This document shows positions 1 to 64,000 of a stretch of 64,000 bases of DNA, piece after piece. Position 1 is the stretch's first letter. Each line of letters opens with the position of its first letter. A program made the translations under genes and the position numbers. Below the pieces are notes generated by a model, which did no database searches, was not told where the DNA came from, and saw only the letters and a list, made by a program, of their open reading frames with translations. The DNA comes from a virus, in the IMG/VR virus record IMGVR_UViG_3300046787_000206, positions 30,963-94,962 of that record. One strand, written 5' to 3'.

Positions 1-708
1 GGTGGCGGTGGCGGTGGCGGTTCAGCCGCAGGTTCTGCGGGCGGCTCTGGCGGTGGCGGTACAGGTAACTATGGCTCTCCTACTGCAGGTGCAAGTAATA
101 CAGGCTCAGGCGGTGGAGGTTCCTATACTGTTAGTGGAGGTGCTGGAGGTTCTGGTATTGTCATTGTGCGCTATGAAAAAACAGCTGTGCAAGCGTCTAC
201 TAGTGCTTATGAGCTTATTGGAACTATTTCTCTAACCTCTGCACAAACGTCAGTAACTTTTTCTGGAATTCCTGGTAGCTATAAGCACCTGCAGGTAAGG
301 ATGCTAACTAGAAGTGATTTTGGTAGCACAAGCGACGCTCTGAATATACAAGTAAATGGAGATACAACTGCTTCATATAGCCGCCACTGGCTTGAAGGTA
401 ACGGCTCTAGTGTTGGCGGATTTGTTGACACCTCTGCCACTAAAGCCTGGCTGGGCCGAACTGTTGCGGATGGAAATACAGCAAATGTTTACACTCCCTG
501 GATTGTCGACATTTTGGACTACGCACAAACAAATAAAAATACCACGATACGCAGCTTTAGTGGCAATGTGGTAGGCACAATTAACTATGTGACATTTGCA
601 TCGGGGCTTTGGTATAAAACACCTGCGGTTACATCGTTGACATTCTTAAACAATACTGGTGGATATAAATCTGGTTCACGCTTTTCACTTTATGGGATAC
701 GAGGTTAG
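1..708 (+). CDS. Gly-rich tail/fibre protein, 5' truncated by the window
   Basis: Frame 1 is open from the first base, so the true start lies upstream. The first ~55 visible residues are a Gly/Ser-rich module ending in GGSGIVIVRY, the usual C-terminal signature of glycine-rich domains in phage tail and adhesin proteins. A ~165-residue module follows, from 'LIGTISLTSAQTSVTFSGIP' to 'GSRFSLYGIRG'. That second module is paralogous to the whole of the next protein and to the N-terminus of the one after it. Probable role: distal tail or host-recognition protein (inferred from composition and from neighbours). An internal ATG at 166 is in frame but is unlikely to be the start. Confidence 0.8.
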   Translation, partial: GGGGGGGSAAGSAGGSGGGGTGNYGSPTAGASNTGSGGGGSYTVSGGAGGSGIVIVRYEKTAVQASTSAYELIGTISLTSAQTSVTFSGIPGSYKHLQVRMLTRSDFGSTSDALNIQVNGDTTASYSRHWLEGNGSSVGGFVDTSATKAWLGRTVADGNTANVYTPWIVDILDYAQTNKNTTIRSFSGNVVGTINYVTFASGLWYKTPAVTSLTFLNNTGGYKSGSRFSLYGIRG

Positions 709-711
709 TCC

Positions 712-1209
712 ATGGCAGACGCATTAGTACAGTTGGCTACTATCACCCTTACATCTGCGCAGTCTTCGGTGGTGTTTTCTAACATACCTACAAATGGATT
801 TAAGGATTTACACCTTGTCTGTAAGCTGGGAGTATCTAGCGCCAACGGTGGTGGATTTATTTTTAATAATGACACTACTAGTGGAAACTACTCTTGGGTT
901 CAAATGCTTGGTAGTGGCTCGTCTACCTTATCTAACTCAGGTGCTCTAGCTAACAATAGTATGGCTATTTCACCAAACTACAACTTACCTACATCTTTAA
1001 GTTTAAATTTTACAATGGACATTATGGATTACTCTGCGACTGATAGACATAAGACTATGATTTGGCGAGCAGACGACGCAGCTCAAAATACCCTAGCGAT
1101 TGTTGGGCGCTGGGCAAGCACGAATGCCATTACTAAAATTGACTTGTCAGCTAACGTCACTACCTGGCTTGCTGGAAGCACCTTCTCTTTGTACGGAGTA
1201 GTAGCGTGA
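712..1209 (+). CDS. Stand-alone beta-sandwich fibre module
   Basis: 165 residues. The sequence is Ser/Thr/Asn-rich and beta-like, from 'ITLTSAQSSVVFSNIP' near the N-terminus to 'GSTFSLYGVVA' at the C-terminus. It matches the C-terminal half of the preceding protein and the first ~175 residues of the following one, so it is a single copy of a module used three times in a row. It starts 3 bp after the previous stop. Receptor-binding or structural tail role inferred; no enzymatic motif seen. Confidence 0.75.
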   Translation: MADALVQLATITLTSAQSSVVFSNIPTNGFKDLHLVCKLGVSSANGGGFIFNNDTTSGNYSWVQMLGSGSSTLSNSGALANNSMAISPNYNLPTSLSLNFTMDIMDYSATDRHKTMIWRADDAAQNTLAIVGRWASTNAITKIDLSANVTTWLAGSTFSLYGVVA

Positions 1210-2603
1210 GTTATACCTTAATTTCTACACAGACTGTCGGAGCTGGTGGAGCTGCAAGCATTGATTTTACAAGCATTCCTCAGACTTACACTGATTTGAT
1301 TGTTGTCTTTTCTCTACGAGGAACAGTGTCTGCGGGAGTTAGCAACGTAAAGCTTACATTTAATGGTTCAACAACAGGCTATTCTGGTAGAACACTTATG
1401 GGCTTTGGCTCTGGAGCAGGTTACTCTGAAACAAACGTTGACCAGTATTCAACTCCGTGGCCTTTTATCAATCTTTATGCCAATGTCGGCAGCACATCTA
1501 CAGCCAGCACCTTTTCAAATGGTTCACTATTAGTGCCTAATTATACGGGAAGCGCTAATAAGTCTGTAAGCATCGATTGGGTAAATGAGACTAATGCGAC
1601 TGCAGCTTGGTCTGGTATTAACGCAGGGCTCTGGTCTAACACCTCAGCAATTACCTCACTCAGTCTCGGTGCCTACTCTGGAAACTTTGTGCAATACTCA
1701 ACCGCATCACTTTACGGTATAAACCGTATTCCTACAGCTACTCTAGGAACTACTCCTACAGTTGACTACCTGGTAGTCGCTGGTGGAGGTACTGGCGGAG
1801 GCTATGTAGGTGGTGGCGGTGGAGCTGGCGGTCTTCTAACTGGTTCGGCTTTTTCCGTTGCTTCAGGCTCACCTATTACCATCACCGTAGGTGCGGGTGG
1901 TGCAGGTGGCGCTGGCTCGGTCAGCAATGGTAGCAGCTCTACCTTCAGCTCAGTAACTGCCGTTGGTGGTGGACGTGGTGGTCAGGGTGGTGGCGGTGGC
2001 CAAGGTCCCGCAACCTCTGGTGGTTCAGGCGGTGGTGGTGGTTCGTCTACAGCTTCACCATCGACGCTGGTTGGTGGTGCTGGAACTTCTGGTCAAGGAT
2101 TTGCTGGCGGTAATTCTGGAGGCATGGGTGGCTCGTATCCATCTGGTGGTGGTGGTGGAGCTGCTGCAGTAGGAGTATCTCCAGCATCGACTAGTACAGG
2201 CGGTGGAAACGGTGGGGCGGGTGCAGTTAGCACTCTTACTGGTACTACTATGTACTACGCAGGTGGTGGCGGTGGAGCTAACTCTAACGCTAGCGTTTAC
2301 TTGCCTGGAACTGGTGGTCTTGGTGGTGGAGGAAATGGTGCACTGCATAGCAACGCCGATGGTTCGGTGGTTACTCCTGCTACAGCTGGACTAGCAAACA
2401 CTGGCGGTGGCGGCGGTGGCGGAGGCTCTGCGGTCGGTAGTGGTAGCTCAAATACTTCTCTAAGTGGTGGTTCTGGTGTGGTTATTATCCGCTACCCAGA
2501 TACTTACAACCCACCTTCAGCTACTACAGGTTCCCCATCTGTCAAGTACATCAATGGTTACAGGGTGTATACCTGGACCGCATCTGGTTCAATTACTTTC
2601 TAG
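1206..2603 (+). CDS. Two-module fibre protein: beta-sandwich plus Gly-rich domain
   Basis: 465 residues; GTG start overlapping the previous stop. Residues ~1-175 repeat the module ending in 'ASLYGI'. From ~190 ('TVDYLVVAGGG') to ~435 ('GGSGVVIIRYPD') there is a long Gly-rich domain with the classic opening and closing motifs of that family, then a short C-terminal cap. The module order is reversed relative to the gene at position 1 (Gly-rich first there, last here), indicating shuffling. Poly-Gly II type sheets are typical of such domains in phage adhesins (known for the family); adhesin role here is inferred. Confidence 0.8.
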   Translation: MSYTLISTQTVGAGGAASIDFTSIPQTYTDLIVVFSLRGTVSAGVSNVKLTFNGSTTGYSGRTLMGFGSGAGYSETNVDQYSTPWPFINLYANVGSTSTASTFSNGSLLVPNYTGSANKSVSIDWVNETNATAAWSGINAGLWSNTSAITSLSLGAYSGNFVQYSTASLYGINRIPTATLGTTPTVDYLVVAGGGTGGGYVGGGGGAGGLLTGSAFSVASGSPITITVGAGGAGGAGSVSNGSSSTFSSVTAVGGGRGGQGGGGGQGPATSGGSGGGGGSSTASPSTLVGGAGTSGQGFAGGNSGGMGGSYPSGGGGGAAAVGVSPASTSTGGGNGGAGAVSTLTGTTMYYAGGGGGANSNASVYLPGTGGLGGGGNGALHSNADGSVVTPATAGLANTGGGGGGGGSAVGSGSSNTSLSGGSGVVIIRYPDTYNPPSATTGSPSVKYINGYRVYTWTASGSITF

Positions 2604-2613
2604 GAGATAAATA

Positions 2614-2847
2614 ATGACTGAAATTCTAACTAAGGCCGTATGGAATGGCGACACTGGCGAGACTGAGATTGTCCCGCTTAGTGCAGAAGAGCTAGCTCAG
2701 CGTGAGCTGGACATCGCTGCTGCAGCTACTGCAGAAGAAGAGCGTTTAGCGGCTATTGCTGCTGAAGAGCTCGCTAAGGCTGATGCTATTGCTGAGCTAA
2801 AGGCTCTAGGCCTAAGCGACGCTGCTATCGCAGCCCTTACTAAATAG
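2614..2847 (+). CDS. Small acidic Ala/Glu-rich protein
   Basis: 77 residues; good ribosome-binding site (AGGAG) just upstream. The centre (~residues 20-65) is an Ala/Glu-rich stretch predicted to be helical, ending 'LGLSDAAIAALTK'. Last gene before a terminator-like hairpin, so it probably closes the fibre transcription unit. No family recognised; a fibre-associated structural or chaperone role is only a guess from position. Confidence 0.7.
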   Translation: MTEILTKAVWNGDTGETEIVPLSAEELAQRELDIAAAATAEEERLAAIAAEELAKADAIAELKALGLSDAAIAALTK

Positions 2848-2893
2848 GCTTACCTGGCTGCAGGTAGGAACACAAAACCCCGACAAGGTTAAG

Positions 2894-2925
2894 GTAATGG
2901 CCCCGTTTAATTATGGGGCCATTAC
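2894..2925 (+). terminator. Hairpin terminator after fibre genes
   Basis: Perfect 11-bp inverted repeat GTAATGGCCCC / GGGGCCATTAC with a 10-nt loop. Only a weak T-rich tail follows. It sits between the small Ala/Glu-rich gene and the next gene. Confidence 0.55.
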
Positions 2926-2984
2926 TCATTTAGCCCGCAATCTACCCTGCGATAAGGGAAAATAGAACTCTACGGAGGTTTCTC

Positions 2985-4316
2985 TTGCCAGGTTCAGTAA
3001 AAATTAGTGGTGCTCAGCGCACTGTCGCTGCCCCTTACGTAAAAGTAAATGGTACTTGGCGTACTGCAAGCATTGCTTACACTAAGGTAGCTGGAACTTG
3101 GCGTCAGTGGTATGCCGCTAGCATTACTGATGACTTTAACCGTGCAGATGCAGCTTCCCTTGGGACCGTAAGTAACGGAGTTACCTCCTGGACAAATACT
3201 AGAGGCACATGGGCAATCGTATCCAATGCTGCTGTTGGTTCTGGAACTACTCCGCTAGCCTCTGTAACTAACCCGCTGCAGTCTTCTAACTACGAGCTAA
3301 AGCTAGACCTACCGTCTGGCTCAGGCTCAGGCCTTGCCTTCTGGGTGACAGACGCAGACAACTGGTACGGCGTAGTAAGCGGAGCTACAAGCACAACTAC
3401 TTACTCTTGCCCTAATGGCGGAACACTATCAGGCACTACCTGTAGTGGTACCAGTACCTATGCGGCTAGCTCTTCTACTACCACTGTCTCAGACCCTATG
3501 TACTACAGCTGTCCATCAGGCGGCTCACTAAGCGGCACTACTTGTTACACCACCAGTACTTATGGCGCTCAGATTAACTGTTCTGGCCCGTACTACTACA
3601 ACCCTGGCGGCTCTAGTACCTACAACGCAGGCCCAGCAACCTACAGCGGCGATACCTTTGCTAAGTCTAGCGGCGGCAATTGCGCTAACTGCAGTTCAGG
3701 CCAAAACTGTTACAGCGGAGGCTGCTACAACCGTGGGTACTACTGGTGTCCTGGTGGCGGTGTCGCTATTAACATGGACTGCTACATAACTACCACCACT
3801 CCTGCAGGGTGCAGTTCTGGTAGCCAAGGCACCCCTTGTGGTAGCGGTTGCTACAGCTACAGCTACAGCTGCCCATCTGGCGGAACTCTAAGCGGCAGCA
3901 CCTGTACTGCTAACGGCTCGTACTCAGCACAGGCTAATTATCCAACTCACCAAGAGACCACTTACTCTTGCAACTCTGGGGACACTCTTAACGGGACTAC
4001 CTGTACTCACCCATTCTCGTACTCAGCCACTGGCACCACCGTTTACGATTACTTCTACAAGGTAGTTCGCATGGCTGCTGGAACCCTGTCTACTTTGGTT
4101 CAGTACACAACTCCATCAAGAGTTGCTAGTCTTAAAGTATCCACCTCTAATAGCTCTATTACAGCAGTTGCCTACACGGGAGCAGCTCAGACAGGTACTG
4201 TTATAACAAATAGTTATACAGCTACGTCTCCTGCTCTTACAGCGGTTGCTGGAATTGTTGGAGTAGGAGCTGGGTACCAATCAAGCAACACCGTGGATAA
4301 CTTCAACCTTAAGTAG
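2985..4316 (+). CDS. Tail protein with Cys-rich repeats inserted in a lectin-like fold
   Basis: 443 residues; TTG start preceded by GGAGG with 6-nt spacing. Residues ~15-45 hold two 'KVNGTWR'-type repeats common in phage tail proteins. Residues ~48-131 ('DDFNRADAASLG...WYGVV') and ~354-443 ('YDYFYKVVR...VDNFNLK') look like two halves of one LamG-like beta-sandwich. Between them, residues ~140-345 carry all 18 cysteines, including five C-x10-C units such as 'CPSGGTLSGSTC'. The even Cys count suggests disulfide loops. Probably a receptor-binding or accessory tail protein. Lectin fold is inferred from sequence pattern only. Confidence 0.75.
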   Translation: MPGSVKISGAQRTVAAPYVKVNGTWRTASIAYTKVAGTWRQWYAASITDDFNRADAASLGTVSNGVTSWTNTRGTWAIVSNAAVGSGTTPLASVTNPLQSSNYELKLDLPSGSGSGLAFWVTDADNWYGVVSGATSTTTYSCPNGGTLSGTTCSGTSTYAASSSTTTVSDPMYYSCPSGGSLSGTTCYTTSTYGAQINCSGPYYYNPGGSSTYNAGPATYSGDTFAKSSGGNCANCSSGQNCYSGGCYNRGYYWCPGGGVAINMDCYITTTTPAGCSSGSQGTPCGSGCYSYSYSCPSGGTLSGSTCTANGSYSAQANYPTHQETTYSCNSGDTLNGTTCTHPFSYSATGTTVYDYFYKVVRMAAGTLSTLVQYTTPSRVASLKVSTSNSSITAVAYTGAAQTGTVITNSYTATSPALTAVAGIVGVGAGYQSSNTVDNFNLK

Positions 4317-4322
4317 GACTAC

Positions 4323-4481
4323 ATGGAACCTGTAAAAATCGAAGACCCAAAAGAACGATACGAAATCTGCAAGTCTTGCCCTGAATTCTTTAAGCCAACC
4401 AGACAGTGCCGTGAGTGCATGTGCTTCATGTCGGTAAAGACTAAAGTACACGAGGCTACTTGCCCACTAGGAAAATGGTAA
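4323..4481 (+). CDS. 52-residue multi-Cys zinc-binding protein
   Basis: ATG start 6 bp after the previous stop. Seven Cys in 'ICKSCPEF', 'QCRECMCFM' and 'CPLGKW'. The pattern C-x2-C ... C-x2-C-x-C ... CPLGKW is that of a small zinc-binding family found beside neck/tail genes in many T4-like and other myophages (DUF6171-like; assignment from memory of the pattern). The function of the family is unknown. Confidence 0.7.
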   Translation: MEPVKIEDPKERYEICKSCPEFFKPTRQCRECMCFMSVKTKVHEATCPLGKW

Positions 4482-4486
4482 CCAAT

Positions 4487-4786
4487 ATGGACTACACACT
4501 AATCCGCACTGCACACGGCCCAGCTGTTCTAGGAGATGGAGAGGTTCTCTTCCTCAACCAGTTCCAGCAGCTAGTTGACTATATTGATGCTGACCCTAAC
4601 TTCCTGGAGAATGCCAAGAAGTTTGTTTCAGATGAGATTCGTCAGCTAGGTAACGACATCGCTGATAGTTTCTACAAGCCAGTGCTTGGAGGAGACCTTA
4701 CTCAGCTATTGCACATGTATTTGAACTCGGTACAGCTTATCGCTCAGCTAGAGCACAACTTTATCCCGAGTCTGCAGCACCGCTAG
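4487..4786 (+). CDS. Small conserved protein of the neck region
   Basis: 99 residues from the ATG at 4487 ('MDYTLIRTAHGPAVLGDGEV'). An in-frame ATG at 4475 would overlap the previous gene by 7 bp, and neither start has a well-spaced ribosome site. Mostly helical with a hydrophobic N-terminal strand; Gln/Leu-rich C-terminus. No family recognised. It lies directly before a connector candidate, so a structural or assembly role is plausible. Confidence 0.65.
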   Translation: MDYTLIRTAHGPAVLGDGEVLFLNQFQQLVDYIDADPNFLENAKKFVSDEIRQLGNDIADSFYKPVLGGDLTQLLHMYLNSVQLIAQLEHNFIPSLQHR

Positions 4787-4798
4787 AAAGGTTCCCAC

Positions 4799-5374
4799 AT
4801 GCGTGGAGGTAACGAAGGAAGCGATAGAAGTAGTCGCTTCGGCATGGACTACGAAGCTAAGTCTATCTACGAAGGTATGGCCGAAGAGCTTGGTGGTACC
4901 GTAGGCGTAGATGTTGACTGGTTCCGTTGGCAAGAATACTGGCTAGACGATAATTATGTTGATGTCGTAGATGACATCTATGATGTATCTAGCTCAGAGC
5001 CTGGCAAGGGCCGCCGATGGATGCTTCCATTTAAGATGCCTGCAATCATGGCGCAGTTTATTCGTGGTAGTAACATCATGAACGAACGTGGTTTCTACGT
5101 AGCTGACACCCTGCGCCTAGTACTAAACGTAGGCGACGTACAGCGCCTAGTTCCTGGTTTGATTACCGATTCAAACACGCACATTAAAGATAGAATAATC
5201 TACCGTGGTGAAGTCTTTACTCCTACACGAGTTCTACCTCGTGGAGCTTTTGGTTACAAGTTTGCTGTCGTAACTATCGACTGCAACCAGGTAAACCCTG
5301 AGGAACTAGTGAACGACCCACAATTCACTAAGTACGCATCGTTCCCTAAGACAGAGCGCAGAAATGCCGTTTAA
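4799..5374 (+). CDS. Putative head-tail connector / neck protein
   Basis: 191 residues; AAGG ribosome site upstream. The middle 'DDIYDVSSSEPGKGRRWMLPFKMP' followed by 'FYVADTLRLVLNVGDVQRL' resembles connector proteins that give their DNA-sequence context as '.DvYd..s.GrrW..P' in actinophages (family resemblance from memory). Position before the tail completion genes fits a neck protein. No catalytic motif. Moderate to low certainty on function, high certainty that it is a gene. Confidence 0.6.
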   Translation: MRGGNEGSDRSSRFGMDYEAKSIYEGMAEELGGTVGVDVDWFRWQEYWLDDNYVDVVDDIYDVSSSEPGKGRRWMLPFKMPAIMAQFIRGSNIMNERGFYVADTLRLVLNVGDVQRLVPGLITDSNTHIKDRIIYRGEVFTPTRVLPRGAFGYKFAVVTIDCNQVNPEELVNDPQFTKYASFPKTERRNAV

Positions 5375-5489
5375 GTCCCTAGCTCAGATGCGTCTGATGT
5401 ACTCTAAAAATCCTAAGATGGCCAAAGAGTGGGCATCTAAGACCCCCAATATTAAATCTCTACCAGAAAAGGCAAGTAAGAATGGCTGA
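5364..5489 (+). CDS. 41-residue basic protein of the 'FKSLAQMRLMYSKNP' family
   Basis: Starts inside the end of the previous gene and overlaps the next by 8 bp. The sequence 'MPFKSLAQMRLMYSKNPKMA' followed by 'EWASKTPNIKSLPEK' matches a small phage motif (FKSxAQxxxMYxxxPxxAxxW...TP..K.LP) that also occurs at the C-terminus of larger virion-associated proteins. The function of the family is unknown to me. First member of a run of overlapping basic microproteins. Confidence 0.7.
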   Translation: MPFKSLAQMRLMYSKNPKMAKEWASKTPNIKSLPEKASKNG

Positions 5490-5784
5490 AAAGAAAAAGG
5501 AAACCTCTAAGAAGGACCCTCGTCTAGCCCGTGCTGGAGTTACTGGATACAACAAGCCTAAGCGTACGCCTGGGGCCGCAAAGTCACACGTAGTTGTGGC
5601 TAAGGAAGGTGACCAGATTAAGACTATCCGCTTTGGTCAGCAGGGCGTATCAGGCTCTCCTGAGAAGAAGGGCGAGTCTGAGGCATATCGCAAGCGCCGT
5701 GAATCATTCAAGGCTCGTCACGCCAAGAACATCGCTAAGGGAAAGATGTCAGCTGCTTACTGGGCTGACAAGGTTAAGTGGTAA
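5482..5784 (+). CDS. Lys-rich small phage protein ('KMSAAYWADKVKW' family)
   Basis: 100 residues, strongly basic. The N-terminus is a disordered Lys-rich tail. The core runs 'SHVVVAKEGDQIKTIRFGQQ' to 'RHAKNIAKGKMSAAYWADKV', a conserved small protein seen in many environmental podo- and myophages. No known biochemical role. Overlaps both neighbours by a few bases. Confidence 0.75.
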   Translation: MAEKKKETSKKDPRLARAGVTGYNKPKRTPGAAKSHVVVAKEGDQIKTIRFGQQGVSGSPEKKGESEAYRKRRESFKARHAKNIAKGKMSAAYWADKVKW

Positions 5785-5978
5785 TGGCTGAGAAGAAAAA
5801 GGCTACTAAGTCTAAGGTCAACGAGGCAGGCAACTACACTAAGCCTGGTCTTCGTAAGACTATTTTTAACCAAATCAAAGCTGGCTCTAAAGGTGGCGAC
5901 CCAGGTGAATGGTCTGCCCGTAAGGCCCAGCTTCTCGCTGCTGAGTATAAGAAGCGTGGCGGAGGATACAAGGACTAA
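5778..5978 (+). CDS. Lys-rich small phage protein with SARKAQ core
   Basis: ATG at 5778; an in-frame ATG at 5784 overlapping the previous stop (TAATG) is the likelier start, giving 64 residues. The core 'GLRKTIFNQIKAGSKGGDPG' followed by 'EWSARKAQLLAAEYKKRGGG' is a widespread small-phage-protein motif, strongly basic. Role unknown; nucleic-acid binding inferred from charge only. Confidence 0.75.
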   Translation: MVMAEKKKATKSKVNEAGNYTKPGLRKTIFNQIKAGSKGGDPGEWSARKAQLLAAEYKKRGGGYKD

Positions 5979-6223
5979 TGGCTAAAGCAAAGTCCCAACA
6001 GTCTTTAGATAAGTGGACAGACGAGAAGTGGAAGACCTCCGACGGTAAGCCGTCTAATGGTAAGAAGCGGTATCTTCCTGAAAAGGCCTGGGAGAACTTG
6101 AGCCCTGCTGAGAAGAAGGCTACGAATGCCGCTAAAGCTAAGGGCAATAAGAAGGGTGAGCAGTTTGTAGCTCAACCTAAGAAGATTGCCAAGAAGACTG
6201 CCGCCTATAGAAAGGCAAAGTAA
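5978..6223 (+). CDS. Lys-rich DUF5872-like small protein
   Basis: 81 residues, TAATG overlap with the previous gene. The motifs 'KWKTSDGKPSNGKKRYLPEK', 'LSPAEKKATNAAK' and 'KKIAKKTAAYRKAK' fit the DUF5872 pattern (W-x-T-x-SGKPS...RYLP...LSP.E..A) as I remember it. Very basic. Function of the family unknown. Confidence 0.7.
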   Translation: MAKAKSQQSLDKWTDEKWKTSDGKPSNGKKRYLPEKAWENLSPAEKKATNAAKAKGNKKGEQFVAQPKKIAKKTAAYRKAK

Positions 6224-6516
6224 TGACAGTACCTGTAGGAACCCGCAAGAAGTTCGGGCCATACAAAGGCTCCGCTCAGAATGGTGGGCGTGAAATCTAC
6301 GTCTGGAAGACCAAGACCAAAGATGGCTGGAAGACCGAGTCAAGCAACAAGGCTCGTGTAGACCACGAAGAAAATACTGGCCGTAAGCTGCCTAAGAATG
6401 TTGATGTTGACCACAAGGACAACAACAAGAAGAACGACTCTAAGGGTAACCTTAGAGCCATGTCACACGGCAAGAATGTTGCTAAGGAAAACAAGCGTAG
6501 AGCAGGTAAAAAGTAA
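6223..6516 (+). CDS. Small HNH-like protein
   Basis: 97 residues. 'VDVDHKDNNKKNDSKGNLR' followed by 'MSHGKNVAKENK' resembles the His-Asn part of an HNH nuclease (DH..NN...N...L...). The first conserved His region is weak, so nuclease activity is uncertain. Overlaps both neighbours by TAATG. Confidence 0.65.
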   Translation: MTVPVGTRKKFGPYKGSAQNGGREIYVWKTKTKDGWKTESSNKARVDHEENTGRKLPKNVDVDHKDNNKKNDSKGNLRAMSHGKNVAKENKRRAGKK

Positions 6517-6647
6517 TGGCTGAGAAGAAGAAACCAACAGTACCTAAGCTGCCTGAGCTACCTAAGCTCAAGAATCCAGCTATGGCCCGTGACCAAAGAC
6601 TGTCTGTCCGTAAAGCTAACTCTCAAGGAAAGAAGAAAAGCAAATGA
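6516..6647 (+). CDS. 43-residue Lys/Pro-rich microprotein
   Basis: TAATG overlap with the previous stop; its own stop overlaps the next start as ATGA. Sequence begins 'MAEKKKPTVPKLPELPKLKN' with a 'PKLPELPKL' repeat. No family recognised. The tight overlaps at both ends support it being translated. Confidence 0.6.
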   Translation: MAEKKKPTVPKLPELPKLKNPAMARDQRLSVRKANSQGKKKSK

Positions 6648-6688
6648 ACGAATGTAAGTGCGAAAACTGTAAGTGCGGTAAGAACTAA
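6644..6688 (+). CDS. 14-residue Cys-rich microORF (MNECKCENCKCGKN)
   Basis: ATG overlaps the previous stop (ATGA) and the TAA overlaps the next start (TAATG), so it bridges two genes without a gap. Four Cys in C-x-C-x2-C-x-C, a metallothionein-like metal-binding pattern. The next protein ends in a related motif 'CSCGKCASCKGKK'. It could be a real metal-binding peptide or a translational-coupling element. Confidence 0.45.
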   Translation: MNECKCENCKCGKN

Positions 6689-7002
6689 TGGCGGGTAAGC
6701 CCGCCTTCCTCAAGGGCAAGTACACTGAGGAAAAGGACAAGAAGAAGGATGCCCAGATGACCAAGGGCCTAACCCCAGCTGAGAAGCGTAAGTTTGAGGC
6801 TGAGGACAAGAAGCACGGCGACAAGAAGAAGCCTAAGACCATGGCTGAAGACAAGAAGATTGACGCCAAGATTATCAAGGGCATCAAGAAGCACTCAGCT
6901 CACGAGAAGGCTGAAGGCAAGGCTGGCGAGAAGCGTGAGAAGGCTGCGTGTTCATGCGGCAAGTGCGCATCATGTAAGGGCAAGAAAGCAGGAAAGAAGT
7001 AA
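6688..7002 (+). CDS. Lys-rich protein with C-terminal Cys cluster
   Basis: 104 residues; about a third Lys. Mostly helical and disordered repeats of 'DKKKDAQ' / 'EDKKHGDKKK' / 'AEDKKID' type, then 'CSCGKCASCKGKKAGKK', a C-x-C-x2-C-x2-C metal-binding-like tail. No family recognised. Strong positive charge suggests nucleic-acid binding (inference). Confidence 0.7.
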   Translation: MAGKPAFLKGKYTEEKDKKKDAQMTKGLTPAEKRKFEAEDKKHGDKKKPKTMAEDKKIDAKIIKGIKKHSAHEKAEGKAGEKREKAACSCGKCASCKGKKAGKK

Positions 7003-7172
7003 TGGGTACTCCAATTTATGACAAGATGGTAGCCGAGCGTTCAGCTAAGAAAGCTGCGGCTTCGAAGCCTGCTCCTAAGGCAAAGCCTGTTACTAAGAAA
7101 GCCGCTGCTGCTGCGAAGCCTGCCCCTAAGGCAAAGCCTTTAAAGGCAAAGAAGTCTCCAGGTAGTTATTAA
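7002..7172 (+). CDS. 56-residue histone-H1-like Lys/Ala/Pro protein
   Basis: TAATG overlap with the previous gene. After 'MGTPIYDKMVAERSAKKAAA' the rest is near-repeats of 'SKPAPKAKPVTKKAAA' and 'AKPAPKAKPLKAKK', the composition of histone H1 tails and of bacterial AlgP/Hc1-like nucleoid proteins. DNA compaction is possible (inference). Last gene before a strong terminator. Confidence 0.7.
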   Translation: MGTPIYDKMVAERSAKKAAASKPAPKAKPVTKKAAAAAKPAPKAKPLKAKKSPGSY

Positions 7173-7174
7173 CT

Positions 7175-7187
7175 CAACACAAACAAA
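7175..7187 (+). repeat. CAACACAAACAAA element, + copy
   Basis: Same 13-mer as found repeatedly in the leftward region. This copy is in the direction of transcription, just after a stop codon and 5 bp before a terminator. Confidence 0.5.
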
Positions 7188-7191
7188 GTTT

Positions 7192-7217
7192 AGCCCTGCT
7201 TTTTGCAGGGCTTTTCT
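7192..7217 (+). terminator. Rho-independent terminator
   Basis: AGCCCTGC / GCAGGGCT 8-bp stem, TTTTT loop, then TTTCTTT. Ends the basic-microprotein operon. Confidence 0.85.
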
Positions 7218-7296
7218 TTATCCTTAGAGGTGTAGTAACCGTGCGGAAACTACCTAGCTTTTGCTAGACCCTGCGCCTGTAAAAAGGATTTTGCTG

Positions 7297-7506
7297 ATGC
7301 CTCCTGCAAACTTTAAGCCCTGGTGGGAACAAGTTGCAAATTTTGAGAATGGACAAGACCAAGAAGAGTTTCTTCGTGGTGTCTACCAAGGTTTGACTAC
7401 TAGTCGCCCTGCCCAGCGCCAGTCCTATCTTATGGGTCTAGTCGCAGGCTACAAAAACAGGAAGTTCGCACAGCCAGAATCTTTTACAGGTAAGCCTAAG
7501 CAGTGA
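7297..7506 (+). CDS. Small conserved protein, first of tail operon
   Basis: 69 residues from the ATG at 7297 with AAGGA 8 nt upstream; an upstream in-frame TTG at 7261 has no ribosome site. Sequence 'MPPANFKPWWEQVANFENGQ' followed by a helical 'EEFLRGVYQGLTTSRPAQRQ'. No family recognised. First gene after the terminator and overlapping a tail-completion candidate. Confidence 0.65.
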   Translation: MPPANFKPWWEQVANFENGQDQEEFLRGVYQGLTTSRPAQRQSYLMGLVAGYKNRKFAQPESFTGKPKQ

Positions 7507-7814
7507 AGCACTTCACCAACTCAGTAATCAAAGCAGCCCACACTGCGGCATCTCAGATGACCGCAGATATTCGTGCGTCTGCTTTGGCGAAGGGCTGGCA
7601 CCCTGATGTCGTAGACAACATGCAGGTCAAGTACCACGAGGGTACTTTTAAAGTAGACATTCACCCAGACTACAAGGACCGTGCCTTCACTCACGAGTAC
7701 GGCAATGAGTCTACCCGTCCTACCGCCGTTCTCCGTAACCACGAAGGTCAGACTCACAAGTCTGAGCAGGTATTCGCTAAGAGCCTAAAGTCACACCTTG
7801 GAGGTAAGCTATGA
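7503..7814 (+). CDS. Putative tail completion protein (HK97 gp10-like)
   Basis: 103 residues; GTG start overlapping the previous TGA. Helical N-terminus, then a beta region 'VKYHEGTFKVDIHPDYKDRA' and 'FTHEYGNESTRPTAVLR'. The EYG-x3-x-RPTAxLR signature is characteristic of HK97 gp10-like/neck tail-completion proteins (known pattern). Position directly before the tail terminator and sheath agrees. Confidence 0.65.
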   Translation: MKHFTNSVIKAAHTAASQMTADIRASALAKGWHPDVVDNMQVKYHEGTFKVDIHPDYKDRAFTHEYGNESTRPTAVLRNHEGQTHKSEQVFAKSLKSHLGGKL

Positions 7815-8458
7815 CCTTTATTCTTTCAGAGGACAAGGCTCTTCGACAGAAGCTACAGACTATTACTGTAACTGACCAGAAGGCCGATGCAGAAGACACT
7901 CCACGACAGGTGGGCGTATGGTTTGGCCAGCCTGACCAAGAGCTACGCCCTCAGTCATACCCTTACATCACTATTGACCTAGTAAATGTGCAGCGTGACC
8001 CAGTTCGTGAAATGCGCTCAGACTTCATGGCACCTACTTACCTACAGCCAGAGAATCTTGCGCCTAACCAAAAGTTCATTGCTTCTGAGCTCGTGCCAGT
8101 GAGCTTGACCTATCAAGTAACTACCTACGCACGTAACCCTCGCCATGACCGACAGATTATCAGTCAGCTTCTTGGTCGAGTTCTACCTATTAGATTTGGC
8201 ACCCTTGACGTGGATGACAACACCATCCGACGTTTGGATGTCGTAAATATCTCTAAAAGAGATATGACTGAGCAGGCAAAACGCTTGTTCATGAATGCAA
8301 TTACAGTGCAGGTTTCAAGTGAAATCACACTGGGAACACTACAGAACATCTATCAGGTTCTAGAAGTACACATCGACAATCCTACCGACGTACGTGCTGG
8401 TGGCCACCCTGGCGACCCGTACTTCGAAGGTCTTGGTCCGACTATTATCACGGAATAA
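7811..8458 (+). CDS. Putative tail terminator protein
   Basis: 215 residues, overlapping the previous gene by 4 bp. 'QSYPYITIDLVNVQRDPVRE' and 'SLTYQVTTYARNPRHDRQI' form the ferredoxin-like beta-alpha pattern seen in tail-terminator/gp15-type proteins that cap the tube before joining the neck. Assigned by order (immediately upstream of sheath and tube) and pattern, not by a strong motif. Confidence 0.6.
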   Translation: MTFILSEDKALRQKLQTITVTDQKADAEDTPRQVGVWFGQPDQELRPQSYPYITIDLVNVQRDPVREMRSDFMAPTYLQPENLAPNQKFIASELVPVSLTYQVTTYARNPRHDRQIISQLLGRVLPIRFGTLDVDDNTIRRLDVVNISKRDMTEQAKRLFMNAITVQVSSEITLGTLQNIYQVLEVHIDNPTDVRAGGHPGDPYFEGLGPTIITE

Positions 8459-8500
8459 TTCGTAACCCTTAGAAATAATCAACCTAGTTAGGAGATACCA

Positions 8501-10009
8501 ATGACGTATGAACGTCCTGGCGTTTACATTAATGAGCGCCTACTTCCTGCTCCAATCGCTTCAGCTGGCTCAGCAAATGCTGCTGGTGCGGTTATCGGAG
8601 CTTTCGGTCAGGGCCCTGAGGCTGTAACCCGTGTCACTTCGTGGTACGACTTCGTAAAGAAGTTCGGTGGCTACAACGCTATCTACCCTGCAACTTTCGG
8701 TATCGGCATGTTCTTCCAGAATGGCGGAAGTGAACTTTACGTTCGCCGCATTCTTGCTGACGACGCTGTAGCTGCAAGCGCATCAATTCCAAAGGCTGTT
8801 GGCTCAGGTACCGTAGGTACCGTTACTTCCAAGGACCGTGGAACTGATGGTAACAACCTACGCATTCAGCTAACCGCTGCTTCTCGTGCAGGTTACTACA
8901 ACCTAGTTGTTTACAAGGAAACCGTTGCTGGAACTGGTTCAAACGTTGCTAACGACGTTGTACTAGAGCAGTTCAACAACCTAGTAGTAGACAACGTACT
9001 TTCGTCAGACTACGCTGCCACTGTGGTTAACCAGAGCTCTCTGTACATCACTTTGACCATCACTGACTCAGTAAACGCACCTGCAACCTCAGTTGTACCT
9101 CTTACTGGTGGAAGCAACTCGACTAGCTCAACTGCTCCAACAGCTGTTGACTACACTGCTGCTTTGGCTGACTTCGAGACCCTTAACCGCCCTCTAGTAA
9201 TCTTCTCTCCAGAAGTTGTTTACTACTTGGGTGAGGCTGACGGTCAGGACGTCCAGAACGCAATGATTGAGTGGGCTGCACTTAACAACAGCTTCGCTGT
9301 AGTAGACACTGCTGCAGACCTAACTGTTGCTGCTGCTCTTTCATACGCAGCAGGACTAACCAAGTCTAGCCACGGTGCTGCTTACTACCCACAGGTCTAC
9401 ATCTCAGACCCAGTAGGTCGTAGCTCATCTGCTCTACGTAAGGTTGGTGTTGCTGGTGCAGTTGCTGGTCTTTACCTACAGACCGACAAGACAGTTGGTC
9501 CATTCAAGGCTCCAGCTGGTGTTTACGCAAGCATCCGTGGTGCCGTAGCTCTAGAGCGTTCTTTGTCAGCTACTGACCTAGACGACCTAAACAGCGCAGC
9601 TGCTCCATTGAACGCAATCCGTAACCTTCCAGGTGCTGGCGTTGTTTCTATGGGTGCTCGCACACTTCTTCAAGATGGAACCGCAAACCGCTACGTCAAC
9701 ATGCGTCGTTCTTTGAACTACATCAAGAAGGAAGTAAACGACATCTCTACCTTTGCATTGTTTGAGAACAATGACGAGCGTCTATGGGGTCGTCTACGTG
9801 CAGTAATCGGCAACTTCCTAAACGACTACCGCAACCAGGGCGGTCTCCGTGGAGACACTCCTGCGCTTGCTTACTACGTGAAGATTGACGCTGAGAACAA
9901 CACCGTTGACTCAATCGCTAATGGTGAAGTACACATCGAAATCGGTGTAGCTCTACAGTACCCTGCTGAGTTCATCGTAATTACCCTCAGTCAGAAGACT
10001 GCAGTTTAA
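8501..10009 (+). CDS. Contractile tail sheath protein
   Basis: 502 residues, the usual sheath size. Begins 'MTYERPGVYINERLLPAPIA', the classic sheath N-terminus (RPGVYxxE). The C-terminal domain has 'INAIRNLPGAGVVSMGARTL' -type and 'YVNMRRSLNYIKKEV' followed by 'LRGDTPALAYYVKID', matching the conserved gpFI/T4 gp18-like sheath C-terminal domain (NxxRxxPG.GxxxWGARTL, R...I...). Middle ~130-220 is a variable domain exposed on the sheath surface. AGGAG ribosome site. Makes the phage a myovirus. Confidence 0.95.
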   Translation: MTYERPGVYINERLLPAPIASAGSANAAGAVIGAFGQGPEAVTRVTSWYDFVKKFGGYNAIYPATFGIGMFFQNGGSELYVRRILADDAVAASASIPKAVGSGTVGTVTSKDRGTDGNNLRIQLTAASRAGYYNLVVYKETVAGTGSNVANDVVLEQFNNLVVDNVLSSDYAATVVNQSSLYITLTITDSVNAPATSVVPLTGGSNSTSSTAPTAVDYTAALADFETLNRPLVIFSPEVVYYLGEADGQDVQNAMIEWAALNNSFAVVDTAADLTVAAALSYAAGLTKSSHGAAYYPQVYISDPVGRSSSALRKVGVAGAVAGLYLQTDKTVGPFKAPAGVYASIRGAVALERSLSATDLDDLNSAAAPLNAIRNLPGAGVVSMGARTLLQDGTANRYVNMRRSLNYIKKEVNDISTFALFENNDERLWGRLRAVIGNFLNDYRNQGGLRGDTPALAYYVKIDAENNTVDSIANGEVHIEIGVALQYPAEFIVITLSQKTAV

Positions 10010-10028
10010 CCCGAAGGAGCTATAGACA

Positions 10029-10649
10029 ATGGCAACTATTATCAATAACCGCTCAACTCTTGAGACTGACCCGATTAGAAACTTCCGATTCCTCGTGACT
10101 TTCAAGCCAATCGGTGGCGGTAGCTGGCTAGCAAATGCGCCTAAGAACGTAACTGTTGGCTTTACCTCAGTCTCAGGTCTGTCAGTAACCACTGACTCAA
10201 TCCCTTACCGTGAAGGTGGCTATAACACCACTGTCCACCAGATTCCTGGACAGACCACCTTTGCTCCAATCACCCTTCAGCGTGGTGTAGTACTAGGTAC
10301 TTCACAGCACTGGGACTGGATGCGTAAATTGTTCGCAACCGTACAGGGCGGTACCAACCGCACTGCTGGTGAGAACTTCCGCTCTGACATTGAGATTAAG
10401 GTGCTATCACACCCAATCCCAGGTTCAGCAGGTAGCGAAAACTCAACTATTGCTGGAGCATCTGCTGGAGATGACCACGTTGCAATGCGTTTCTACGTAT
10501 ACAACGCATGGCCAACCTCAGTAGCGTACTCTGACCTTAACGCAGGTGACAACGCTATTTTCGTAGAGCAGCTAACTCTAGTTCACGAAGGTTTCGACGT
10601 TAACTGGGCTACTGACCTAACTAAGGCAAACGAAGCAAAAGAATTCTAA
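10029..10649 (+). CDS. Tail tube protein (T4 gp19-like)
   Basis: 206 residues. 'LETDPIRNFRFLVTFKPIGG' and 'VGFTSVSGLSVTTDSIPYRE' with 'LQRGVVLGTSQHWDWMRKLF' are the T4 gp19 / phage tail tube signature (RNFRFxV...GFxxVxGL...I.YREG). Immediately after the sheath, the normal order. Forms the inner tube through which DNA passes. Confidence 0.93.
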   Translation: MATIINNRSTLETDPIRNFRFLVTFKPIGGGSWLANAPKNVTVGFTSVSGLSVTTDSIPYREGGYNTTVHQIPGQTTFAPITLQRGVVLGTSQHWDWMRKLFATVQGGTNRTAGENFRSDIEIKVLSHPIPGSAGSENSTIAGASAGDDHVAMRFYVYNAWPTSVAYSDLNAGDNAIFVEQLTLVHEGFDVNWATDLTKANEAKEF

Positions 10650-10673
10650 GACAGAATCTAAAAGGAAAATAAT

Positions 10674-11489
10674 ATGGCTACTACAACAACGATTAAAGCT
10701 GCAACTAACCCAGGTCTTGCAAACGACCTAATTAAAAAGGCTACTGCAGAAAAACAACAAACCGTACAACCTGCTGAGATTACCCCTCCTTCGGACACAT
10801 TGGTGCTCCTCCCTGCTGGCTATGTAACAGACAGCGGGGAGGTCATCAATACCGCAGAGGTACGTGAGCTCACTGGACGAGATGAAGAAGCAATTGCAAA
10901 GAACCCTGCCACTGGTAAGGCTCTAGCAACCATCCTCTCTCGTGCAGTGGTTTCCGTAGGTCACCTAAAAGCAACCGATGAAATCCTTGACCGCCTACTT
11001 GCAGGAGACCGAGACGCACTGCTTCTTGGAATCTACAAGGCAACTTTTGGCAAGACTGCCAAGATTCTGTCTTACTGCATGGGATGTCAGGACGACAAAA
11101 CTGTAGAAATCGACATTGACCAGGACATCACTACCAAGGCCCTAGTCAACCCTCTTACTGACCGCCACTTCGTTGTGAGCGGAAAGCACGAGTATGAAGT
11201 AAGCCTCCCAGATGGACGTATCCAGCGAGAGATTACTACTAACACAGACAAGACTGTGGCAGAGCTAACGACTTTGCTACTAGAGCGAACCATTACTTCA
11301 ATTGATGGTTCACCTGTTTACAGCAAGACCCAGGTGCAGAATATCGGCATCATGGACCGTCGTTTGATTGGCGAAGAACTAGCCAATCGTGCTGTAGGCC
11401 CACAGTTAGAAAATCTAGAGGTCTCTTGCCCAGACTGCGATGGAAAGGTAGAAGTTCCGATTAATTTCGGCACTTTGTTTCGATTCTAA
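10674..11489 (+). CDS. T4 gp26-like baseplate/tail assembly protein
   Basis: 271 residues. 'TLVLLPAGYVTDSGEVINTA' followed by 'EVRELTGRDEEAI' and 'LLAGDRDALLLGIYKATFG' is the pattern of the T4_baseplate family (gp26-like), which includes zinc-ribbon pairs as here: 'YCMGC' (~135) and 'CPDC' (~256). Placed between tube and tape measure, the slot where many phages carry the tail-assembly chaperone. So it may act as chaperone, hub component or both. Confidence 0.7.
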   Translation: MATTTTIKAATNPGLANDLIKKATAEKQQTVQPAEITPPSDTLVLLPAGYVTDSGEVINTAEVRELTGRDEEAIAKNPATGKALATILSRAVVSVGHLKATDEILDRLLAGDRDALLLGIYKATFGKTAKILSYCMGCQDDKTVEIDIDQDITTKALVNPLTDRHFVVSGKHEYEVSLPDGRIQREITTNTDKTVAELTTLLLERTITSIDGSPVYSKTQVQNIGIMDRRLIGEELANRAVGPQLENLEVSCPDCDGKVEVPINFGTLFRF

Positions 11490-11511
11490 CGTAGCGGGGT
11501 ATCATCACCTC

Positions 11512-11643
11512 ATGACCCAGTGGTCAGCCATAGCTAAGTACTTTACTGGCTGGTCACTAGATGAAATTAAAGAGCTCAGCCCGAGAGAAAGATTTAACTG
11601 GTTAGAGATAATCAGAGAGTCTAAAGGAATAGTAAGGAAGTGA
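11512..11643 (+). CDS. 43-residue protein between gp26-like gene and tape measure
   Basis: ATG at 11512; stop 1 bp before the tape-measure start. Sequence 'MTQWSAIAKYFTGWSLDEIK' followed by 'ELSPRERFNWLEIIRESKG'; Trp-rich helical. It occupies the position of the second tail-chaperone ORF (G/T-type) of other phages. A TATCAT box 6 nt before the ATG could be a -10 element giving a leaderless mRNA, as there is no ribosome site. Confidence 0.65.
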   Translation: MTQWSAIAKYFTGWSLDEIKELSPRERFNWLEIIRESKGIVRK

Positions 11644-11644
11644 C

Positions 11645-14200
11645 ATGGATTTTGACCCAACCCTAAAGGGCGTATCCAAGGACCTCGAAAAGATTGTTTC
11701 TCTCCTCGGCAAATGGAGCGACATCAACAAGCGTGTTGCCGAAAGCACTAAGAAGGTTGTTCAAAGTGCTAACGGTGACGGCAAGATTGGTGTAGGAACT
11801 AACCGCATGATGGATGGCGCTATGGCGTCGTTCAGCGGTCTTGGCGACCAGTACAAACCTACCCGCAACTTGTTGCAGGCAGCAATGCCTTCAGCAAGTG
11901 CGGGGAAGGTCGCCATGGTCACTTCTGCTATTGGAAATGCTCCGCAAATCCTTGGTGGAATGAACCAAATGATGCCTGACGTAGGCGAGACGTTTAACCG
12001 TATGCGTACGTCGTACAGCGCTCAGGTAGCTGGAGGATTTGCCAGCCGAAAGATGTTTGAGTCTGCTACATTTAGCGCAATTGGGCAGAACAACCAGACT
12101 GGCCTTAACTCTGATGTACAGACTGGCCAGTACCTTGTAGGTAGAGGAATGAGCATTGGCTCTTCCACATTCAACCAGACACTTAAAACTGTCGGTGGAG
12201 TCTCGCAGTTCATGGGCATGTCTAACCAGGCTGCGGGAGCTGCCGTTGAAGGCCTGAGCTCAGGAGCTGGTTCTGCTGGTCTCCTTAAGAACTTTGGAAT
12301 CTATACTGGAAATCCAGCTACTGGAGAATCTCTAAGTCCTAATCAGATTATCCAGCAAATTAAAGGCCGCTTGACTCAAGGTCGAGGAAAGTACACTACT
12401 GCAGACGTCCAGGACTCTCTACGTAAGGGTTCTCTTGGAGTAACCCTCCAGAACAGTGGACTTACTCCTGACCAGCAGTCAATGGTTGTTGCTGGACTTA
12501 TGGGTGACGCAACAGACTCTACTACTGGCTCGATTGACTTCGACAGCCAGGAATCAATGAGTGCTGCGTCTAAGAAACTTGGCGGTAACCCAGACCAGCC
12601 ATTCATGAAGATTTTTGGTTCTCAGAACAAGGCCATGGGCAAGGCTGAGGACGCCTACGCAGCTGGCGCAGACGTAGCCGCTGCGAGCCTCACAGCCCTT
12701 AACGAGGCTGCTGGAACACTTGCACAGACATTCGGTGGCCTTACTGCAGCTATGGCCGTATTCGGCGGCGCACAGGTAGGTCAGGGAGCCATGAGCTTGC
12801 TCGGCGGAGCTGGTAATGTTGGCGCTACTGGCCTAATGAGCAAATATGGCGGAAAGCTCGGTGGCGCTGCTGGCGGAGCGGGTGGAATTGGCGGTATGCT
12901 CGGAAAGGCTGGCGGAGTTCTGAAGGGGGCTGGAGCAGTCGGTGGAGCTATTGGTGTTGGAGTAAATGCCATGAGCGCTTACGACAGTGCTAAGCAGGGC
13001 GCTGATGGTTGGAGTGTCGCAGGAAGTGCTCTAAGCGGAGCTGCTAGCGGTGCTTTAATGGGCGCAACTATCGGAAGTATCATCCCTGGTGTTGGAACCG
13101 CTGCTGGTGCCATTGCTGGAGGAATTATTGGCGCTGGAGCTAGCCTAATTGGCTCTTCTATGGGTGGTGCAGAACACGATGCTGCTGCGGGCACTGGAGC
13201 TGGTGGTGGACGTGCGAGCCTTATGGGCGGCGGATACACAGGTGTTGGTGGTGGCGATAGCCAGGTAAACGGAACTAGCACCAAGCCGTTCCGCCTAGCT
13301 GTACCAGTTCGTAAGAACACTACCCCTACAGCTACCTTCGGACAAAAGGAGTATCAGGGCCAGACTCTATGGCCTAACGGCCACAACGGTGTTGACTACC
13401 CAGTAGGAGAAGGCACCCCAATCTACGCCTCGGCTGATGGAGAGGTCTCCTTTGCTGGAGGAGGCCAGGGAGCTCAACTGGGTTTCCACATTATGATTAA
13501 GCACCCTAACAGCCCTGGCGGAAACATGCACACCGTGTATGCTCACTTGAGCTCCGTCCAGGTTACCCAGGGACAGCAAGTTATGGCTGGCAGCCTAATC
13601 GGTCTTTCTGGAAAATCGGGTACCAAGATTACTGGTGCCCACTTGCACTTTGGTTTGTGTAGAAACGGAAACACCGCAAACTCACTTGACCCAGCCCCTT
13701 ACATGGGTGGCGCAGTTCCCGCCAACACTCAAGAGGATACAGGACCAGCAGCAGCGGATTCTAACGCAGCAGCAGCTTCTGGAAGCGCTGGCAGCGGTAC
13801 TGGAGCTATGTCTACCTCTCGTGACAGCCTTCCTGCCGCAAACGTTATCGGAAGCTCAGTGACATCTGGTGTATCAGGCATCTCTGGCAGCGCAACAACA
13901 ATTGCAGGATTGATTGGTAGTAGCGGAGGCTCTACTGCTGGCGGAAGCATGTACGACGTTCCTGACGGAGCTGGTGCTGGTGGCGACAGCATGGCTGCTG
14001 GCGTTGCTGAAAGCTACGCTGGCTCTGGGGTTAGCTTGTCTTCCATGTCTGGTCGCAAATCATCTGGAGGTGGCGGTAACAACGTCACTATTAATCTGAC
14101 CATTGGGCAGGCCTCTGAGGCAGAGGCCAGAAGGTTTGCAAAGCTAGTCAAGGGAATGCTTGAAAGCGAAGAACAACTTATGAGAGTAGGACGTGCGTAA
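11645..14200 (+). CDS. Tape measure protein with M23 peptidase domain
   Basis: 851 residues, the largest protein of the tail operon. N-terminal ~350 residues are helical; ~365-525 is a long Gly/Ala-rich hydrophobic stretch typical of tape-measure membrane segments. Residues ~555-690 form an M23 zinc endopeptidase: H580-N-G-V-D584 and H666-L-H668 with a YAHL motif between, all metal/catalytic positions present. The C-terminus ends in a helical 'EAEARRFAKLVKGMLESEEQ'. Sets tail length and probably cleaves peptidoglycan peptide cross-links during DNA entry (known for such fusions). Short for a tape measure, so the tail is probably short to medium. Confidence 0.92.
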   Translation: MDFDPTLKGVSKDLEKIVSLLGKWSDINKRVAESTKKVVQSANGDGKIGVGTNRMMDGAMASFSGLGDQYKPTRNLLQAAMPSASAGKVAMVTSAIGNAPQILGGMNQMMPDVGETFNRMRTSYSAQVAGGFASRKMFESATFSAIGQNNQTGLNSDVQTGQYLVGRGMSIGSSTFNQTLKTVGGVSQFMGMSNQAAGAAVEGLSSGAGSAGLLKNFGIYTGNPATGESLSPNQIIQQIKGRLTQGRGKYTTADVQDSLRKGSLGVTLQNSGLTPDQQSMVVAGLMGDATDSTTGSIDFDSQESMSAASKKLGGNPDQPFMKIFGSQNKAMGKAEDAYAAGADVAAASLTALNEAAGTLAQTFGGLTAAMAVFGGAQVGQGAMSLLGGAGNVGATGLMSKYGGKLGGAAGGAGGIGGMLGKAGGVLKGAGAVGGAIGVGVNAMSAYDSAKQGADGWSVAGSALSGAASGALMGATIGSIIPGVGTAAGAIAGGIIGAGASLIGSSMGGAEHDAAAGTGAGGGRASLMGGGYTGVGGGDSQVNGTSTKPFRLAVPVRKNTTPTATFGQKEYQGQTLWPNGHNGVDYPVGEGTPIYASADGEVSFAGGGQGAQLGFHIMIKHPNSPGGNMHTVYAHLSSVQVTQGQQVMAGSLIGLSGKSGTKITGAHLHFGLCRNGNTANSLDPAPYMGGAVPANTQEDTGPAAADSNAAAASGSAGSGTGAMSTSRDSLPAANVIGSSVTSGVSGISGSATTIAGLIGSSGGSTAGGSMYDVPDGAGAGGDSMAAGVAESYAGSGVSLSSMSGRKSSGGGGNNVTINLTIGQASEAEARRFAKLVKGMLESEEQLMRVGRA

Positions 14201-15552
14201 TGGCCGATAGTCTACAAGACAATCTACGAAAGCTTAAAGCTGCGGGTGCTAAGAACGACTTGGTAGCAGCGTCTACTGACGCACGAGTTAAGCAAGCACA
14301 GTACTACCAGGTTCAGCCGCAGATTAATCAGCTCAACATACAATTGCAGCAGTATCAGGATAGTAAGGTTGCTTCTGACAACACTGTACAGAACTACAAT
14401 GCGCAAATTGCAGTGGCAGCCACTCCAGAAGAGAAGGCAGCACTAATCTCGGCGCAGGCCCCATACATACAGGCTTCAGGAGTATGGAAAGAAGCTATCG
14501 ATGTGCTAAACAAGTACATCGGAGAAGTAAAGGCCAGCAATCGACCTCTCAAAAAAGAGACTCTGGCTAAGTTCGATAAATACATGGCTTCTGCTCCGCT
14601 TAAGACCATCATTAGAAATGATGTACCACAGATTAAGTACAATGTGGGCAGCGTTAGAGAAGCCTACTTTAGTGGTAAAGAAGAGTTTATGGACGAACTC
14701 TCACCGCAGCCTGGAAACACCCCTGTCCAAGTCCGAAATGCTGTGAACTTGTGGGCTGGAGGTAAGGCAAACAAGGGTATGATTCAAACCTGGACGCCTC
14801 CTTCTACTAACATCGGAATGAACGGGTCAGAGACCCCAGACATGATTGGTAAGCAGACCGCTCTGCGAGAGCCTCACGGGTTCCAGTTCCAGTACAATCC
14901 AACTAACATTTCTATGAGCTATCTAGGAAGTCCCTCGGTAGATATTACTTACCTAGCAAGCGGTAAAGACAAGTTTAACTTCATGGGAACTGGAGCGACT
15001 CAGAGCACCATTGGTTTCCAGATTTTGTTGAACCGAGTGTATGACATGAAGTACTACACCCCTGGCGGAAAGCTTCTTCCAAGCGCAAAGAACATATACT
15101 CTCCTCGTCAGCCAGATGAGGCTGAGCAAAAAGAGATTTATAACAAGGGCACCATGTACGACCTCGAGTTCTTGCTGCGCACACTTCTCGGAATAACTAT
15201 GCCTAGCTACATGCGTGGCGGGGAGACTGCTGATATGGGCTTCGTGGCCGCTGTCCCAGTAGAGCTGCACTTGGGGCAGAGCCTTCGTTATTTGGTTTGG
15301 ATTGGTGGCCTGACAGTAAATCACGTACTATTCAACGAGCGCATGGTTCCGCTATTCAGTACAGTCGATATTAGCTGTAACCGTATGCCTGACTTTGCTG
15401 CACTTAAAAGCGATAGTAACCCTGTGGCAAAGCTTGATGCTAATGGAATGGCTGATGCCATGCAAAGAAACAAAGACGCTGCAGCTGACTTCCTTAAGGG
15501 ACGAAATGGCAAGAGTACGTTTGTTAGCGCTAGTGACGCTACTGATAGCTAA
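14200..15552 (+). CDS. Baseplate hub-associated protein
   Basis: 450 residues; TAATG overlap with the tape measure. Residues ~1-130 are a Gln-rich helical coiled coil; ~225-410 is beta-rich with 'HGFQFQYNPTNISMSY', 'IGFQILLNRVYDMKYY' and 'LVWIGGLTVNHVLFNERMVP'. The 'FxYNPxxI...' opening followed by a hydrophobic G-x-L-x-V strand resembles tail-tube/hub initiator proteins (PVC7/CIS-tube cap type) of contractile systems. Assigned from position after the tape measure and from pattern. Confidence 0.6.
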   Translation: MADSLQDNLRKLKAAGAKNDLVAASTDARVKQAQYYQVQPQINQLNIQLQQYQDSKVASDNTVQNYNAQIAVAATPEEKAALISAQAPYIQASGVWKEAIDVLNKYIGEVKASNRPLKKETLAKFDKYMASAPLKTIIRNDVPQIKYNVGSVREAYFSGKEEFMDELSPQPGNTPVQVRNAVNLWAGGKANKGMIQTWTPPSTNIGMNGSETPDMIGKQTALREPHGFQFQYNPTNISMSYLGSPSVDITYLASGKDKFNFMGTGATQSTIGFQILLNRVYDMKYYTPGGKLLPSAKNIYSPRQPDEAEQKEIYNKGTMYDLEFLLRTLLGITMPSYMRGGETADMGFVAAVPVELHLGQSLRYLVWIGGLTVNHVLFNERMVPLFSTVDISCNRMPDFAALKSDSNPVAKLDANGMADAMQRNKDAAADFLKGRNGKSTFVSASDATDS

Positions 15553-15566
15553 GGAAGGTAACTAAC

Positions 15567-15842
15567 TTGATTTATACCGATAGCCGATACGCTAGTGGAT
15601 TAATTTTTAAAGCGTACGACTCTAGAAAAGAGCAGTATTCTGCGACTGTTCTCAGGCAGTTTCCTATTCAATCATCAGGGTTTTACCACTATACATGGAC
15701 AGAACGAGACCGAATTGATGAGGTTGCACAGGAGTTTCTTGGCTCTGCATCATTCTGGTGGGTAATTATGGATTTCAATCCTGAGGTAATCGACCCATTT
15801 GATATTCCATTGGGAACAGTAATAAGGATTCCTAGTGTATAG
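15567..15842 (+). CDS. gp53/LysM-like baseplate wedge protein
   Basis: 91 residues; TTG start with AAGGT upstream. 'YHYTWTERDRIDEVAQEFLG' followed by 'SASFWWVIMDFNPEVIDPFD' and 'IPLGTVIRIPSV' is the typical gp53-type / LysM-like clamp of contractile tail baseplates (W-x-x-I-x-x-x-N...D...i..G..irIP). Holds wedges to the hub in the T4 model. Confidence 0.8.
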   Translation: MIYTDSRYASGLIFKAYDSRKEQYSATVLRQFPIQSSGFYHYTWTERDRIDEVAQEFLGSASFWWVIMDFNPEVIDPFDIPLGTVIRIPSV

Positions 15843-17127
15843 CACCTCTTTTAAAAACTATAAGAGTACTGATTTTGAGATTGTGTTTCCTACGTTACCT
15901 GGATTTGACACAAAACCAGTTCAGGTAGACCTTCATCAGGGTGCGTATAAGCACGACATCATGCTAGTTCAGTTTCCTCAGGTAAGTGCTTTTTGGTTCA
16001 AGAGCCTTAATACTGGCGTACCAGTAATCTTTAGATGGTCTCAGGGAATACTTAAGAGGTCTTGGCAAGGATATGTGCATTCTGTATCTAAGAGTGTTGC
16101 TGGTCAACGTGATGCTCCATTTGAGCTAATGCTTATCGGTGCATCGATGCCTTTGAAAAACAGAGTTCAGAGAACCTTTAGAAATAAGACCATCCCGGAA
16201 GTGGCTGCTTTGATTGCTAGGGAGTTTAACTTGGCGTTTAGCATAGACGCTCATCCTAGACGCTTCTCTTACTTGGCTATCTCAGGGGAATCCTACTGGG
16301 AATGGCTATGTAAGTACGCACAGCAAATTGGCTACCACGTATATGTGGACAACGCCACTCTGTTCTTTAAAAAAATAGATAACATACTTGATGAACGGTC
16401 TAAAGACGTAGCCATTATGAGTATGGCTTCTCCAGCTTTACCTATCAATAACCATCTTGTGGATAGAACTCTGTACAACTTTAAGGTTACTAACGGTGAC
16501 TATATTGAAGGTACCGATGAAACTAGGGCCAATAAAGTAGTGTCGGGAGTAAACCCAATTACTAGCGCTCAGGTAACGTCTGTATACAGCCCTCGAGCTG
16601 TTGGAAAAGCTGTTAGGACCCAGCCTAAGGCCGTAATCTTTGATGACTATAAAACTGACTTAGTCTCTAACGATACCTCAGCCACAAAGGCAAATGCAGA
16701 AGGCTCGGCTTTGATGGCTAAAATGAACCTGCCAGCTAAGGTATTGGGTCAAGGAGACCCACGACTATCCCCATACTCTCTTGTGCAAATCACTGGTACT
16801 GGCGAACAAACCGATGGGTTCTGGGTCGTTAAAAACGTTAAGCACACTTTTGGTCGTGGAAGAAGCTACGACGTTGAGATTGACGTACTCAGTGATGGAT
16901 TTGGCCCTAATGCCGTCAGCTCGTTTAGAGCTGGAAACGCAACTAAAATTGGGATAATTGATGTAGACGCCATACTAGCTTCAGATGTGCCAACAACTAA
17001 CGTAAGTAGAGTTGCTGCCACTATAAAGAACAAGCTTCCAATAATCATGGAGCAAGCAGTATCTTTTGAAGACAACCCAGTTATGTGGCAAGCAACATAC
17101 GTGAGTCGGGAAGGATGCTGTAACTAA
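15835..17127 (+). CDS. Baseplate hub protein (gp27 / gpD-like)
   Basis: 430 residues; GTG start overlapping the previous gene by 8 bp. Contains the gpD/VgrG-like hub order: beta domain, 'RTFRNKTIPEVAALIAREFN', then 'SYLAISGESYWEWLCKYAQQ' and 'IGYHVYVDNATLFF', the latter being the hallmark hub segment (E.nWefL..La...G....v.n..L.f). C-terminus ends in 'YVSREGCCN'. Forms the trimeric platform that carries the spike encoded further downstream. Confidence 0.8.
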   Translation: MYSTSFKNYKSTDFEIVFPTLPGFDTKPVQVDLHQGAYKHDIMLVQFPQVSAFWFKSLNTGVPVIFRWSQGILKRSWQGYVHSVSKSVAGQRDAPFELMLIGASMPLKNRVQRTFRNKTIPEVAALIAREFNLAFSIDAHPRRFSYLAISGESYWEWLCKYAQQIGYHVYVDNATLFFKKIDNILDERSKDVAIMSMASPALPINNHLVDRTLYNFKVTNGDYIEGTDETRANKVVSGVNPITSAQVTSVYSPRAVGKAVRTQPKAVIFDDYKTDLVSNDTSATKANAEGSALMAKMNLPAKVLGQGDPRLSPYSLVQITGTGEQTDGFWVVKNVKHTFGRGRSYDVEIDVLSDGFGPNAVSSFRAGNATKIGIIDVDAILASDVPTTNVSRVAATIKNKLPIIMEQAVSFEDNPVMWQATYVSREGCCN

Positions 17128-17543
17128 TGGCTATAACGTCGAAACTAGAGTCAGCAGTGTCACTGCCGTTTGCCCTAGACGCATACGGAAATGTAAAAAA
17201 GACCTATGACCAATCCAAGATTTGGGCAGATAGAGTACACACAGTTATAGGTACTCTTAAAAAGGAAAGAGTCATGATTCCTGGATTTGGCACAGACATG
17301 CCAGGAAGCCTGTTTGAGACTCAGACCGTTACTGAAGACATCATTAAACGAGAAGTTTTTAGTGCATTTGTTAACCATCTTGAGCAGCTAACTTTAGACA
17401 GTGTCGAAGTAGTCTTTGATGAGTACAACGACGCTATCACAGCGGAAATAACTTACAGCCTTCCTAACCAGGAAAAGCTTATGACCACAATCGGTGTGGC
17501 AACAATTTCAGGAAACAAACTTATCGGTGAGGAACAAATATGA
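17127..17543 (+). CDS. gp25-like baseplate wedge protein
   Basis: 138 residues, TAATG overlap. 'LPFALDAYGNVKKTYDQSKI' start, central 'LKKERVMIPGFGTDMPGSLF' and C-terminal beta pair are the GPW/gp25 signature (G.ERv..P.fG......F). Conserved wedge component of all contractile tails. Confidence 0.9.
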   Translation: MAITSKLESAVSLPFALDAYGNVKKTYDQSKIWADRVHTVIGTLKKERVMIPGFGTDMPGSLFETQTVTEDIIKREVFSAFVNHLEQLTLDSVEVVFDEYNDAITAEITYSLPNQEKLMTTIGVATISGNKLIGEEQI

Positions 17544-19393
17544 CCGCTGGAGTAAACCCAACACCACTATCCGTCGACTACACCAGTCGTGATTACTACG
17601 CCCTTCGTAATGACTTGATTACTCGTATGAAGAGCAGACTCAGCGACTGGACTGGGGATGACCCAGCCGACTTTGGTCTAGCTATCATTGAGAGCTTTGC
17701 TTACATGGGTGACCTAATCAACTACTACATCGACCGTGTAGCAAACGAATCATTGATTGGAACAGCTACTCAGCGTCAGAGCATCATCAATATTGCTAAG
17801 ACCTATGGATACTCTCCTTCAGGCTATCGTGCTGCGTACATAGGCGTAGAGTTTAGCAATAGCGGAACTGTTGCTTACCTGGTACCTAAGGGAACTCAGC
17901 TTACTGCCAACGTTGCGTACAACGACTCTGTAGTTCAGGTACTCTTTACTACGTTGAGTGATGCAACAGTTCTTCCTGGGGACATCACTGAGGTTCAAGC
18001 TATCCAAGCAGAAGACATTTCTACTCGTGTTGAAAATTATGACGCCAACCTAAGTGGTGAAAGACTAGGTGCTTCTGACGGTCAGCCAGACCAACAGTTT
18101 ACTCTAAGTGAAAACAGGGTGGTGGATGACTCTGTAGAGGTCTGGGTTAAGAATGGAAACGTCTACGAAAAGTGGACCTCTGTTACCCACCTGACTGACT
18201 ATGGACCAAAGGATTCTGTTTACCACCTTACTACTGACTCTAACAACTATGTTTGTGTTAACTTTGGTGACGGTATCTCTGGAGCCATCCCTCCTAAGGA
18301 TTCGGTTATCCGTGCTGTTTACAACAAGGGTGGCGGAGTAGTCGGTAACATTCCAGAGCGTTCGGTTCTAGACATCCACCAGCTATTCGACGTAGATGTC
18401 AACTTAGAGTATGAAATCCGTACTTACGTCACCGCAGCGGCTTCTTCCAAAGGTGCGGGAGGTACGGACCCTGAGGACAACGACAGCATCCGTAAGAATG
18501 CTCCACGTCTTCTAACCGCCCTTAATCGTGCAGTGTCTCTAAAGGACTTCGGCACTTTGGCTCTGGCAGTATCTAACGTAGGTAAGGCCAGCTCAGATGC
18601 TGCTATCTGGAACTCAGTTACCGTGTACATTGCTCCTCAGCAAACCTCTACTAGCTCGGATTTGTATCCAGGATACAACGGTACTCCTAACGTTATTGGG
18701 AACCTAACCCCATCATTCCTAGCTATGCAAGAGGCAGTAAAAAGCTATCTGAGTGACAAAGTTCAGATTGGGGCATCAGTAACTGTAAGCCCACCTACTT
18801 ACGTACCAGTGGCTACGACTATTGAGTACACAAAGAAGCCTGGATACACTGCTGAAAAAGTAGAGGCTAACATTCGTTACGCTATTGCTAATACCTTCTC
18901 TTACAACGACATCGAGTTTGGTCAGGTAATCAGTGCTGAAGAAGTCGAGTCTCGTCTTCGTTACACTGATGGAGTAGCGACTCTTCGCCTTAAGTACTTG
19001 TACCGACTTGCTAGCGGAGTTATGAGCCGCTCAGTTCTAGTTGGAGCTAAGAATGAAATCTTTTCATTCAGCGACGGTGACGTAACTATTGATGAGCTAT
19101 CGTCTGACTCTCTACTAGCAGCTACTACGGGACTTGTAAGCAGTACTGGTGCATTGAACCCTGCGTTCGTGCCTACTTTCTACAACTACAACATTACGTC
19201 TACCACAGCGACAATTACTTTGACACCTACTAGCGCAACTGCTGGCCAGATTATCACAGTAAATGGAACTGTGGCTACTTCTGGTAGCGCAGTCACCATC
19301 AATACTCCTACAGGACTAACAGTAGTTACTGTGACAGTCCTTGCAGCTGATGGAATTACTAACACTACCTACGTAGTCAACATCACTCGATAG
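17540..19393 (+). CDS. Baseplate J-like wedge protein with C-terminal cadherin-like domain
   Basis: 617 residues. N-terminus 'SVDYTSRDYYALRNDLITRM' ... 'DPADFGLAIIESFAYMGDLI' and 'NYYIDRVANES' is the gpJ/gp6 opening. 'KGAGGTDPEDNDSIRKNAPR' with 'TALNRAVSLKDFGTLAL' is the central J motif. Residues ~525-617 add an Ig/cadherin-like beta sandwich ('LNPAFVPTFYNYNITSTTAT' ... 'VLAADGITNTTYVVNITR'), an extension absent from minimal J proteins and possibly surface-exposed. Overlaps the gp25-like gene by 4 bp. Confidence 0.9.
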   Translation: MTAGVNPTPLSVDYTSRDYYALRNDLITRMKSRLSDWTGDDPADFGLAIIESFAYMGDLINYYIDRVANESLIGTATQRQSIINIAKTYGYSPSGYRAAYIGVEFSNSGTVAYLVPKGTQLTANVAYNDSVVQVLFTTLSDATVLPGDITEVQAIQAEDISTRVENYDANLSGERLGASDGQPDQQFTLSENRVVDDSVEVWVKNGNVYEKWTSVTHLTDYGPKDSVYHLTTDSNNYVCVNFGDGISGAIPPKDSVIRAVYNKGGGVVGNIPERSVLDIHQLFDVDVNLEYEIRTYVTAAASSKGAGGTDPEDNDSIRKNAPRLLTALNRAVSLKDFGTLALAVSNVGKASSDAAIWNSVTVYIAPQQTSTSSDLYPGYNGTPNVIGNLTPSFLAMQEAVKSYLSDKVQIGASVTVSPPTYVPVATTIEYTKKPGYTAEKVEANIRYAIANTFSYNDIEFGQVISAEEVESRLRYTDGVATLRLKYLYRLASGVMSRSVLVGAKNEIFSFSDGDVTIDELSSDSLLAATTGLVSSTGALNPAFVPTFYNYNITSTTATITLTPTSATAGQIITVNGTVATSGSAVTINTPTGLTVVTVTVLAADGITNTTYVVNITR

Positions 19394-19398
19394 GAATC

Positions 19399-20235
19399 AT
19401 GAGCCACTCAAGAGAACACGGTAGGTTCTACGGGACCTACCGTGGAATCGTATTTGACAACAGGGACCCGTCTAACCTGGGTCGCCTGCGAGTCACTATA
19501 CCTCAGCTCCTTGGCTCTACTCCGACTGAGTGGGCCTGGCCTAAAGAAACCTCTTATCTAAAACCTGAAAAGCCACCCGTAGGTCAGGGTGTGTGGATTG
19601 CGTTTGAAGGTGGAGACCCACTATTCCCTGTATGGATTGGTACGTTCGGAAAGAACAACCAAGATAACAAGCCGCTGTATCTAAAACCACTTGATAACTC
19701 AGAAGACATTTCAGATGTAACTGACCTTCTCGCACTTAACAACAGCGATAGAGAAGTAGACGTTACTCAAACACTGCTGAACATTGCTAGAAACCGTTAC
19801 TACGGGTCGTTTTACAGCACAGCCTCACAGACAGCTGTGCTGGCAAACTCAGCGTATGCGGTGCCACTTAACGTAGTAGATGCAGCAAATGGAATAAGTC
19901 TTGTAAACGGAAACACTGTTCGGATAGAGCACAATGGCGTATACAACATGGCTTTCTCCATCCAGTTTGCTGCAAGCAATAGCTCAGAACACACAGTGAA
20001 CATTTGGCTTAGACACCAGGGCGTAGACGTCCCATTCTCAGCATCTAGAATCTTGTTTAAGGGCCATACGATTGCTGCTTGGAACTTCTTCCTAACCAAC
20101 GATACTGAGCCACAGGATTGGCAGCTCATGTGGTCTTGTGGAACCGCAGATGCGGTGTCAATCTCTACTATCGCCGCATCAGGACCTGTGCCAGAAATTC
20201 CTGGAGTCATCATGACGGTCAACAAAGTCAGGTAG
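19399..20235 (+). CDS. Baseplate spike (gp5 OB-fold) fused to a TNF/C1q-like domain
   Basis: 278 residues. Residues ~8-100 ('FYGTYRGIVFDNRDPSNLGR' ... 'PPVGQGVWIAFEGGDPLFPV') are the gp5/VgrG OB-fold of the spike. The usual C-terminal triple beta-helix is missing. Instead residues ~135-278 form a jelly-roll-like module ('VNGNTVRIEHNGVYNMAFSI', 'EHTVNIWLRHQGVDVP', 'GTADAVSISTIAASG') resembling C1q/TNF trimeric domains. No lysozyme domain. Fold assignment of the second half is by pattern. Confidence 0.75.
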   Translation: MSHSREHGRFYGTYRGIVFDNRDPSNLGRLRVTIPQLLGSTPTEWAWPKETSYLKPEKPPVGQGVWIAFEGGDPLFPVWIGTFGKNNQDNKPLYLKPLDNSEDISDVTDLLALNNSDREVDVTQTLLNIARNRYYGSFYSTASQTAVLANSAYAVPLNVVDAANGISLVNGNTVRIEHNGVYNMAFSIQFAASNSSEHTVNIWLRHQGVDVPFSASRILFKGHTIAAWNFFLTNDTEPQDWQLMWSCGTADAVSISTIAASGPVPEIPGVIMTVNKVR

Positions 20236-20295
20236 TTGAGCCAGTAACTGGAGGGCAAACCAGAGAAAATAGAAGTTGAAACTTAAGGAGCCGAG

Positions 20296-21093
20296 ATGGC
20301 AGCTAGATACCCAAGCGCAGCAATGCAGTTTGACTATCGTCAAAATGTCACAGACCTAATTCAGGCGCAAGATGTTAACGTCCTTTATGACGAGGCGATA
20401 GCTGTAGGTACCGTACTTGGCCTTACCCCTAACGTAAGCGACACCTGGGGCAGCGGCTCATTTGTCTCTACAACTACTTCTTGGACTACTGTAAAGGCTC
20501 GTCTACAGAACATCGAATACGGAGTATTCACCGCATTTAACAGCCGTGTAAAGACTGACGGTGGAAGCACCATTACTCCAGGAGCAGTGGGAACCAAGGG
20601 CCTAGTAATCAAGGCACAATCTGGACAGACCGCTAACCTGTTCGAGTCTCAGGCCTCAGGCTCAACTACAGCTGTAACAGCAATCAATAGCTCGGGTGTT
20701 TTGTACCACAATGGAGCTGTAGTAGCTACTTTGAGCAACGCAGAAACTTTGAGCAACAAGACTCTTTCTAGCTCGGTTATTAGCGGCTCTACTAATACCT
20801 TCTCAAACATTCCAGTAGCAGCAGTAATCACCTCTGGAACCACAAACATTCAGCAGTATGTAGATGCCAAGGCCAACATCTTCTGGCAGACTTCAGCACC
20901 TACCAGCCCTAAGGATGGCGACATCTGGGTTGACAGTGACTCGACTCCTAGCGCATTCGATGCTACCTCGTTCCTAACCGCAACAAGTCCATCAGTCACT
21001 ACTGGCTTTGGTTACCGACGAATTACAGCATCTACCTCAGCACCACTTTCATCTGACGGAGCAGACGGCGACGTCTGGCTTCAGTATATCTAG
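20296..21093 (+). CDS. Tail fibre / fibre-attachment protein
   Basis: 265 residues, AAGGAG ribosome site. N-terminal helical segment, then repetitive Ser/Thr/Ala-rich beta region with 'LSNAETLSNKTLSSSVISGS', the 'xLTNKTL' repeat common in phage side fibres, and 'QTSAPTSPKDGDIWVDSDST' ... 'DGADGDVWLQYI', two copies of the D-G-D-(I/V)-W fibre-tip motif. Receptor-recognition role inferred. Confidence 0.75.
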   Translation: MAARYPSAAMQFDYRQNVTDLIQAQDVNVLYDEAIAVGTVLGLTPNVSDTWGSGSFVSTTTSWTTVKARLQNIEYGVFTAFNSRVKTDGGSTITPGAVGTKGLVIKAQSGQTANLFESQASGSTTAVTAINSSGVLYHNGAVVATLSNAETLSNKTLSSSVISGSTNTFSNIPVAAVITSGTTNIQQYVDAKANIFWQTSAPTSPKDGDIWVDSDSTPSAFDATSFLTATSPSVTTGFGYRRITASTSAPLSSDGADGDVWLQYI

Positions 21094-21102
21094 GAGATAT
21101 AA

Positions 21103-21420
21103 ATGGCAAAATACGCATACGTATGGAACTCAGCAACATCTTCGTGGGAGTCTCTGGCTACTCAGCTTCCTAAGGTACCTGTTGCCACCAAGTCTGGCTC
21201 AGAAAGTGTAGCTATTACAGCTAACCCAACGACCAGCACCATCTCCTTGGGAAGCGGCACGTTCACTATTGCCCCACTAATCTTTACTCAGCTGACTTCA
21301 ACAGCTGGAGTGACTATTTCAGTTACTGCAAAAACCACAACAAGTTTCACTGTTTCAATTGCTGGCCAGACCAGCGGCACAGCTACTTTTGACTGGTTCG
21401 CAGTACAGCAGACTGCATAG
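21103..21420 (+). CDS. Small fibre tip protein, H-lectin-like
   Basis: 105 residues; AGGAGAT ribosome site. The C-terminal half 'TFTIAPLIFTQLTSTAGVTI' followed by 'SVTAKTTTSFTVSIAGQT' and 'ATFDWFAVQ' matches the six-stranded H-type-lectin-like pattern (F..aP.v........i.v...t..gF.v.i.......w.A) found at tips of phage fibres. Carbohydrate binding is inferred from that resemblance. Confidence 0.65.
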   Translation: MAKYAYVWNSATSSWESLATQLPKVPVATKSGSESVAITANPTTSTISLGSGTFTIAPLIFTQLTSTAGVTISVTAKTTTSFTVSIAGQTSGTATFDWFAVQQTA

Positions 21421-21432
21421 GAGTAACTTCTC

Positions 21433-23436
21433 TTGACTAGGTATAGTAATGCCAATTATCAGGAAGCTTACTATGGAGATAATTCTTCAAAGCTAACTAA
21501 CTCCGTAGAGCCACTTTACTCAGTAGCTACCAGCTACTCTTCTGTTAGCTTGTCTTGGTCTTCTCCTAAGGGAGCTAATACAGAGTTTATTGCTTTGAGA
21601 CTAGTTCGAAATCAAGACGCATACCCAGAGACCGAGGAAGACGGTGCAATCATCTGGAGCTGGAGAGGCGAAGTAAGTCTCGACACTTCATTTGAAGACG
21701 GTGTTCAGTACAATGAGATTCCGCTATCAGCTGGCCGTTACGTGTACTACACCATGTGGCTACAGAAGATGGATAGCTCTTGGGCTGAGGCTGGAACATC
21801 ATTTACTCTTTTGCCAAAAGCTCACGGAACCGCAGGCGCTCCAGGAGAGCAGCTACTAACTACGCACGACAAATTCATGGACCTTCTTCCTCGTATGTAC
21901 ACTTCAGCGAGCCAGAGCCCACTAGATGAGGTAGATACTGAATCTACTCTTTACAAGTTCTTGTCTGCCATGTCGTTTACGATGGATGAGCACCTTACCT
22001 TCATCGACCTGCTACTACCAGACGCATCTGGTCGCTATTCAAACCCAGGACTTCTAGTAGCTCAAGCAGACCAGTTCGGCATTACTCAGAGCACCTCACA
22101 GGTGTCTAAGAGTGAGAAGCGAATGGTTCGTGAAGCCCTTTACACTTACAGCCGAAAAGGCACTCTAAAGTCGCTAAGTACTTTAGTAGAGAGTGTTACT
22201 GGATTTGCTCCAACAATTACGTTGAGCCCAAACCTTATTCTGACTAATCAGGACAGCACGTTCCACGGAAGCACTGGTTCTTGGCTGGCTGTGGGTGACT
22301 GCGTCATTTCTCACACAAATACCGTGTACCCACCGACTACTGAATCTCTTGCTATCGACATGAACTACACAGGCAAAGTAGTAGTAGCTACAGCTGGTGC
22401 AAAGATTGTAAATGGAGAGTTCTCTCCTACCCACTACGGTGTACCTGTACAGCCTGAGACTGAGTACTCATTCACTGGTTACGTGCAGAAAAGCACTACT
22501 TCTGGAAATGTCACGCTAGCCATTAAGTGGCACGATTTTAATGGAGCAGTCATCAGCACGTCTGCTGGCACCGCAAGTTCAGCAACCACTTCGTGGTCAA
22601 AAAAGACGGTTACAGCAACCTCTCCTGTAGGAGCTGTTTATGCCAGTATCTCGATTACGTTTGCTGCTGCTGGAACTTACTACCTAGACATGCTACAGCT
22701 TGCTGTGTCCTCTGTCCTTGAGTTTAATGAAGCTCGTGGAGTTCGAATTTTCTTGAACCCTAAGAAGTCTAACTACCTAGAAAACCCGTCGTTCTTCCCT
22801 ACAGTTGACACCGATGATACCGACTGGATGCTCAACGGAGTTGCTCCTGTATCAGGCAATTTTGTAACTCCTACGACGCTCACTGGAATCTACGATGGCT
22901 CTCACATGCTTGAGTTTACCATCCCTAACTCACTTACTTCTCATAGTGAGCCAGGGATGCAGCCAGCTTTTTACACGTTCTCTATTTATGCGAAGGCGTC
23001 TGGACCTCGACCATTCGCAGTCACTTTGTCTGCACTAGATGCTACTACTGCAGCGGTTCTAGCCACTAAGACTGAAACAGTGACTGTGACCACATCATGG
23101 GAACGGTACCAAGTTACCCTCGATGCTTCTTCAGTTCCTGCTGGATTTAAGATGTCGGTAGAGTTCAACAATACTTGGAGTTCGTCTGCAACGATTAACG
23201 TAGATGCTGCTCAGCTAGAGCAGTCTTACTCCGCAACAGACTACTTCGACGGAAACATCGCTACTGCTGGAGCTGTGTGGGAAGGTCTTGAGGACGACTC
23301 TCCCTCTCACCTTTACCCAGGAAAGACTGTAAAGATTCCTCGTCTGGTACGAGAGGTCTACAACAGCCTCCCAATTAATACTCCATATTCAATTGAATTG
23401 TACGGTTCAGAACCTGCGATTGGATTTACGAAGTAA
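21433..23436 (+). CDS. gpI-like baseplate protein with FN3 and carbohydrate-binding-like modules
   Basis: 667 residues; TTG start after GGAG. ~25-130: fibronectin-III-like module ('YSVATSYSSVSLSWSSP'). ~145-265: P2 gpI-like tail domain ('DKFMDLLPRMYTSASQSPLD', 'YSRKGTLKSLSTLVESVTGF'), which normally links baseplate wedge to fibres. ~270-420 and ~440-630: two CBM/galactose-binding-like jelly rolls ('VPVQPETEYSFTGYVQKSTT'; 'FYTFSIYAKASGPRPFAVTL'). Likely the adaptor that carries adhesion modules. Confidence 0.75.
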   Translation: MTRYSNANYQEAYYGDNSSKLTNSVEPLYSVATSYSSVSLSWSSPKGANTEFIALRLVRNQDAYPETEEDGAIIWSWRGEVSLDTSFEDGVQYNEIPLSAGRYVYYTMWLQKMDSSWAEAGTSFTLLPKAHGTAGAPGEQLLTTHDKFMDLLPRMYTSASQSPLDEVDTESTLYKFLSAMSFTMDEHLTFIDLLLPDASGRYSNPGLLVAQADQFGITQSTSQVSKSEKRMVREALYTYSRKGTLKSLSTLVESVTGFAPTITLSPNLILTNQDSTFHGSTGSWLAVGDCVISHTNTVYPPTTESLAIDMNYTGKVVVATAGAKIVNGEFSPTHYGVPVQPETEYSFTGYVQKSTTSGNVTLAIKWHDFNGAVISTSAGTASSATTSWSKKTVTATSPVGAVYASISITFAAAGTYYLDMLQLAVSSVLEFNEARGVRIFLNPKKSNYLENPSFFPTVDTDDTDWMLNGVAPVSGNFVTPTTLTGIYDGSHMLEFTIPNSLTSHSEPGMQPAFYTFSIYAKASGPRPFAVTLSALDATTAAVLATKTETVTVTTSWERYQVTLDASSVPAGFKMSVEFNNTWSSSATINVDAAQLEQSYSATDYFDGNIATAGAVWEGLEDDSPSHLYPGKTVKIPRLVREVYNSLPINTPYSIELYGSEPAIGFTK

Positions 23437-23445
23437 ACTGTCCCT

Positions 23446-23715
23446 ATGGACACATTAATCGACATCATTATTTCGGGAATCGCTGTCAGCTTCATTGTTG
23501 AGTACCTAATCATGGTAACTGGCGGCCTATTCAATGCTCGAATCGTACGAGCAATTCTAACCCTACCCTTAAGCGCAATTGCCTGTTGGTATCTGGATAT
23601 CTTCGGATTTGAGCTAATTGTTGCTGCGCCCGCTTCCGCTTTCCTATCTCTTGCTGCTACACTTCTTGTGAATCGACCTACAGAAGTTACGCAGGTCGTT
23701 TCACGACGACGATAG
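23446..23715 (+). CDS. Small membrane protein, possible holin-like
   Basis: 89 residues, no recognised family. Two or three hydrophobic segments: ~6-26 ('DIIISGIAVSFIVEYLIMVT'), ~34-50 and ~52-74. C-terminus basic ('VVSRRR'). Sits at the junction of the tail and replication modules. Size and topology would suit a holin, but no endolysin gene adjoins it, so this is only a possibility. Confidence 0.6.
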   Translation: MDTLIDIIISGIAVSFIVEYLIMVTGGLFNARIVRAILTLPLSAIACWYLDIFGFELIVAAPASAFLSLAATLLVNRPTEVTQVVSRRR

Positions 23716-23722
23716 AGGGCAA

Positions 23723-24742
23723 ATGCAAGTTCCAGAAGAGGTGTTAGACAAAGGTCTGACACCTAGGCAGTATTTCCTGCTCGCTCACCTATACCGCAAC
23801 GTTGACCGTTGGGGTGAAGTTCACCTAACTTCAGAAGAGCTAGAGCAGTTGACTAACACTAGTCGCACGACCGTTTGGCGTGACATGACTGTTCTGGAAG
23901 ACCTTGGTTTGGTAGACACTTATCGCACTAAACGAAACTACGGCAAGCTACACAAGAACGTGTATAAGCTAATCTCACCATGTTTCCAGCCAGAAACATT
24001 GCCCGAAGAACCATGTTTCACACCAGAAACATCGGAGCCTGAGGGTAAATCTCTATGTTTCCCGCCAGAAACATCAACAGCTGACCAAGGTAGTCATAAG
24101 CTATTAACTACTACTACAGTTAAAGAATTAAATACTTCGTATTTAATTTACACCGACGCCCCTGGCGTCGTTGTCAAAAAGAAATCTAGGAGGGAGAATA
24201 AACCTATGAACAAATGGCAAGACGATGATGACATCGGCGGATTCGGACTACTGGAGGGTGAAGTTCCTGCAGCACAGCGCCAGAAGCCTGTGAGCAAGAG
24301 GGACCCTAGGACTCGTGTAAACCGTCCACAGCATGAATGGACTGCACAGGATGTAGCCTCAGAGTTTGCTGCACGGATGTACGACAAGGTCCGTGGAGTA
24401 CCGAACCTGGTGAACGTTGGAAAGTTGGCAATCATCATTGCCAGCTATCGCAAAAAGTATGGGCTAACTCCGTTGCTGGAACTGGACGTCTTGGACATGA
24501 TGATGTCTGACGACCGCCGTATCGGAAGCATCAAGAAGCAGCCAACGGACGCTTACAAGATGTTTTTGAAGATGCTCGCAACCCACAACCAGAAGGCCGT
24601 TCAGAATCTCGGGCTAGAGAATCTTGACTCACCGACCGTAGACGAGTATGTTTATGCTTCAGACGGAAAACGTTTCGATAACTCGATGTTTGGTCGCAAG
24701 GCCATGAAGAGTTACGAAGAACAACTAGGGACAAACGCATGA
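23723..24742 (+). CDS. Replication initiator: winged-helix protein with origin inside its gene
   Basis: 339 residues. ~1-85: winged helix-turn-helix ('LTPRQYFLLAHLYRNVDRWG', 'LTSEELEQLTNTSRTTVWRD', 'LEDLGLVDTYRTK'), the DNA-binding type used by lambda O and similar initiators. ~85-180: low-complexity linker with three 'CF-x-PET' repeats, encoded by palindromic iterons. ~190-339: second helical domain ('EWTAQDVASEFAARMYDKVR') likely for helicase/loader contact. The next gene is a DnaC-like loader, overlapping by 4 bp, as in lambda O-P. The functional claim follows from domain order and the origin structure. Confidence 0.8.
   Translation: MQVPEEVLDKGLTPRQYFLLAHLYRNVDRWGEVHLTSEELEQLTNTSRTTVWRDMTVLEDLGLVDTYRTKRNYGKLHKNVYKLISPCFQPETLPEEPCFTPETSEPEGKSLCFPPETSTADQGSHKLLTTTTVKELNTSYLIYTDAPGVVVKKKSRRENKPMNKWQDDDDIGGFGLLEGEVPAAQRQKPVSKRDPRTRVNRPQHEWTAQDVASEFAARMYDKVRGVPNLVNVGKLAIIIASYRKKYGLTPLLELDVLDMMMSDDRRIGSIKKQPTDAYKMFLKMLATHNQKAVQNLGLENLDSPTVDEYVYASDGKRFDNSMFGRKAMKSYEEQLGTNA
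23980..24074 (+). repeat. Three palindromic iterons ATGTTTC-N6-GAAACAT
   Basis: Copies at 23980-23999, 24013-24032 and 24055-24074, each with perfect 7-bp arms and a 6-bp spacer (CAGCCA, ACACCA, CCGCCA, so NNNCCA). Start-to-start distances are 33 and 42 bp, roughly three and four helical turns. Probably initiator-binding sites. Confidence 0.8.
24126..24148. repeat. AT-rich perfect inverted repeat in candidate origin
   Basis: AATTAAATAC / GTATTTAATT, 10-bp arms, 3-bp centre. Candidate unwinding element. Confidence 0.7.
24154..24170. repeat. GC-rich inverted repeat beside candidate origin
   Basis: CGACGCC / GGCGTCG, 7-bp arms, 3-bp loop, 5 bp from the AT-rich palindrome. Confidence 0.6.
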
Positions 24743-25464
24743 CTTACAAACTAGAAGGGCTGACGCCAATCAAGCGTCACTGGCTATCAGCCAACTCCAA
24801 CATCCCTCACCGCTTCCTGGGCCTAGAGCCTAGCGACATCGCAGAGGACGTTGGCTCGTTCCCACCAGAGATTAACTACTGGCTAGACACAGTGCTGTCT
24901 GGCAAGGTAATTAAGAACCAGGGCGGGCTGGGCACCACAGGCGTAGGTCTGCTCTTCGCAGGACAACCAGGCCTAGGCAAGACAACCCACGCTGTAACGA
25001 CGCTCATGGAGCTCGTACGCCGTCTGCCAGACAACGCCAAGGAGATGGCAAACATCTTCAAGTACAGCCTTGAGGACCTCAGCCTAAACGCTCGACCAAT
25101 CTACTACTTGACTTACCCAGAGTTCCTGAGTCTTAAGAAGTCTCAATTCGACGCTGACGAGGATACCAAGCGCAAGCTGTTCCTTCAGGTCGAAGGTCTC
25201 CATGGGCGTGCCACAGAGGACCGAATGAATGTCCGTGTGTTGGTTCTAGACGACCTAGGAAAAGAGCACACATCAGACTTTAATGACGCTTCATTTGACG
25301 AGGTGCTGCGAGCACGATACGATAAAGGCTTACCGACAATTATCACGACTAACAAGAATCGTGATTCATGGGCAGGGCAATACGGTAAGGCTATGGGGAG
25401 TTTCGTATACGAAGCGTTCCAAAGTGTGTCTATTATTGGAGAGGATTTGAGGACGGGCAAATGA
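24739..25464 (+). CDS. DnaC-like AAA+ helicase loader
   Basis: 241 residues. Walker A 'GQPGLGKTT' (~76-84), Walker B 'VLVLDDLGKE' (~166-175), sensor region 'TIITTNKN' (~199). This arrangement with 'F.....DF..A.FDEVLRARYD' (~176-195) is the DnaC/IstB loader family. Overlaps the initiator gene by ATGA and lies two genes upstream of the DnaB-like helicase, whose loading it should catalyse. Confidence 0.85.
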   Translation: MTYKLEGLTPIKRHWLSANSNIPHRFLGLEPSDIAEDVGSFPPEINYWLDTVLSGKVIKNQGGLGTTGVGLLFAGQPGLGKTTHAVTTLMELVRRLPDNAKEMANIFKYSLEDLSLNARPIYYLTYPEFLSLKKSQFDADEDTKRKLFLQVEGLHGRATEDRMNVRVLVLDDLGKEHTSDFNDASFDEVLRARYDKGLPTIITTNKNRDSWAGQYGKAMGSFVYEAFQSVSIIGEDLRTGK

Positions 25465-25769
25465 AAGGTTTAGACATGGATATTAAGTGGCGTACAGTGC
25501 AATTCTTTATGTCATTGGAAGGCATCTCAGAAGTTGAGGTAGACGCAGACAACCCACAGAAGGTTCGCTGCTCCTGCACTCAGTTCAACAACTCAGGTCG
25601 CTGCAAGCACAGCAAGTTCATCAAGAAGCAGATGGATGAGAATGATGGTCACTACAACATTCAAATTCCAGCTAACGTTACTGACGAAGAGGCAATCGCA
25701 GCAATCGGTAGCCCAGAGGCATTCCGCAGTTTCATCTTGAAGTACGCCAAGGTAGAAGTAATTGATTAA
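25461..25769 (+). CDS. SWIM-type zinc finger protein
   Basis: 102 residues. 'VRCSCTQFNNSGRCKHSKFI' contains C-x-C-x(n)-C-x-H, the SWIM zinc-finger pattern, at residues ~35-52. The rest is alpha-beta. Lies between loader and helicase genes and overlaps both neighbours, so a replication accessory role is plausible. SWIM domains bind DNA or proteins (known). Confidence 0.7.
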   Translation: MKGLDMDIKWRTVQFFMSLEGISEVEVDADNPQKVRCSCTQFNNSGRCKHSKFIKKQMDENDGHYNIQIPANVTDEEAIAAIGSPEAFRSFILKYAKVEVID

Positions 25770-26178
25770 TGGAGACATCTCTAACGAGACCCCTCCACGC
25801 ATCATTGTAGTAATTGACGTTGTAGTTCAGGCAGAGGTCGAAGAGACAAAGAAGCTTCTTCGCTCTGTGTCTGAACGCAAAGTCTCAAAACTTAAGAACG
25901 CACAGCTATCTCATCTGTGGAACCTATCTTTCAAGTATGGGCTTTCGGTGGAACTGGCTGCTTTCCAGAGCGAACTTTGGACGCAGACCCACCTAGATAA
26001 CTTGATGGATAAGTTAGACCGTCGAGGGGGAAATCCCTTCAACTACGCAGAGCTGTACAATGACATCGAAGATTTCATTGGAGAATTGCCTTATAGGACA
26101 AACCTAAAAGGCGTGGTAGATTTACGAGAACGGGTAGCACGTTACGGTTCCTGGGGAATCGAACTAGACAACCTATAA
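25762..26178 (+). CDS. Unknown protein in replication operon
   Basis: 138 residues from a TTG at 25762 that overlaps the previous gene by 8 bp; no clear ribosome site. Hydrophobic beta strand 'RIIVVIDVVVQAEVEETKKL' near the N-terminus, then helical. I do not recognise the family. A HAD-like fold was considered because of 'VVID', but the second Asp is missing. Confidence 0.6.
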   Translation: MINGDISNETPPRIIVVIDVVVQAEVEETKKLLRSVSERKVSKLKNAQLSHLWNLSFKYGLSVELAAFQSELWTQTHLDNLMDKLDRRGGNPFNYAELYNDIEDFIGELPYRTNLKGVVDLRERVARYGSWGIELDNL

Positions 26179-26193
26179 AGATTAGAGGGCATC

Positions 26194-27477
26194 ATGGCAG
26201 CGGACAACGAGTACCGTTTAGTCAGTAAGGTCATTAGCGACCGCAACATCATTCCTGTGCTTGAGCGAGGAATTAAGGACGACTGGATTGTAGACGACGA
26301 CTTGCGTCGTATCTGGAAGTTCGTTCGTGAGCACTACGTAAACTACCGTGAAGTTCCTACGGCAGTTACTGTTAGCGACCACTTCCCTAACTTTAAAGTC
26401 CTTAAGGTCGAAGACACAATCGACTACCTTATCGACACTATGGTTGCCTTCCGCCGTAACCTACTCACTCGTAATGGTGTACAAGATGTTGTACAAATCA
26501 TGGCGAAGAACGACCACGAGGCAGCCCTGCTCGAACTGAGCAAGATTGTCACCGTAGTCAATGACCAAGGTGTCATCGGCACTACCCACCTAGATGTTAC
26601 CCAGGACCCAGATAAGTTCTGGGAGGACTACACCAGCATCCAGAATCACAAGCTTCTGGGGGTACCTACAGGTTTCAAGAACATCGATGAGGCAACAGCT
26701 GGTCTGCAAGGCGGACAGCTAATCACAGTGATTGCTCCACCTAAGACTGGTAAGTCGCAGATTAGCCTCCGCATTGCTGCCAACTGTCACGAAGCAGGAA
26801 TGGTGCCAATGTTCCAGTCCTTCGAAATGAATAACCACGAACAGTCTCAGCGCTATCTATCCATGACTGCGCACATTTCTAGCAACAACTTGCGTCGTGG
26901 AAAACTAGACAAAGAAGAAGAGCGCCGTCTAAAGGACCGCATCGAAGACCTGAAGGAAGAACAGCCTTTCCACTTCGTGGACGCAGTCAACGGTCTGACT
27001 ATTGACTCTCTAATGGCTAAGGCAGAGCAGCTAAAGCCAGACGTACTATTCGTTGATGGTGTGTACCTTATGTTGGACCAGGTTACTGGTGAGGCCAACA
27101 CCCCGCAGGCTCTGACTAACATTACTCGTGGCTTGAAGCGTGTCGCACAGCGCCTGAACATCCCTGTAATTATTTCTACCCAGACTCTCCTATGGAAGAT
27201 GAAGGGCGGAAAGGTTTCTGCTGACTCAATCGGTTACTCATCATCATTCTTCCAGGACTCAGACGTAATCCTAGGGCTAGAGCCAGTAGAAGAAGACCCT
27301 AGTGTTCGTCTGCTTAAGGTAGTTCAGGCACGTAACTGCGGTCCAGCAGAGGCTCCATTGACTTGGAACTGGGACACTGGTTGCTTCCACGATGAGCCAG
27401 ACCCAATCACTGGCGCTGGAACTTGTACTTTCTGCAGCCCTGCCACTGCTTCATTCCCGAATGCGCCACGTCTATGA
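26194..27477 (+). CDS. Replicative DnaB-like helicase
   Basis: 427 residues. Helical N-terminal domain, linker, then a RecA-like core: 'WEDYTSIQNHKLLGVPTGFK' followed by 'NIDEATAGLQGGQLITVIAP', Walker A 'PKTGKS' (~183-188), Walker B 'PDVLFVDGVYLML' (~280-292), and 'ISTQTLLWKMKGGKVSADSI' (~327 on). 'PTGFxxiDxaTaGLqgGqLitviapP..GKS' is the DnaB signature. Zinc-like 'CTFC' near the C-terminus. Unwinds DNA at the fork. Confidence 0.9.
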   Translation: MAADNEYRLVSKVISDRNIIPVLERGIKDDWIVDDDLRRIWKFVREHYVNYREVPTAVTVSDHFPNFKVLKVEDTIDYLIDTMVAFRRNLLTRNGVQDVVQIMAKNDHEAALLELSKIVTVVNDQGVIGTTHLDVTQDPDKFWEDYTSIQNHKLLGVPTGFKNIDEATAGLQGGQLITVIAPPKTGKSQISLRIAANCHEAGMVPMFQSFEMNNHEQSQRYLSMTAHISSNNLRRGKLDKEEERRLKDRIEDLKEEQPFHFVDAVNGLTIDSLMAKAEQLKPDVLFVDGVYLMLDQVTGEANTPQALTNITRGLKRVAQRLNIPVIISTQTLLWKMKGGKVSADSIGYSSSFFQDSDVILGLEPVEEDPSVRLLKVVQARNCGPAEAPLTWNWDTGCFHDEPDPITGAGTCTFCSPATASFPNAPRL

Positions 27478-28463
27478 TGATTGATGTCCTAGAGGTCATT
27501 GAAGCACTTGGCCTAGATTACTCGGAACACGGTCACGAGGCTAACGCCCTATGCCCACAGCACTTGCAGCGAACAGGTAAGTCTGACAACTCACCGTCTT
27601 GGTGGATTAACCTCGACACGGGACAGCACATCTGTTTCTCTTGTGGGTACAAGGGCAACATTCTACAACTAGTCTGTGACATTAATGAGTTCTACCTAAA
27701 GAACTGGGGAGACACCTACTCCTACGACTACGCTACTGCGGAGACCTGGCTAGGCAATGTATCCCAGATTCCTATGGAGCAGCTAGAGGAGATGCTGTCA
27801 AAGCTTCCTTCTTACGTAGGGGCTGTGCCGAAGCCACTAGATATGTCGGAGTCACGCCTTGCTGTTTTTGTGGAGCCACCTCAGTCTGCTCTTGACGCAA
27901 GAAACCTGACCCCAGAAGCTTCGGCAGAGTACAGCCTTTTGTGGGACGCCCCTAAGTCCACATGGATTCTTCCGCTTCGTGAGCCTCACTTCAACCGACT
28001 AATGGGATGGCAGGAGAAGGGGACTGTGCACCGCACTTTCTTTAATCGCCCACCAGGACTCCAGAAGTCAAAAACCCTATTTGGAATCGAGAACCAAAAT
28101 GAGCATCTGGCTATTGTTGTTGAATCTCCTCTTGATTGTGTTCGTATTGCTTCCGCTGGTATTCATGGCGCTGTGGCTACTTGCGGCGCATCTCCTTCTG
28201 AGGAGCAAATCAAGCTCCTCCGATACTCGCAGAAGATTGTAGTAGCGTTCGACAACCCAGCAATCGATAAAGCAGGAGAAAAAGCCTGTAAAGCAATGCT
28301 AGACTGGGGACGTAAATACGGTCTTAATCTCTTCTACTTCAACTATGGTAGTAGTAGTAAAAAAGACCCAGGAGACATGACTGATGAAGAGATTCTCTGG
28401 GGTATTGAGAATGCCAAACCATCAGTACTTGGAGAACTAGCCTATGTTCAAGGGAACGCTTAA
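27474..28463 (+). CDS. DnaG-like primase
   Basis: 329 residues from the ATG that overlaps the helicase stop. Zinc module: 'CPQH' (~27) and 'CFSC' (~60), i.e. C-x2-H ... C-x2-C of CHC2 type with 'GYKGNILQLV'. TOPRIM: 'LAIVVESPLDCVRIASAG' (~213) has the conserved Glu. The following 'VVAFDNPAIDKAG' (~258) has D-N-P where D-x-D is usual, as in several phage primases. Synthesises RNA primers and should partner the DnaB-like helicase. Confidence 0.85.
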   Translation: MMIDVLEVIEALGLDYSEHGHEANALCPQHLQRTGKSDNSPSWWINLDTGQHICFSCGYKGNILQLVCDINEFYLKNWGDTYSYDYATAETWLGNVSQIPMEQLEEMLSKLPSYVGAVPKPLDMSESRLAVFVEPPQSALDARNLTPEASAEYSLLWDAPKSTWILPLREPHFNRLMGWQEKGTVHRTFFNRPPGLQKSKTLFGIENQNEHLAIVVESPLDCVRIASAGIHGAVATCGASPSEEQIKLLRYSQKIVVAFDNPAIDKAGEKACKAMLDWGRKYGLNLFYFNYGSSSKKDPGDMTDEEILWGIENAKPSVLGELAYVQGNA

Positions 28464-30012
28464 GCCTTATCAGGTCGAAGCCGTCGAAAAGATGGTGGAG
28501 AAAAAGAGCATTCTCGTAGCATACGAGATGGGTCTAGGTAAGACTCCTATGACAATCGCTGCCGTAGAGGCTTTGCGAGATGCGGGCCAGACTAACGGAA
28601 CCACGCTAGTGCTTTGTCTTGCCAGCCTTAAGTACCAATGGCAAAAAGAAATCCTGAAGTTCAGCGACTCTACTGTAGAGGTCATCGACGGCACCAAAGC
28701 TCAGCGAGCTAAGCAATACGATGAGTGGGATACTTTCGATTATGTAGTTATGAACTACGAGCAGGTTGTCAACGACTGGGAGATTATCAAGGCCAAGCAT
28801 CCTGTCGCCATCATCTGTGACGAGGCTACAGCTATTAAGGGGTTCAAGGCTAAGCGAGCAAAGAAGGTAAAGGAGCTCGCTAAAAGTATTCCCATTAGGT
28901 TTGCTCTAACAGGAACCCCAATCGAGAACGGTAAGCCTGAAGAGGTGTTCTCCATCATGCAGTTTGTTAATCCTAAAGTACTTGGCCGCTTTGACTTGTT
29001 CGATAAGGCGTTCATCGTTCGCAATCACTTCGGTGGAGTACAGCGATACAGGAACATCCCCACCTTACACAAAGCTCTGATGGATTACACGGTCCGTAAG
29101 TCTCAGAAAGATGAGGATGTAAAGCCCTATCTACCAGACGCTGTTTATCGTGAGCCGCTCATCATCAGCTTGGATTCGAAGTCCCAGCGTCTATACAACC
29201 AGATTGCTCTAGACCTTCAAGAGCTTCTATCAGAAGCCAGCGAAGCATTTGGAAGTAACTTCAATCTTGCTGCACACTACGGTCAGACCTATGACCCAGG
29301 CGACCCAGCCAACCAGATGCGTGGAGAAATTATGTCTCGCATCTCCGCATTGCGTATGTTGTGCTCAGGTCCAAACCTGTTGAAAATTAGTCACGACCTA
29401 TTTGAGGGTCACACAGGTAAAGGCAGTGCGTACATACACTCTCTAGGAGAGCTAGTGGAGGACGTCACTAAGAACCCTAAACGAGACGCTTTAATCTCGT
29501 ATCTATCTGACCATTTAGGCATCGACGAATCCTACAAAGCTGTAGTATTTTCTTCCTACTTAACATCGGTCTACGACATTGTTTCCGAGCTCGCTGCCAA
29601 AGGCATCGAAGCGGTTGCATATACAGGAGAAATGAATGCTAAACAAAAAGAAGAAGCCAAAGTCAAATTTCAGACTACAGCTGCTTGTAGGGTACTTGTT
29701 AGTAGTGATGCTGGTGGATACGGTGTGGACCTTCCTCAAGCAAACTTGCTTGTCAATTATGACCAGCCTTGGTCTTCTGGCCTCGCTGTCCAGCGAAACG
29801 GACGAATCAACCGTACGTCGTCCACGTGGGAAACAATAACCGTACAAGACATCCTTGTAAAAAATTCCATTGAACAGCGTCAGTATGATATGCTCAAGCA
29901 AAAGGGCAACGTTGCAGGAGCAATTCTCGACGGCGCTAACATTAATGAAAAAGGTGGAGTAGACTTAACAGTCGGAAGTCTAATGAACTTCCTCACCAAT
30001 AAACTAATCTAG
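28444..30012 (+). CDS. SNF2/DEAD-like helicase
   Basis: 522 residues; overlaps the primase by 20 bp. Motif I 'YEMGLGKTPM' (~27-36), motif II 'DEAT' (~121-124), motif III 'ALTGTPIENGKPEEVFSIMQ' (~151), motif V 'VSSDAGGYGVDLPQANLLVN' (~419), motif VI 'QRNGRINRTSS' (~448-458). This is a SNF2-type ATPase of the phage kind (UvsW/RapA-like). Likely branch migration or replication-fork remodelling (known for family members). Confidence 0.88.
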   Translation: MFKGTLKPYQVEAVEKMVEKKSILVAYEMGLGKTPMTIAAVEALRDAGQTNGTTLVLCLASLKYQWQKEILKFSDSTVEVIDGTKAQRAKQYDEWDTFDYVVMNYEQVVNDWEIIKAKHPVAIICDEATAIKGFKAKRAKKVKELAKSIPIRFALTGTPIENGKPEEVFSIMQFVNPKVLGRFDLFDKAFIVRNHFGGVQRYRNIPTLHKALMDYTVRKSQKDEDVKPYLPDAVYREPLIISLDSKSQRLYNQIALDLQELLSEASEAFGSNFNLAAHYGQTYDPGDPANQMRGEIMSRISALRMLCSGPNLLKISHDLFEGHTGKGSAYIHSLGELVEDVTKNPKRDALISYLSDHLGIDESYKAVVFSSYLTSVYDIVSELAAKGIEAVAYTGEMNAKQKEEAKVKFQTTAACRVLVSSDAGGYGVDLPQANLLVNYDQPWSSGLAVQRNGRINRTSSTWETITVQDILVKNSIEQRQYDMLKQKGNVAGAILDGANINEKGGVDLTVGSLMNFLTNKLI

Positions 30013-30019
30013 GAGAGCA

Positions 30020-30148
30020 ATGGCTAAGGGAAAGGGCGGAGCACCAGCTCCTGCCAGCAAAAGCAACGACCGCCAAAATGGCAAGGCTTCTAAGAAGCAC
30101 CCAAAAACTTTTGACGCTACCAAGCGTCGTCTAGTGAGCGTGAAATAA
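30020..30148 (+). CDS. 42-residue basic microprotein
   Basis: AGGAG just before the ATG; TAATG overlap with the next gene. Sequence 'MAKGKGGAPAPASKSNDRQN' then 'KKHPKTFDATKRRLVSVK'. No family recognised. Confidence 0.65.
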   Translation: MAKGKGGAPAPASKSNDRQNGKASKKHPKTFDATKRRLVSVK

Positions 30149-30588
30149 TGGCAAACCGCATTGACGAAGAAATTAACGTAGCAGACCCTAACGACCCTGC
30201 AAGCCAGATTCGTGAGTATGTAAAGCTAAAGGCAACAGAGTCAGTTCTAAAGGCTCGTGCAGAAGAACTTCGTGTCACCATCTTTGCACGCATGGAAGAG
30301 GCTGGCTACGAAGATGACAAAGGCAACATTCAGCTAGACCTAGACCAGCCAGTAGATGGTGTGGTTCGTCTTGAGAAGCAGCGCCGTGCTACCCGAAAGC
30401 TCAACGAGCCTAAGGCAGAAGAGATTCTTACAGCACTAGGTATTTACGATGAAGTATTCGTAATGAAGCCAGTGCTTGACGAAGACGCTCTAATGGCCGC
30501 ATACTTTGAAAACAAGATTACTGAAGAGCAACTTGACGAGATGTTCCCAACCAATGTAGTCTGGGCACTACGAGTTCTTAAGAAGTAA
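30148..30588 (+). CDS. Conserved phage protein, helical N-terminus
   Basis: 146 residues. ~20-50 is a helix 'IREYVKLKATESVLKARAEE' like those of Gam or recombination-associated proteins; then beta segment and 'LNEPKAEEILTALGIYDEVF'. Family not recognised. Position between helicase and MerR-like gene suggests DNA metabolism. Confidence 0.7.
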   Translation: MANRIDEEINVADPNDPASQIREYVKLKATESVLKARAEELRVTIFARMEEAGYEDDKGNIQLDLDQPVDGVVRLEKQRRATRKLNEPKAEEILTALGIYDEVFVMKPVLDEDALMAAYFENKITEEQLDEMFPTNVVWALRVLKK

Positions 30589-30590
30589 TC

Positions 30591-31076
30591 ATGGCAGGTA
30601 TGCGAAGCGAAGACGAAATCCTCAAAGCCTTTGAGGGTCTAGACCGTGTACCTGGCTCGAAGCAACCACGTCGTCCGTCTACCGAAGAGGCAGACAAGCG
30701 CCGTGCAAAAGCCATGGGTGAGTCTAACGGATGGGATGCAAATCCAATCATCAAGACTCTCCGTGGGGTAGAGACCGAAGTGTTTACAATTGCCGCTCTT
30801 GCAGCTGCTCTTGAAAAGCAAGTCGTAACTATCCGACTCTGGGAAAAAAAGGGATATATCCCAATTGCTCCCTACCGTTTGCGTTCTAAGAGTCTTAATG
30901 GTAAAAAAGTAAATGGTAATCGTGTTTACACACGAGAGCTAATTGAAATTACCGTTGAAGAGTTCAACAGGCGTGGACTTTTAGGTTCTGCTCGTGTAGA
31001 GTGGAATCAGCTGGAGGACCTAACAGAAGTTCTAGTAACTCGCTGGAAGGAAGCCCTGCAACCCCGAGAGCAGTAA
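30591..31076 (+). CDS. MerR-like helix-turn-helix DNA-binding protein
   Basis: 161 residues. 'VFTIAALAAALEKQVVTIRL' followed by 'WEKKGYIPIAPYRLRSK' (~64-100) is a MerR/excisionase-type winged HTH: helix, turn, recognition helix, then 'W-E-K-x-G-x-I-P'. It may be a transcription regulator or DNA architectural factor. The two direct repeats downstream at 31079-31116 are possible targets. Confidence 0.75.
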   Translation: MAGMRSEDEILKAFEGLDRVPGSKQPRRPSTEEADKRRAKAMGESNGWDANPIIKTLRGVETEVFTIAALAAALEKQVVTIRLWEKKGYIPIAPYRLRSKSLNGKKVNGNRVYTRELIEITVEEFNRRGLLGSARVEWNQLEDLTEVLVTRWKEALQPREQ

Positions 31077-31078
31077 TG

Positions 31079-31116
31079 CCTCATTACCGATAGAGAGCCG
31101 TAGGCCTCATTACCGA
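31079..31116 (+). repeat. Direct repeats upstream of SSB
   Basis: CCTCATTACCGA at 31079-31090 and 31105-31116, 26 bp apart, followed in each by (T/A)AGA. They cover the leader of the ssDNA-binding protein gene. Confidence 0.6.
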
Positions 31117-31129
31117 AAGAAGATACACC

Positions 31130-31792
31130 ATGGCAATTAACCGCCCATCAGTCGACGCAGACAACTACATGGTAGAAGACAGCGAAGACATCGCACCAAA
31201 GCACGGAACCACCGTTCAGGCTGGTTGGGGTGCAGCAGCTGCAGCCCTAAAGCCAAAGGAGAAGTCAACCGACTACCCTAACGACTTCCGCATCAGCGAG
31301 CAGGCTCAGCTTGTCCGCTTCCTAGAGGCAGAGCCATTTGCTGTCTACGAACTGCACTGGATTGACGCTATCAAGGAAGGCAAGCGTTCGTTTGTCTGCC
31401 TAGGTGACGAGTGCCCACTTTGCACCGTTGCTGGTGACAAGCCACGTGCTAAGTTCGCTTTCAACGTTCTAGTCGCTAGCGACGAGAACCCTTCAGTACA
31501 GATTCTCACTGCGCCACCTTCATTCGCACGCCAGCTACAGGCAGCGAACGAGGACCCACGCCGTGGTCCATTGACCAAGTACTACTGGTCAATTTCTCGC
31601 CAGGGTTCAGGCCCACAGACACAGTACACTTTGGACCGTGTCCGTGCCACTGACTTGGCGGAGGACTGGGAGCTTGACGCTGAGGAGCTAGACGCTGCAT
31701 CAGAAGGTGCAGCACTTTACGACACCAGTGCCGTCTACGTTAGCCCATTCGAAGACGTACTAAAGGTTGCTCGTACTCTAGTTTCTGCATAG
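31130..31792 (+). CDS. Single-stranded DNA-binding protein (gp32-like)
   Basis: 220 residues; weak ribosome site AGAAG. 'SEQAQLVRFLEAEPFAVYEL' then 'FVCLGDECPLCTVAGDKPRA' (C-x4-C-x2-C) and 'KFAFNVLVASDENPSVQI', ending with 'DLAEDWELDAEELD'. This resembles the OB-fold SSB of actinophages, where a zinc-ribbon insertion precedes 'FNV'. Acidic C-terminal region. Sits before DNA polymerase. Confidence 0.75.
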   Translation: MAINRPSVDADNYMVEDSEDIAPKHGTTVQAGWGAAAAALKPKEKSTDYPNDFRISEQAQLVRFLEAEPFAVYELHWIDAIKEGKRSFVCLGDECPLCTVAGDKPRAKFAFNVLVASDENPSVQILTAPPSFARQLQAANEDPRRGPLTKYYWSISRQGSGPQTQYTLDRVRATDLAEDWELDAEELDAASEGAALYDTSAVYVSPFEDVLKVARTLVSA

Positions 31793-31804
31793 TCACCACC
31801 CACC

Positions 31805-31854
31805 GTATAGGGAGCCAGAGTTTTTCCCCCCTAGTTTTCTCTGGCTCCCTATAC
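31805..31854. other. Long perfect hairpin between SSB and polymerase genes
   Basis: 16-bp perfect arms GTATAGGGAGCCAGAG / CTCTGGCTCCCTATAC with an 18-nt loop containing TTTTT and TTTT. No T-tract after the stem, so it is not a standard terminator. Possible attenuator, RNA processing site or protein-binding RNA. Confidence 0.7.
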
Positions 31855-31873
31855 CCATCTCTTAGGGCATAAA

Positions 31874-33877
31874 TTGAATATCATCACCACCAAACAGCAG
31901 CTGGACGAATTTGTCGCTGCATACTCTAAAGTAGACGCCTTTGCATGGGACGTCGAAACTATTGGCGAAGACCGCCTTTACCCAGTCATTAACGATGTCT
32001 GCTGGATTTCTTTTGCGACCGAAGGACGTGTAGACGTCATTCCTATGGGCCACCCTAATGGAGACTTTGAGTCCTGGGATAAGCCACTGCTACTAGAGGG
32101 CCAGCGCCGTCTAGCAGCGGGCAAAGAACTTACTGACGCACACTACTCAAAAGCTGAGAGCAAGTGGACCGCTAAGTTCGGTCCTGCACCAGAGCAACTA
32201 CTTCCTGGAGATGTCTTTGCTGCAATCAAACCAATTATGTTTGGCCCTGCACTAAAGATTGCGCACAACGCTAAGTTTGACCTTAAGTCTGTAGCTAAGT
32301 ACTACAAGGGACAGGTTCCTGCTAAGCCACACTTTGACACTCTTATGGCTGCCTTCATCATCAACAACCAGAACAAGCACGCACTAGGACTAGCCGCCTG
32401 TGTGAAGCGTGAGTTGGGAATTGACGTAGAAAAGGGCGTGGGAGAGAACGTTGCCCTGCACTCTTTCGGAGATGTAGCGAAGTACTCAGGCATCGATGCT
32501 GAGGTCACCTGGGAGCTCTACAAGGCCTTAGCGCCAAAGATTACTGGTAGCCTCACTAAGGTCTGGAAACTCGAAACTGACGTACTTGCAGCCCTCTGCG
32601 ACATGGAATTGACGGGTGCCTACATTGACCAGGACGCTCTAGAAATTCTGGCTGAGGAAATCTCTGCGGGTAAAGAAGCAGCGGAAGCTAAGGCATACAA
32701 GATTGCTGGAAAAGCTTTTGCTATTAACTCAGTACCAGCTAAGCAGAAGCTTTTGTTTGGTGTAGAAGACGGTGCGGTCAAGGCTCGTCTAAAGCCAAAC
32801 CCTAAGTTCAAAAACGTACTCACCCCAAAGGGACTAGATGTTTACCGTGCAGGAGAAGACCTCACCGAAGCTCACTTCTCTTGCTCTGCAGACGCTCTAG
32901 AGTACTACCGTGGTAAGGATGAGCTAGTAGACGCTCTACTAGAGTATGCGGACTTGAACAAGCTGATGACTACCTATGTAACTCCATACACTGGTGGAAC
33001 CGTGACTCGCACCACGAACGGAAAAATCACACAGACTGAGCGCAAGTCTCTTCTAATCAATGGTCGTGTACACACTAACTTCAAGGCACACGGTGCTGAG
33101 ACTGGGCGCTTCTCATCAAGCGAGCCTAACCTACAGAACATCCCATCATCAGGAGAGTACGGAAAGCTAGTACGTAACCTATTCGTAGCTCCTCCAGGCC
33201 ACAAGCTTGTGGTTGCTGACTACTCTCAAATTGAGCCACGAGTCATTGCAGCTTTCTCACGTGACCCACTACTGATGAACAACTACCTGACTGGTGGAGA
33301 CATCTACACCACTATCGGTGACACTATGGGTGTAGACCGCAAGGCAGGTAAGGTTCTTGTGCTTGCCATCTCTTACGGTGTAGGTCCTGACAAGATTGCG
33401 GCTTCTATCGGATGTTCTGTAAAGGAGGCCAAGGACTTGATGAATAACTTTGAGAAGAAGTTCTCTTCTATTCAGAAGTACAAAGCCGCTGTAATCCGAC
33501 GTGCACGCAACGCTGGGCCTATTCCTTTTGTTGAAACTATCTTCGGTCGCCGCCGTTACATCCCCGACCTAAAGAGCAACGACACTGGTCTACTTGCTCG
33601 TGCAGAGCGCCAAGCGTTCAACACAATGATTCAGGGGTCTGCTGCAGACGTAATGAAGCTTGCATTAGTTCGTGCCCACTCTTGCTTTACTGACGAACCA
33701 TCCATTAATGTTATTCTTACAGTACATGACGAGTTGGTAACCATTGCCCCAGAAGACCGTGCAGAAGAAACTGCTGAGGCCATCAGGGAGTCTATGGAAG
33801 GCATCCGTCTCCAGGCGCTACAAATCCCGCTAATTGCCGATGTAAAGATTGTCGATAAATGGGGAGAGGCAAAGTAA
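31874..33877 (+). CDS. DNA polymerase I (family A) with 3'-5' exonuclease
   Basis: 667 residues; TTG start with AGGG upstream. Exonuclease: 'FAWDVETIG' (~24-32) with D-x-E, 'IAHNAKFDLKSV' (~130) and 'YSGIDAEVTWELY' (~207). Polymerase: motif A 'DYSQIEPRVIAAF' (~448-460), motif B 'RQAFNTMIQGSAADVMKLAL' (~578), motif C 'VHDELV' (~618-623). All catalytic residues present. Main replicative polymerase of the phage. Confidence 0.95.
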   Translation: MNIITTKQQLDEFVAAYSKVDAFAWDVETIGEDRLYPVINDVCWISFATEGRVDVIPMGHPNGDFESWDKPLLLEGQRRLAAGKELTDAHYSKAESKWTAKFGPAPEQLLPGDVFAAIKPIMFGPALKIAHNAKFDLKSVAKYYKGQVPAKPHFDTLMAAFIINNQNKHALGLAACVKRELGIDVEKGVGENVALHSFGDVAKYSGIDAEVTWELYKALAPKITGSLTKVWKLETDVLAALCDMELTGAYIDQDALEILAEEISAGKEAAEAKAYKIAGKAFAINSVPAKQKLLFGVEDGAVKARLKPNPKFKNVLTPKGLDVYRAGEDLTEAHFSCSADALEYYRGKDELVDALLEYADLNKLMTTYVTPYTGGTVTRTTNGKITQTERKSLLINGRVHTNFKAHGAETGRFSSSEPNLQNIPSSGEYGKLVRNLFVAPPGHKLVVADYSQIEPRVIAAFSRDPLLMNNYLTGGDIYTTIGDTMGVDRKAGKVLVLAISYGVGPDKIAASIGCSVKEAKDLMNNFEKKFSSIQKYKAAVIRRARNAGPIPFVETIFGRRRYIPDLKSNDTGLLARAERQAFNTMIQGSAADVMKLALVRAHSCFTDEPSINVILTVHDELVTIAPEDRAEETAEAIRESMEGIRLQALQIPLIADVKIVDKWGEAK

Positions 33878-34284
33878 TGTTTAAAAAGAAACGTCCAAAG
33901 GACGTAACCCTAGGTGAGCTGAACAGCCGTCTTCGTGGATACATCTTGGACTCTCAAATCCAGAACGGTCACGAGCTAAGTGTCCTTCTAGGTTGCACCT
34001 CTCTAAGCGATGAAGTAGCTGAGCGTGAGGAAGAGGAGAGCGACAAGCGTTTGGAAAGGATTAGTTATCTAGTTCCTTTGCTGTACGCATATTCACACAC
34101 TCTTTCAGAAGGAGCAGTGGAGTACCAGCGCCAGAACCTACCAGCAGAACTGAAGGAGCTCCCAGATGAGCTCTGGACAGCTAGCCGTAGGATGATGGAG
34201 CAAGTCACGATGTCTGCCCTAATGGGTGCGGTATCACAGCTAATTGATATGGGTCTACTAGAAGTACCAAGGAAGATGAAATGA
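33877..34284 (+). CDS. Unknown acidic helical protein
   Basis: 135 residues from the ATG at 33877, overlapping the polymerase TAA (TAATG), with GGAGAGG upstream. 'DVTLGELNSRLRGYILDSQI' then 'VLLGCTSLSDEVAEREEEES' and helices. I do not recognise a family; 'L...L..Y..d.q......ls..lG' resembles small actinophage proteins next to polymerase. Confidence 0.65.
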   Translation: MFKKKRPKDVTLGELNSRLRGYILDSQIQNGHELSVLLGCTSLSDEVAEREEEESDKRLERISYLVPLLYAYSHTLSEGAVEYQRQNLPAELKELPDELWTASRRMMEQVTMSALMGAVSQLIDMGLLEVPRKMK

Positions 34285-34667
34285 GTAATGCAGATTGGTG
34301 GGCAAACAAACTAGCCCAGTCTCAGCCACAGGCACCAGCCCAGCCAGGTCGTCCAATGAACCTGCCTGCTATGCCTCCATCACAAGTCCCTATGCAGCCG
34401 ATGCCTTCCTTTCAAAGTCCGCAGACGGAGCGTGCGCAGTCAGCTAAACAGACTGCTACGTGTCCTGACTGCGGGTCGGTTAATTACATGGCGGTTGCCA
34501 ATGCGGCACCACGCTGCTATGACTGCGGGTACCCTATTGCGCAGTCAGGCTCACGGTACGGAAACCTAGCAGGAGCACATGTCGAAGGGGCTGCAAAGCA
34601 AGCTGCAGGAAATGATACTCAAAGCAACTGGAACCCACAAGGGATTATCGGAAGGATTGATGGCTAA
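34281..34667 (+). CDS. Pro-rich protein with a zinc ribbon
   Basis: 128 residues, ATGA overlap. N-terminus 'MSNADWWANKLAQSQPQAPA' and Pro/Gln/Met-rich disordered tail; ~60-85 'CPDCGSVNYMAVANAAPRCY' followed by 'DCGYPI' is a zinc ribbon (C-x2-C...C-x2-C). C-terminus disordered. Common in actinophages near RecA; function unknown. Confidence 0.7.
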   Translation: MSNADWWANKLAQSQPQAPAQPGRPMNLPAMPPSQVPMQPMPSFQSPQTERAQSAKQTATCPDCGSVNYMAVANAAPRCYDCGYPIAQSGSRYGNLAGAHVEGAAKQAAGNDTQSNWNPQGIIGRIDG

Positions 34668-34840
34668 TGTGGATTAGCAAGAAGAAGTACGAGCGAGAGA
34701 TTTGGGAAACCAAGCTCAAATCTATTGACAACCATCGTGAGGCCGAGCAGTCGGACAAGATTTGGGAGTTAGAACAAGACGTAAAGAAGCTAAAGAAGAA
34801 GCTTCTTAAACTAGAAGGGATGATTAAAAATGGCTATTAA
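34667..34840 (+). CDS. 57-residue coiled-coil microprotein
   Basis: TAATG overlap upstream and 11-bp overlap with the RecA-like gene downstream. Sequence 'MWISKKKYEREIWETKLKSI' then 'KIWELEQDVKKLKKKLLKLE', a heptad coiled coil. No family recognised. Confidence 0.65.
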   Translation: MWISKKKYEREIWETKLKSIDNHREAEQSDKIWELEQDVKKLKKKLLKLEGMIKNGY

Positions 34841-35879
34841 TGCCGAAGCACGAAAGATTATGGCCCAGATTAACAAGAAGCTGGGTACGGATGCTGTAGT
34901 TATTGGCGGAGACATTCGTGGAGAACTAATCCCCCGCATGACTACTGGCTCCACTACGCTGGACTATGTTCTAGGTGGCGGGTTCCCAGCCAACCAGTGG
35001 AACGAGCTGCGTGGTGAGCCGTCACACGGCAAGACTGCTATTGCTCTAAAGACCATCGCCGCTAACCAGGCCAAGGACCCAGAGTTCACAGCCGTATGGG
35101 TAGCTGCTGAGCAGTGGGTCCCAGAGTACGCAGAGATGTGTGGTGTGGATACCTCACGAGTAATCGTTATTGAGACCAACATCATGGAGGAAGCGTACGA
35201 TGCAGTAATTGCCTTCGCTGAATCCAAGTCTGTTGACGCTATTGTTATTGACTCGCTACCAGCTCTTGTTCCATCTGCTGAAGATGACAAGAACATGGAG
35301 GAGTTCACTGTTGGTCGTGGAGCTCTACTAACTAACAAGTTCTTCCGCAAGGCGGGAGCTGCAATGAAGCGGTCCCTAACTGAAGCAGAACGCCCTATCC
35401 TAGGCCTAATCATTAACCAGTTCCGTATGAAGATTGGTGTAATGCACGGAGACCCCCGCACTACTCCTGGCGGTGTCGGTAAGGACTATGCTTACTTCAC
35501 TATCGCTGAGGTTCGCCGTGACGAGTGGATTGAGACTGGTTCAGGAAACAACAAGGTTCGTGTAGGCCAGCGTATCAAGGTTCGTGTAACCAAGAACAAG
35601 ACTGCCCCACCACAGCAGGTAGCATTCATTGATTACTACTTCAAGGACCACAGCATCTATTCAGCGGGTGACTACGACACTGCCAAGGAAGTTGCAGCGA
35701 TGGCAATCGTCAAGCAGATTGTGGACCGCAAGGGCGGATGGATTTACTACGGTGAGCGTAAGTGGCAGGGCCAAGAGGCACTTGTTAATTCACTACGTGA
35801 AGAGGTAGACTTCTATGAGGAGCTTCGTGAGAAGGTTCTTTCAACCCCAGATAACTTTGGAGTAATGACTGATGAGTAA
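34830..35879 (+). CDS. RecA-like recombinase
   Basis: 349 residues. Walker A 'GEPSHGKTAIALKTI' (~60), preceded by 'MTTGSTTLDYVLGGGFPANQ', the RecA opening. Walker B 'DAIVIDSLPALVP' (~136) and L2-like 'GLIINQFRMKIGVMHGDPRT' 'TPGGVG' (~193). C-terminal 'YFKDHSIYSAGDYDTAKEVA' region replaces the host RecA C-terminal domain. Strand exchange and repair/recombination in replication. Confidence 0.88.
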   Translation: MAINAEARKIMAQINKKLGTDAVVIGGDIRGELIPRMTTGSTTLDYVLGGGFPANQWNELRGEPSHGKTAIALKTIAANQAKDPEFTAVWVAAEQWVPEYAEMCGVDTSRVIVIETNIMEEAYDAVIAFAESKSVDAIVIDSLPALVPSAEDDKNMEEFTVGRGALLTNKFFRKAGAAMKRSLTEAERPILGLIINQFRMKIGVMHGDPRTTPGGVGKDYAYFTIAEVRRDEWIETGSGNNKVRVGQRIKVRVTKNKTAPPQQVAFIDYYFKDHSIYSAGDYDTAKEVAAMAIVKQIVDRKGGWIYYGERKWQGQEALVNSLREEVDFYEELREKVLSTPDNFGVMTDE

Positions 35880-36087
35880 GATGAACGAAATGTCAATCGA
35901 CGCCCAAGAAGCCGCTTTCGAGCGGATGGTAGAGCAGGAGCGTAACGAACTCCGCCTAGAAGGCGCAGAAGAACTTCGCTATGAAATTCGCCGTATCATT
36001 CGTACCCATATGGAGTATGAGCCAGACGGCCTCTACCTTAAAGGTATGGCCAAGGCTCTTGCCATCGTAGAGGGTGTAGAACTGTAG
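35872..36087 (+). CDS. Small acidic helical protein
   Basis: 71 residues, overlapping recA-like by 8 bp and the next gene by 1 bp (TAGTG). 'MSKMNEMSIDAQEAAFERMV' then 'ELRYEIRRIIRTHMEYEPDG' 'LYLKGMAKALAIV'. Helical; no family recognised. Confidence 0.6.
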   Translation: MSKMNEMSIDAQEAAFERMVEQERNELRLEGAEELRYEIRRIIRTHMEYEPDGLYLKGMAKALAIVEGVEL

Positions 36088-36500
36088 TGAAGAGCGAAGG
36101 CCTTGATGCCAGGTTTCTAGCACAGGTAGTGGAAGACCCTACTACCTCGTGCTGGAACTGGTCGGGTTACTTGATGCGAGGATATGGGCAATATCACCCA
36201 ACTCATGGCACCACAGTCAAGGCCCACAGGTATTCCTATGAGATGACAGTAGGTCCGATTCCTGAAGGCTTGACTATTGACCACTTGTGTACCAATAAAG
36301 CCTGTGTAAACCCAGAGCACCTAGAGCCAGTTACTCGTGGAGAAAACGTTCGACGACATTACTCCTCACAGGAGAAGTGCGAAAAAGGACTTCACTTTTG
36401 GACTGAGGACAACACACACGTCCGTCCCAATGGACGACGTCAGTGCAAGGCGTGTTCTACAGACTACCGTAAAAAGTACTACACTATAAAGGGTGTTTAA
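36087..36500 (+). CDS. HNH endonuclease
   Basis: 137 residues; GTG start. 'CWNWSGYLMRGYGQYHPTHG' then 'AHRYSYEMTVGPIPEGLTID' 'HLCTNKACVNPEHLEPVTRG' 'ENVRR' is the HNH_3 family: His of 'IDHLC', Asn/His of 'CVNPEHLE', with zinc-binding Cys. C-terminal 'KCEKGLHFW...RRQCKAC' is a second zinc pair. Probably free-standing, homing-type. Confidence 0.85.
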   Translation: MKSEGLDARFLAQVVEDPTTSCWNWSGYLMRGYGQYHPTHGTTVKAHRYSYEMTVGPIPEGLTIDHLCTNKACVNPEHLEPVTRGENVRRHYSSQEKCEKGLHFWTEDNTHVRPNGRRQCKACSTDYRKKYYTIKGV

Positions 36501-36833
36501 ATGACAAAATCAGTAGGCCAAAAGGAATCCCAGAAGCACGAGAAACGAATCGCAAAAGCCATTGGAGGGCAAACCACGGCAGCTTCTGGGGCCTTCTGGT
36601 CCCGCAAAGGGGACGTACGCAGTGCGGACCTGCTTATTGAACACAAGTGGACTGGTAAGAAAACCAAAACTATCAGTGCACTAGAGCTAGAAAAAATCAC
36701 CAACGAGGCCATCATGGATGGTCGAACACCTGTTTTTGGGATTCACCTAAATGGAGAAGATTACGTAATCCTACTTGAAACGGACTTTCTTGAGATGGCC
36801 CGAGATTTAGGAAAACTAAACGTTAATGACTAA
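36501..36833 (+). CDS. PD-(D/E)XK Holliday-junction-resolvase-like nuclease
   Basis: 110 residues. 'GQKESQKHEKRIAKAIGGQT' then 'SGAFWSRKGDVRSADLLIEH' 'KWTGKKT' holds the restriction-like core: Glu early, G-D ... L-I-E-H-K (D..E-x-K). Family seen in many phages as small resolvase or nuclease. Overlaps the WhiB gene by 8 bp. Confidence 0.7.
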   Translation: MTKSVGQKESQKHEKRIAKAIGGQTTAASGAFWSRKGDVRSADLLIEHKWTGKKTKTISALELEKITNEAIMDGRTPVFGIHLNGEDYVILLETDFLEMARDLGKLNVND

Positions 36834-37197
36834 CTTCTTCAATGGAGAACACTGGACCTCGCAGTCAAACTGCGCAGGGATAGACACGGAAATATTCTTT
36901 CCACCTAGAGACAAAACTCAGTACAAAGTTATAGCTGACCAAGCAAAGGTCTACTGCTTCGGCGGTAGAGACCAGCAGGGTCAAGAAGTTCCTCCGTGCC
37001 CTGTTAGACTCAACTGTCTTTGGTACGCCATAGACGGAGACGAGCAGCACGGTATATGGGGAGGGCTCTCACATAGAGAGCGAAACGCCCTGGTACGTAA
37101 GTGGCAAAAGCAATACAAGAGCAGCATGACGCTGAAGGAATACGTCTTTCAGCTAAATAAGAAGGGCAAGTTATGGCAGTCATCAAGTCAGACCTAA
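36826..37197 (+). CDS. WhiB-like protein with altered Cys spacing
   Basis: 123 residues. 'NCAG' (C16), 'AKVYC' (C44), 'CPVRLNCLWYAI' (C58, C64) and 'GIWGGLSHRERN' (~77) define WhiB. The usual C-x2-C between the second and third Cys is here C-x13-C through insertion of 'FGGRDQQGQEVPP'. The family binds a [4Fe-4S] cluster and sigma factor region 4; whether this one still does is unclear. Suggests an actinobacterial host. Confidence 0.85.
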   Translation: MTNFFNGEHWTSQSNCAGIDTEIFFPPRDKTQYKVIADQAKVYCFGGRDQQGQEVPPCPVRLNCLWYAIDGDEQHGIWGGLSHRERNALVRKWQKQYKSSMTLKEYVFQLNKKGKLWQSSSQT

Positions 37198-38045
37198 AGA
37201 AGTTTCTAGACGCCAAGAAGAGCAACAACCGTCTACTAGGTGACATTGAGCGCCATCTACAGGCCCGCCCAGTAGGTGACCGTGACTACACTGTCCTTCA
37301 CCCGTCTGAAATCATTAAGAAGGACCACTGCTGGCGAGCATCTTACTTCCTTCTACGTGGGCACCCAAGAGTGGCGGATAAGCCAGGCCTACGACTTCAG
37401 AACATCTTTGATGAAGGCCACTACATCCACGCTAAGTGGCAACGATGGTTCCAGGAAATGGGAGTCATTCATGGGCAGTTCAAGTGCCAGGTTTGTGACC
37501 ACATTACCTGGGGCACCTCTCCACAGGAGTGTGAGGTCTGCCAGGCATCGTGGGAAAAGCTGCTCTACTCTGAAGTAACTATGCGCCACGACAAGCTTCG
37601 TATCAAGGGCCACACCGATGGCTGGATAAAGGGAATCGGAAACGACACTCTTATCGAGATTAAATCAATCGGAGAAGGCACCATCCGTTCAGAGCAGCCT
37701 GGCCTTCTAATGGACGCCGATGGAGACTTCATGAAGGCGTGGAAGAACGTTCGTCGCCCATTCGGTGGACACATCCTCCAGGGCCAGATGTACCTGGAGC
37801 TCATGGACCGCATGGGTATGGTAGGTGAAAACGGTGAGCCACTTGATGAGATTGTTTTTATCTATGAGCTAAAGGCTAACCAGGACTTCAAGGAGTTCTC
37901 TATCAAGCGTGACTTCGAATTGGTTCGTCATGTTTTTGACGCAGCTAAAGAAGTAGTAGAATGTGTAGAGGACAACTATGTTCCGCCATGTAACAACAAC
38001 CCTGGTGGTACCTGCAAGCAGTGTGCACCATACAAGGAGGACTAA
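37173..38045 (+). CDS. Cas4-like / RecB-family exonuclease
   Basis: 290 residues. 'DHCWRASYFLLRG' (first Cys), 'GHTDGWIKGIGNDTLIEIKS' (catalytic D...E-x-K), 'ILQGQMYLELM' (QxxxY motif) and C-terminal 'CNNNPGGTCKQCAPYKE' (last three Cys) give the 4-Cys Fe-S layout of Cas4-like nucleases. A separate zinc ribbon 'CQVCDHITWGTSPQECEVC' is inserted at ~108-126. Probably 5'-3' exonuclease in recombination with the RecA-like protein. Confidence 0.85.
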   Translation: MAVIKSDLKKFLDAKKSNNRLLGDIERHLQARPVGDRDYTVLHPSEIIKKDHCWRASYFLLRGHPRVADKPGLRLQNIFDEGHYIHAKWQRWFQEMGVIHGQFKCQVCDHITWGTSPQECEVCQASWEKLLYSEVTMRHDKLRIKGHTDGWIKGIGNDTLIEIKSIGEGTIRSEQPGLLMDADGDFMKAWKNVRRPFGGHILQGQMYLELMDRMGMVGENGEPLDEIVFIYELKANQDFKEFSIKRDFELVRHVFDAAKEVVECVEDNYVPPCNNNPGGTCKQCAPYKED

Positions 38046-38047
38046 TA

Positions 38048-38512
38048 ATGGGCGCATTAGAGAAATTTTCTGGGTGGGGTCTCCACTTTTCTAAACCAAG
38101 CGATGAGCAGGTGACCCTTCCTAGGGACATTACTACGGTCAACTCAGAAGAGCTGGGAGAGCTGTTTACTCAGCTAACTGCATGGGCGGACTATATTGCT
38201 TCTCAGCTAGTTATGGCTCAACTAGAAGAGCGAGCAGCACTCCGAGCCAAGGAGTCACTAGAGAACAGCATGACCTTTAAGCGGCTAGGTGCGCAGGTCA
38301 AGGGTGAGCGAGTAACTGCTATTAAGGCAGAGATTGCTTCTCACCAAGACATTATTGACCTAGAGAATGACTACGAAGAAAAGTATGCCTACCGCAAACT
38401 CCTAGAGATGCTAATGAACAACCATGAGCGTGACCTACAGCTAGTCAGCCGTGAGATTACCCGTCGTTCAAACGACTCCCGTGCAACCCGTAAGGAATAC
38501 TTCAGTGCCTGA
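38048..38512 (+). CDS. Helical protein of unknown function
   Basis: 154 residues from the ATG at 38048 (AAGGAGG at good spacing); an upstream in-frame start is less likely. 'MGALEKFSGWGLHFSKPSDE' then 'LPRDITTVNSEELGELFTQL' and long coiled-coil helices. Similar to a small actinophage family placed beside nuclease/ThyX genes; no function known to me. Confidence 0.7.
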   Translation: MGALEKFSGWGLHFSKPSDEQVTLPRDITTVNSEELGELFTQLTAWADYIASQLVMAQLEERAALRAKESLENSMTFKRLGAQVKGERVTAIKAEIASHQDIIDLENDYEEKYAYRKLLEMLMNNHERDLQLVSREITRRSNDSRATRKEYFSA

Positions 38513-39212
38513 TATCCAGTTCCGTTCTGATATGACAGTAGAGCTAATTGACTCGATGGCTAAGGACTCTAATGTAGCGATGGCTGCTCGTGTCTCTACC
38601 GTAAGCGGTACCCACGAAAATGTCGTGGACCTTACTAAGGATGCAGGCCTAATCAACTACCTGATGCGTGACCGTCATGGTTCGCCGTTCGAGCATAACG
38701 CCTTTACCTTCTACATTGAAGCCCCGCTATTCGTGTTCCGAGAGTTCCAGCGCCACCGCATCGCAAGCTACAACGAAGAATCAGGCCGTTACAAGGAGCT
38801 GGAGCCAGTATTCTACGTCCCCAACTCTGACCGTAAGCTAGTGCAGGTGGGCAAGGCGGGGGCGTATACCTTCGAAGAAGGAGACTACTCTCAGAAGATG
38901 ACTGTTCCTGCAGAGCTCATGCGTACCAGTGACGACGCTTACTTAGCATACAAGCGTATGCTGAACTACGGCATTGCTCGTGAGGTAGCCCGTATGGTGA
39001 TGCCACTAAACGTCTACAGCTCTATGTACGTAACTATGAACGCCCGCTCACTGATGAACTTCCTAAGCCTACGCTCACTGGAGCAAGGCACCTACCCGTC
39101 ATTCCCTCAGTGGGAAATTGCTGACGTAGCCACTCAGATGGAGCTAATCTTCAGCGAAAAGATGCCCCTCACTTACAATGCTTTTGTTAGCAACGGACGA
39201 GTGGCCCCCTAG
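38505..39212 (+). CDS. thyX: Flavin-dependent thymidylate synthase ThyX
   Basis: 235 residues from the GTG at 38505, with AAGGA 8 nt upstream. Contains the ThyX motif 'RHRIASYNEESGRY' (~78-91), i.e. RHR-x7-S. Other conserved segments: 'RDRHGSPFEHNAFTFYIEAP' (~54) and 'NARSLMNFLSLRS' (~185). Makes dTMP from dUMP with FAD and methylene-THF in the cell. Overlaps the previous gene by 8 bp. Confidence 0.95.
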   Translation: MPDIQFRSDMTVELIDSMAKDSNVAMAARVSTVSGTHENVVDLTKDAGLINYLMRDRHGSPFEHNAFTFYIEAPLFVFREFQRHRIASYNEESGRYKELEPVFYVPNSDRKLVQVGKAGAYTFEEGDYSQKMTVPAELMRTSDDAYLAYKRMLNYGIAREVARMVMPLNVYSSMYVTMNARSLMNFLSLRSLEQGTYPSFPQWEIADVATQMELIFSEKMPLTYNAFVSNGRVAP

Positions 39213-39283
39213 TGGGTATACTGACAGTTCTACTTTTAGTAGTCACCCTTTTATTAATGAACTCCATATGGGGAAAGCGATAG
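39212..39283 (+). CDS. 23-residue single-span membrane microprotein
   Basis: GTG start overlapping the thyX stop (TAGTG). 'MGILTVLLLVVTLLLMNSIW' 'GKR': one transmembrane helix and a positive end. Stop lies 4 bp before the redoxin ATG. No ribosome site beyond coupling to thyX. Confidence 0.45.
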   Translation: MGILTVLLLVVTLLLMNSIWGKR

Positions 39284-39287
39284 AATT

Positions 39288-39533
39288 ATGCAAATCACTG
39301 TTTACAGCAACCCAAACTGCGTCCAATGCGAGCAGACCAAGAAGTGGCTAACTCGTAACGAGCTTCGCTTCGACGCAAAGATGATTGAGGACAGCCCAGA
39401 AGTACAGGCACTTATCGCAGAGCACAAGTTTCAATCAGCTCCAGTAGTTGTAGCAGGGGACAAAGTTTGGTCAGGGTTCCGCCTAGACCACCTAAAGGAC
39501 ATCGCCCACGAAATTGCGGCTAAGGAGCGGTAA
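39288..39533 (+). CDS. NrdH-type glutaredoxin
   Basis: 81 residues. 'ITVYSNPNCVQCEQTKKWLT' has the CVQC active site of NrdH-redoxins; 'SAPVVVAGDKVWSGFRLDHL' is the cis-Pro and W-S-G-F-R motif of NrdH. Reduces ribonucleotide reductase (class Ib) in actinobacteria. No reductase genes in the window, so it may serve the host enzyme. Confidence 0.9.
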   Translation: MQITVYSNPNCVQCEQTKKWLTRNELRFDAKMIEDSPEVQALIAEHKFQSAPVVVAGDKVWSGFRLDHLKDIAHEIAAKER

Positions 39534-40102
39534 TGATTATTGGACTAAGCGGGTATGCCAGAACTGGCAAGGACACGGTCGCAAACATTCTAGTAGAGCA
39601 GCATGGGTTTACAAAGCTAGCCTTTGCAGACCCTATGCGTGAGGCGTTGCTACGCTTAAACCCTTTTATTGAAGTGAATGACATCCAGCACATGCCACTA
39701 GACCAAGCTCTACGGGTATACAGCTGGGAAGACCTAAAGAGCGAAAGCCCAGATATCCGAGGACTGATGCAGCGCATCGGTACTGAGGTTGGCCGTCAGA
39801 TGTTCGGTGAGAACGTATGGGTTGACCTAGCGATGAAAGAGGCAGCAAAGTACGAGAACGTAGTGTTCTCCGATGTTAGGTTCCTAAACGAGGCTGATGC
39901 ACTTCGTAACGCTGGAGGCTCTATCTGGAGGATTGAGCGCCCAGGCATCGAAGCGGCTAACGACCACATCTCAGAGACTGGTTTAGACGACTACTCTTTT
40001 AATGCTGTTTTGTCTAACGATAGGGGCACAGAAGAGCTAGTTGACACCGTAGCTAGCGGCATTGAGTTCGAGCACTTGTTAGACAGCCTAAAGCGTGGCT
40101 GA
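39533..40102 (+). CDS. Deoxynucleoside monophosphate kinase-like protein
   Basis: 189 residues. Walker A 'GYARTGKDTVA' (~7-17), 'FADPMREALL' lid/base region (~31), 'QRIGTEVGRQMFGENVWVDL' (~81) and 'VVFSDVRFLNEADALRNAGG' (~109). This is the phage dNMP kinase family (T4 gp1 type). Phosphorylates dNMPs for replication. TAATG overlap with redoxin gene. Confidence 0.85.
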   Translation: MIIGLSGYARTGKDTVANILVEQHGFTKLAFADPMREALLRLNPFIEVNDIQHMPLDQALRVYSWEDLKSESPDIRGLMQRIGTEVGRQMFGENVWVDLAMKEAAKYENVVFSDVRFLNEADALRNAGGSIWRIERPGIEAANDHISETGLDDYSFNAVLSNDRGTEELVDTVASGIEFEHLLDSLKRG

Positions 40103-40685
40103 AAAAGTATTTGATGGTGGCCTACTCCCTGGGGCAATTGCCCTAGGGATAGACCAGTCCCTAACAGGGTTTGCTTTGACGGCCCTTAACGTGGGGCGTC
40201 CAGAGTGTTACGAGACTTGGGTGTACAAGTCTCCATATAAAGGTATACAAAGACTAGCTGACATTAGATTTTGGCTAAGAGGAAAGATTATGTGGCTGGC
40301 CTTAGAGGGCCATGAGTTCCACGATATTGCTATGGAGGGCACCGTCCTAGCTAGCCATTCGGCGCTAGTGCTAGGCGAATTAGCTGCCACAGTAAAGCTG
40401 ACTCTATGGGACCAGTTCGAAGACACCATGGTAGAGCACTGCAGAACCCCATTGCAAATTCCCCCTATGACATTAAAGAAGTATGCTGCAGGAAAGGGCA
40501 ATGCCAAAAAGCAAGAAATGCTTATGCAAATTTATAAGCGTTGGGGTATCGAGTTTAACGATGACAACGCAGCAGACTCATACGCTCTCGCAAGACTGGC
40601 GTCAGGCTCAATTACAGGGGAAATAGAAAAAGCTATTATAGAGCAAGTTAAAGACGTAAAGTACAGGGATTCACTGTACCCTTAG
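40095..40685 (+). CDS. RuvC-like Holliday junction resolvase
   Basis: 196 residues; GTG start. RNase H-fold acids: 'LGIDQSLTGFALT' (D), 'DIAMEGTVLASHSALVLGEL' (E), 'NDDNAADSYALARLA' (two D). This is the RuvC order D, E, D, D. Resolves recombination or replication junctions before packaging. Second junction-nuclease candidate beside the PD-(D/E)XK protein. Confidence 0.85.
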   Translation: MAEKVFDGGLLPGAIALGIDQSLTGFALTALNVGRPECYETWVYKSPYKGIQRLADIRFWLRGKIMWLALEGHEFHDIAMEGTVLASHSALVLGELAATVKLTLWDQFEDTMVEHCRTPLQIPPMTLKKYAAGKGNAKKQEMLMQIYKRWGIEFNDDNAADSYALARLASGSITGEIEKAIIEQVKDVKYRDSLYP

Positions 40686-40723
40686 TAGTTGAGGCAGGGC
40701 ACGACTATTAAGGAATACAAATC

Positions 40724-41020
40724 GTGACCGAAGAAACAACAAACGTAGCATCAACAGAAGAGCCGTTCCTACGAGTATCAGCTGGGTCTAACCCGCAGTC
40801 AGTAGCATCGGCAATTGCCCACGCCATTTACGACAACCGAGCTGTTAAGCTCCGTGCCGTTGGCGCAGGCGCAGTAAACCAAGCGGTTAAAGCACTAGCA
40901 ATTGCTCGTGGTTATGTAGCTCCACGTGGTCTAGACCTGACTTGCAAGCCAGGATTCACCACAATTGAGTCTCGTGACGGAGAAATTTCTGCTATTGTGT
41001 TTGCCATTTCAGCAAGCTAA
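40724..41020 (+). CDS. SpoVS-like protein
   Basis: 98 residues; GTG start with AAGGA upstream. 'FLRVSAGSNPQSVASAIAHA' 'IYDNRAVKLRAVGAGAVNQA' 'VKALAIARGYVAPRGLDLTC' is almost the textbook SpoVS sequence (L+VS..S+P..VA.AIA......V.L.AiGAGAVNQAvKAiAiARGyvAp.G.DL.c). SpoVS of sporeformers is an Alba-fold nucleic-acid-binding regulator. Its role in a phage is unknown. Confidence 0.9.
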   Translation: MTEETTNVASTEEPFLRVSAGSNPQSVASAIAHAIYDNRAVKLRAVGAGAVNQAVKALAIARGYVAPRGLDLTCKPGFTTIESRDGEISAIVFAISAS

Positions 41021-41057
41021 AAAAGCCTTACTCTAGTAGTAAGTAAAAGGAGTTTCC

Positions 41058-41495
41058 ATGGCATCTTGGACAAGTCTAGGACACGGTATGCGTCGTCGCA
41101 TCGGTGCTCCATCAAACCATCTAGAATCGGCAGGTCACGAAATGGCAGAACGTAATCACTCAACCTCAGACGAGGCACACGAGGCTGCAAAGTCAGCTGG
41201 TAGCCACCGTATTGCAATCGGCAACGATGCATACGCAGCCGCACCAGCACCAGCACTTCAGGGTACTCTAGTACCTAAGAAGAACGTTCAGGCAGGTGAC
41301 CCTACCGCAGGCGGTAAGGCAAACCGTGCGAACATCGAAAAGGTGGGCGCTTCATACCGCATCACCCCAAAGACTGCTTCACAGCTTGTTGACCCAGCAG
41401 TAGGCCCAACCATGGCTAACGCTCGAATTGTTCCATCGGTAGCGGGCCGTGCGAACCCTAACTTCGAAGCTGGTATCCAGGCTAGTTCTCTCTAA
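41058..41495 (+). CDS. Ala-rich low-complexity protein
   Basis: 145 residues; AAGGAG ribosome site. 'MASWTSLGHGMRRRIGAPSN' then Ala/His/Pro-rich disordered sequence. No family recognised. First of a block of ten disordered or basic proteins (to 46537). Confidence 0.65.
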   Translation: MASWTSLGHGMRRRIGAPSNHLESAGHEMAERNHSTSDEAHEAAKSAGSHRIAIGNDAYAAAPAPALQGTLVPKKNVQAGDPTAGGKANRANIEKVGASYRITPKTASQLVDPAVGPTMANARIVPSVAGRANPNFEAGIQASSL

Positions 41496-41513
41496 ACAGA
41501 GTAGGTTCTACTA

Positions 41514-41750
41514 ATGGATGCTCCTTACAGCGTTCGCCCACTGGGTAACCCAATACGCTCCAACAACAGCAACTCTCAGTTCGCTAAGGTTGGAGCGGGC
41601 GCTGCCGCTAACTTCGGTAGTCAGCGTGCAATGGCATGGGGAGTCCAACGTGGAGCTGACGCTCCTGTAGAGTCTCTAAACGCACTCAACGCTGGAAGCT
41701 ACCGTAAGTTCGAAACAGGCCCTGGGTTCCAACCAGTAGAAGCGAGATAG
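41514..41750 (+). CDS. Small Asn/Ala-rich protein
   Basis: 78 residues. 'MDAPYSVRPLGNPIRSNNSN' then 'KVGAGAAANFGSQRAMAWGV'; disordered. No recognised family. 3 bp from the next gene. Confidence 0.6.
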   Translation: MDAPYSVRPLGNPIRSNNSNSQFAKVGAGAAANFGSQRAMAWGVQRGADAPVESLNALNAGSYRKFETGPGFQPVEAR

Positions 41751-41753
41751 CTC

Positions 41754-42287
41754 ATGGCTGGTGCAGCAAATAACTTCTCACCACAGCAAAACTGGCAGTC
41801 CCTGGGGGCTGGCGGTTTTTACGGCTACAATAACCAGGGCGGACAGGGAACTCCTGTAGCTCGTGGTGACCTTGATGCTATCCGCATTGGAACTGGTCGA
41901 GTACCTTCAGCAGAGTATCCAGATGGTTATCTGGGAACTATTCGCTCACGTCGTGACGACCGTCTCCTTGACTCCGTTAAAAGCCGTATTGGACAGAAGG
42001 CGTACCAGCGTGGTGTCCACAAGGGTGAGCGTATTGAGCCTAACGCCTACTACTGGCCTATGGAGTTCAACGACCAACAGGGTATCAAGCGCCAGATGAA
42101 GGCCAAGCAAGTTAATGTAAACGGAGTCACTGTTTACCAGATTCCACGTAGCGCCCCTAATATCATGCTGACCCCAGCCCCTCACCTAGTTAACGACGGT
42201 AAGTCGAACCTAGTGTCTGACTCTCCAGGGCAGATGAACGTAATGCGAGCCAACCAGCTCTCCTACTTGAAGCCAGTGTATAGATAA
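41754..42287 (+). CDS. Unknown basic protein
   Basis: 177 residues. Gln/Gly/Asn-rich N-terminus ('FYGYNNQGGQGTPVARGDLD'), then a 'RDDRLLDSVKSRIGQKAYQR' helix and a folded segment with 'RIEPNAYYWPMEFNDQQGIK'. Not recognised. Overlaps the next gene by TAATG. Confidence 0.65.
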   Translation: MAGAANNFSPQQNWQSLGAGGFYGYNNQGGQGTPVARGDLDAIRIGTGRVPSAEYPDGYLGTIRSRRDDRLLDSVKSRIGQKAYQRGVHKGERIEPNAYYWPMEFNDQQGIKRQMKAKQVNVNGVTVYQIPRSAPNIMLTPAPHLVNDGKSNLVSDSPGQMNVMRANQLSYLKPVYR

Positions 42288-42649
42288 TGGCAAACGAGTT
42301 TGATGGAAATTACGACAATACAAAGCCGTGGAGAAACAACCAGACTGACCAGCAAGGTCGTCCTAAGTGGACCTATAACGGCCCATGGTCGTCTAACGAA
42401 GAGCGACTAACACAGCAGGCGCTGATGGTAGCAACCATTCCTGGAGCTCAAATCCAGCAGATGGTACGCCCAAACCTGCCACAACTTCAACTTTTCCCAC
42501 CACGTTTTGGTTATGGACCTCGTCTACAACCAGAGATTGATGACGTGGTATCTCTCGACCGTGTATATACAGAGCCCCGAGTTTCGTGGTTCTCAGGAGG
42601 CCCAGCAGGGTATTCTGGTAGTAGTAGAAATGACCTAGGAGCTAACTAA
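42287..42649 (+). CDS. Unknown Pro/Gln-rich protein
   Basis: 120 residues, TAATG overlaps at both ends. 'QGRPKWTYNGPWSSNEERLT' then 'MVRPNLPQLQLFPPRFGYGP' 'RLQPEIDDVVSLDRVYTEPR'. Not recognised. Confidence 0.65.
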   Translation: MANEFDGNYDNTKPWRNNQTDQQGRPKWTYNGPWSSNEERLTQQALMVATIPGAQIQQMVRPNLPQLQLFPPRFGYGPRLQPEIDDVVSLDRVYTEPRVSWFSGGPAGYSGSSRNDLGAN

Positions 42650-43923
42650 TGGCTGGAAATCAAAACGCATTTGCTGCAGGACATGGTGGAGCTGGTGGAG
42701 CACCAGTAAACCGTGATTCTGGAGAAGTCCAGGTATACGACGAACAAGGCCGTAAAACCACAGCCCCAGAGGGCAGCGGTGTAACCATTGGCGGAAAGAC
42801 CCTTTCACACGAGGAGTTCGCTGACCTAGCCCGCACTAACCCAGAAATGCACCGTCAGATTTCACAGTTGCGTGAGACTGGTCGAGTCGCTCAGGTTCGT
42901 GAGAACGAGAAGGCCTCTAAGGCAGACGTTATTACCGCTGGTGGAACAGTAGGTACGGGGGAAGTACACCCAGAAGTTCAAAAAGAGCTAGATAAGATTA
43001 AGGCTGCAGCTACCCGTGCTCCTCGCACACCTGCAGCAGAGTCAACTCCTAAACCAAGTCGTACTCCTGCCAACCGTATTCGTGGCGCAGTAGTACTGCC
43101 TACCCTTCCAGGACGTGCGCTGGTCAACCACGCAGACAAGACTCACCGTCAATACGATACTATTGCTCGAACGATGGCTGTATCTAAAGACCCAGTTGTT
43201 TCTGACATGGGGTTCACTGCTCTAGACCACCTGAGTAAGGCCAAGCCTCTTATCGAAGAAGCTAAAGTCCTACACGACCAGGGCGGCGACGCCCAAGAGT
43301 TGGGCAATGAAAGAGTTATCTCTGCTCACCCACACATTCAGGCTGCCCACGACACTTTAAACAATGAGTACATCAAGTCCTATGGAGAACGTGCGGGAGT
43401 AAACACAGAGCTCCCACAGGAGTCCCTCGACAAGCTAACAGAGGGAGTACGTACTACTCCAGTACTCAAGAAAGCCAAAGCAATGCCTGACATTAACTTT
43501 GGTGGACAGAGCCGTCGTTTGGATGACCCTGCAATTAAGGAAGCTGAAAAGCGTGCCCGCACCGACGAATCTCCAGCAGCTCAGGCCGCTGGTGCAAAAA
43601 TTCGTACCGCTAAGCGAGGAACTCCTCGCATGTACGCCGCAGAGCGCAACACTCCAGTACCTGGTTCTGTTACAGGTGAAGACATGGAAGCAACCACCCC
43701 AATGGGAGCAGGACGCAACGGCCGTGGCCCTCGTGCAAAGAAGCCTGTATCTTCAAACCCAGGAGTAGCACCAATCACCCGTGTACGCACACCAGCTAGC
43801 AAGGCTACTCCTAAGACCGCTATTTCAAATGGTAGCCGTGTAGGGCTTACCCCTAAGTTCGACGCAACTTCAGCCGTAGAAGGCGGAGACGCTGGAATGG
43901 CTCCAAAGAAGGGTAAGAAGTAA
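42649..43923 (+). CDS. Large low-complexity protein with helical His-rich domain
   Basis: 424 residues. Gly/Ala N-terminus, a ~30-120 acidic/Glu region, then ~155-265 a helical domain ('HADKTHRQYDTIARTMAV', 'LDHLSKAKPLIEEAKVLHDQ', 'ISAHPHIQAAHDTLNNEYIK') and a Thr/Pro/Lys/Arg-rich tail ending 'GMAPKKGKK'. The helical domain is similar to one in the 44498-45724 protein. No family recognised; a virion-internal or DNA-binding role is a guess. Confidence 0.65.
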   Translation: MAGNQNAFAAGHGGAGGAPVNRDSGEVQVYDEQGRKTTAPEGSGVTIGGKTLSHEEFADLARTNPEMHRQISQLRETGRVAQVRENEKASKADVITAGGTVGTGEVHPEVQKELDKIKAAATRAPRTPAAESTPKPSRTPANRIRGAVVLPTLPGRALVNHADKTHRQYDTIARTMAVSKDPVVSDMGFTALDHLSKAKPLIEEAKVLHDQGGDAQELGNERVISAHPHIQAAHDTLNNEYIKSYGERAGVNTELPQESLDKLTEGVRTTPVLKKAKAMPDINFGGQSRRLDDPAIKEAEKRARTDESPAAQAAGAKIRTAKRGTPRMYAAERNTPVPGSVTGEDMEATTPMGAGRNGRGPRAKKPVSSNPGVAPITRVRTPASKATPKTAISNGSRVGLTPKFDATSAVEGGDAGMAPKKGKK

Positions 43924-44498
43924 TGGCACAGAAGAGAAGCACTAATAAGGCTGCAATCCGCTCCACCGCAGCTGCCAGCAAGGTTGTTAACGCAGCCGAT
44001 GCAGCCGCAGCAGAGGTCCCAGTAGCTAAGAACCCTAAGCGTGTTCGCCCGCCTAAGGCCAAGCCGTTCTCACTTAACCCACAGGGGGATGCAGCAGACG
44101 CCGCACGCCCACACCGTCGTGCAGGGTTTGACCGTGAGTCACGTCGAGCAGCAATTCAGACTGCAGCTAACAATGCCCGTGCAATTCCTCTAGGAGATGA
44201 GCTAACTAGAAACGCTCAGCGTCTAGTAGACTCTCACACCCGTGAAGTAATGGCAATGAAGCAGAAGTACCCTCATGTCCAGGCCATTCAAGAGCAGCGA
44301 CCAATTACGCTGGAAGAAGCTCGAGCACGCCTCGCAGGACAGCCAAAGCCAAAGGGAACTGTAACTAATGCAGCTCCAGGAGCCAAGCCTGTAAAGGCAG
44401 ACACTAAGGCTACGGAACTAAACGCCCGTGCAAAATCTAACAAGAACATCATCGGTAACGATGGCATCATGAAGACATTCAGTGAGTTGGATAACTAA
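43923..44498 (+). CDS. Basic Ala/Arg/Lys-rich protein
   Basis: 191 residues. 'RSTNKAAIRSTAAASKVVNA' then 'RPHRRAGFDRESRRAAIQTA' helix and 'EEARARLAGQPKPKG'. Very basic, largely disordered. TAATG overlaps at both ends. Not recognised. Confidence 0.65.
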   Translation: MAQKRSTNKAAIRSTAAASKVVNAADAAAAEVPVAKNPKRVRPPKAKPFSLNPQGDAADAARPHRRAGFDRESRRAAIQTAANNARAIPLGDELTRNAQRLVDSHTREVMAMKQKYPHVQAIQEQRPITLEEARARLAGQPKPKGTVTNAAPGAKPVKADTKATELNARAKSNKNIIGNDGIMKTFSELDN

Positions 44499-45724
44499 TG
44501 GCCAGCAACCCAGAAATCCTAAAGGAAGCCAAGCAGCTTAAAGCTGCAGGCAAAAAGTTAAAGCCGCACCACCAAGCTGCGCTAGACAAAGCCCAGCGTG
44601 CAGTAGATGCCAAGCGTGCAAAGCGCCAAACAGCGTCTGCCGAGAAGCCAACCGCATCAAAGATTGCAGATGCCGCACTATCCAAGGGCCCAGCAGCATT
44701 GGTTCGTCAAACTCCTAGTTACGACACCTCAAAGACTAATGAAGTTCCTGTAACTACTGAGTCTATTAGCGGAGACCTCCGTCACCACGACGCAATCCGA
44801 GAGCTAGCTGACCACATCTCAGACCGACTTTCTGAAGTAGAGACTCCAGCGAACAGCATTGGCGTGGGTAGAATCGCTCAGCACCTCAACAATACTTACA
44901 AGATGTTGGATGCGCATCAGTACAAGCACAAAACTGGTGACGTTCCTGCAGCAACCCTGGGCCTATCAAAGGCATCAGAATACCTGGGTCACGCTGAGAA
45001 AGAGTTCAAGAACACTTTCTCAGGAGAAAAGCTAGTAAGTTCTCCAGTACCTATGGCAGAAGTTGCCACAGACATCGCTAAGCAGTACGCAACTAGCGAC
45101 ACCCCAGGCGTGGGCAGTGAGCCAGACACGGGTGTTAAAGTAGCGATTCCTAAGGAAAGGCGAATTACTAAGGAAGAGAAATCCGCCAGAGAGGCTGCAC
45201 TTGAAGCAGCCAAGCCTGCATCAGTAAAGCGATTTGCTGAGCTGACCCCAGACATGATGGCCGCTAACAAAGAGGCCTTTAAGCGGAGTAACCCATCGCC
45301 AGTGGCTACACCAGCTAACGACCGTATGCTACGTGAAGCTAATAGAGCAAAGCTAAGTGCAATCGCAGACATCAAACGACGTTACCCAGAGGCCCCTAAC
45401 GGAGCCCCTCAGGCAACATTTGATTACCACGTGAACAAGGCAACTGAAGCATTGCACGCAGGACAACCACTAGCGCAGGACACCAAGAGTTTCCTGGGAA
45501 ATGATGTTATTTTCCACGTTAAGCGTGCAGTTCAGCAGGCCAAGCTGTCAGGCGGAATTAAGGCCACTAACATTGATTCCGACATGGGTGAAGATACAGC
45601 AAAGCCTATTGAGAACGAAGTAAAGATTCCTTCATCAGAGGATGCTCCAGGAGAGGCCACCCTACGTCCAGGACGTGGTGCTCGTGGCGGTTCTATGGAC
45701 GAGTTCACGAATGGTCGTGGCTAA
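44498..45724 (+). CDS. Large basic protein with two helical repeats
   Basis: 408 residues. N-terminal Lys/Ala helix, then ~85-175 'HDAIRELADHISDRLSEVET' 'GRIAQHLNNTYKMLDAHQYK' 'ASEYLGHAEKEFKNTF', repeated in weaker form at ~285-360 ('NRAKLSAIADIKRRYPEAPN' 'FDYHVNKATEALHAGQPL' 'NDVIFHVKRAVQQAK'). C-terminus Gly/Arg-rich. Shares its helical domain with the 42649-43923 protein. Function unknown. Confidence 0.65.
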   Translation: MASNPEILKEAKQLKAAGKKLKPHHQAALDKAQRAVDAKRAKRQTASAEKPTASKIADAALSKGPAALVRQTPSYDTSKTNEVPVTTESISGDLRHHDAIRELADHISDRLSEVETPANSIGVGRIAQHLNNTYKMLDAHQYKHKTGDVPAATLGLSKASEYLGHAEKEFKNTFSGEKLVSSPVPMAEVATDIAKQYATSDTPGVGSEPDTGVKVAIPKERRITKEEKSAREAALEAAKPASVKRFAELTPDMMAANKEAFKRSNPSPVATPANDRMLREANRAKLSAIADIKRRYPEAPNGAPQATFDYHVNKATEALHAGQPLAQDTKSFLGNDVIFHVKRAVQQAKLSGGIKATNIDSDMGEDTAKPIENEVKIPSSEDAPGEATLRPGRGARGGSMDEFTNGRG

Positions 45725-45924
45725 TGTTTGATGGAGACGGCGGAGAAATTCTAGAGCTTCAGGCTGCTAGAATCGCTCAAAATGCTACCATTTATAAAGG
45801 GTCAGCACCATGTCCTTTATGTGGAGTAGTAGTAAACCCTACAGAGTTCATGTACAACAAAGGTCTGTGCACACCTTGTCACCACGACAAGATGGCAAAG
45901 CGAGTTAAAGGAAAGATGGCATAA
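45724..45924 (+). CDS. Small zinc-ribbon protein
   Basis: 66 residues. 'CPLCGVVVNPTEFMYNKGLC' 'TPCHHDKM' has C-x2-C ... C-x2-C. Basic C-terminus ('RVKGKMA'). TAATG overlaps on both sides. Unknown function. Confidence 0.7.
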   Translation: MFDGDGGEILELQAARIAQNATIYKGSAPCPLCGVVVNPTEFMYNKGLCTPCHHDKMAKRVKGKMA

Positions 45925-46136
45925 TGGCTGTTAATACATCACGTTCAATGAACGCAAGCCTCAACGAAGGCGCAACTGACGGCAAGTACCGCAAGACTCG
46001 CCCAGACACCGAGGTCCTAGACCACGAAGGTCACGAGAAGACTATGGACAACCGTCAGTCACTACACCCATTCTTCGGTTACGGTTTCACTACTAGTGAG
46101 TACCCAACTGACGCTCAGGTAAACCCAGGGAAGTAA
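45924..46136 (+). CDS. Unknown small protein
   Basis: 70 residues. 'MAVNTSRSMNASLNEGATDG' 'KYRKTRPDTEVLDHEGHEKT' then 'LHPFFGYGFTTSEYPTD'. Not recognised. Confidence 0.6.
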   Translation: MAVNTSRSMNASLNEGATDGKYRKTRPDTEVLDHEGHEKTMDNRQSLHPFFGYGFTTSEYPTDAQVNPGK

Positions 46137-46138
46137 TT

Positions 46139-46537
46139 ATGCCAATTAATCCACGTCAATTTGTAAACCAGATGAAGCAACGCCGTACAGCAGTCCAGGA
46201 CCTACGTCGTGGTGCTGTAGGTGCAGGTATCCAGGAACGCATGGGTGCTGGAATTCACGGAGGGGGGGCCCTGGGAGCAGCCAACGCCAGCCACACCTAC
46301 TCTAACGCAGGCGACCCATTCTCACCACAGCGTACAGCCTGGAACGCAAGTCCTAGGGACCAGATGAACGAAGCAAAATCAGGCGCAATGAAGTCAGGTC
46401 TTAGCGCAAAAAAGGTTGACAAGGTAGTTAACCGCAGCATGAAGAAGGCTGCCAAAGCAGGCACGTTTAACAAAGCTGAGATTGAAGGACGTAAAATGGG
46501 TGGCCACAGCACTAAGCTAAACCCATTCCGTGGCTAA
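46139..46537 (+). CDS. Unknown basic protein, last of the block
   Basis: 132 residues. 'MPINPRQFVNQMKQRRTAVQ' helix, Gly-rich middle, and 'GLSAKKVDKVVNRSMKKAAK' helix near the C-terminus. Not recognised. Followed by a terminator. Confidence 0.6.
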   Translation: MPINPRQFVNQMKQRRTAVQDLRRGAVGAGIQERMGAGIHGGGALGAANASHTYSNAGDPFSPQRTAWNASPRDQMNEAKSGAMKSGLSAKKVDKVVNRSMKKAAKAGTFNKAEIEGRKMGGHSTKLNPFRG

Positions 46538-46556
46538 TAAAAAGTTTTAAGTATAG

Positions 46557-46584
46557 AACCCTCGCCAATGGCGGGGGTTTTGTA
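46557..46584 (+). terminator. Rho-independent terminator
   Basis: AACCCTCGCC / GGCGGGGGTT, 10-bp stem with one G-T pair, AAT loop, TTTTGTATT tail. Ends the 41-46.5 kb unit. Confidence 0.85.
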
Positions 46585-46616
46585 TTAGGATAGTTATTAC
46601 ACAATAAGGAGTAAAC

Positions 46617-47198
46617 ATGAGTGGATTGATTTCACCTGATGGTAAACCACTAATTGGTTCTAAAAAGATTGAGGGACCAGTAATCCGTCTGTTGCTGTGC
46701 CTCGAGTGCAAGACACTCGAAGAGCTGCCAGACTACGAGGGCCCAAGCAACCACGACTACCTGTTGGAGATTGCTGTAGAGAAGCACAAGAGCCCATACT
46801 CAGGAGAACCTCACAACGGGAAGCTGTTCAAGCTGCCAGTCAAGGTCTGGGGTAATGGAGAGCAGCGTGAGGCAATTCTAAAGGAGTTGTCTGACGGAGC
46901 CCGTGGTCTAAACGCACTGAACCCAGACGATGACCCAGAAAAGAGCTTCTACCAAGTCAAGATGCAGTTTGCGGAAGACGCAATGGCGTGCTGGATGAAG
47001 CACAACCAGCCAAAGAATGACTGCGATGACTACCAGAAGCCCTCCAAGCGCCTACTACCAGACACCGCAAAGGAACGTGGTGAACTAGGTCTGCCTAAGC
47101 CAGAGCACCTGGAAGGCCCAAAGATTTACACATGCAATTTCTGCCCGTATCACGGAGAAGTTGTACAACGTAAACGTCGCATCCTCGGATTATATTAG
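46617..47198 (+). CDS. Conserved protein with Cys pairs
   Basis: 193 residues; AGGAG ribosome site. Cys pairs 'CLEC' (~28-31) and 'CNFC' (~178-181), plus 'CDDYQKPSKRLLPDTAKERG'. Widely distributed in actinophages upstream of NTase-like genes (from memory); function unknown. Confidence 0.7.
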   Translation: MSGLISPDGKPLIGSKKIEGPVIRLLLCLECKTLEELPDYEGPSNHDYLLEIAVEKHKSPYSGEPHNGKLFKLPVKVWGNGEQREAILKELSDGARGLNALNPDDDPEKSFYQVKMQFAEDAMACWMKHNQPKNDCDDYQKPSKRLLPDTAKERGELGLPKPEHLEGPKIYTCNFCPYHGEVVQRKRRILGLY

Positions 47199-47206
47199 GA
47201 GTAACA

Positions 47207-47500
47207 ATGTCACAAGCAGAAACATATTTTCTAGTAGTAGTAAACGAAGATGGTACATTCACCACATATGCGGAGATTCCATCAGAGCTGCCAGCGGTAA
47301 CCCGCCGAGCAACAAACTACGAGGTGTACCAGACCTGTAAGTCAATCGCAGAAGAGTTTGACACCCAGATTCTAGTAGACCGCATCACCAAATCAGTGGT
47401 AGGAACGCTAATGCCACAGACACAGACCGTGGCTGATGTAGTAAAGGACAAGCTCAAGGAACGTGGGATTGACCCAGAAAGCGTAACCCCAGCAGAATAG
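47207..47500 (+). CDS. Small unknown protein
   Basis: 97 residues; AGGAG ribosome site. 'ETYFLVVVNEDGTFTTYAEI' beta start, then helix 'YEVYQTCKSIAEEFDTQILV'. Not recognised. Confidence 0.65.
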   Translation: MSQAETYFLVVVNEDGTFTTYAEIPSELPAVTRRATNYEVYQTCKSIAEEFDTQILVDRITKSVVGTLMPQTQTVADVVKDKLKERGIDPESVTPAE

Positions 47501-47509
47501 AATAGTCTT

Positions 47510-48415
47510 ATGACTATTTCTGGTGGCAACCCAACATCATACTTCAGCGCACCCTCGTCAACCTTGGACCCAAAGTTGTTCGAAGGTCGTGCGATTAAGT
47601 CGTGGGCCAGAACTGGAATTCTAAGTATCCTAGGAGATTTCCTCTCACTACGTTACCGACACCAAGACCTGTGGGCCCATGCGTGGCTCGCAGGTTCTGG
47701 TGTTTCGTACCAGTGGGAGTCTGCTAGAGAGCCAGGAGACCTAGATTGCCTAGTAGGCGTAAACTACGTTCAATTCCGTAAGGCTAACCCTACATTTGCA
47801 GGTCTAACTGACAAAGAGATTGCAGACCAACTAAACGAAGAGTTTAGAGATGAGTTGTACGGTCAGACAGAGCACTGGAATGGTTACGAGCTGACGTTTT
47901 ACGTCAACCCAGGGGCGTCGGACATTCGAACCATCAAGCCATACGCAGCGTACGACCTAAAGTACAACGAATGGACAGTGTACCCAGACCCACAGCAGTC
48001 AGCACCGACGAACCAGGAATGGGAGTCAGTAGTAGCGGCGGACAAGTCTAAGGCAGACCAGGCCTCCATTAGATTTACTGGAGCGTTAAACGCCCTACAG
48101 GTAGCGCACAACGACGCACTGCGACGCAATGCAGAGTCAAAGATGTGGGCTGCTGGACACCAGGCCCTGGCAATGTACCAGGAGATTCACACGAATCGTA
48201 GTATGGCATTTTCTCCACAAGGAAGTGGTTATGGAGATTTCCATAACTACCGTTGGCAAGCAGCCAAGCGTGAAGGCACAATCAATACGCTGCGCACGAT
48301 TCGTGAGCACCTAAAAAATATTAGTTCAGCAAGTGCATCCTCCACCTATGGAGTAGATTTGCCATCAGCGGACGTATTAGTTCGTAGAGCAGCAATCTAC
48401 AGGAACACCATTTGA
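47510..48415 (+). CDS. Nucleotidyltransferase-like protein
   Basis: 301 residues. 'AWLAGSGVSYQWESAREPGD' (G62-S63) followed by D77-L-D79 and later 'PGASDIRTI' (D138) gives the minimal nucleotidyltransferase layout GS...D-x-D...D. 'GVNYVQFRKANPTFAGLTDK' is conserved in actinophage proteins of this kind (from memory). Helical C-terminal half. Substrate unknown. Next to HAD-like and TGT-like genes. Confidence 0.6.
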   Translation: MTISGGNPTSYFSAPSSTLDPKLFEGRAIKSWARTGILSILGDFLSLRYRHQDLWAHAWLAGSGVSYQWESAREPGDLDCLVGVNYVQFRKANPTFAGLTDKEIADQLNEEFRDELYGQTEHWNGYELTFYVNPGASDIRTIKPYAAYDLKYNEWTVYPDPQQSAPTNQEWESVVAADKSKADQASIRFTGALNALQVAHNDALRRNAESKMWAAGHQALAMYQEIHTNRSMAFSPQGSGYGDFHNYRWQAAKREGTINTLRTIREHLKNISSASASSTYGVDLPSADVLVRRAAIYRNTI

Positions 48416-48510
48416 CACTTAGTTATTGCATTATTTGCAGACACCTATTGGAATTCGGTTTATGTACCGATGAAGATTGCACATGCGATTGTCCAGAGGA
48501 TAAATATTAG
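48412..48510 (+). CDS. 32-residue Cys-rich microprotein
   Basis: TTG start overlapping the previous TGA. 'CIICRHLLEFGLCTDEDCTC' followed by 'DCPEDKY' gives six Cys, zinc-binding-like. Lies between two genes with no other use of the space. Confidence 0.45.
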   Translation: MTLSYCIICRHLLEFGLCTDEDCTCDCPEDKY

Positions 48511-48519
48511 GAACAGCCA

Positions 48520-49005
48520 ATGCACATACTCGTAGAACTAGATGGCGTATTAAGAAGTAGGACCCAAGAGCCTATCGCCACTGGTATTCAGATGGTAGGC
48601 GCACTAAGTGCGTACAATCAAATCTCCTTAATGACAGATGCCTCCACCGCAGAGGTTACGCAGTGGTTGGATGTCAACAAAGTTGTAGATTTTGACAATG
48701 TGTTCGACGCATCCCTGAGCCTAGCGGGAGATGAGCTGCAGCACAGGCAGATTAAGTTTGCCCGAAGCAAAGGTAAAGTAGACCTATTCATCACTAATAA
48801 CCCCCTATTGTGGGCATATGCGTTTGATTTAGGTATCCCAAGCATTATGTTCGGAGTTCCGTCATACACACGGCCAGAGTTCCGCCCAGATGCACCACGT
48901 AAAGTACGTGCCTGGAATGAGATTGAAGAAGCAATCGAAAAGCAGAATGCCATGAGAACCCAGGATGCCAGACTCACACGCACAGAGGCGTTGAATTTTG
49001 AGTAA
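48520..49005 (+). CDS. HAD-like protein with altered nucleophile
   Basis: 161 residues. 'MHILVELDGVLRSRTQE' matches HAD motif I (hhhDxDGxL) except the nucleophile Asp is Glu6. Motif II-like 'ISLMTDAS' (~36) and 'SKGKVDLFITNNPLLWAYAF' follow. Such degenerate HAD proteins occur in actinophages. Possibly catalytically inactive or using another mechanism. The start of the next gene overlaps by 8 bp. Confidence 0.65.
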   Translation: MHILVELDGVLRSRTQEPIATGIQMVGALSAYNQISLMTDASTAEVTQWLDVNKVVDFDNVFDASLSLAGDELQHRQIKFARSKGKVDLFITNNPLLWAYAFDLGIPSIMFGVPSYTRPEFRPDAPRKVRAWNEIEEAIEKQNAMRTQDARLTRTEALNFE

Positions 49006-50491
49006 AGTCATATTCGCTGGATGTGAAATTCCATCAAACCGCACACTACTGGAGCGTAGTGGAGTGGAGAATGTAATGTTGTCATACTGGGGCCTCCGTA
49101 AGCGTGGGTTGCCAAAGACAAAAGCGTACCTAATCGGAGAGCAGTTCGAACCCCACCTGAAGGTGTGGGTTGATAGTGGAGCAACGCAGGCAGACCAGGC
49201 AAACCTAAGTCGCCAAGAGCTGGAAGACTACGCCGCAGATTACGAAGAGTTTATCGCCATGAATTATGAGCGTATCGAAGGCTGGGTAGAGTTTGATTCC
49301 CAAGTTCTAGGTTTGCCGTGGATTCAGCAGCAGCGAGCAGCGTTCGAGAACGACCCGAAGATGTGGGTAGTGTGGCATGAGCAGTATAGTACCGCCCTCC
49401 TACAGAAGTGGGCAGAAGAATACCAAAACATAGCCATTACAGGGGCCGCAGTGGAGGCTGTGACGTCGCTGAGCGCCATTACACGGAGTCTAGGAGCAAA
49501 GTATCCAGTACAGTTCCATGGGCTCGCTGTGGCGAAGCCAGACAACCTCCGACAGATTCCATTTGCCACTACCAGCACATTAAGTTGGTTGTCACCAATG
49601 CGTCGTGGGGAAACAATTATATGGGACGGCATGAAGTTGGCCCGTTACCCAAAAAAGATGAAAGCCCAAGCACGACCAAGGTACAAGTCGGTAGTGGAGA
49701 AGGCTGGTTTAGATTTCAAGAAGTTCGTAGACGATGACACAACGGAAGCCACAAGGGTAGCCGTTTGGTCCTATTTACAGTTAGAGGTAGCAATGGATAA
49801 GGATAGACCTAAGTTCGGAGTCATCAAAGGTGGCAAAGTATCTGATAACAGTGATGACACCCTATACACTGGTTTGATGGAAATGGAGGGGTACCTGTCT
49901 AATAACAGTGACTCAGACATGCGGAAACTAGAACGGTCAGAAGTTATCGAAAGAGACCCATCTGAGGTAGTTTCAATGCCAGTTGTAGGCTACCAAATGA
50001 AGACCGTAGTAGAGACTGAAAATGGCATAGATGTACTAAAGGATGTCGCTGTTGTACAGTCTAATTCGACGTCGTTAAGACAGTGTGACACCTGTTTCGT
50101 AGCGGCAAACTGCCCCGCATTTAAGCCTCAAAACACCTGTGCGTTTAGTCTGCCAATAGAGGTAAAGACCCCAGAGCAGTTAAAGTCGTTGAATACCGCA
50201 TTATTAGAGATGCAGGCCCAGAGAGTAATGTTTATGCGGTTTGCAGAAGAATTGAATGGTGGATATGCGGACCCGAATGTGTCGCAAGAGATTGACCGTT
50301 ACCAAAAGATGTTAAAGAACATGAAGGAGTTGGATGAGCAAAAGGAGTTCATCCAAATCACTGGGTCACGTAGTTCGAGTGGCGGAGTATTGTCCGCTAT
50401 TTTTGGCGATAAAGTTCAAGCCATGAAAGAGTATCCAACACCGATTTCAGAGGAGCAAACTACGTACGTTATCAAAGATAAACTAGAGTAG
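48998..50491 (+). CDS. tRNA-guanine transglycosylase/DpdA-like TIM-barrel protein
   Basis: 497 residues; TTG start. ~1-30 'VIFAGCEIPSNRTLLERSGV' 'ENVMLSY', 'WVDSGA' (57-62), 'VEFDSQVLG' (97-105), 'VVWHEQY' (124-130), 'QFHGLAVAK' (172-180) and 'TTSTLSWLSP' (191-200) follow the strand order of the TGT superfamily as seen in phage DpdA-like enzymes (VSYxxL...DSGA..., E.D...lG, W-H-E, HG.A....). A C-terminal module has four Cys at 363, 366, 372 and 381 (C-x2-C-x5-C-x8-C) then helical 'LNTALLEMQAQRVMFMRFAE'. Could exchange a base in DNA or tRNA. Assigned from motif pattern, no alignment run. Confidence 0.55.
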   Translation: MSKVIFAGCEIPSNRTLLERSGVENVMLSYWGLRKRGLPKTKAYLIGEQFEPHLKVWVDSGATQADQANLSRQELEDYAADYEEFIAMNYERIEGWVEFDSQVLGLPWIQQQRAAFENDPKMWVVWHEQYSTALLQKWAEEYQNIAITGAAVEAVTSLSAITRSLGAKYPVQFHGLAVAKPDNLRQIPFATTSTLSWLSPMRRGETIIWDGMKLARYPKKMKAQARPRYKSVVEKAGLDFKKFVDDDTTEATRVAVWSYLQLEVAMDKDRPKFGVIKGGKVSDNSDDTLYTGLMEMEGYLSNNSDSDMRKLERSEVIERDPSEVVSMPVVGYQMKTVVETENGIDVLKDVAVVQSNSTSLRQCDTCFVAANCPAFKPQNTCAFSLPIEVKTPEQLKSLNTALLEMQAQRVMFMRFAEELNGGYADPNVSQEIDRYQKMLKNMKELDEQKEFIQITGSRSSSGGVLSAIFGDKVQAMKEYPTPISEEQTTYVIKDKLE

Positions 50492-50554
50492 TTTTATCTG
50501 ATAACAGTGTTACTCACGACATGAATCGTGTTGGACCTGTATATAGGGGGGTGT

Positions 50555-50587
50555 GGCCCCAACACAAACAACTGTGTTAGGGCCCAC
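50555..50587. terminator. Convergent intergenic hairpin (bidirectional terminator)
   Basis: GGCCC and AACACA pair with TGTGTT and GGGCC (one mismatch), loop AACAAC region. Lies between the TGT-like gene (+) and the WhiB-WhiA gene (-). The loop side carries CAACACAAACAA. A second short hairpin CACGA/TCGTG is at 50515-50530. Confidence 0.6.
50560..50571 (+). repeat. CAACACAAACAA element, in terminator
   Basis: Copy of the element that recurs in the leftward region. Confidence 0.5.
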
Positions 50588-50592
50588 CTCCT

Positions 50593-51117
50593 TTAGTTTT
50601 TATACCCTGCTACTAGACGGCGTAGGCTACCAGAGAAAGAGTCTTTGGTTACTCCAGCCATGTCAGCTAACTCAGCCAAACTAAGGGTGGGGTTGTCTAA
50701 ACGTAGCTGTGCTGCTTTGAGAGTTGCTTCAGGCACATTACCATTAGCTAACTTAAGTGCGGCTTCAATCTTGCCCCTGGCCGCTTCACCAGACTTTGCA
50801 GCACGTAGGCTGTTAGACCTTGCTAACGCAATCTCCTTGTTACCTGTCTTAGGTAGTTCGTCCTCATGAATACGGCGCTTTGTACGCACACGACGAACGA
50901 CGCCCGTACGCTCTGATGTAGTGAGGCCTCCCCAAATACCCTCGTACTGATTGTCTATTGCTACCTGCAGGCAGTCAAACTTGATGCTGCAAGTAGCGCA
51001 TACCTTCTTGGCACGCTCTACTGTTCCGTAATAATCAGTAAACGGCTCAGGGAAAAACAACTCTGGGTCAGCGTTCTTACACGCAGCCTGAGTCATGTCT
51101 AACTCTTCTATGTTCAT
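50593..51117 (-). CDS. WhiB domain fused to WhiA-like C-terminal HTH
   Basis: 174 residues. WhiB: C13, C40, C43, C49 (C-x26-C-x2-C-x5-C), 'ELFFPEP' and 'GIWGGLTTSER' (60-70), all canonical. Residues ~105-172 'LRAAKSGEAARGKIEAALKL' ... 'VPEATLKAAQLRLDNPTLSL' 'AELADMAGVTKDSFSGSLRR' closely follow the WhiA C-terminal HTH (vP..L.eAA.LRL.nPe.SLaELg.l....tKsav.hRLRRL). In Streptomyces WhiA and WhiB act as partners on shared promoters (established). Here they are joined in one polypeptide. Last gene of the leftward region. Confidence 0.85.
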   Translation of the reverse strand: MNIEELDMTQAACKNADPELFFPEPFTDYYGTVERAKKVCATCSIKFDCLQVAIDNQYEGIWGGLTTSERTGVVRRVRTKRRIHEDELPKTGNKEIALARSNSLRAAKSGEAARGKIEAALKLANGNVPEATLKAAQLRLDNPTLSLAELADMAGVTKDSFSGSLRRLVAGYKN

Positions 51118-51338
51118 CGGCGCTTTGCCTTTCTTGATAGTTCAATGAATCCGTTATTTCTTAAATCTCGTTTTATGTTTTTCAAGGCACGGATGTCCGA
51201 AGGGGTTTGCGCAGAGAAAAAGAACCTTCCTAATGGAGATTGCCATTTAAAATGGCCTCCATTAGTTAGTTCTACCTGCCAACCTTGCTCTCTTGCTTGT
51301 CTTACTAGCAAGGATAGTTCTTTGTTACTTATCTTCAT
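51114..51338 (-). CDS. HicA-like small protein
   Basis: 74 residues from the ATG at 51338. 'LLVRQAREQGWQVELTNGGH' 'FKWQSPLGRFFFSAQTPSDI' 'RALKNIKRDLRNNGF' has the HicA double-stranded-RNA-binding-like layout: helix, strand, G-G-H, strand, T-P-S-D, helix. HicA toxins are mRNA interferases and need the central His (here H29). No HicB partner follows. May be a regulator or a toxin of the phage. Confidence 0.65.
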   Translation of the reverse strand: MKISNKELSLLVRQAREQGWQVELTNGGHFKWQSPLGRFFFSAQTPSDIRALKNIKRDLRNNGFIELSRKAKRR

Positions 51339-51492
51339 AATGCTGTTCTTTCCATGCCTCATACATGTTGTCGCAGGCACATGGGTAGTAGTTGCATACG
51401 CTACACAACTCTTCGTGCTCCGTGCACTCCTGTTCACAATCCTCGCACTCGTCACAGGCCAGGTTGTTATCCATCCAGTCATTCCATCCCAT
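51325..51492 (-). CDS. 55-residue Cys-rich protein (8 Cys)
   Basis: ATG at 51492; TAA at 51325-51327. 'MGWNDWMDNNLACDECEDCE' 'QECTEHEELCSVCNYYPCAC' 'DNMYEAWKEQHYEDK'. Eight Cys in a metal-binding pattern, very acidic. Overlaps the HicA-like start by 14 bp, so translation is probably coupled. No family recognised. Confidence 0.6.
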   Translation of the reverse strand: MGWNDWMDNNLACDECEDCEQECTEHEELCSVCNYYPCACDNMYEAWKEQHYEDK

Positions 51493-51497
51493 GATTA

Positions 51498-51671
51498 CTA
51501 GATGCCCTTTACTGCTTCAATTGCTTCTGAAATGGTAAGCACGTTAGCCATAGAGTACTCGGTGTCAGTAGCGTCGTTAGACTTCATTGACTTGAACATG
51601 GCAACTACTTCTTCTTGCATTACTTTCTTACCCATACGGATACCCTGGGCTAGAGTTTCTGATTCAGTCAT
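51498..51671 (-). CDS. 57-residue helical protein
   Basis: 'MTESETLAQGIRMGKKVMQE' 'EVVAMFKSMKSNDATDTEYS' 'MANVLTISEAIEAVKGI'. Overlaps the upstream gene's stop by 8 bp. No family recognised. Confidence 0.6.
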   Translation of the reverse strand: MTESETLAQGIRMGKKVMQEEVVAMFKSMKSNDATDTEYSMANVLTISEAIEAVKGI

Positions 51672-51846
51672 TTGTTTTTTCCTTTACTTGTCCATAGGTG
51701 AACACTTGTTTATGTAACTCGTTATATATTTTGGCTAGTTCCTTGCAGGCCTTCCATTCACCTGCGTGTGTGTATGCTGACTCTGCCTGCTTGAGTGCAG
51801 GGAACAGCAACTCTACCTGTTGCTTAGTTAGTTCTAGTTCAATCAC
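51664..51846 (-). CDS. Small helical protein
   Basis: 60 residues. 'MIELELTKQQVELLFPALKQ' 'AESAYTHAGEWKACKELAKI'. Overlaps neighbours by 4-8 bp. No family recognised. Confidence 0.6.
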   Translation of the reverse strand: MIELELTKQQVELLFPALKQAESAYTHAGEWKACKELAKIYNELHKQVFTYGQVKEKTND

Positions 51847-52217
51847 AACTTATCTCCTTCTAGCCATACCTTGAATGATGCTTTATCAATCTCCCGAAGG
51901 TCATACGCCATCTTCTTAGCGGCATCCTGAAGGTGGCTTGCAGCTGCTTGCCAGCCTTTCTTGTAAGCCTTGGTTTCTTTGGCACCTGCTTCAGGATTTG
52001 CGGTCAACTCTGCAACTTGTGCTTCTAGTTGAGTAATGCGAGCATTCCGTTTAGCCAGGGTTGCTTGCAGTCCTTCAATGTGAATGTGCAGGTTTTCTAA
52101 CTTCATGTCTTGCTTACTAGGTGGTCCATCACGCCATTCATCGAAACTAATGCCGCATAGACCACAACGGTTGGCTTCTTTGTCTTCTTGTGTTACATAC
52201 ATGTGGTCGCAGTTCAT
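51843..52217 (-). CDS. Zinc-ribbon plus coiled-coil protein
   Basis: 124 residues. 'NCDHMYVTQEDKEANRCGLC' 'GISFDEW' has a C-x2-H...C-x2-C zinc site (~3-21); ~45-80 is a coiled coil with 'ARITQLEAQVAELTANPEAG', then a helix 'KAYKKGWQAAASHLQDAAKK'. No family recognised. Confidence 0.65.
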   Translation of the reverse strand: MNCDHMYVTQEDKEANRCGLCGISFDEWRDGPPSKQDMKLENLHIHIEGLQATLAKRNARITQLEAQVAELTANPEAGAKETKAYKKGWQAAASHLQDAAKKMAYDLREIDKASFKVWLEGDKL

Positions 52218-52390
52218 TTGTTCTTCTCTTCTCTTATATATCGTTCAATAACTTCTTGGGTAGCCGCATAGCGGTAGTCATCTTTATCCCAACGGTTTAC
52301 ATACTCACCATCAGGTGTAATGCCAATACTCCAACCGTCGTACACTCCACGGACTTCTATGAGGTATACATAGTCTTCTATTAGGCTCAT
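52214..52390 (-). CDS. 58-residue unknown protein
   Basis: ATG at 52390. 'MSLIEDYVYLIEVRGVYDGW' 'SIGITPDGEYVNRWDKDDYR' 'YAATQEVIERYIREEKNK'. Stop overlaps the next ATG (ATGA). No family recognised. Confidence 0.6.
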   Translation of the reverse strand: MSLIEDYVYLIEVRGVYDGWSIGITPDGEYVNRWDKDDYRYAATQEVIERYIREEKNK

Positions 52391-52621
52391 TTACTTCTCT
52401 CCTTTGATAAGAGCGATAAGCCCTTGAGTGTAGCCCCCATCGCTCAGCCCATATTTGCTGATGATGTCCTGTAGCAGTTTAATAATTCGCTGTTCTGCTA
52501 AAGACTCTCCATAACAGACAGGGCATACATCTTCATCTACATTAGTGAAGTCCCAGCCATGCTCATCACACACATACCAAGTAGAGTGCTTACCTACTAC
52601 CTCACGCATACGTTCAGCCAC
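52391..52621 (-). CDS. Small zinc-binding protein
   Basis: 76 residues; GTG start overlapping the previous gene. 'CDEHGWDFTNVDEDVCPVCY' gives C-x2-H ... C-x2-C; the C-terminus is helical 'IIKLLQDIISKYGLSDGGYT'. Unknown function. Confidence 0.65.
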   Translation of the reverse strand: MAERMREVVGKHSTWYVCDEHGWDFTNVDEDVCPVCYGESLAEQRIIKLLQDIISKYGLSDGGYTQGLIALIKGEK

Positions 52622-52775
52622 GTTTATCTCCTATCATCCATAAGATAATACTTACACTAACTAGTACTACTGACAATGGCCAGGCATTACCGTCTATAGC
52701 CATTCCCCACACACCTACGAAGCCTACGCCTACGGCTAAGCCACGCCACACGGCTTGTTTGTGTTGGCTCATCAT
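52614..52775 (-). CDS. 53-residue membrane protein
   Basis: 'MMSQHKQAVWRGLAVGVGFV' 'GVWGMAIDGNAWPLSVVLVS' 'VSIILWMIGDKRG': two hydrophobic helices, basic ends. The 5' end of the gene carries the CAACACAAACAA element, which is read as part of 'SQHKQ'. Overlaps neighbours on both sides. Confidence 0.6.
   Translation of the reverse strand: MMSQHKQAVWRGLAVGVGFVGVWGMAIDGNAWPLSVVLVSVSIILWMIGDKRG
52755..52766 (-). repeat. CAACACAAACAA element
   Basis: Inside the first codons of the 53-residue membrane protein gene. Confidence 0.5.
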
Positions 52776-52948
52776 GCCTCGTTCACATAGTAGTTACCAG
52801 TCAAGCCCTCGGACTCTGTGTCGTATTCGATATAGGCAAGTTCTCCCATTACAACCTTGTGTGCGGTGTCATAAGCGTCGTCTACGTTGTCTGCTTCTAC
52901 TTCTACTCTATGAGATATCAACTCATAGATGATTACTTCGTACTCCAT
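52772..52948 (-). CDS. 58-residue ferredoxin-like small protein
   Basis: ATG at 52948. 'MEYEVIIYELISHRVEVEAD' 'NVDDAYDTAHKVVMGELAYI'. Beta-turn-beta-helix with 'VEVEADNVDDAYDTA', a pattern shared with three other proteins of this region (see findings). Overlaps both neighbours. Confidence 0.6.
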   Translation of the reverse strand: MEYEVIIYELISHRVEVEADNVDDAYDTAHKVVMGELAYIEYDTESEGLTGNYYVNEA

Positions 52949-53163
52949 CACTCTGTTTCTACTTCATACTCTCCGTATACCTTGTGGTATGGGAAGTCAT
53001 CTTCTTGTTCTTCAATCCACACACGACTGATTTCTCCGCCATCCATGTCTTTAGTCCAGTCGTCAATCCATGCTTGTGCATCCGCTTCGTTATCGAATAT
53101 GGGTGCGTAACGTACATCTCCAGGACCATCACAATCTATGGCCCAAATTACAAACTTACTCAT
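52948..53163 (-). CDS. Small acidic protein
   Basis: 71 residues. 'MSKFVIWAIDCDGPGDVRYA' 'PIFDNEADAQAWIDDWTKDM'. Begins with a beta strand, then 'F.nEADAqAwIddw', again a beta-alpha arrangement. No family recognised. Confidence 0.6.
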   Translation of the reverse strand: MSKFVIWAIDCDGPGDVRYAPIFDNEADAQAWIDDWTKDMDGGEISRVWIEEQEDDFPYHKVYGEYEVETE

Positions 53164-53429
53164 TAGTTGTTCTCCTTTACTAGTTCGTATACCATCTCTT
53201 CAAAGTTAGTGGCTTCACCGTTGTTGTCAAAGAAGTAGCACCCATCTTCCAGTGCCTTATACATCCACCCTGCGTCTACGTCGCAAGGAAACTCTTCGAA
53301 GATAGGCTCTAGCGCTTCTTCTTCTATGCGAGTCAAGTACTTGCGGTTCTTCATTACCTTGTTAGACCAGAACTCTGCGCTAATACGTGCAGTGCTTTCT
53401 TCTACATCAAAGGTTATGTACTTATCCAT
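53163..53429 (-). CDS. Small acidic protein
   Basis: 88 residues. 'MDKYITFDVEESTARISAEF' 'WSNKVMKNRKYLTRIEEEAL' with an acidic C-terminus. TAATG-type overlaps. Not recognised. Confidence 0.6.
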   Translation of the reverse strand: MDKYITFDVEESTARISAEFWSNKVMKNRKYLTRIEEEALEPIFEEFPCDVDAGWMYKALEDGCYFFDNNGEATNFEEMVYELVKENN

Positions 53430-53596
53430 TACTCATCCTCCATTACATCGAAGTCCCACTTGTTATCTACAATGTGGGGTTCAAAGTCATCAGCAATCCA
53501 TTCGCTAATGAACTCTAGCGCCCCCTGTTCATCTTCTGCTTCTACTTCAATCTCATAAGTAGTTGTTCTATATGCTTCTATTAGGTACTTAGCCAT
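53429..53596 (-). CDS. 55-residue ferredoxin-like small protein
   Basis: ATG at 53596. 'MAKYLIEAYRTTTYEIEVEA' 'EDEQGALEFISEWIADDFEP'. Same beta-turn-beta-helix layout ('YEIEVEAEDEQGALEFI') as the gene at 52772-52948; paralogue. Overlaps both neighbours. Confidence 0.6.
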   Translation of the reverse strand: MAKYLIEAYRTTTYEIEVEAEDEQGALEFISEWIADDFEPHIVDNKWDFDVMEDE

Positions 53597-53829
53597 TAGT
53601 TGTGCTCCTCTAGGTATGTATAGATTTCTTTAAGTAGTTCTGATGTGGTTAGGTCAAGTGCATTGGCCATACACTCTAGTAGTTCGCTTGATGCTCCCTT
53701 CTTACCTGTCTCTACTTCGGACCAATGTCCAATAGAGATGTACCTACGCCCTGCGGCTTCTCGCAAGGTAAGCCCTTGTTCTGTGCGAATTTTGCGCACT
53801 GTTGCTCCTATAGCGGTTTGTAGTTTCAT
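53596..53829 (-). CDS. ClgR-like XRE-family regulator
   Basis: 77 residues. 'IGATVRKIRTEQGLTLREAA' 'GRRYISIGHWSEVETGKKGA' 'SSELLECMANALDLTTSELL' is the HTH of actinobacterial ClgR (LR.iR..qG.TLReva..a.vs.GylSEvERGqKeaSSELL..ia.aL...lselL). ClgR activates clp protease and stress genes in actinobacteria (established). Here it is a short single-domain form. Confidence 0.8.
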   Translation of the reverse strand: MKLQTAIGATVRKIRTEQGLTLREAAGRRYISIGHWSEVETGKKGASSELLECMANALDLTTSELLKEIYTYLEEHN

Positions 53830-53831
53830 AA

Positions 53832-54098
53832 TTAGTCCTTGTCTACTAGGTGCTGACCTTCTAGTTGAGTACTAGACAACTTACAGATTTGACACTTACC
53901 TGTAAAGATGCGGTGTACGTTCAGGTTAAAGTGCTGGGCTAAGTCCATGCGCTCGCTGGATAGGCACTCATCAATCAACTTGAACATGCTATCTGTCCAG
54001 TGAGTTGTAGGGATAATGATGTGCGAAGTGCCTGCTTCTAGCGTTAGGTTATCTCGCTTACCCCAGTTACCGTTAGATTGAAAATAATACTGCGACAT
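53832..54098 (-). CDS. Unknown protein with one CxxC
   Basis: 88 residues. 'MSQYYFQSNGNWGKRDNLTL' 'EAGTSHIIIPTTHWTDSMFK' and 'CQICKLSS'. Not recognised. Confidence 0.55.
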   Translation of the reverse strand: MSQYYFQSNGNWGKRDNLTLEAGTSHIIIPTTHWTDSMFKLIDECLSSERMDLAQHFNLNVHRIFTGKCQICKLSSTQLEGQHLVDKD

Positions 54099-54268
54099 TA
54101 CTGCTCCTTTACAATGTGAATGAACTTGAAGTTATCTTCAGTTACTAGTGGTGTGCCACCTAAGGTGGCTTGTTTTATTAGTTCAACTGCTGTTCGTTCA
54201 TCAGTTGCTGTGATTTTAAGTTCGCTGTATGAACTAACTCCGTCAACATGGAAGACGTAGACTGCCAT
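54098..54268 (-). CDS. 56-residue ferredoxin-like small protein
   Basis: ATG at 54268 with AGGAGGAG upstream, a strong ribosome site. 'MAVYVFHVDGVSSYSELKIT' 'ATDERTAVELIKQATLGGTP'. Same beta-beta-alpha layout as 52772-52948 and 53429-53596. Overlaps the 117-residue gene by 91 bp in a different frame. Confidence 0.6.
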   Translation of the reverse strand: MAVYVFHVDGVSSYSELKITATDERTAVELIKQATLGGTPLVTEDNFKFIHIVKEQ

Positions 54269-54531
54269 GACTCCTCCTCTACCTTTGTATTTTTAGGTGG
54301 TACTTGTTTAGTAGCGACAGGTTTTGCTTTAGGTTTTGTCGCTGATTTTTTCTTCAACGCTGGCTTAGTTAATACCTTGTTGTGCTTAGCGTTGTACTCC
54401 TTAGTGAATAGAGTCATGTCTACGTGGCATAGACAATGGCAAGTGATTGGTTTGCCATACTCAAACTCTTTTGTACAGTTAGTGTGTTGCTCTATGTCCA
54501 TGTCTGGTAAACACCAGCCGAATAAAGCCAT
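54178..54531 (-). CDS. Basic protein with Cys/His cluster
   Basis: 117 residues; GGAGG ribosome site. 'DIEQHTNCTKEFEYGKPITC' 'HCLCHVDM' forms a C...C-x-C-x-C-H cluster (~18-36); then a Lys/Pro-rich middle ('KKKSATKPKAKPVATKQVPP'). The last ~30 residues lie over the 5' part of the next gene in another frame. Preceded by the repeated leader element. Confidence 0.6.
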   Translation of the reverse strand: MALFGWCLPDMDIEQHTNCTKEFEYGKPITCHCLCHVDMTLFTKEYNAKHNKVLTKPALKKKSATKPKAKPVATKQVPPKNTKVEEESWQSTSSMLTELVHTANLKSQQLMNEQQLN

Positions 54532-54539
54532 GATTGCCT

Positions 54540-54560
54540 CCTATAGGTTTGTTTGTGTTG
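54540..54560 (-). promoter_or_regulatory. CAACACAAACAAA + CCTATAGG leader/promoter element
   Basis: CAACACAAACAAACC (54546-54560) followed directly by TATAGGAGG and the 54531 start. The element begins just after the stop of the VWA gene. Could be a promoter whose -10 is TATAGG, or an mRNA leader element. Confidence 0.5.
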
Positions 54561-54561
54561 G

Positions 54562-56499
54562 CTAGGCAGTCGCAAGGTTGCGAGCGATACCTACCTTGAC
54601 TAGTCGCTTGGCTAGACCGAACAACTGACTAGCCTCATTGACTAGCACTGCTACCTCGCAACCGTGAGTGTCAATAGTAATCTCGCTACGACTACGCTTG
54701 TAGTTCGGACCGTAATCAGCGTAACGCTCGTTCCACCAGTCGGTGTCATCTACATAGGCTAGTGCTGTAAGCACACCGCCCTTACGCAACTGACGCACGA
54801 TGTTGTCACACTCGTCACGCTGTGACCATGCTCCATCAGTAATGGAGATGATTAACTTAACGGCTCGCCTAGACTCGGCAAGAACATACTTGGCATACTT
54901 GAGAGCCTTGAGTGGCTCGGTGCCACGACCCATGTCAGTAACACGCTTCTGGTATGTAGCACGTTCATTGGCTGAGTAAAGAACACGTGCCGCATCGTCA
55001 AAGGCAATGACTGTAGTAGAGGCGTTGATTTTATCCATAGCCCGCTTGATAGCCCACATGTTGTCGTAAGCCTTGTTGATAGTCCATGACATAGAAGGAG
55101 ATGTGTCTAATAGAATGACACACTCAATGTCTACTGCGTCTTCACGACCTAGTTCCCAACGGTCAAACGCTTCGTCTACGTCACAACCAACACCGTAGCG
55201 TAGGACATTGAGTTTGCCACTGTCTTGACGCTTGTCCCACGCTGGGTCGTACTCACCCTTAAGCAACTCTAGTTCGCCACCGAATGACTTGGAGGCGGTG
55301 ACTGCTTCGAATGGCACGTCACTGTTGTATGACTCAGCCTTAGTAGGAGTAGCGACAGCATTGCTACTAAGTTCTGCTTCGCCATTGAACTGACGTATGG
55401 TGTTGTCAATGTCGTCAGACAACCTGTCCATAGCGTTGTAGAGCGTGTCTTCTAGAAGTTCATCTAGAATCTCACGGTCTTGACGGTTGTCGTCACCACG
55501 ACCTGCTTGCTTGCTACTGGCATCACTGTCAGGGGTAGGAGTGCGGTCTGACTGACCCTCTGATTGCTCGCTGTCAGACTGCTCTGACTGCTGACGTTTC
55601 ATACGGTCAATGATGTCTTGCTGTTCGCCCTTAGACATAGGCTTGCTAGTAGAGGAGGACTTGAGTTCGCCCTCTTTGCGCTGGTCGTGACCACTAGGGT
55701 CTTGGATACGTTGCCAACCAGTTGCTCGGTCATAAGCGTCAGTAGGGTTTGCTGGCTGTAGTTGCTTGACTAGTTCGTCATAACGCTGGATAAGTGGCTG
55801 TGCTAGGTTACACTGCGCTGGGTCAGCAAGGTTGAGCATTACGTACTGGTCTACGATAGATGTCATCTCCGACACACTGGCTGGGTCTTCGTATACCTGA
55901 GCGACAGCGTTACGCAACTCTATAGGCAGGTACTTACGACCTACGATGATAGGGAACGCTACTGAATACTGCTTAGGGTTGTTGAGCAAGTGCTGAGCAA
56001 TAAGAGCGACCATCCACTCGGTAATGCTTGGATACTTAGTGGTCATCATGGTCTCGATACGCATGTCTTCTAGCGCATTGAACGAACGCCATAGGTCATT
56101 CTGACGAACCCAAGTGCCTAGGTTAGAGCCAACACGAGGAGTCATAAGAATGTGGCAAATCTCGTGGAGAGATAGACCCTTGATAGCAGTAATAACCTTA
56201 GGGTCATTCAACTTACCTAACTTGCCAGTAGCAAACCAGATGTTGTCTGCGTCAGACCAAGCAGGTGCTGGAGCATTGAAGTCAGCGTCTAGGTGAACCT
56301 TGATGTGACGGAGAGTAAGGGTGCTAGCAAACTTACTGACTACCTGTGCCATACGGAGCATACGCTCGTGGTCACGATTGAGTGTGCCTGTATTAGACAA
56401 GGTAATAGTAGTTCCTACAGGAACTTCTATAGGCTCTGGCTCTGCGAATAAATCATCACCCTCGATGTCTAGTTCTAGAGGGTCTGTAAAAGCGGTCAC
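54562..56499 (-). CDS. Zincin-VWA (CobT-like) protein
   Basis: 645 residues from the GTG at 56499 (AAGG upstream); an in-frame GTG at 56544 lies in the leader. Residues ~112-116 'HEICH' within 'LSLHEICHILMT', then 'NALEDMRIETMM' (~142-153), form an HExxH zincin with a likely third Glu ligand. A Ser/Asp/Gln-rich linker (~280-345) follows. VWA domain ~450-620 has MIDAS 'DTSPS' (465-469), 'GRGTEPLKA' (T527) and 'SITDGAW' (D555). This metallopeptidase-like + VWA arrangement is paired with MoxR/CobS ATPases (known for the family). Confidence 0.85.
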   Translation of the reverse strand: MTAFTDPLELDIEGDDLFAEPEPIEVPVGTTITLSNTGTLNRDHERMLRMAQVVSKFASTLTLRHIKVHLDADFNAPAPAWSDADNIWFATGKLGKLNDPKVITAIKGLSLHEICHILMTPRVGSNLGTWVRQNDLWRSFNALEDMRIETMMTTKYPSITEWMVALIAQHLLNNPKQYSVAFPIIVGRKYLPIELRNAVAQVYEDPASVSEMTSIVDQYVMLNLADPAQCNLAQPLIQRYDELVKQLQPANPTDAYDRATGWQRIQDPSGHDQRKEGELKSSSTSKPMSKGEQQDIIDRMKRQQSEQSDSEQSEGQSDRTPTPDSDASSKQAGRGDDNRQDREILDELLEDTLYNAMDRLSDDIDNTIRQFNGEAELSSNAVATPTKAESYNSDVPFEAVTASKSFGGELELLKGEYDPAWDKRQDSGKLNVLRYGVGCDVDEAFDRWELGREDAVDIECVILLDTSPSMSWTINKAYDNMWAIKRAMDKINASTTVIAFDDAARVLYSANERATYQKRVTDMGRGTEPLKALKYAKYVLAESRRAVKLIISITDGAWSQRDECDNIVRQLRKGGVLTALAYVDDTDWWNERYADYGPNYKRSRSEITIDTHGCEVAVLVNEASQLFGLAKRLVKVGIARNLATA

Positions 56500-56524
56500 G
56501 ATGTGCCTTTCTATAGGTGCGGAA

Positions 56525-56535
56525 TGTTTGTGTTG
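56525..56535 (-). repeat. CAACACAAACA element before the zincin-VWA gene
   Basis: Element 5' of the GTG start; CCTATAGAAAGG follows 9 nt later. Part of the shared leader/promoter set. Confidence 0.5.
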
Positions 56536-56539
56536 GAGC

Positions 56540-56573
56540 CACACCCTAGGTAACTACTGCTACCTAGGGTGTG
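56540..56573. other. Perfect hairpin between MoxR-like and VWA genes
   Basis: CACACCCTAGGTA / TACCTAGGGTGTG, 13-bp arms, 8-nt loop, no T-tract. In the leftward transcript the CAACACAAACA element follows 4 nt later. Perhaps mRNA stabiliser or attenuator. Confidence 0.65.
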
Positions 56574-56581
56574 TATAGCAA

Positions 56582-58009
56582 CTACTTGACTGAGTATGCG
56601 CCAGTAGAGACGTTGAGTTCCTGAGCAATCTTGTCGAACTCAGCGTCAAAGCGCATCTTGAGAGCCTCACGCTCACCGTCAGACTTAGGGAACGCATTGA
56701 GTAGTGCGGTCACTGCGAACTCAAAGTTAAGGTTGGTAGCCTGAGCAATGAAGTTCTTAAGCAAGCGGGTAGACATAGGTACTGAGAACTGGTCGCTCAT
56801 CTCGCTAGCCTGACGGATACTGTTAGCGAACAACAGCAAGGTAGGTGACTTGATGAACTTGGATTCAATCTTGTCGTCATACTTGAACTCCAACTTGACG
56901 TTGAAGCGGTCTAGTAGGGCGTTGTCCTGACGAACTGTGCCTGTATAACCTAGACCTGTGTTCTGGTCAGCAATAAAGATACATTCTGGGTGAACCTTGA
57001 TGACCTCGTTGAGTGGCTCGATAAGCAACTCACGCTCTTGTAGCAGACGTAGGAACAACGAAGCAGACTTGGCGTTCATACGGGTCAACTCGTTGATAAG
57101 GATTACTGACGGCTGTTGAATGGCTGTTGCCAACTGTGAGTAAGTCCAGCGCATACTGTTACCTACACCAGTTGGAACGTAACGACCCTGAGTAATACTC
57201 TGGTCAATCTGCTGTGTACATTCGATAGTGACGAACGGCAGGTTGTGCTTAGCGGCATAGTTTCTAGCACTACTGGTCTTACCTGTGCCAGCGTCACCAG
57301 TGAGTAGCACGTTCAACTGTGACTTGTGAGCCCAAGCGTATACCTGTGACTCCGTAACGCCGTTCCACTCACGCTCATAGTATTCTTCTACATCAGGTGT
57401 GTGTAGCACCGCTTGTGTAGTAACTTCTGTGGCTGGTGGAGAGATTAGTGTAGTCATCTCCATAACATTCTCCTTTACTGGTTCTGTAGTAGTGATGGAC
57501 AAGCCCATCAACTTGTCACGCAACTCTTCTAGCGTCTCCATAACAGGTTCGTCTACTGGCTCTACTACGGTCTCTACTACAGGCTGTGGTGTTACCTGAA
57601 TAGACGGGCTAACTACTACTGGTGACATAGCCTTGGTGTATTTCATAAGGCTTGCTGGGCTAGTTACTGCGTCACTCAAGATGTCGGTGTATACCTGCCC
57701 TAGAGTGTTAGGTGCTAGGACATACGCTTCATCTTTTACCTGACGCACTAGTTTCTGCATCAAGGTAGTAGGTGTTAGAGGGAACTGTAGGTCTCGGTAG
57801 TCACTAGGCGTAATGGAGATAGCCTTAGGGACACCTACAATGAACTCGTCTAGTGCTACTGCGTCAGGTGCGGTCTCTGACCAAGCCCCTGAGACACCAC
57901 GACCACCACCTACACGATTGAACACTCGGACTGACTTATCCATAAGTGGAACTACTGCGGTCTGTCGAACTCCATAAGGAGACTGCGACTGGATTATAAC
58001 TGCGAACAT
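56582..58009 (-). CDS. MoxR/CobS-like AAA+ ATPase
   Basis: 475 residues from the ATG at 58009; a longer in-frame start at 58105 would run through the leader. N-terminal ~1-210 unrecognised with a Pro/Val/Glu-rich linker. AAA+: Walker A 'GDAGTGKTS' (238-246), Walker B-like 'VILINELTR' (302-310, Asn306 for the usual Asp), 'ECIFIADQNTGLGYTGTVRQ' (342-361) and 'DNALLDRFNV' (362-371). The 'T-G-L-G...Y-x-G-T...N-A-x-L-D-R-F' pattern is CobS/MoxR. Partner of the zincin-VWA protein next door. Confidence 0.85.
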   Translation of the reverse strand: MFAVIIQSQSPYGVRQTAVVPLMDKSVRVFNRVGGGRGVSGAWSETAPDAVALDEFIVGVPKAISITPSDYRDLQFPLTPTTLMQKLVRQVKDEAYVLAPNTLGQVYTDILSDAVTSPASLMKYTKAMSPVVVSPSIQVTPQPVVETVVEPVDEPVMETLEELRDKLMGLSITTTEPVKENVMEMTTLISPPATEVTTQAVLHTPDVEEYYEREWNGVTESQVYAWAHKSQLNVLLTGDAGTGKTSSARNYAAKHNLPFVTIECTQQIDQSITQGRYVPTGVGNSMRWTYSQLATAIQQPSVILINELTRMNAKSASLFLRLLQERELLIEPLNEVIKVHPECIFIADQNTGLGYTGTVRQDNALLDRFNVKLEFKYDDKIESKFIKSPTLLLFANSIRQASEMSDQFSVPMSTRLLKNFIAQATNLNFEFAVTALLNAFPKSDGEREALKMRFDAEFDKIAQELNVSTGAYSVK

Positions 58010-58025
58010 ACTATTACTCTCTTTC

Positions 58026-58217
58026 TTATAGGGTGTTGCTGGTTTTGTTTGTGTTGGCACGCTCTGCGAGGAACTCTCGTAGAACTTCAGCGTAGATAGC
58101 GGCAACTTCTACATCTTCTAGATTCACTAGGTCACCGTCAGTCTCCTGTGGTCTGCTATCTACAGGTGGTAGGTAGGGCTCCATTAGACTCTTGATGAGT
58201 TCAATTGGGTCTGTCAT
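58026..58217 (-). CDS. Small helical protein
   Basis: 63 residues. 'MTDPIELIKSLMEPYLPPVD' then 'VEVAAIYAEVLREFLAERAN'. The last codons run through the CAACACAAACAAA element. Not recognised. Confidence 0.55.
   Translation of the reverse strand: MTDPIELIKSLMEPYLPPVDSRPQETDGDLVNLEDVEVAAIYAEVLREFLAERANTNKTSNTL
58027..58056 (-). promoter_or_regulatory. CAACACAAACAAA + CCTATAAG leader/promoter element
   Basis: CAACACAAACAAA at 58044-58056, CCCTATAAG at about 58024-58032. Upstream of the MoxR-like gene (start 58009). Confidence 0.5.
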
Positions 58218-59020
58218 ACTGTCTCTCCTTCTAGTTGTGTTACTACATACTCAGGCTCATACTGCTTAGTGAGTAGTTCTACTCCAGCAATGGGGTCATA
58301 GCCTGAGAGGTCATTGGTTACTGCTTGCTGTGCGTCTTCTGCGCTACGAGCCTTAACAGTAAAGGTGGATACTAGTTTGACTTCGTATACTGTGTCGAAT
58401 GTCTTGCCAGGGCAATCGTCATACCAGTCATCAACATCATCAGTTTGCGAGCAATAGCAAGAGTCCACACGGTCAAGGTCTACATAGTCTTGGTGACTGC
58501 CTGGAATGTCCCACTCTTTAGTAGGGGTATAGACTCCGTTGTTATTCTTAGCCTCTGCGCCCCAGCCCTGCTCTTCTTCATAGGAGAAGTCAATGTCTAG
58601 AGTAGGGAACTGCTCACAGATAGCGTGGAACACTTCAATAGGAGCGCCCCAAGGACTGTCGAAGGTAACGCTTACAGACGCTCGGTTCTGGTCATCTCTA
58701 TAGATGTCTAGGTCAGCACTACCAGCATCCCACTTGACTCCCCAGTTAGAGCAGTTCCAGTTATACCAGTTGAACTCTGTATCACCTGTTCTGGTGAAGC
58801 CGCCTTTACCATCAGCCTTACTACCATTGGTCTCGTGATACTCGTCTCGGTGCTCTCTATCTAGAGTGATGAATGAGTGGTATGAGAACGACTTACCTGA
58901 CTCCCAGTCATCATCATTTAGAAACTCAGGCTTACTAGAGATGAGAGTAATAAATCGCTCCATCTCCTCTAGGTCGTTAGGTCCTGCTACCTGAACGCTG
59001 TTGTATACCCAGTTTGGCAT
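58214..59020 (-). CDS. Api92-like (DUF1281) ferredoxin-like protein
   Basis: 268 residues. 'MPNWVYNSVQVAGPNDLEEM' start, 'NCSNWGVKWDAGSADLDIYR' (~90-110), 'FDSPWGAPIEVFHAICEQFP' (~120-140), 'FSYEEEQGWGAEAKNNNGVY' (~145): all landmarks of the Api92-like/YubB ferredoxin family (MPNW..N.l...G...l..F....; W-G-x-K-W-d; F.t.W.pP; Y.E.g..F.G). C-terminal ~205-255 'TVYEVKLVSTFTVKARSAED' adds the same beta-beta-alpha layout as the small genes of this region. Family function unknown. Confidence 0.8.
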   Translation of the reverse strand: MPNWVYNSVQVAGPNDLEEMERFITLISSKPEFLNDDDWESGKSFSYHSFITLDREHRDEYHETNGSKADGKGGFTRTGDTEFNWYNWNCSNWGVKWDAGSADLDIYRDDQNRASVSVTFDSPWGAPIEVFHAICEQFPTLDIDFSYEEEQGWGAEAKNNNGVYTPTKEWDIPGSHQDYVDLDRVDSCYCSQTDDVDDWYDDCPGKTFDTVYEVKLVSTFTVKARSAEDAQQAVTNDLSGYDPIAGVELLTKQYEPEYVVTQLEGETV

Positions 59021-59142
59021 TACTTGCTCCTTCTAACTAATACTGCCTGCCATACAGACAGTTGAATGACTACTAGGCTAATGAGCCTGATGAGCCAAGT
59101 GTTTAGTGTGTGGTTATAGCGGTGTTTGTGTTGGTTGCTCAT
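59020..59142 (-). CDS. 40-residue membrane microprotein
   Basis: ATG at 59142, GGAGGAG ribosome site. 'MSNQHKHRYNHTLNTWLIRL' 'ISLVVIQLSVWQAVLVRRSK'; one hydrophobic helix. The early codons contain CAACACAAACA, as in the 53-residue membrane gene. TAATG overlap with the next gene. Confidence 0.6.
   Translation of the reverse strand: MSNQHKHRYNHTLNTWLIRLISLVVIQLSVWQAVLVRRSK
59123..59133 (-). repeat. CAACACAAACA element
   Basis: Inside the first codons of the 40-residue membrane protein gene; CTATAA follows. Confidence 0.5.
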
Positions 59143-59204
59143 AGCGTTGCTCCTCCATCTAGTTCTTACGAACTAATGCGCTCTCACTCATAGAGAGCAC
59201 ACTA

Positions 59205-59246
59205 GAAAATAAGAACGCCCCTGCTACACGTCTGTATAGCAGGGGC
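59205..59246 (-). terminator. Leftward terminator
   Basis: GCCCCTGCTA / TAGCAGGGGC, 10-bp stem; in the leftward direction it is followed by GTTCTTATTTT. A second smaller hairpin GCTCTC/GAGAGC lies at 59179-59198. Confidence 0.75.
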
Positions 59247-59257
59247 TTCTCTCTTAC

Positions 59258-59740
59258 TTATAGTGATGCGGTAATACGGTTGAACTCACTCACAGTGAAC
59301 TTAGTGCCTACTTCGATACAAGATAGCCACTCAATAGAGTTCTTTAGGTCGTGAATAACCTGGTCTACTGACTGCGTGCGCCCCTGACGGTCATACATAC
59401 GAGGGAACTCTACATACTTACGCTCTGGGTAAGTGTATAGGGTGTCCCAGTCAGGCTCGTTGTTCAAGACATCACTAGGTAGACGGAACTCTACTGTAGT
59501 GTCTCCACGATAGTTCTTACCCAGAGATAGGCTCTCTAGGTTGGCAGGCTTACGAAGATACTGCTTGATAGACCCTACTGCCCACTTGTGATACTCCTTC
59601 TTACGAGTCTCACGAATAGAGTCAGTCTCCTTACGGTAGTCCTCGTCATACTGCTTCTGCTCTGCCTGTAGTTTCTCTAGTAGAGCGATTTTTGCCTTAG
59701 CCTTGGCTATAACTGCTGGAAGGTTCATTTCGATTGCCAT
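59258..59740 (-). CDS. Unknown protein, coiled-coil N-terminus
   Basis: 160 residues. ~8-50 helix 'AKAKIALLEKLQAEQKQYDE' then alpha-beta with 'VEFPRMYDRQGRTQSVDQVI'. Not recognised. Upstream of a terminator. Confidence 0.65.
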   Translation of the reverse strand: MAIEMNLPAVIAKAKAKIALLEKLQAEQKQYDEDYRKETDSIRETRKKEYHKWAVGSIKQYLRKPANLESLSLGKNYRGDTTVEFRLPSDVLNNEPDWDTLYTYPERKYVEFPRMYDRQGRTQSVDQVIHDLKNSIEWLSCIEVGTKFTVSEFNRITASL

Positions 59741-59768
59741 TGTGTATCTCCTTAGTTGTTGTTTGGTG

Positions 59769-60059
59769 TTACTTGGTTACTTTTAGCCCACGGCGGGCAA
59801 TGCCAGTGTGAATACTTGTGGTCACACTGAACTTCTTGTCTGTTACCCAGATGTTTCTAGAGGTAACTACATCATTGTTCTCGTCATAGTCCTGTGTATA
59901 GGTGACTGTGGCGATAGGTTCGGCGTATGACATAACTACATACTGCCTAACGCTGTCTATAACGGTGTTATAGCCTCTTAGAGAGCCTGTAGAGAGGATA
60001 AAGTCTTGCTCATTAGCCACACGCTCTACAGCGTCTTTACGGTTTACTTTGATGCTCAT
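59769..60059 (-). CDS. Small beta-rich protein
   Basis: 96 residues. 'MSIKVNRKDAVERVANEQDF' then 'VVMSYAEPIATVTYTQDYDE'. Not recognised. Preceded by the repeated leader element. Confidence 0.6.
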   Translation of the reverse strand: MSIKVNRKDAVERVANEQDFILSTGSLRGYNTVIDSVRQYVVMSYAEPIATVTYTQDYDENNDVVTSRNIWVTDKKFSVTTSIHTGIARRGLKVTK

Positions 60060-60069
60060 TGTTTTGCTC

Positions 60070-60090
60070 CTTATAGGTTTGTTTGTGTTG
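60070..60090 (-). promoter_or_regulatory. CAACACAAACAAA + CCTATAAG leader/promoter element
   Basis: CAACACAAACAAACC (60076-60090) then TATAAGGAGCAAAACA and the ATG at 60059. The element begins just after the preceding stop (TAG). Confidence 0.55.
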
Positions 60091-60092
60091 GG

Positions 60093-60443
60093 CTAGCCGT
60101 AGATTACTTCACCGAAGCACGCTACTTGAATGATTACGTCATAGACTTCGCTATCCATACGGTGTGCGTCTTCGTAGTTCATAAGGTCTAGGGCGATAGC
60201 GTCTACTATGTCTGACCTAATGGCTACTTCTCTATCTAATAGAGACTGGATAGCCTTAGTAATGTCTGAGTAGTGAACTACATAGACCTTTCCATCTTCT
60301 CCATCAGTGATGGTATATGTCTGTGCGTCTTCGTCTACTACGGCTTTAGTTGCCCAGTAGTGGATACCATAGCCAGCCCCCTCAATGATGTCTTCAATCA
60401 TCTCGTGGGTTACTTCTACGTTCATACGGACTACATAAGTCAT
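60093..60443 (-). CDS. Unknown acidic protein
   Basis: 116 residues. 'MTYVVRMNVEVTHEMIEDII' 'EGAGYGIHYWATKAVVDEDA'. First half alpha-beta. Not recognised; conserved-looking 'GAGYGIHYWA'. Confidence 0.65.
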   Translation of the reverse strand: MTYVVRMNVEVTHEMIEDIIEGAGYGIHYWATKAVVDEDAQTYTITDGEDGKVYVVHYSDITKAIQSLLDREVAIRSDIVDAIALDLMNYEDAHRMDSEVYDVIIQVACFGEVIYG

Positions 60444-60550
60444 TAGTTACTCTTTCCTGTTACTTCTAGGCAGACGACACAGATTTGGTATAGGTCGCCA
60501 AGTTCTAGGTCGTCTACTGGGTCAATGAATGTGTGAATGTGCTTAGGCAT
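60443..60550 (-). CDS. 35-residue microprotein with CVVC
   Basis: ATG at 60550, overlapping the previous gene. 'MPKHIHTFIDPVDDLELGDL' 'YQICVVCLEVTGKSN'. Not recognised. Confidence 0.5.
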   Translation of the reverse strand: MPKHIHTFIDPVDDLELGDLYQICVVCLEVTGKSN

Positions 60551-60755
60551 ACATAACCTTCATCTCGTAGTCATAGGCATAACGCTCTGCGTCACTCCAA
60601 GCCATCTCTCCATAGAACAACTTGGTCTTCTTATCACTGGTTACTACCTTGAAATAGTCATCATCAAAGACTGCTGTGCCTACATAGATGCTGTAGTCAT
60701 TCGTCTCGTCTTGTAGTTCCCACTCTTTTACTAGGGCTACGCTCGGCTTGCTCAT
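60543..60755 (-). CDS. Small unknown protein
   Basis: 70 residues. 'MSKPSVALVKEWELQDETND' 'YSIYVGTAVFDDDYFKVVTS' then 'WSDAERYAYDYEMK'. Beta-rich. Not recognised. Confidence 0.6.
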   Translation of the reverse strand: MSKPSVALVKEWELQDETNDYSIYVGTAVFDDDYFKVVTSDKKTKLFYGEMAWSDAERYAYDYEMKVMYA

Positions 60756-60886
60756 TACTTGCTCTCCTTCTTGAATAGGGCTACGGCTTCACGCTTGGTG
60801 TAGCCATAGTATTGCTTAGTTACTAAGTAGCCGTTCACTACGTCACTAATGACATAGGCACCGCTATAGTTCTTCTCTATGCTCAC
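60755..60886 (-). CDS. 43-residue microprotein
   Basis: GTG at 60886, overlapping the previous TGA. 'MSIEKNYSGAYVISDVVNGY' 'LVTKQYYGYTKREAVALFKK'. Not recognised; again beta-beta-helix. Confidence 0.55.
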   Translation of the reverse strand: MSIEKNYSGAYVISDVVNGYLVTKQYYGYTKREAVALFKKESK

Positions 60887-61068
60887 TTGTTCATCTCCTT
60901 TACATAGGCTAGACGGCGTAGTGCCTGCTCTAGTTCATACCTGACTCCTGTTACAGCCTCGTCTAACTGTGCCGTAGGGTGCCCAGCCATAGTTCTTAGG
61001 CTTAGATACTGGGATAACTTACGCTGTAACCCTGCTATCTGTGCTTTGACTTCATCTTCTTTATACAT
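60883..61068 (-). CDS. Small helical protein
   Basis: 61 residues. 'MYKEDEVKAQIAGLQRKLSQ' 'YLSLRTMAGHPTAQLDEAVT'. Coiled-coil-like. Not recognised. Confidence 0.6.
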   Translation of the reverse strand: MYKEDEVKAQIAGLQRKLSQYLSLRTMAGHPTAQLDEAVTGVRYELEQALRRLAYVKEMNK

Positions 61069-61087
61069 AACAGCCTCCTTAGGCTAT

Positions 61088-61118
61088 ACATAAAACGCCC
61101 CTGCCGAGTGGCAGAGGC
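61088..61118 (-). terminator. Leftward terminator with neighbouring G-runs
   Basis: GCCCCTGCC / GGCAGAGGC, 9-bp stem with one wobble pair, GAGT loop; leftward it is followed by GTTTTATG. Two G7 runs flank a further hairpin at 61121-61157. Confidence 0.65.
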
Positions 61119-61154
61119 TATGGGGGGGTCTAAGGGGGGGCTACGCCCTCCCCT

Positions 61155-61232
61155 TTAGAAGAAAAGACCTGTGATGGTCTTTAGAAGAGAGAGAAGAATA
61201 ACTATAGAGAAGAAACACATAGATAGATACAT
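61155..61232 (-). CDS. 25-residue membrane microprotein
   Basis: ATG at 61232, GGGAGAGAG ribosome site. 'MYLSMCFFSIVILLSLLKTI' 'TGLFF': one hydrophobic helix. A terminator-like hairpin overlaps its 3' end. Confidence 0.5.
   Translation of the reverse strand: MYLSMCFFSIVILLSLLKTITGLFF
61158..61182 (-). terminator. Leftward hairpin terminator inside microORF end
   Basis: AAAGACC / GGTCTTT, 7-bp stem, 6-nt loop; leftward tail TTCTTC. Confidence 0.55.
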
Positions 61233-61253
61233 ACTCTCTCCCTTGGCTTGTGT

Positions 61254-61288
61254 GACTTATAGGTGCCGTTTGTTTGTGTCGGTCACCT
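61254..61288 (-). promoter_or_regulatory. Variant CGACACAAACAAA element in an imperfect palindrome
   Basis: CGACACAAACAAA (61269-61281) with CACCTATAAG after it. TATAGGTGACCG and CGGCACCTATA pair imperfectly around it. Upstream of the 25-residue membrane gene. Confidence 0.5.
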
Positions 61289-61310
61289 ATAGCCCAAGAA
61301 CTTCTAGGTC

Positions 61311-61520
61311 CTCCTTTAGGACTTGCTCTTGGTCTTTGTGTGGGTGTCTTCTAGAGGAGAGTTAGCCCACTCTTCAAACTTCTTACTGGCTTCCTCATAG
61401 CATTCAGGACAAGAAGGAACATACCTGTGAATGTCCTTTACCTCTATAGAGCAGGCTTGGTTACACTCGATACATACGTATTGAAACATCTTGACCTCCT
61501 TTAGGTCTTGCTCTTGGTCT
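61311..61520 (-). repeat. 25-bp direct repeat pair (61311-61335 and 61496-61520)
   Basis: CTCCTTTAGG(A/T)CTTGCTCTTGG on the + strand, 24/25 identical over 25 bp, 185 bp apart. On the leftward strand each copy reads as the end of a gene ('TKSKS' / 'TKSKT' stop) followed by AAAGGAGG. The upstream copy is probably the remnant of a deleted or duplicated gene. Confidence 0.65.
61316..61489 (-). CDS. 57-residue zinc-binding protein
   Basis: ATG at 61489 with AAGGAGG at ideal spacing. 'MFQYVCIECNQACSIEVKDI' then 'CPECYEEASKKFEEW': C-x2-C ... C-x2-C zinc site plus C13. Helical C-terminus. Not recognised. Confidence 0.65.
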   Translation of the reverse strand: MFQYVCIECNQACSIEVKDIHRYVPSCPECYEEASKKFEEWANSPLEDTHTKTKSKS

Positions 61521-61529
61521 CTCCAAGAA

Positions 61530-61566
61530 GCAGAAAACCCTACCAGCAGGGGATACTGATAGGGCT
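61530..61566 (-). terminator. Leftward terminator
   Basis: CCCTACCAG / CTGATAGGG (one wobble pair), 9-bp stem; leftward tail TTTT. Follows the 61659-62096 gene. Confidence 0.7.
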
Positions 61567-61588
61567 TCCTATTACTTGGTATTAGTGA

Positions 61589-61634
61589 AGGGGGGGTCTG
61601 TTTGACCTGGTCTTACCAGCCATTGACCCCCCCT
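61589..61634. other. G7/C7 palindrome with nested hairpin
   Basis: AGGGGGGGTC / GACCCCCCCT, 10-bp arms, with inner CTGG/CCAG. Near the stop of the 61659-62096 gene. Possible transcription pause or regulatory structure. Confidence 0.6.
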
Positions 61635-61658
61635 ATCACTTTGGCAGTAGCCTAACTA

Positions 61659-62096
61659 CTAGCCAAGTAGGGCACGAAGGTCTTTAGTTGCTAGTGAGAA
61701 CTTCTCACCGTTAGCAACTTTGCCCTTCTGAATCTTGCGGAGAACATCCCACGCTTCGCCCTGCTCTGCCAATAGGGCAGGGGTCTCTTCGATAGCCCAA
61801 ACAGTGCCAGTCTTCTCGTTGACGCCAGCCTTAGCCTTAGTGGCTAGGGTGTTAAGGGCTACCATAGCAACCTTGCTAAGGGTCATTAGAGAGCCGTCGG
61901 CAAACTCGAAGTGGGTCTGCTTAGAGTAGGCAATGGCTTCGGCGTTCTGAGCCTTAGCAAAAGACGCCTTGGCTTCGGCTCGCTCGGCTATAACTTGGAA
62001 CGAGATGTTACGGGTCTGCTCATCCTGAGACTTGCTTAGAGTCTTGACGGTAGCGTCATCTAGAGATGAGACGATTTCAATGGTCAATAGAGACAT
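61659..62096 (-). CDS. Unknown Ala-rich protein, first of leftward region
   Basis: 145 residues. 'MSLLTIEIVSSLDDATVKTL' then helices 'AEAKASFAKAQNAEAIAYSK' and 'MTLSKVAMVALNTLATKAKA'. No family recognised. No strong ribosome site (AGG 7 nt before ATG). Upstream is the structured region, which presumably holds the leftward promoter. Confidence 0.65.
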   Translation of the reverse strand: MSLLTIEIVSSLDDATVKTLSKSQDEQTRNISFQVIAERAEAKASFAKAQNAEAIAYSKQTHFEFADGSLMTLSKVAMVALNTLATKAKAGVNEKTGTVWAIEETPALLAEQGEAWDVLRKIQKGKVANGEKFSLATKDLRALLG

Positions 62097-62633
62097 TATG
62101 TAACCTAACTGTTAGTGAACGAATGGGGTTATGGAGTCATAGCCCCTAACCCGCCACCCTAGGGGGATAGGGTGACGAGATAGCGGTTATGGTTACTAGG
62201 GGGGCAGGGATAGCACGGGTTAGGTGATAGCAAGTTAGGCGAACCTAAGCCCTGCCCCCTAGCAACGGTATAGACACGGCGTTAGCCGTGAATAGGTCAC
62301 TAAGTCATAGGGTTGCCTAGCACAGTCATTAGCGGAATGGTCACGCTAGAGGTCATCAGGGCATAGGTTGCCCGAACGCCTATCGGCTAGGGGGGTCAAG
62401 CCAGTGGACAACAACTAACTACTGCCTAGTTGCTCTCAATCACTCGGTGTTGATTAGTTGAACACTAACAGACCCCTAATCTGATAAGTGACTACCCCTG
62501 CCATAGGGCATCAACCGCAATGGTGACGGGGAAGTGGCCAGGTGAGAAACACGGTTGGGGCCTATCAAGTCAAGGCAGTAGCCTAAACAGGGGTAGTCAA
62601 GATGGCTAAGAGGGCTGTGATAGCATAAGTGAC
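62097..62633. other. 537-bp gene-free divergent region rich in inverted repeats
   Basis: No convincing ORF on either strand. Inverted repeats: 62125-62146 (9 bp arms, one wobble), 62155-62174 (CACCCTA/TAGGGTG), 62196-62262 (CTAGGGGGGCAGGG with CCCTGCCCCCTAG plus an inner TTAGGT/ACCTAA), 62275-62290 (CACGGC/GCCGTG), 62412-62432 (CAACTA/TAGTTG), 62489-62599 (TGACTACCCCTG/CAGGGGTAGTCA enclosing 87 bp). May be divergent promoters and operators, a structured RNA, or a replication or packaging site. No tRNA seen. Confidence 0.65.
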
Positions 62634-62828
62634 ATGAATGAACTATTTACTGCCGCCACTGGCTATAAAGCAGACCCGCTCCACTTCGCTATGCTCGACT
62701 TGTACGTACGAGCGGGTGCCGAGGGAGACATCCTCGAACAGATTGCTGACATGAGCACGTTCTACCCTGAGCCAGACTTGGCCGAGGTGGGCTTTGTTGT
62801 CGTCTGGGACGCCATGCTGAAGGGCTAA
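62634..62828 (+). CDS. Small unknown protein
   Basis: 64 residues. 'MNELFTAATGYKADPLHFAM' 'LDLYVRAGAEGDILEQIADM'. Acidic and helical. No ribosome site; TAGCAT ends 7 nt before the ATG, which would suit a leaderless mRNA. Not recognised. Confidence 0.6.
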   Translation: MNELFTAATGYKADPLHFAMLDLYVRAGAEGDILEQIADMSTFYPEPDLAEVGFVVVWDAMLKG

Positions 62829-62866
62829 GTGTCGCTTTTCCCCAAGGAACAAACACCCGTTTTCGT

Positions 62867-62919
62867 GCGTACGGACGAATTGCTTACACTACAGGGCCCC
62901 CTGTATACAATTCGTACGC
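62867..62919. promoter_or_regulatory. Nested palindromes upstream of small gene
   Basis: ACGAATTG / CAATTCGT arms (62875-62882, 62908-62915) with TACAGG/CCTGTA inside (62890-62905) and GCGT/ACGC further out. Operator-like. Confidence 0.55.
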
Positions 62920-62990
62920 CTTTTCGTGAGTACTGACTAATTTTTCAAAGTTAGCCCTAAAACGCCCCAGCTCCCTGCCATACTATCTTC

Positions 62991-63239
62991 ATGAGTAAAT
63001 TTACTAAGAGCCTCAAGACCAGTGTCACCAACGGAGCTTTGGGTACAGCTGCAGTCACCACGGCCATGACCCCAGACCACGGGAACCCTTTGGTCAATCT
63101 TGCCGTAGGTGCAGTCGCTGGAGGTGTCGTCGCAGGGGTTCACAAGTTCATCAACTACGACTCATCGAAGCCTGCGACCAAGTCAATGTTCCAGGAAGAG
63201 CCAAAAGGCAACCGAAATCTAGGCAAGCAGTTCAAGTAA
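62991..63239 (+). CDS. Small Gly/Ala-rich protein with hydrophobic centre
   Basis: 82 residues. 'MSKFTKSLKTSVTNGALGTA' 'AVTTAMTPDHGNPLVNLAVG' 'AVAGGVVAGVHKFINYDSSK'. One possible membrane helix (~35-52), charged C-terminus. A TACTAT box is 4 nt before the ATG and there is no ribosome site. Not recognised. Confidence 0.65.
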   Translation: MSKFTKSLKTSVTNGALGTAAVTTAMTPDHGNPLVNLAVGAVAGGVVAGVHKFINYDSSKPATKSMFQEEPKGNRNLGKQFK

Positions 63240-63263
63240 GCCAAATCAGCTGTTTTTAACGAA

Positions 63264-63297
63264 AAATGCCCTCACAGGATGACTGTAGAGGGCATTT
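63264..63297. terminator. Bidirectional terminator
   Basis: AAATGCCCTC / GAGGGCATTT, 10-bp arms, with inner ACAG/CTGT; leftward tail TTTTTCGTT. Lies between convergent small genes. Confidence 0.8.
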
Positions 63298-63395
63298 CTC
63301 TTATATGGGTGAGTGATTGGTCATTCGAGGGGTCAAATGGTCACCACGAGGCGCATGTGGCGGCTCAGGCCACTCATCTCAAGGCAGGGGCGTTC

Positions 63396-63884
63396 TTAGG
63401 GTAAAAATTCTTCCAAATGCTTCTTTTCGAGCAAAACTGCCACCGCAGCGTTGATTCCGAGCTTAAATTCGTCAGAAAATTCGTCTCCGACTTCAACAAG
63501 CTGCTCTTGGAGGATTTCAAGGTCGTACATACTTCCACCAGCAGCATTCTTTTTGCAGAGAGAAGCAAACCTCTGTAGAGCATCACCTTCAAAGGTGACC
63601 GTAGTCTTCATGTTTTGGCCTTGAGCACCAGCCGTGATTTCAATCTCCGTGGCTGTTAGGCGCAACATAGCGTTAAGCGCATCCATAGGGATGAGCGCAT
63701 CAGGCTTTAAACCCATCGGAATATTGTTAGTAAGCCAGTTTGACCAGGTGTTGGGGTCTACTACGCTCTTGTTGCTCTGGTTTAGGTGTACATGAGCGCC
63801 TGAAGAAGGCTGCTTTGAGCCAGGGTGGACATCTTGGCCCTTGTGAGCCGATTTGAAGGGTGGGAACTCCATGCGTTTTCTCAT
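63396..63884 (-). CDS. Unknown protein
   Basis: 162 residues. 'MRKRMEFPPFKSAHKGQDVH' then 'MDALNAMLRLTATEIEITAG' and an acidic helix 'LEILQEQLVEVGDEFSDEFK'. No family recognised. Its ATG starts right where the predicted transcript should begin (see promoter), so it may be leaderless. Confidence 0.65.
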   Translation of the reverse strand: MRKRMEFPPFKSAHKGQDVHPGSKQPSSGAHVHLNQSNKSVVDPNTWSNWLTNNIPMGLKPDALIPMDALNAMLRLTATEIEITAGAQGQNMKTTVTFEGDALQRFASLCKKNAAGGSMYDLEILQEQLVEVGDEFSDEFKLGINAAVAVLLEKKHLEEFLP

Positions 63885-63890
63885 AAAGCT

Positions 63891-63920
63891 AGGTTACAGG
63901 GGCGTTTTACGGGTTGTCAA
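63891..63920 (-). promoter_or_regulatory. Promoter of 63396-63884 (TTGACA-18-TAACCT)
   Basis: -35 TTGACA (63915-63920) and -10 TAACCT (63891-63896) read leftward with 18-bp spacing. The ATG at 63884 begins 6 nt after the -10, as in leaderless actinobacterial genes. Confidence 0.6.
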
Positions 63921-63983
63921 GGGGCGATTAAGGGTAAAATTGGCCTCGTCGGGAAAAAATGCCTCGTCGTCGGATAGGAACTC

Positions 63984-64000
63984 ATGGCACAGAATAACTT
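63984..64000 (+). CDS. Start of a rightward gene, cut by the window end
   Basis: ATG at 63984 with AGGA 8 nt upstream; first codons MAQNN. Nothing more can be said. TTGTCA and TAAAAT at 63914-63940 (15-bp spacing) may form a weak promoter. Confidence 0.45.

Follow-up and report, generated by a model that had tools for sequence, protein, structure and literature searches.

A viral WhiB-family protein that carries a WhiA-type DNA-binding domain in the same chain

Proteins of the WhiB-like (Wbl) family mostly have no DNA specificity of their own, and the way in which they choose their promoters is an active question, to which, in the case of WhiB, the partner protein WhiA provides the answer. 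The role of the LAGLIDADG domain of WhiA is debated. In the Streptomyces structures 8DY7/8DY9, the subject of a 2023 PNAS paper by Lilic et al., WhiB on region 4 of sigma-A is reportedly bridged to WhiA via this LAGLIDADG-like domain, and the C-terminal HTH of WhiA is said to recognise GACAC in a manner resembling the reading of the -35 element by sigma region 4. Streptomyces WhiB alone has little DNA specificity, with the contact to GACAC being provided by host WhiA (PMC4850268), and the two proteins are mutually dependent in vivo (PMC4850268, PMC6282962). An interaction between WhcD and WhiA of Corynebacterium is additionally cited in PMC6282962.

Other Wbl proteins are of interest for comparison as well. 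WhiB7/WblC combines its Wbl domain with a C-terminal DNA-binding element beside the -35 region, i.e., a short AT-hook in the minor groove. WblP of SCP1 is a Wbl protein from a mobile element that is fused to a promoter-binding module, in this case a whole ECF sigma factor, and such a Wbl-ECF sigma protein is the sole Wbl fusion mentioned in a review of the family (PMC6282962). WhiB of phage TM4 and the other Wbl proteins of actinophages have the four cysteines and the GIWGG turn of the family, and no WhiA-type HTH is described for them in a survey of actinophage WhiB and Lsr2 proteins, which does not mention WhiA and reports a Ku-Lsr2 fusion (PMC8612146).

The protein described here is phage-borne and has the same cysteines and turn as these actinophage proteins. 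Like WblP it is joined to a promoter-binding module, and like WhiB7 it is proposed to place a DNA-binding element beside the -35 region. Unlike in all of these, that element is the HTH of WhiA. It also differs from the Streptomyces arrangement, in which WhiB is separate from WhiA and the latter has a large LAGLIDADG/HEN-like domain at its N-terminus, as here there is one chain and this domain is missing. No description of such a fusion was found in the literature, including the survey and the review cited above, which agrees with what had been supposed from the sequence. Phage Wbl regulators as such were already known; it is the domain architecture that is new.

The gene is located in a window of 64,000 nucleotides, i.e., the whole stretch of DNA that was analysed, which is part of a viral contig of 94,962 bp. 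Positions in the following list are those of the window.

50593 to 51117, minus strand: WhiB-HTH_WhiA fusion gene, 174 aa, with its ATG at 51117 and its stop codon at 50593-50595
50905 to 51093, minus strand: WhiB (Wbl) domain, residues 9-71, from Pfam Whib
50827 to 50904, minus strand: basic linker, residues 72-97, predicted helical from its sequence and from AlphaFold2 helices 67-87 and 93-123
50611 to 50826, minus strand: WhiA-type C-terminal domain, residues 98-169, consisting of a long lead helix and the HTH
50548 to 50591, minus strand: hairpin directly 3' of the fusion stop codon, where genes converge (-34.1 kcal/mol by RNA folding, z -4.2)
51114 to 51338, minus strand: small upstream gene, 74 aa, overlapping the start of the fusion gene by 4 nt
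36826 to 37197, plus strand: second whiB gene of the same phage, 123 aa, plain and without HTH

The reading frame of the fusion gene contains no break and has exactly the ends that were first given for it. The gene closes a long run of minus-strand genes, at a convergent junction with plus-strand genes, and the hairpin at this junction is a probable transcription terminator. The G+C content is 0.492 and 0.488 in the two halves of the gene and 0.486 in the window. For the 74-residue protein encoded upstream, the sole Pfam match is the HicA toxin, with 12.6 bits and far under the cut-off. Judging from sequence resemblance, the host of the virus is likely actinobacterial, since the sheath of its contractile tail shares about 35% identity with that of the Streptomyces phages BRock, GiJojo, LuckySocke and pSt2308 (best tblastn places) and 50-70% with that of 80 IMG/VR contigs. 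An integrase gene was not found in the source record, which is possibly incomplete. The window also contains an adjoining pair of minus-strand genes for a VWA-domain protein and an AAA_5 (MoxR-like) ATPase (54562-56544 and 56582-58105) and, in the tail gene region (2985-4316), a gene for a cysteine-rich protein of 443 aa with many repeats of the form CPSGGTLSGTTC and without a Pfam match.

The first half of the protein had been read as a canonical four-cysteine WhiB domain. It indeed scores 63.7 bits with Pfam Whib (PF02467, cut-off 23.6) over residues 9-71, with C13, C40, C43 and C49 in the arrangement C-Xn-C-X2-C-X5-C and the G-I-W-G-G turn at residues 60-64. The four cysteines and the turn are invariant across an alignment of 25 phage Wbl proteins, and several WhiB PHROGs are matched as well. 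F21, F22 and W62 align with F17/F18/W60 of WhiB1 and F31/F32/W76 of WhiB3, and single alanine changes at these residues of WhiB3 and WhiB1 abolish the binding of sigma-A region 4 (PMC10245118). By its cysteine pattern, its profile score and its aromatics at the sigma-A-binding positions, the protein is a member of the Wbl family. The domain has no tryptophan ahead of the first cysteine, a residue that guards the cluster in WhiB1 and WhiB3. Its top PDB sequence match is WhiB from Streptomyces venezuelae (8dy7_H, E 8e-12), a protein of Wbl class II, to which WhiB2 and WhcD also belong, with 48.7 bits; WhiB1 is near at 44.8 bits, and by these pairwise scores the domain may belong to class II or to another Wbl class.

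For the C-terminal part, the sequence-only reading had proposed a WhiA-type HTH in about the last 65 residues, with assignment to a generic HTH family as the alternative outcome. HTH_WhiA (PF02650) matches residues 98-169, i.e., about 72 residues, with 34.5 bits at a curated cut-off of 27. All generic HTH families stay below their cut-offs, the best of them being MarR_2 with 16.5 bits. The HTH_WhiA match covers positions 7-81 of the 84 in the profile, and the fusion boundary therefore lies near a natural domain border. In NCBIfam, the sole match is WhiA (TIGR00647), under the full-length cut-off of that model. An HMM built from the C-termini of 17 actinobacterial WhiA proteins gives the fusion protein 35.4 bits; among 2000 shuffled versions of the tail the highest score was 10.1 bits, and no other open reading frame of the window got more than 5 bits. 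The WhiA match of the tail is no chance effect. The profile comparison that had been suggested as a check pointed in the same direction, as hhalign of the tail against the 17 C-termini yielded a probability of 96.3 and an E of 1.8e-9, with 39% identity over 70 columns that take in both the lead helix and the HTH.

The recognition stretch is TKDSFSGSLRRLVA in the fusion tail compared to TKDAVAGRIRRLLA in actinobacterial WhiA, and the actinobacterial recognition pattern TKD...G..RRL.A is retained. The two-residue insert (DPP/EP) that precedes the recognition helix in most actinobacterial WhiA is absent, from the fusion and from the stand-alone phage copies of HTH_WhiA alike, and the identity to actinobacterial WhiA is about 30-39%. 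Because of this absent insert and this degree of identity, the DNA preference of the fusion HTH may differ from that of WhiA. In the PDB, the tail has WhiA chain 8dy9_I as its top sequence match (E 1.5e-5), and both halves of the protein thus find their closest counterpart in the Streptomyces RNAP-sigma-WhiA-WhiB-promoter complex 8DY7/8DY9. As candidate sources of the HTH, host WhiA reaches a best score of 120 and a mobile WhiA-like HTH a best score of 114. The tail was additionally considered as a sigma region 4, which was rejected, with Sigma70_r4 not being among the Pfam hits of the protein. The LAGLIDADG/HEN-like domains of WhiA (PF10298 and PF14527) are absent in the Pfam search, in which a genuine actinobacterial WhiA, used as a control, gives both of these together with PF02650. 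The protein is therefore a Wbl protein with the DNA-binding domain of WhiA and no whole WhiA. The term WhiB-WhiA fusion is correct for a WhiB domain and a WhiA-type HTH in one chain, and loose in that only the HTH of WhiA is present.

Structure prediction gave a similar picture. AlphaFold2, with an input alignment that consisted of WhiB relatives only, modelled the protein (pLDDT 81) as a WhiB fold followed by a C-terminal bundle with helices 93-123, 130-141, 147-154 and 158-173; given a pTM of 0.47, the model does not predict how the domains lie relative to each other. With the first half of this model, Foldseek retrieved WhiB chains, including 8dy9_H and 6ono. With the second half, it retrieved WhiA from Thermotoga (3hyi, probability 1.00, E 7e-3) and from Streptomyces (8dy9_I), which were ranked above the folds of sigma region 4, MarR and Lrp. 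When the tail was modelled on its own, with an alignment that included WhiA rows and is thus not independent of the full-length result, 3hyi and 8dy9_I were again the first matches (TM 0.67 and 0.78 by query length), with the third match far behind.

A search for other proteins of the same architecture, in related viruses, phages, plasmids and actinobacterial genomes, did not bring up a second fusion. This applies to scans of viral contigs, genome contigs, phages and plasmids with the fusion protein and to scans with the HTH only, both of which need close similarity, as well as to the 80 nearest viral WhiB genes. It also applies to a search with the DNA pattern GG....ER + TKD...G at exact spacing, the sole match of which (L302) was unrelated. 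These scans were not exhaustive and further members may exist. PF02650 had 0 matches in 50 WhiB-carrying viral records, many of which are fragments. In actinobacteria, 395 + 121 genomes (about 475 distinct) were searched with PF02650, and no WhiB-HTH_WhiA fusion was found in them. HTH_WhiA was present in 382 of the 395 Actinomycetes genomes, with exactly one copy in all but two, and the 121 genomes, which were sampled from the order of a freshwater actinobacterium, agree with one HTH_WhiA per genome. The domain is almost confined to WhiA. A second match in one genome (G417) was discarded as a low-complexity artefact. Another genome (G428) has extra WhiA-like HTH copies that are not fused to WhiB (L294 9465-10994; L295 6846-7427 and 8280-8921). 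One of the proteins, of 509 aa, is made up of several WhiA-like HTH repeats; another is an HTH protein of 213 aa, close to whose gene lies one that resembles DNA cytosine methyltransferase genes. This cluster looks like a mobile element.

In phages, the domain was found on its own. Orf72 of Tsukamurella phage TPA4 is a stand-alone HTH_WhiA protein of 124 aa (37.2 bits, above the cut-off), which has the same PF02650 domain with lead helix that the fusion has behind its WhiB domain, and it is encoded by a gene that shares 4 nt with an overlapping whiB gene (Orf72-Orf73, L005 1336-2051). TPA4 would thus represent a split version and, among phages, a second and independent case of a WhiA HTH paired with WhiB; a single adjacent pair could, however, be coincidence. 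Stand-alone HTH_WhiA proteins under the cut-off occur in Gordonia phage Sixama and Tsukamurella phage TPA2. Four other HTH matches filed under phages, one of which is MT835916, were rejected as misfiled cellular WhiA. MT835916, MT835750 and MT837525 (L002, L006, L007), filed as 'Bacteriophage sp.', contain full-length cellular WhiA genes, and the WhiA of MT835916 is 99% identical to that of Brachybacterium paraconglomeratum and lies beside a gapA-like gene; these three records are probably chromosomal DNA that has contaminated the phage collection. A different host-domain chimera is encoded in IMGVR_UViG_2663762759_000002 (L195, 1533-2666), where WhiB is followed by a C-terminal Lsr2 DNA-binding domain.

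The fusion architecture is known from one record. Two related phages (G001 and G023) have a plain WhiB of 94-96 aa at the same locus, after the same small gene, and the WhiB domains of G023 and of the fusion share 47% identity. The small gene before whiB is common to three related phages (window 51114-51338, L298 2567-2791, L297 2730-3065). As HTH_WhiA is found in 0 of 40 related phage records, many of which are fragments, a gain of the HTH is likelier than its loss in the relatives, and it was probably gained in this lineage as a 3' extension of an ancestral plain whiB. Two whiB genes, as in the present phage, occur in eight of the 40 related records, and a counterpart whiB lies near an integrase gene in G023 and G028.

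Taken together, we regard the protein as probably a phage transcription factor of the WhiB family, to which the DNA-binding domain of WhiA was added and which regulates promoters as one chain. The WhiB half would carry a [4Fe-4S] cluster and dock on the principal sigma factor of the host, at region 4, like WhiB1, WhiB3, WhiB7 and Streptomyces WhiB. The WhiA-type HTH would make sequence-specific contacts beside the -35 region, with the covalent linker bridging the sigma-docked WhiB and the HTH. In this way, the RNAP holoenzyme would be brought to sites picked by the HTH, and the fusion would replace the two-protein arrangement of the host, with promoter choice no longer requiring host WhiA. Least certain in this single-chain model are whether phage or host promoters are the targets and whether these are activated or blocked. 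Only tentatively can it be put forward that the protein is a minimal activator, independent of host WhiA and devoid of the LAGLIDADG domain, that takes over promoters of the WhiA/WhiB type, including the cell-division promoters of the host.

GACAC occurs 104 times in the window compared to 141 expected and is thus depleted, and between genes it is not enriched (6 observed, 7.9 expected). These counts therefore give no indication that the phage itself has classical WhiA-type promoters. They neither support nor exclude an effect on host promoters. The fusion may plausibly reprogramme the WhiA/WhiB regulon of the host or compete for the sigma factor, as the sequence-only reading had suggested.

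It is possible, but rather doubtful, that the WhiA origin of the HTH is incidental and that the domain is an interchangeable module with an unrelated phage operator as its target, unconnected with WhiA biology. The lack of GACAC enrichment in the phage is consistent with this, and WhiB indeed occurs with other modules: the Lsr2 domain of the above-mentioned chimera scores 34.6 bits, above its cut-off, three viral WhiBs (L125, L149, L164) have weaker HTH matches under the cut-off, and WhiB7 serves the same purpose with an AT-hook (PMC10245118). Moreover, WhiA-like HTHs are also found alone or repeated on mobile DNA. However, HTH_WhiA is very rare outside WhiA, with clear extra copies in one of about 475 actinobacterial genomes, and both the fusion and TPA4 have it together with WhiB, its natural partner.

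An unlikely alternative is that the fusion sits on cell-division promoters of the host or on sigma-A region 4, thereby blocking host WhiB/WhiA and arresting division. Such a role has a parallel in WhiB of mycobacteriophage TM4, a dominant-negative regulator of host whiB2 as cited in PMC8612146 and PMC6282962. The conserved recognition pattern TKD...G..RRL.A would fit as well, and as use of GACAC by the phage itself is not indicated, host promoters remain candidate targets. Nevertheless, competition for sigma would not require an HTH, and the phage already encodes a plain WhiB that would compete in this way (36826-37197). Finally, a generic HTH with a coincidental likeness to WhiA or an assembly chimera is very improbable, for although the tail is short and alanine-rich and comes from a single record, HTH_WhiA is above its cut-off with every generic HTH family below, shuffles stay at or below 10.1 bits versus 35.4 bits, the WhiA fold was matched from an alignment without WhiA rows, both halves have the G+C content of the phage, and the uninterrupted frame ends at a terminator-like hairpin; neither a junction artefact nor a non-WhiA family with a better score was seen.

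As a probable one-chain regulator that joins WhiB to the HTH of WhiA, the fusion had been expected to support a direct partnership between both proteins. This partnership was already established by 8DY7/8DY9 and the WhcD-WhiA interaction of Corynebacterium, and what the fusion adds is independent comparative support, i.e., evidence from beyond Streptomyces and Corynebacterium that WhiB works as a unit with the WhiA HTH. Together with the WhiB-Lsr2 protein of L195, it gives a hint that actinophages build WhiB chimeras with DNA-binding domains of their hosts. It further suggests that a covalent link can stand in for the LAGLIDADG domain of WhiA, and it offers a small, testable protein for the question of what this domain does.
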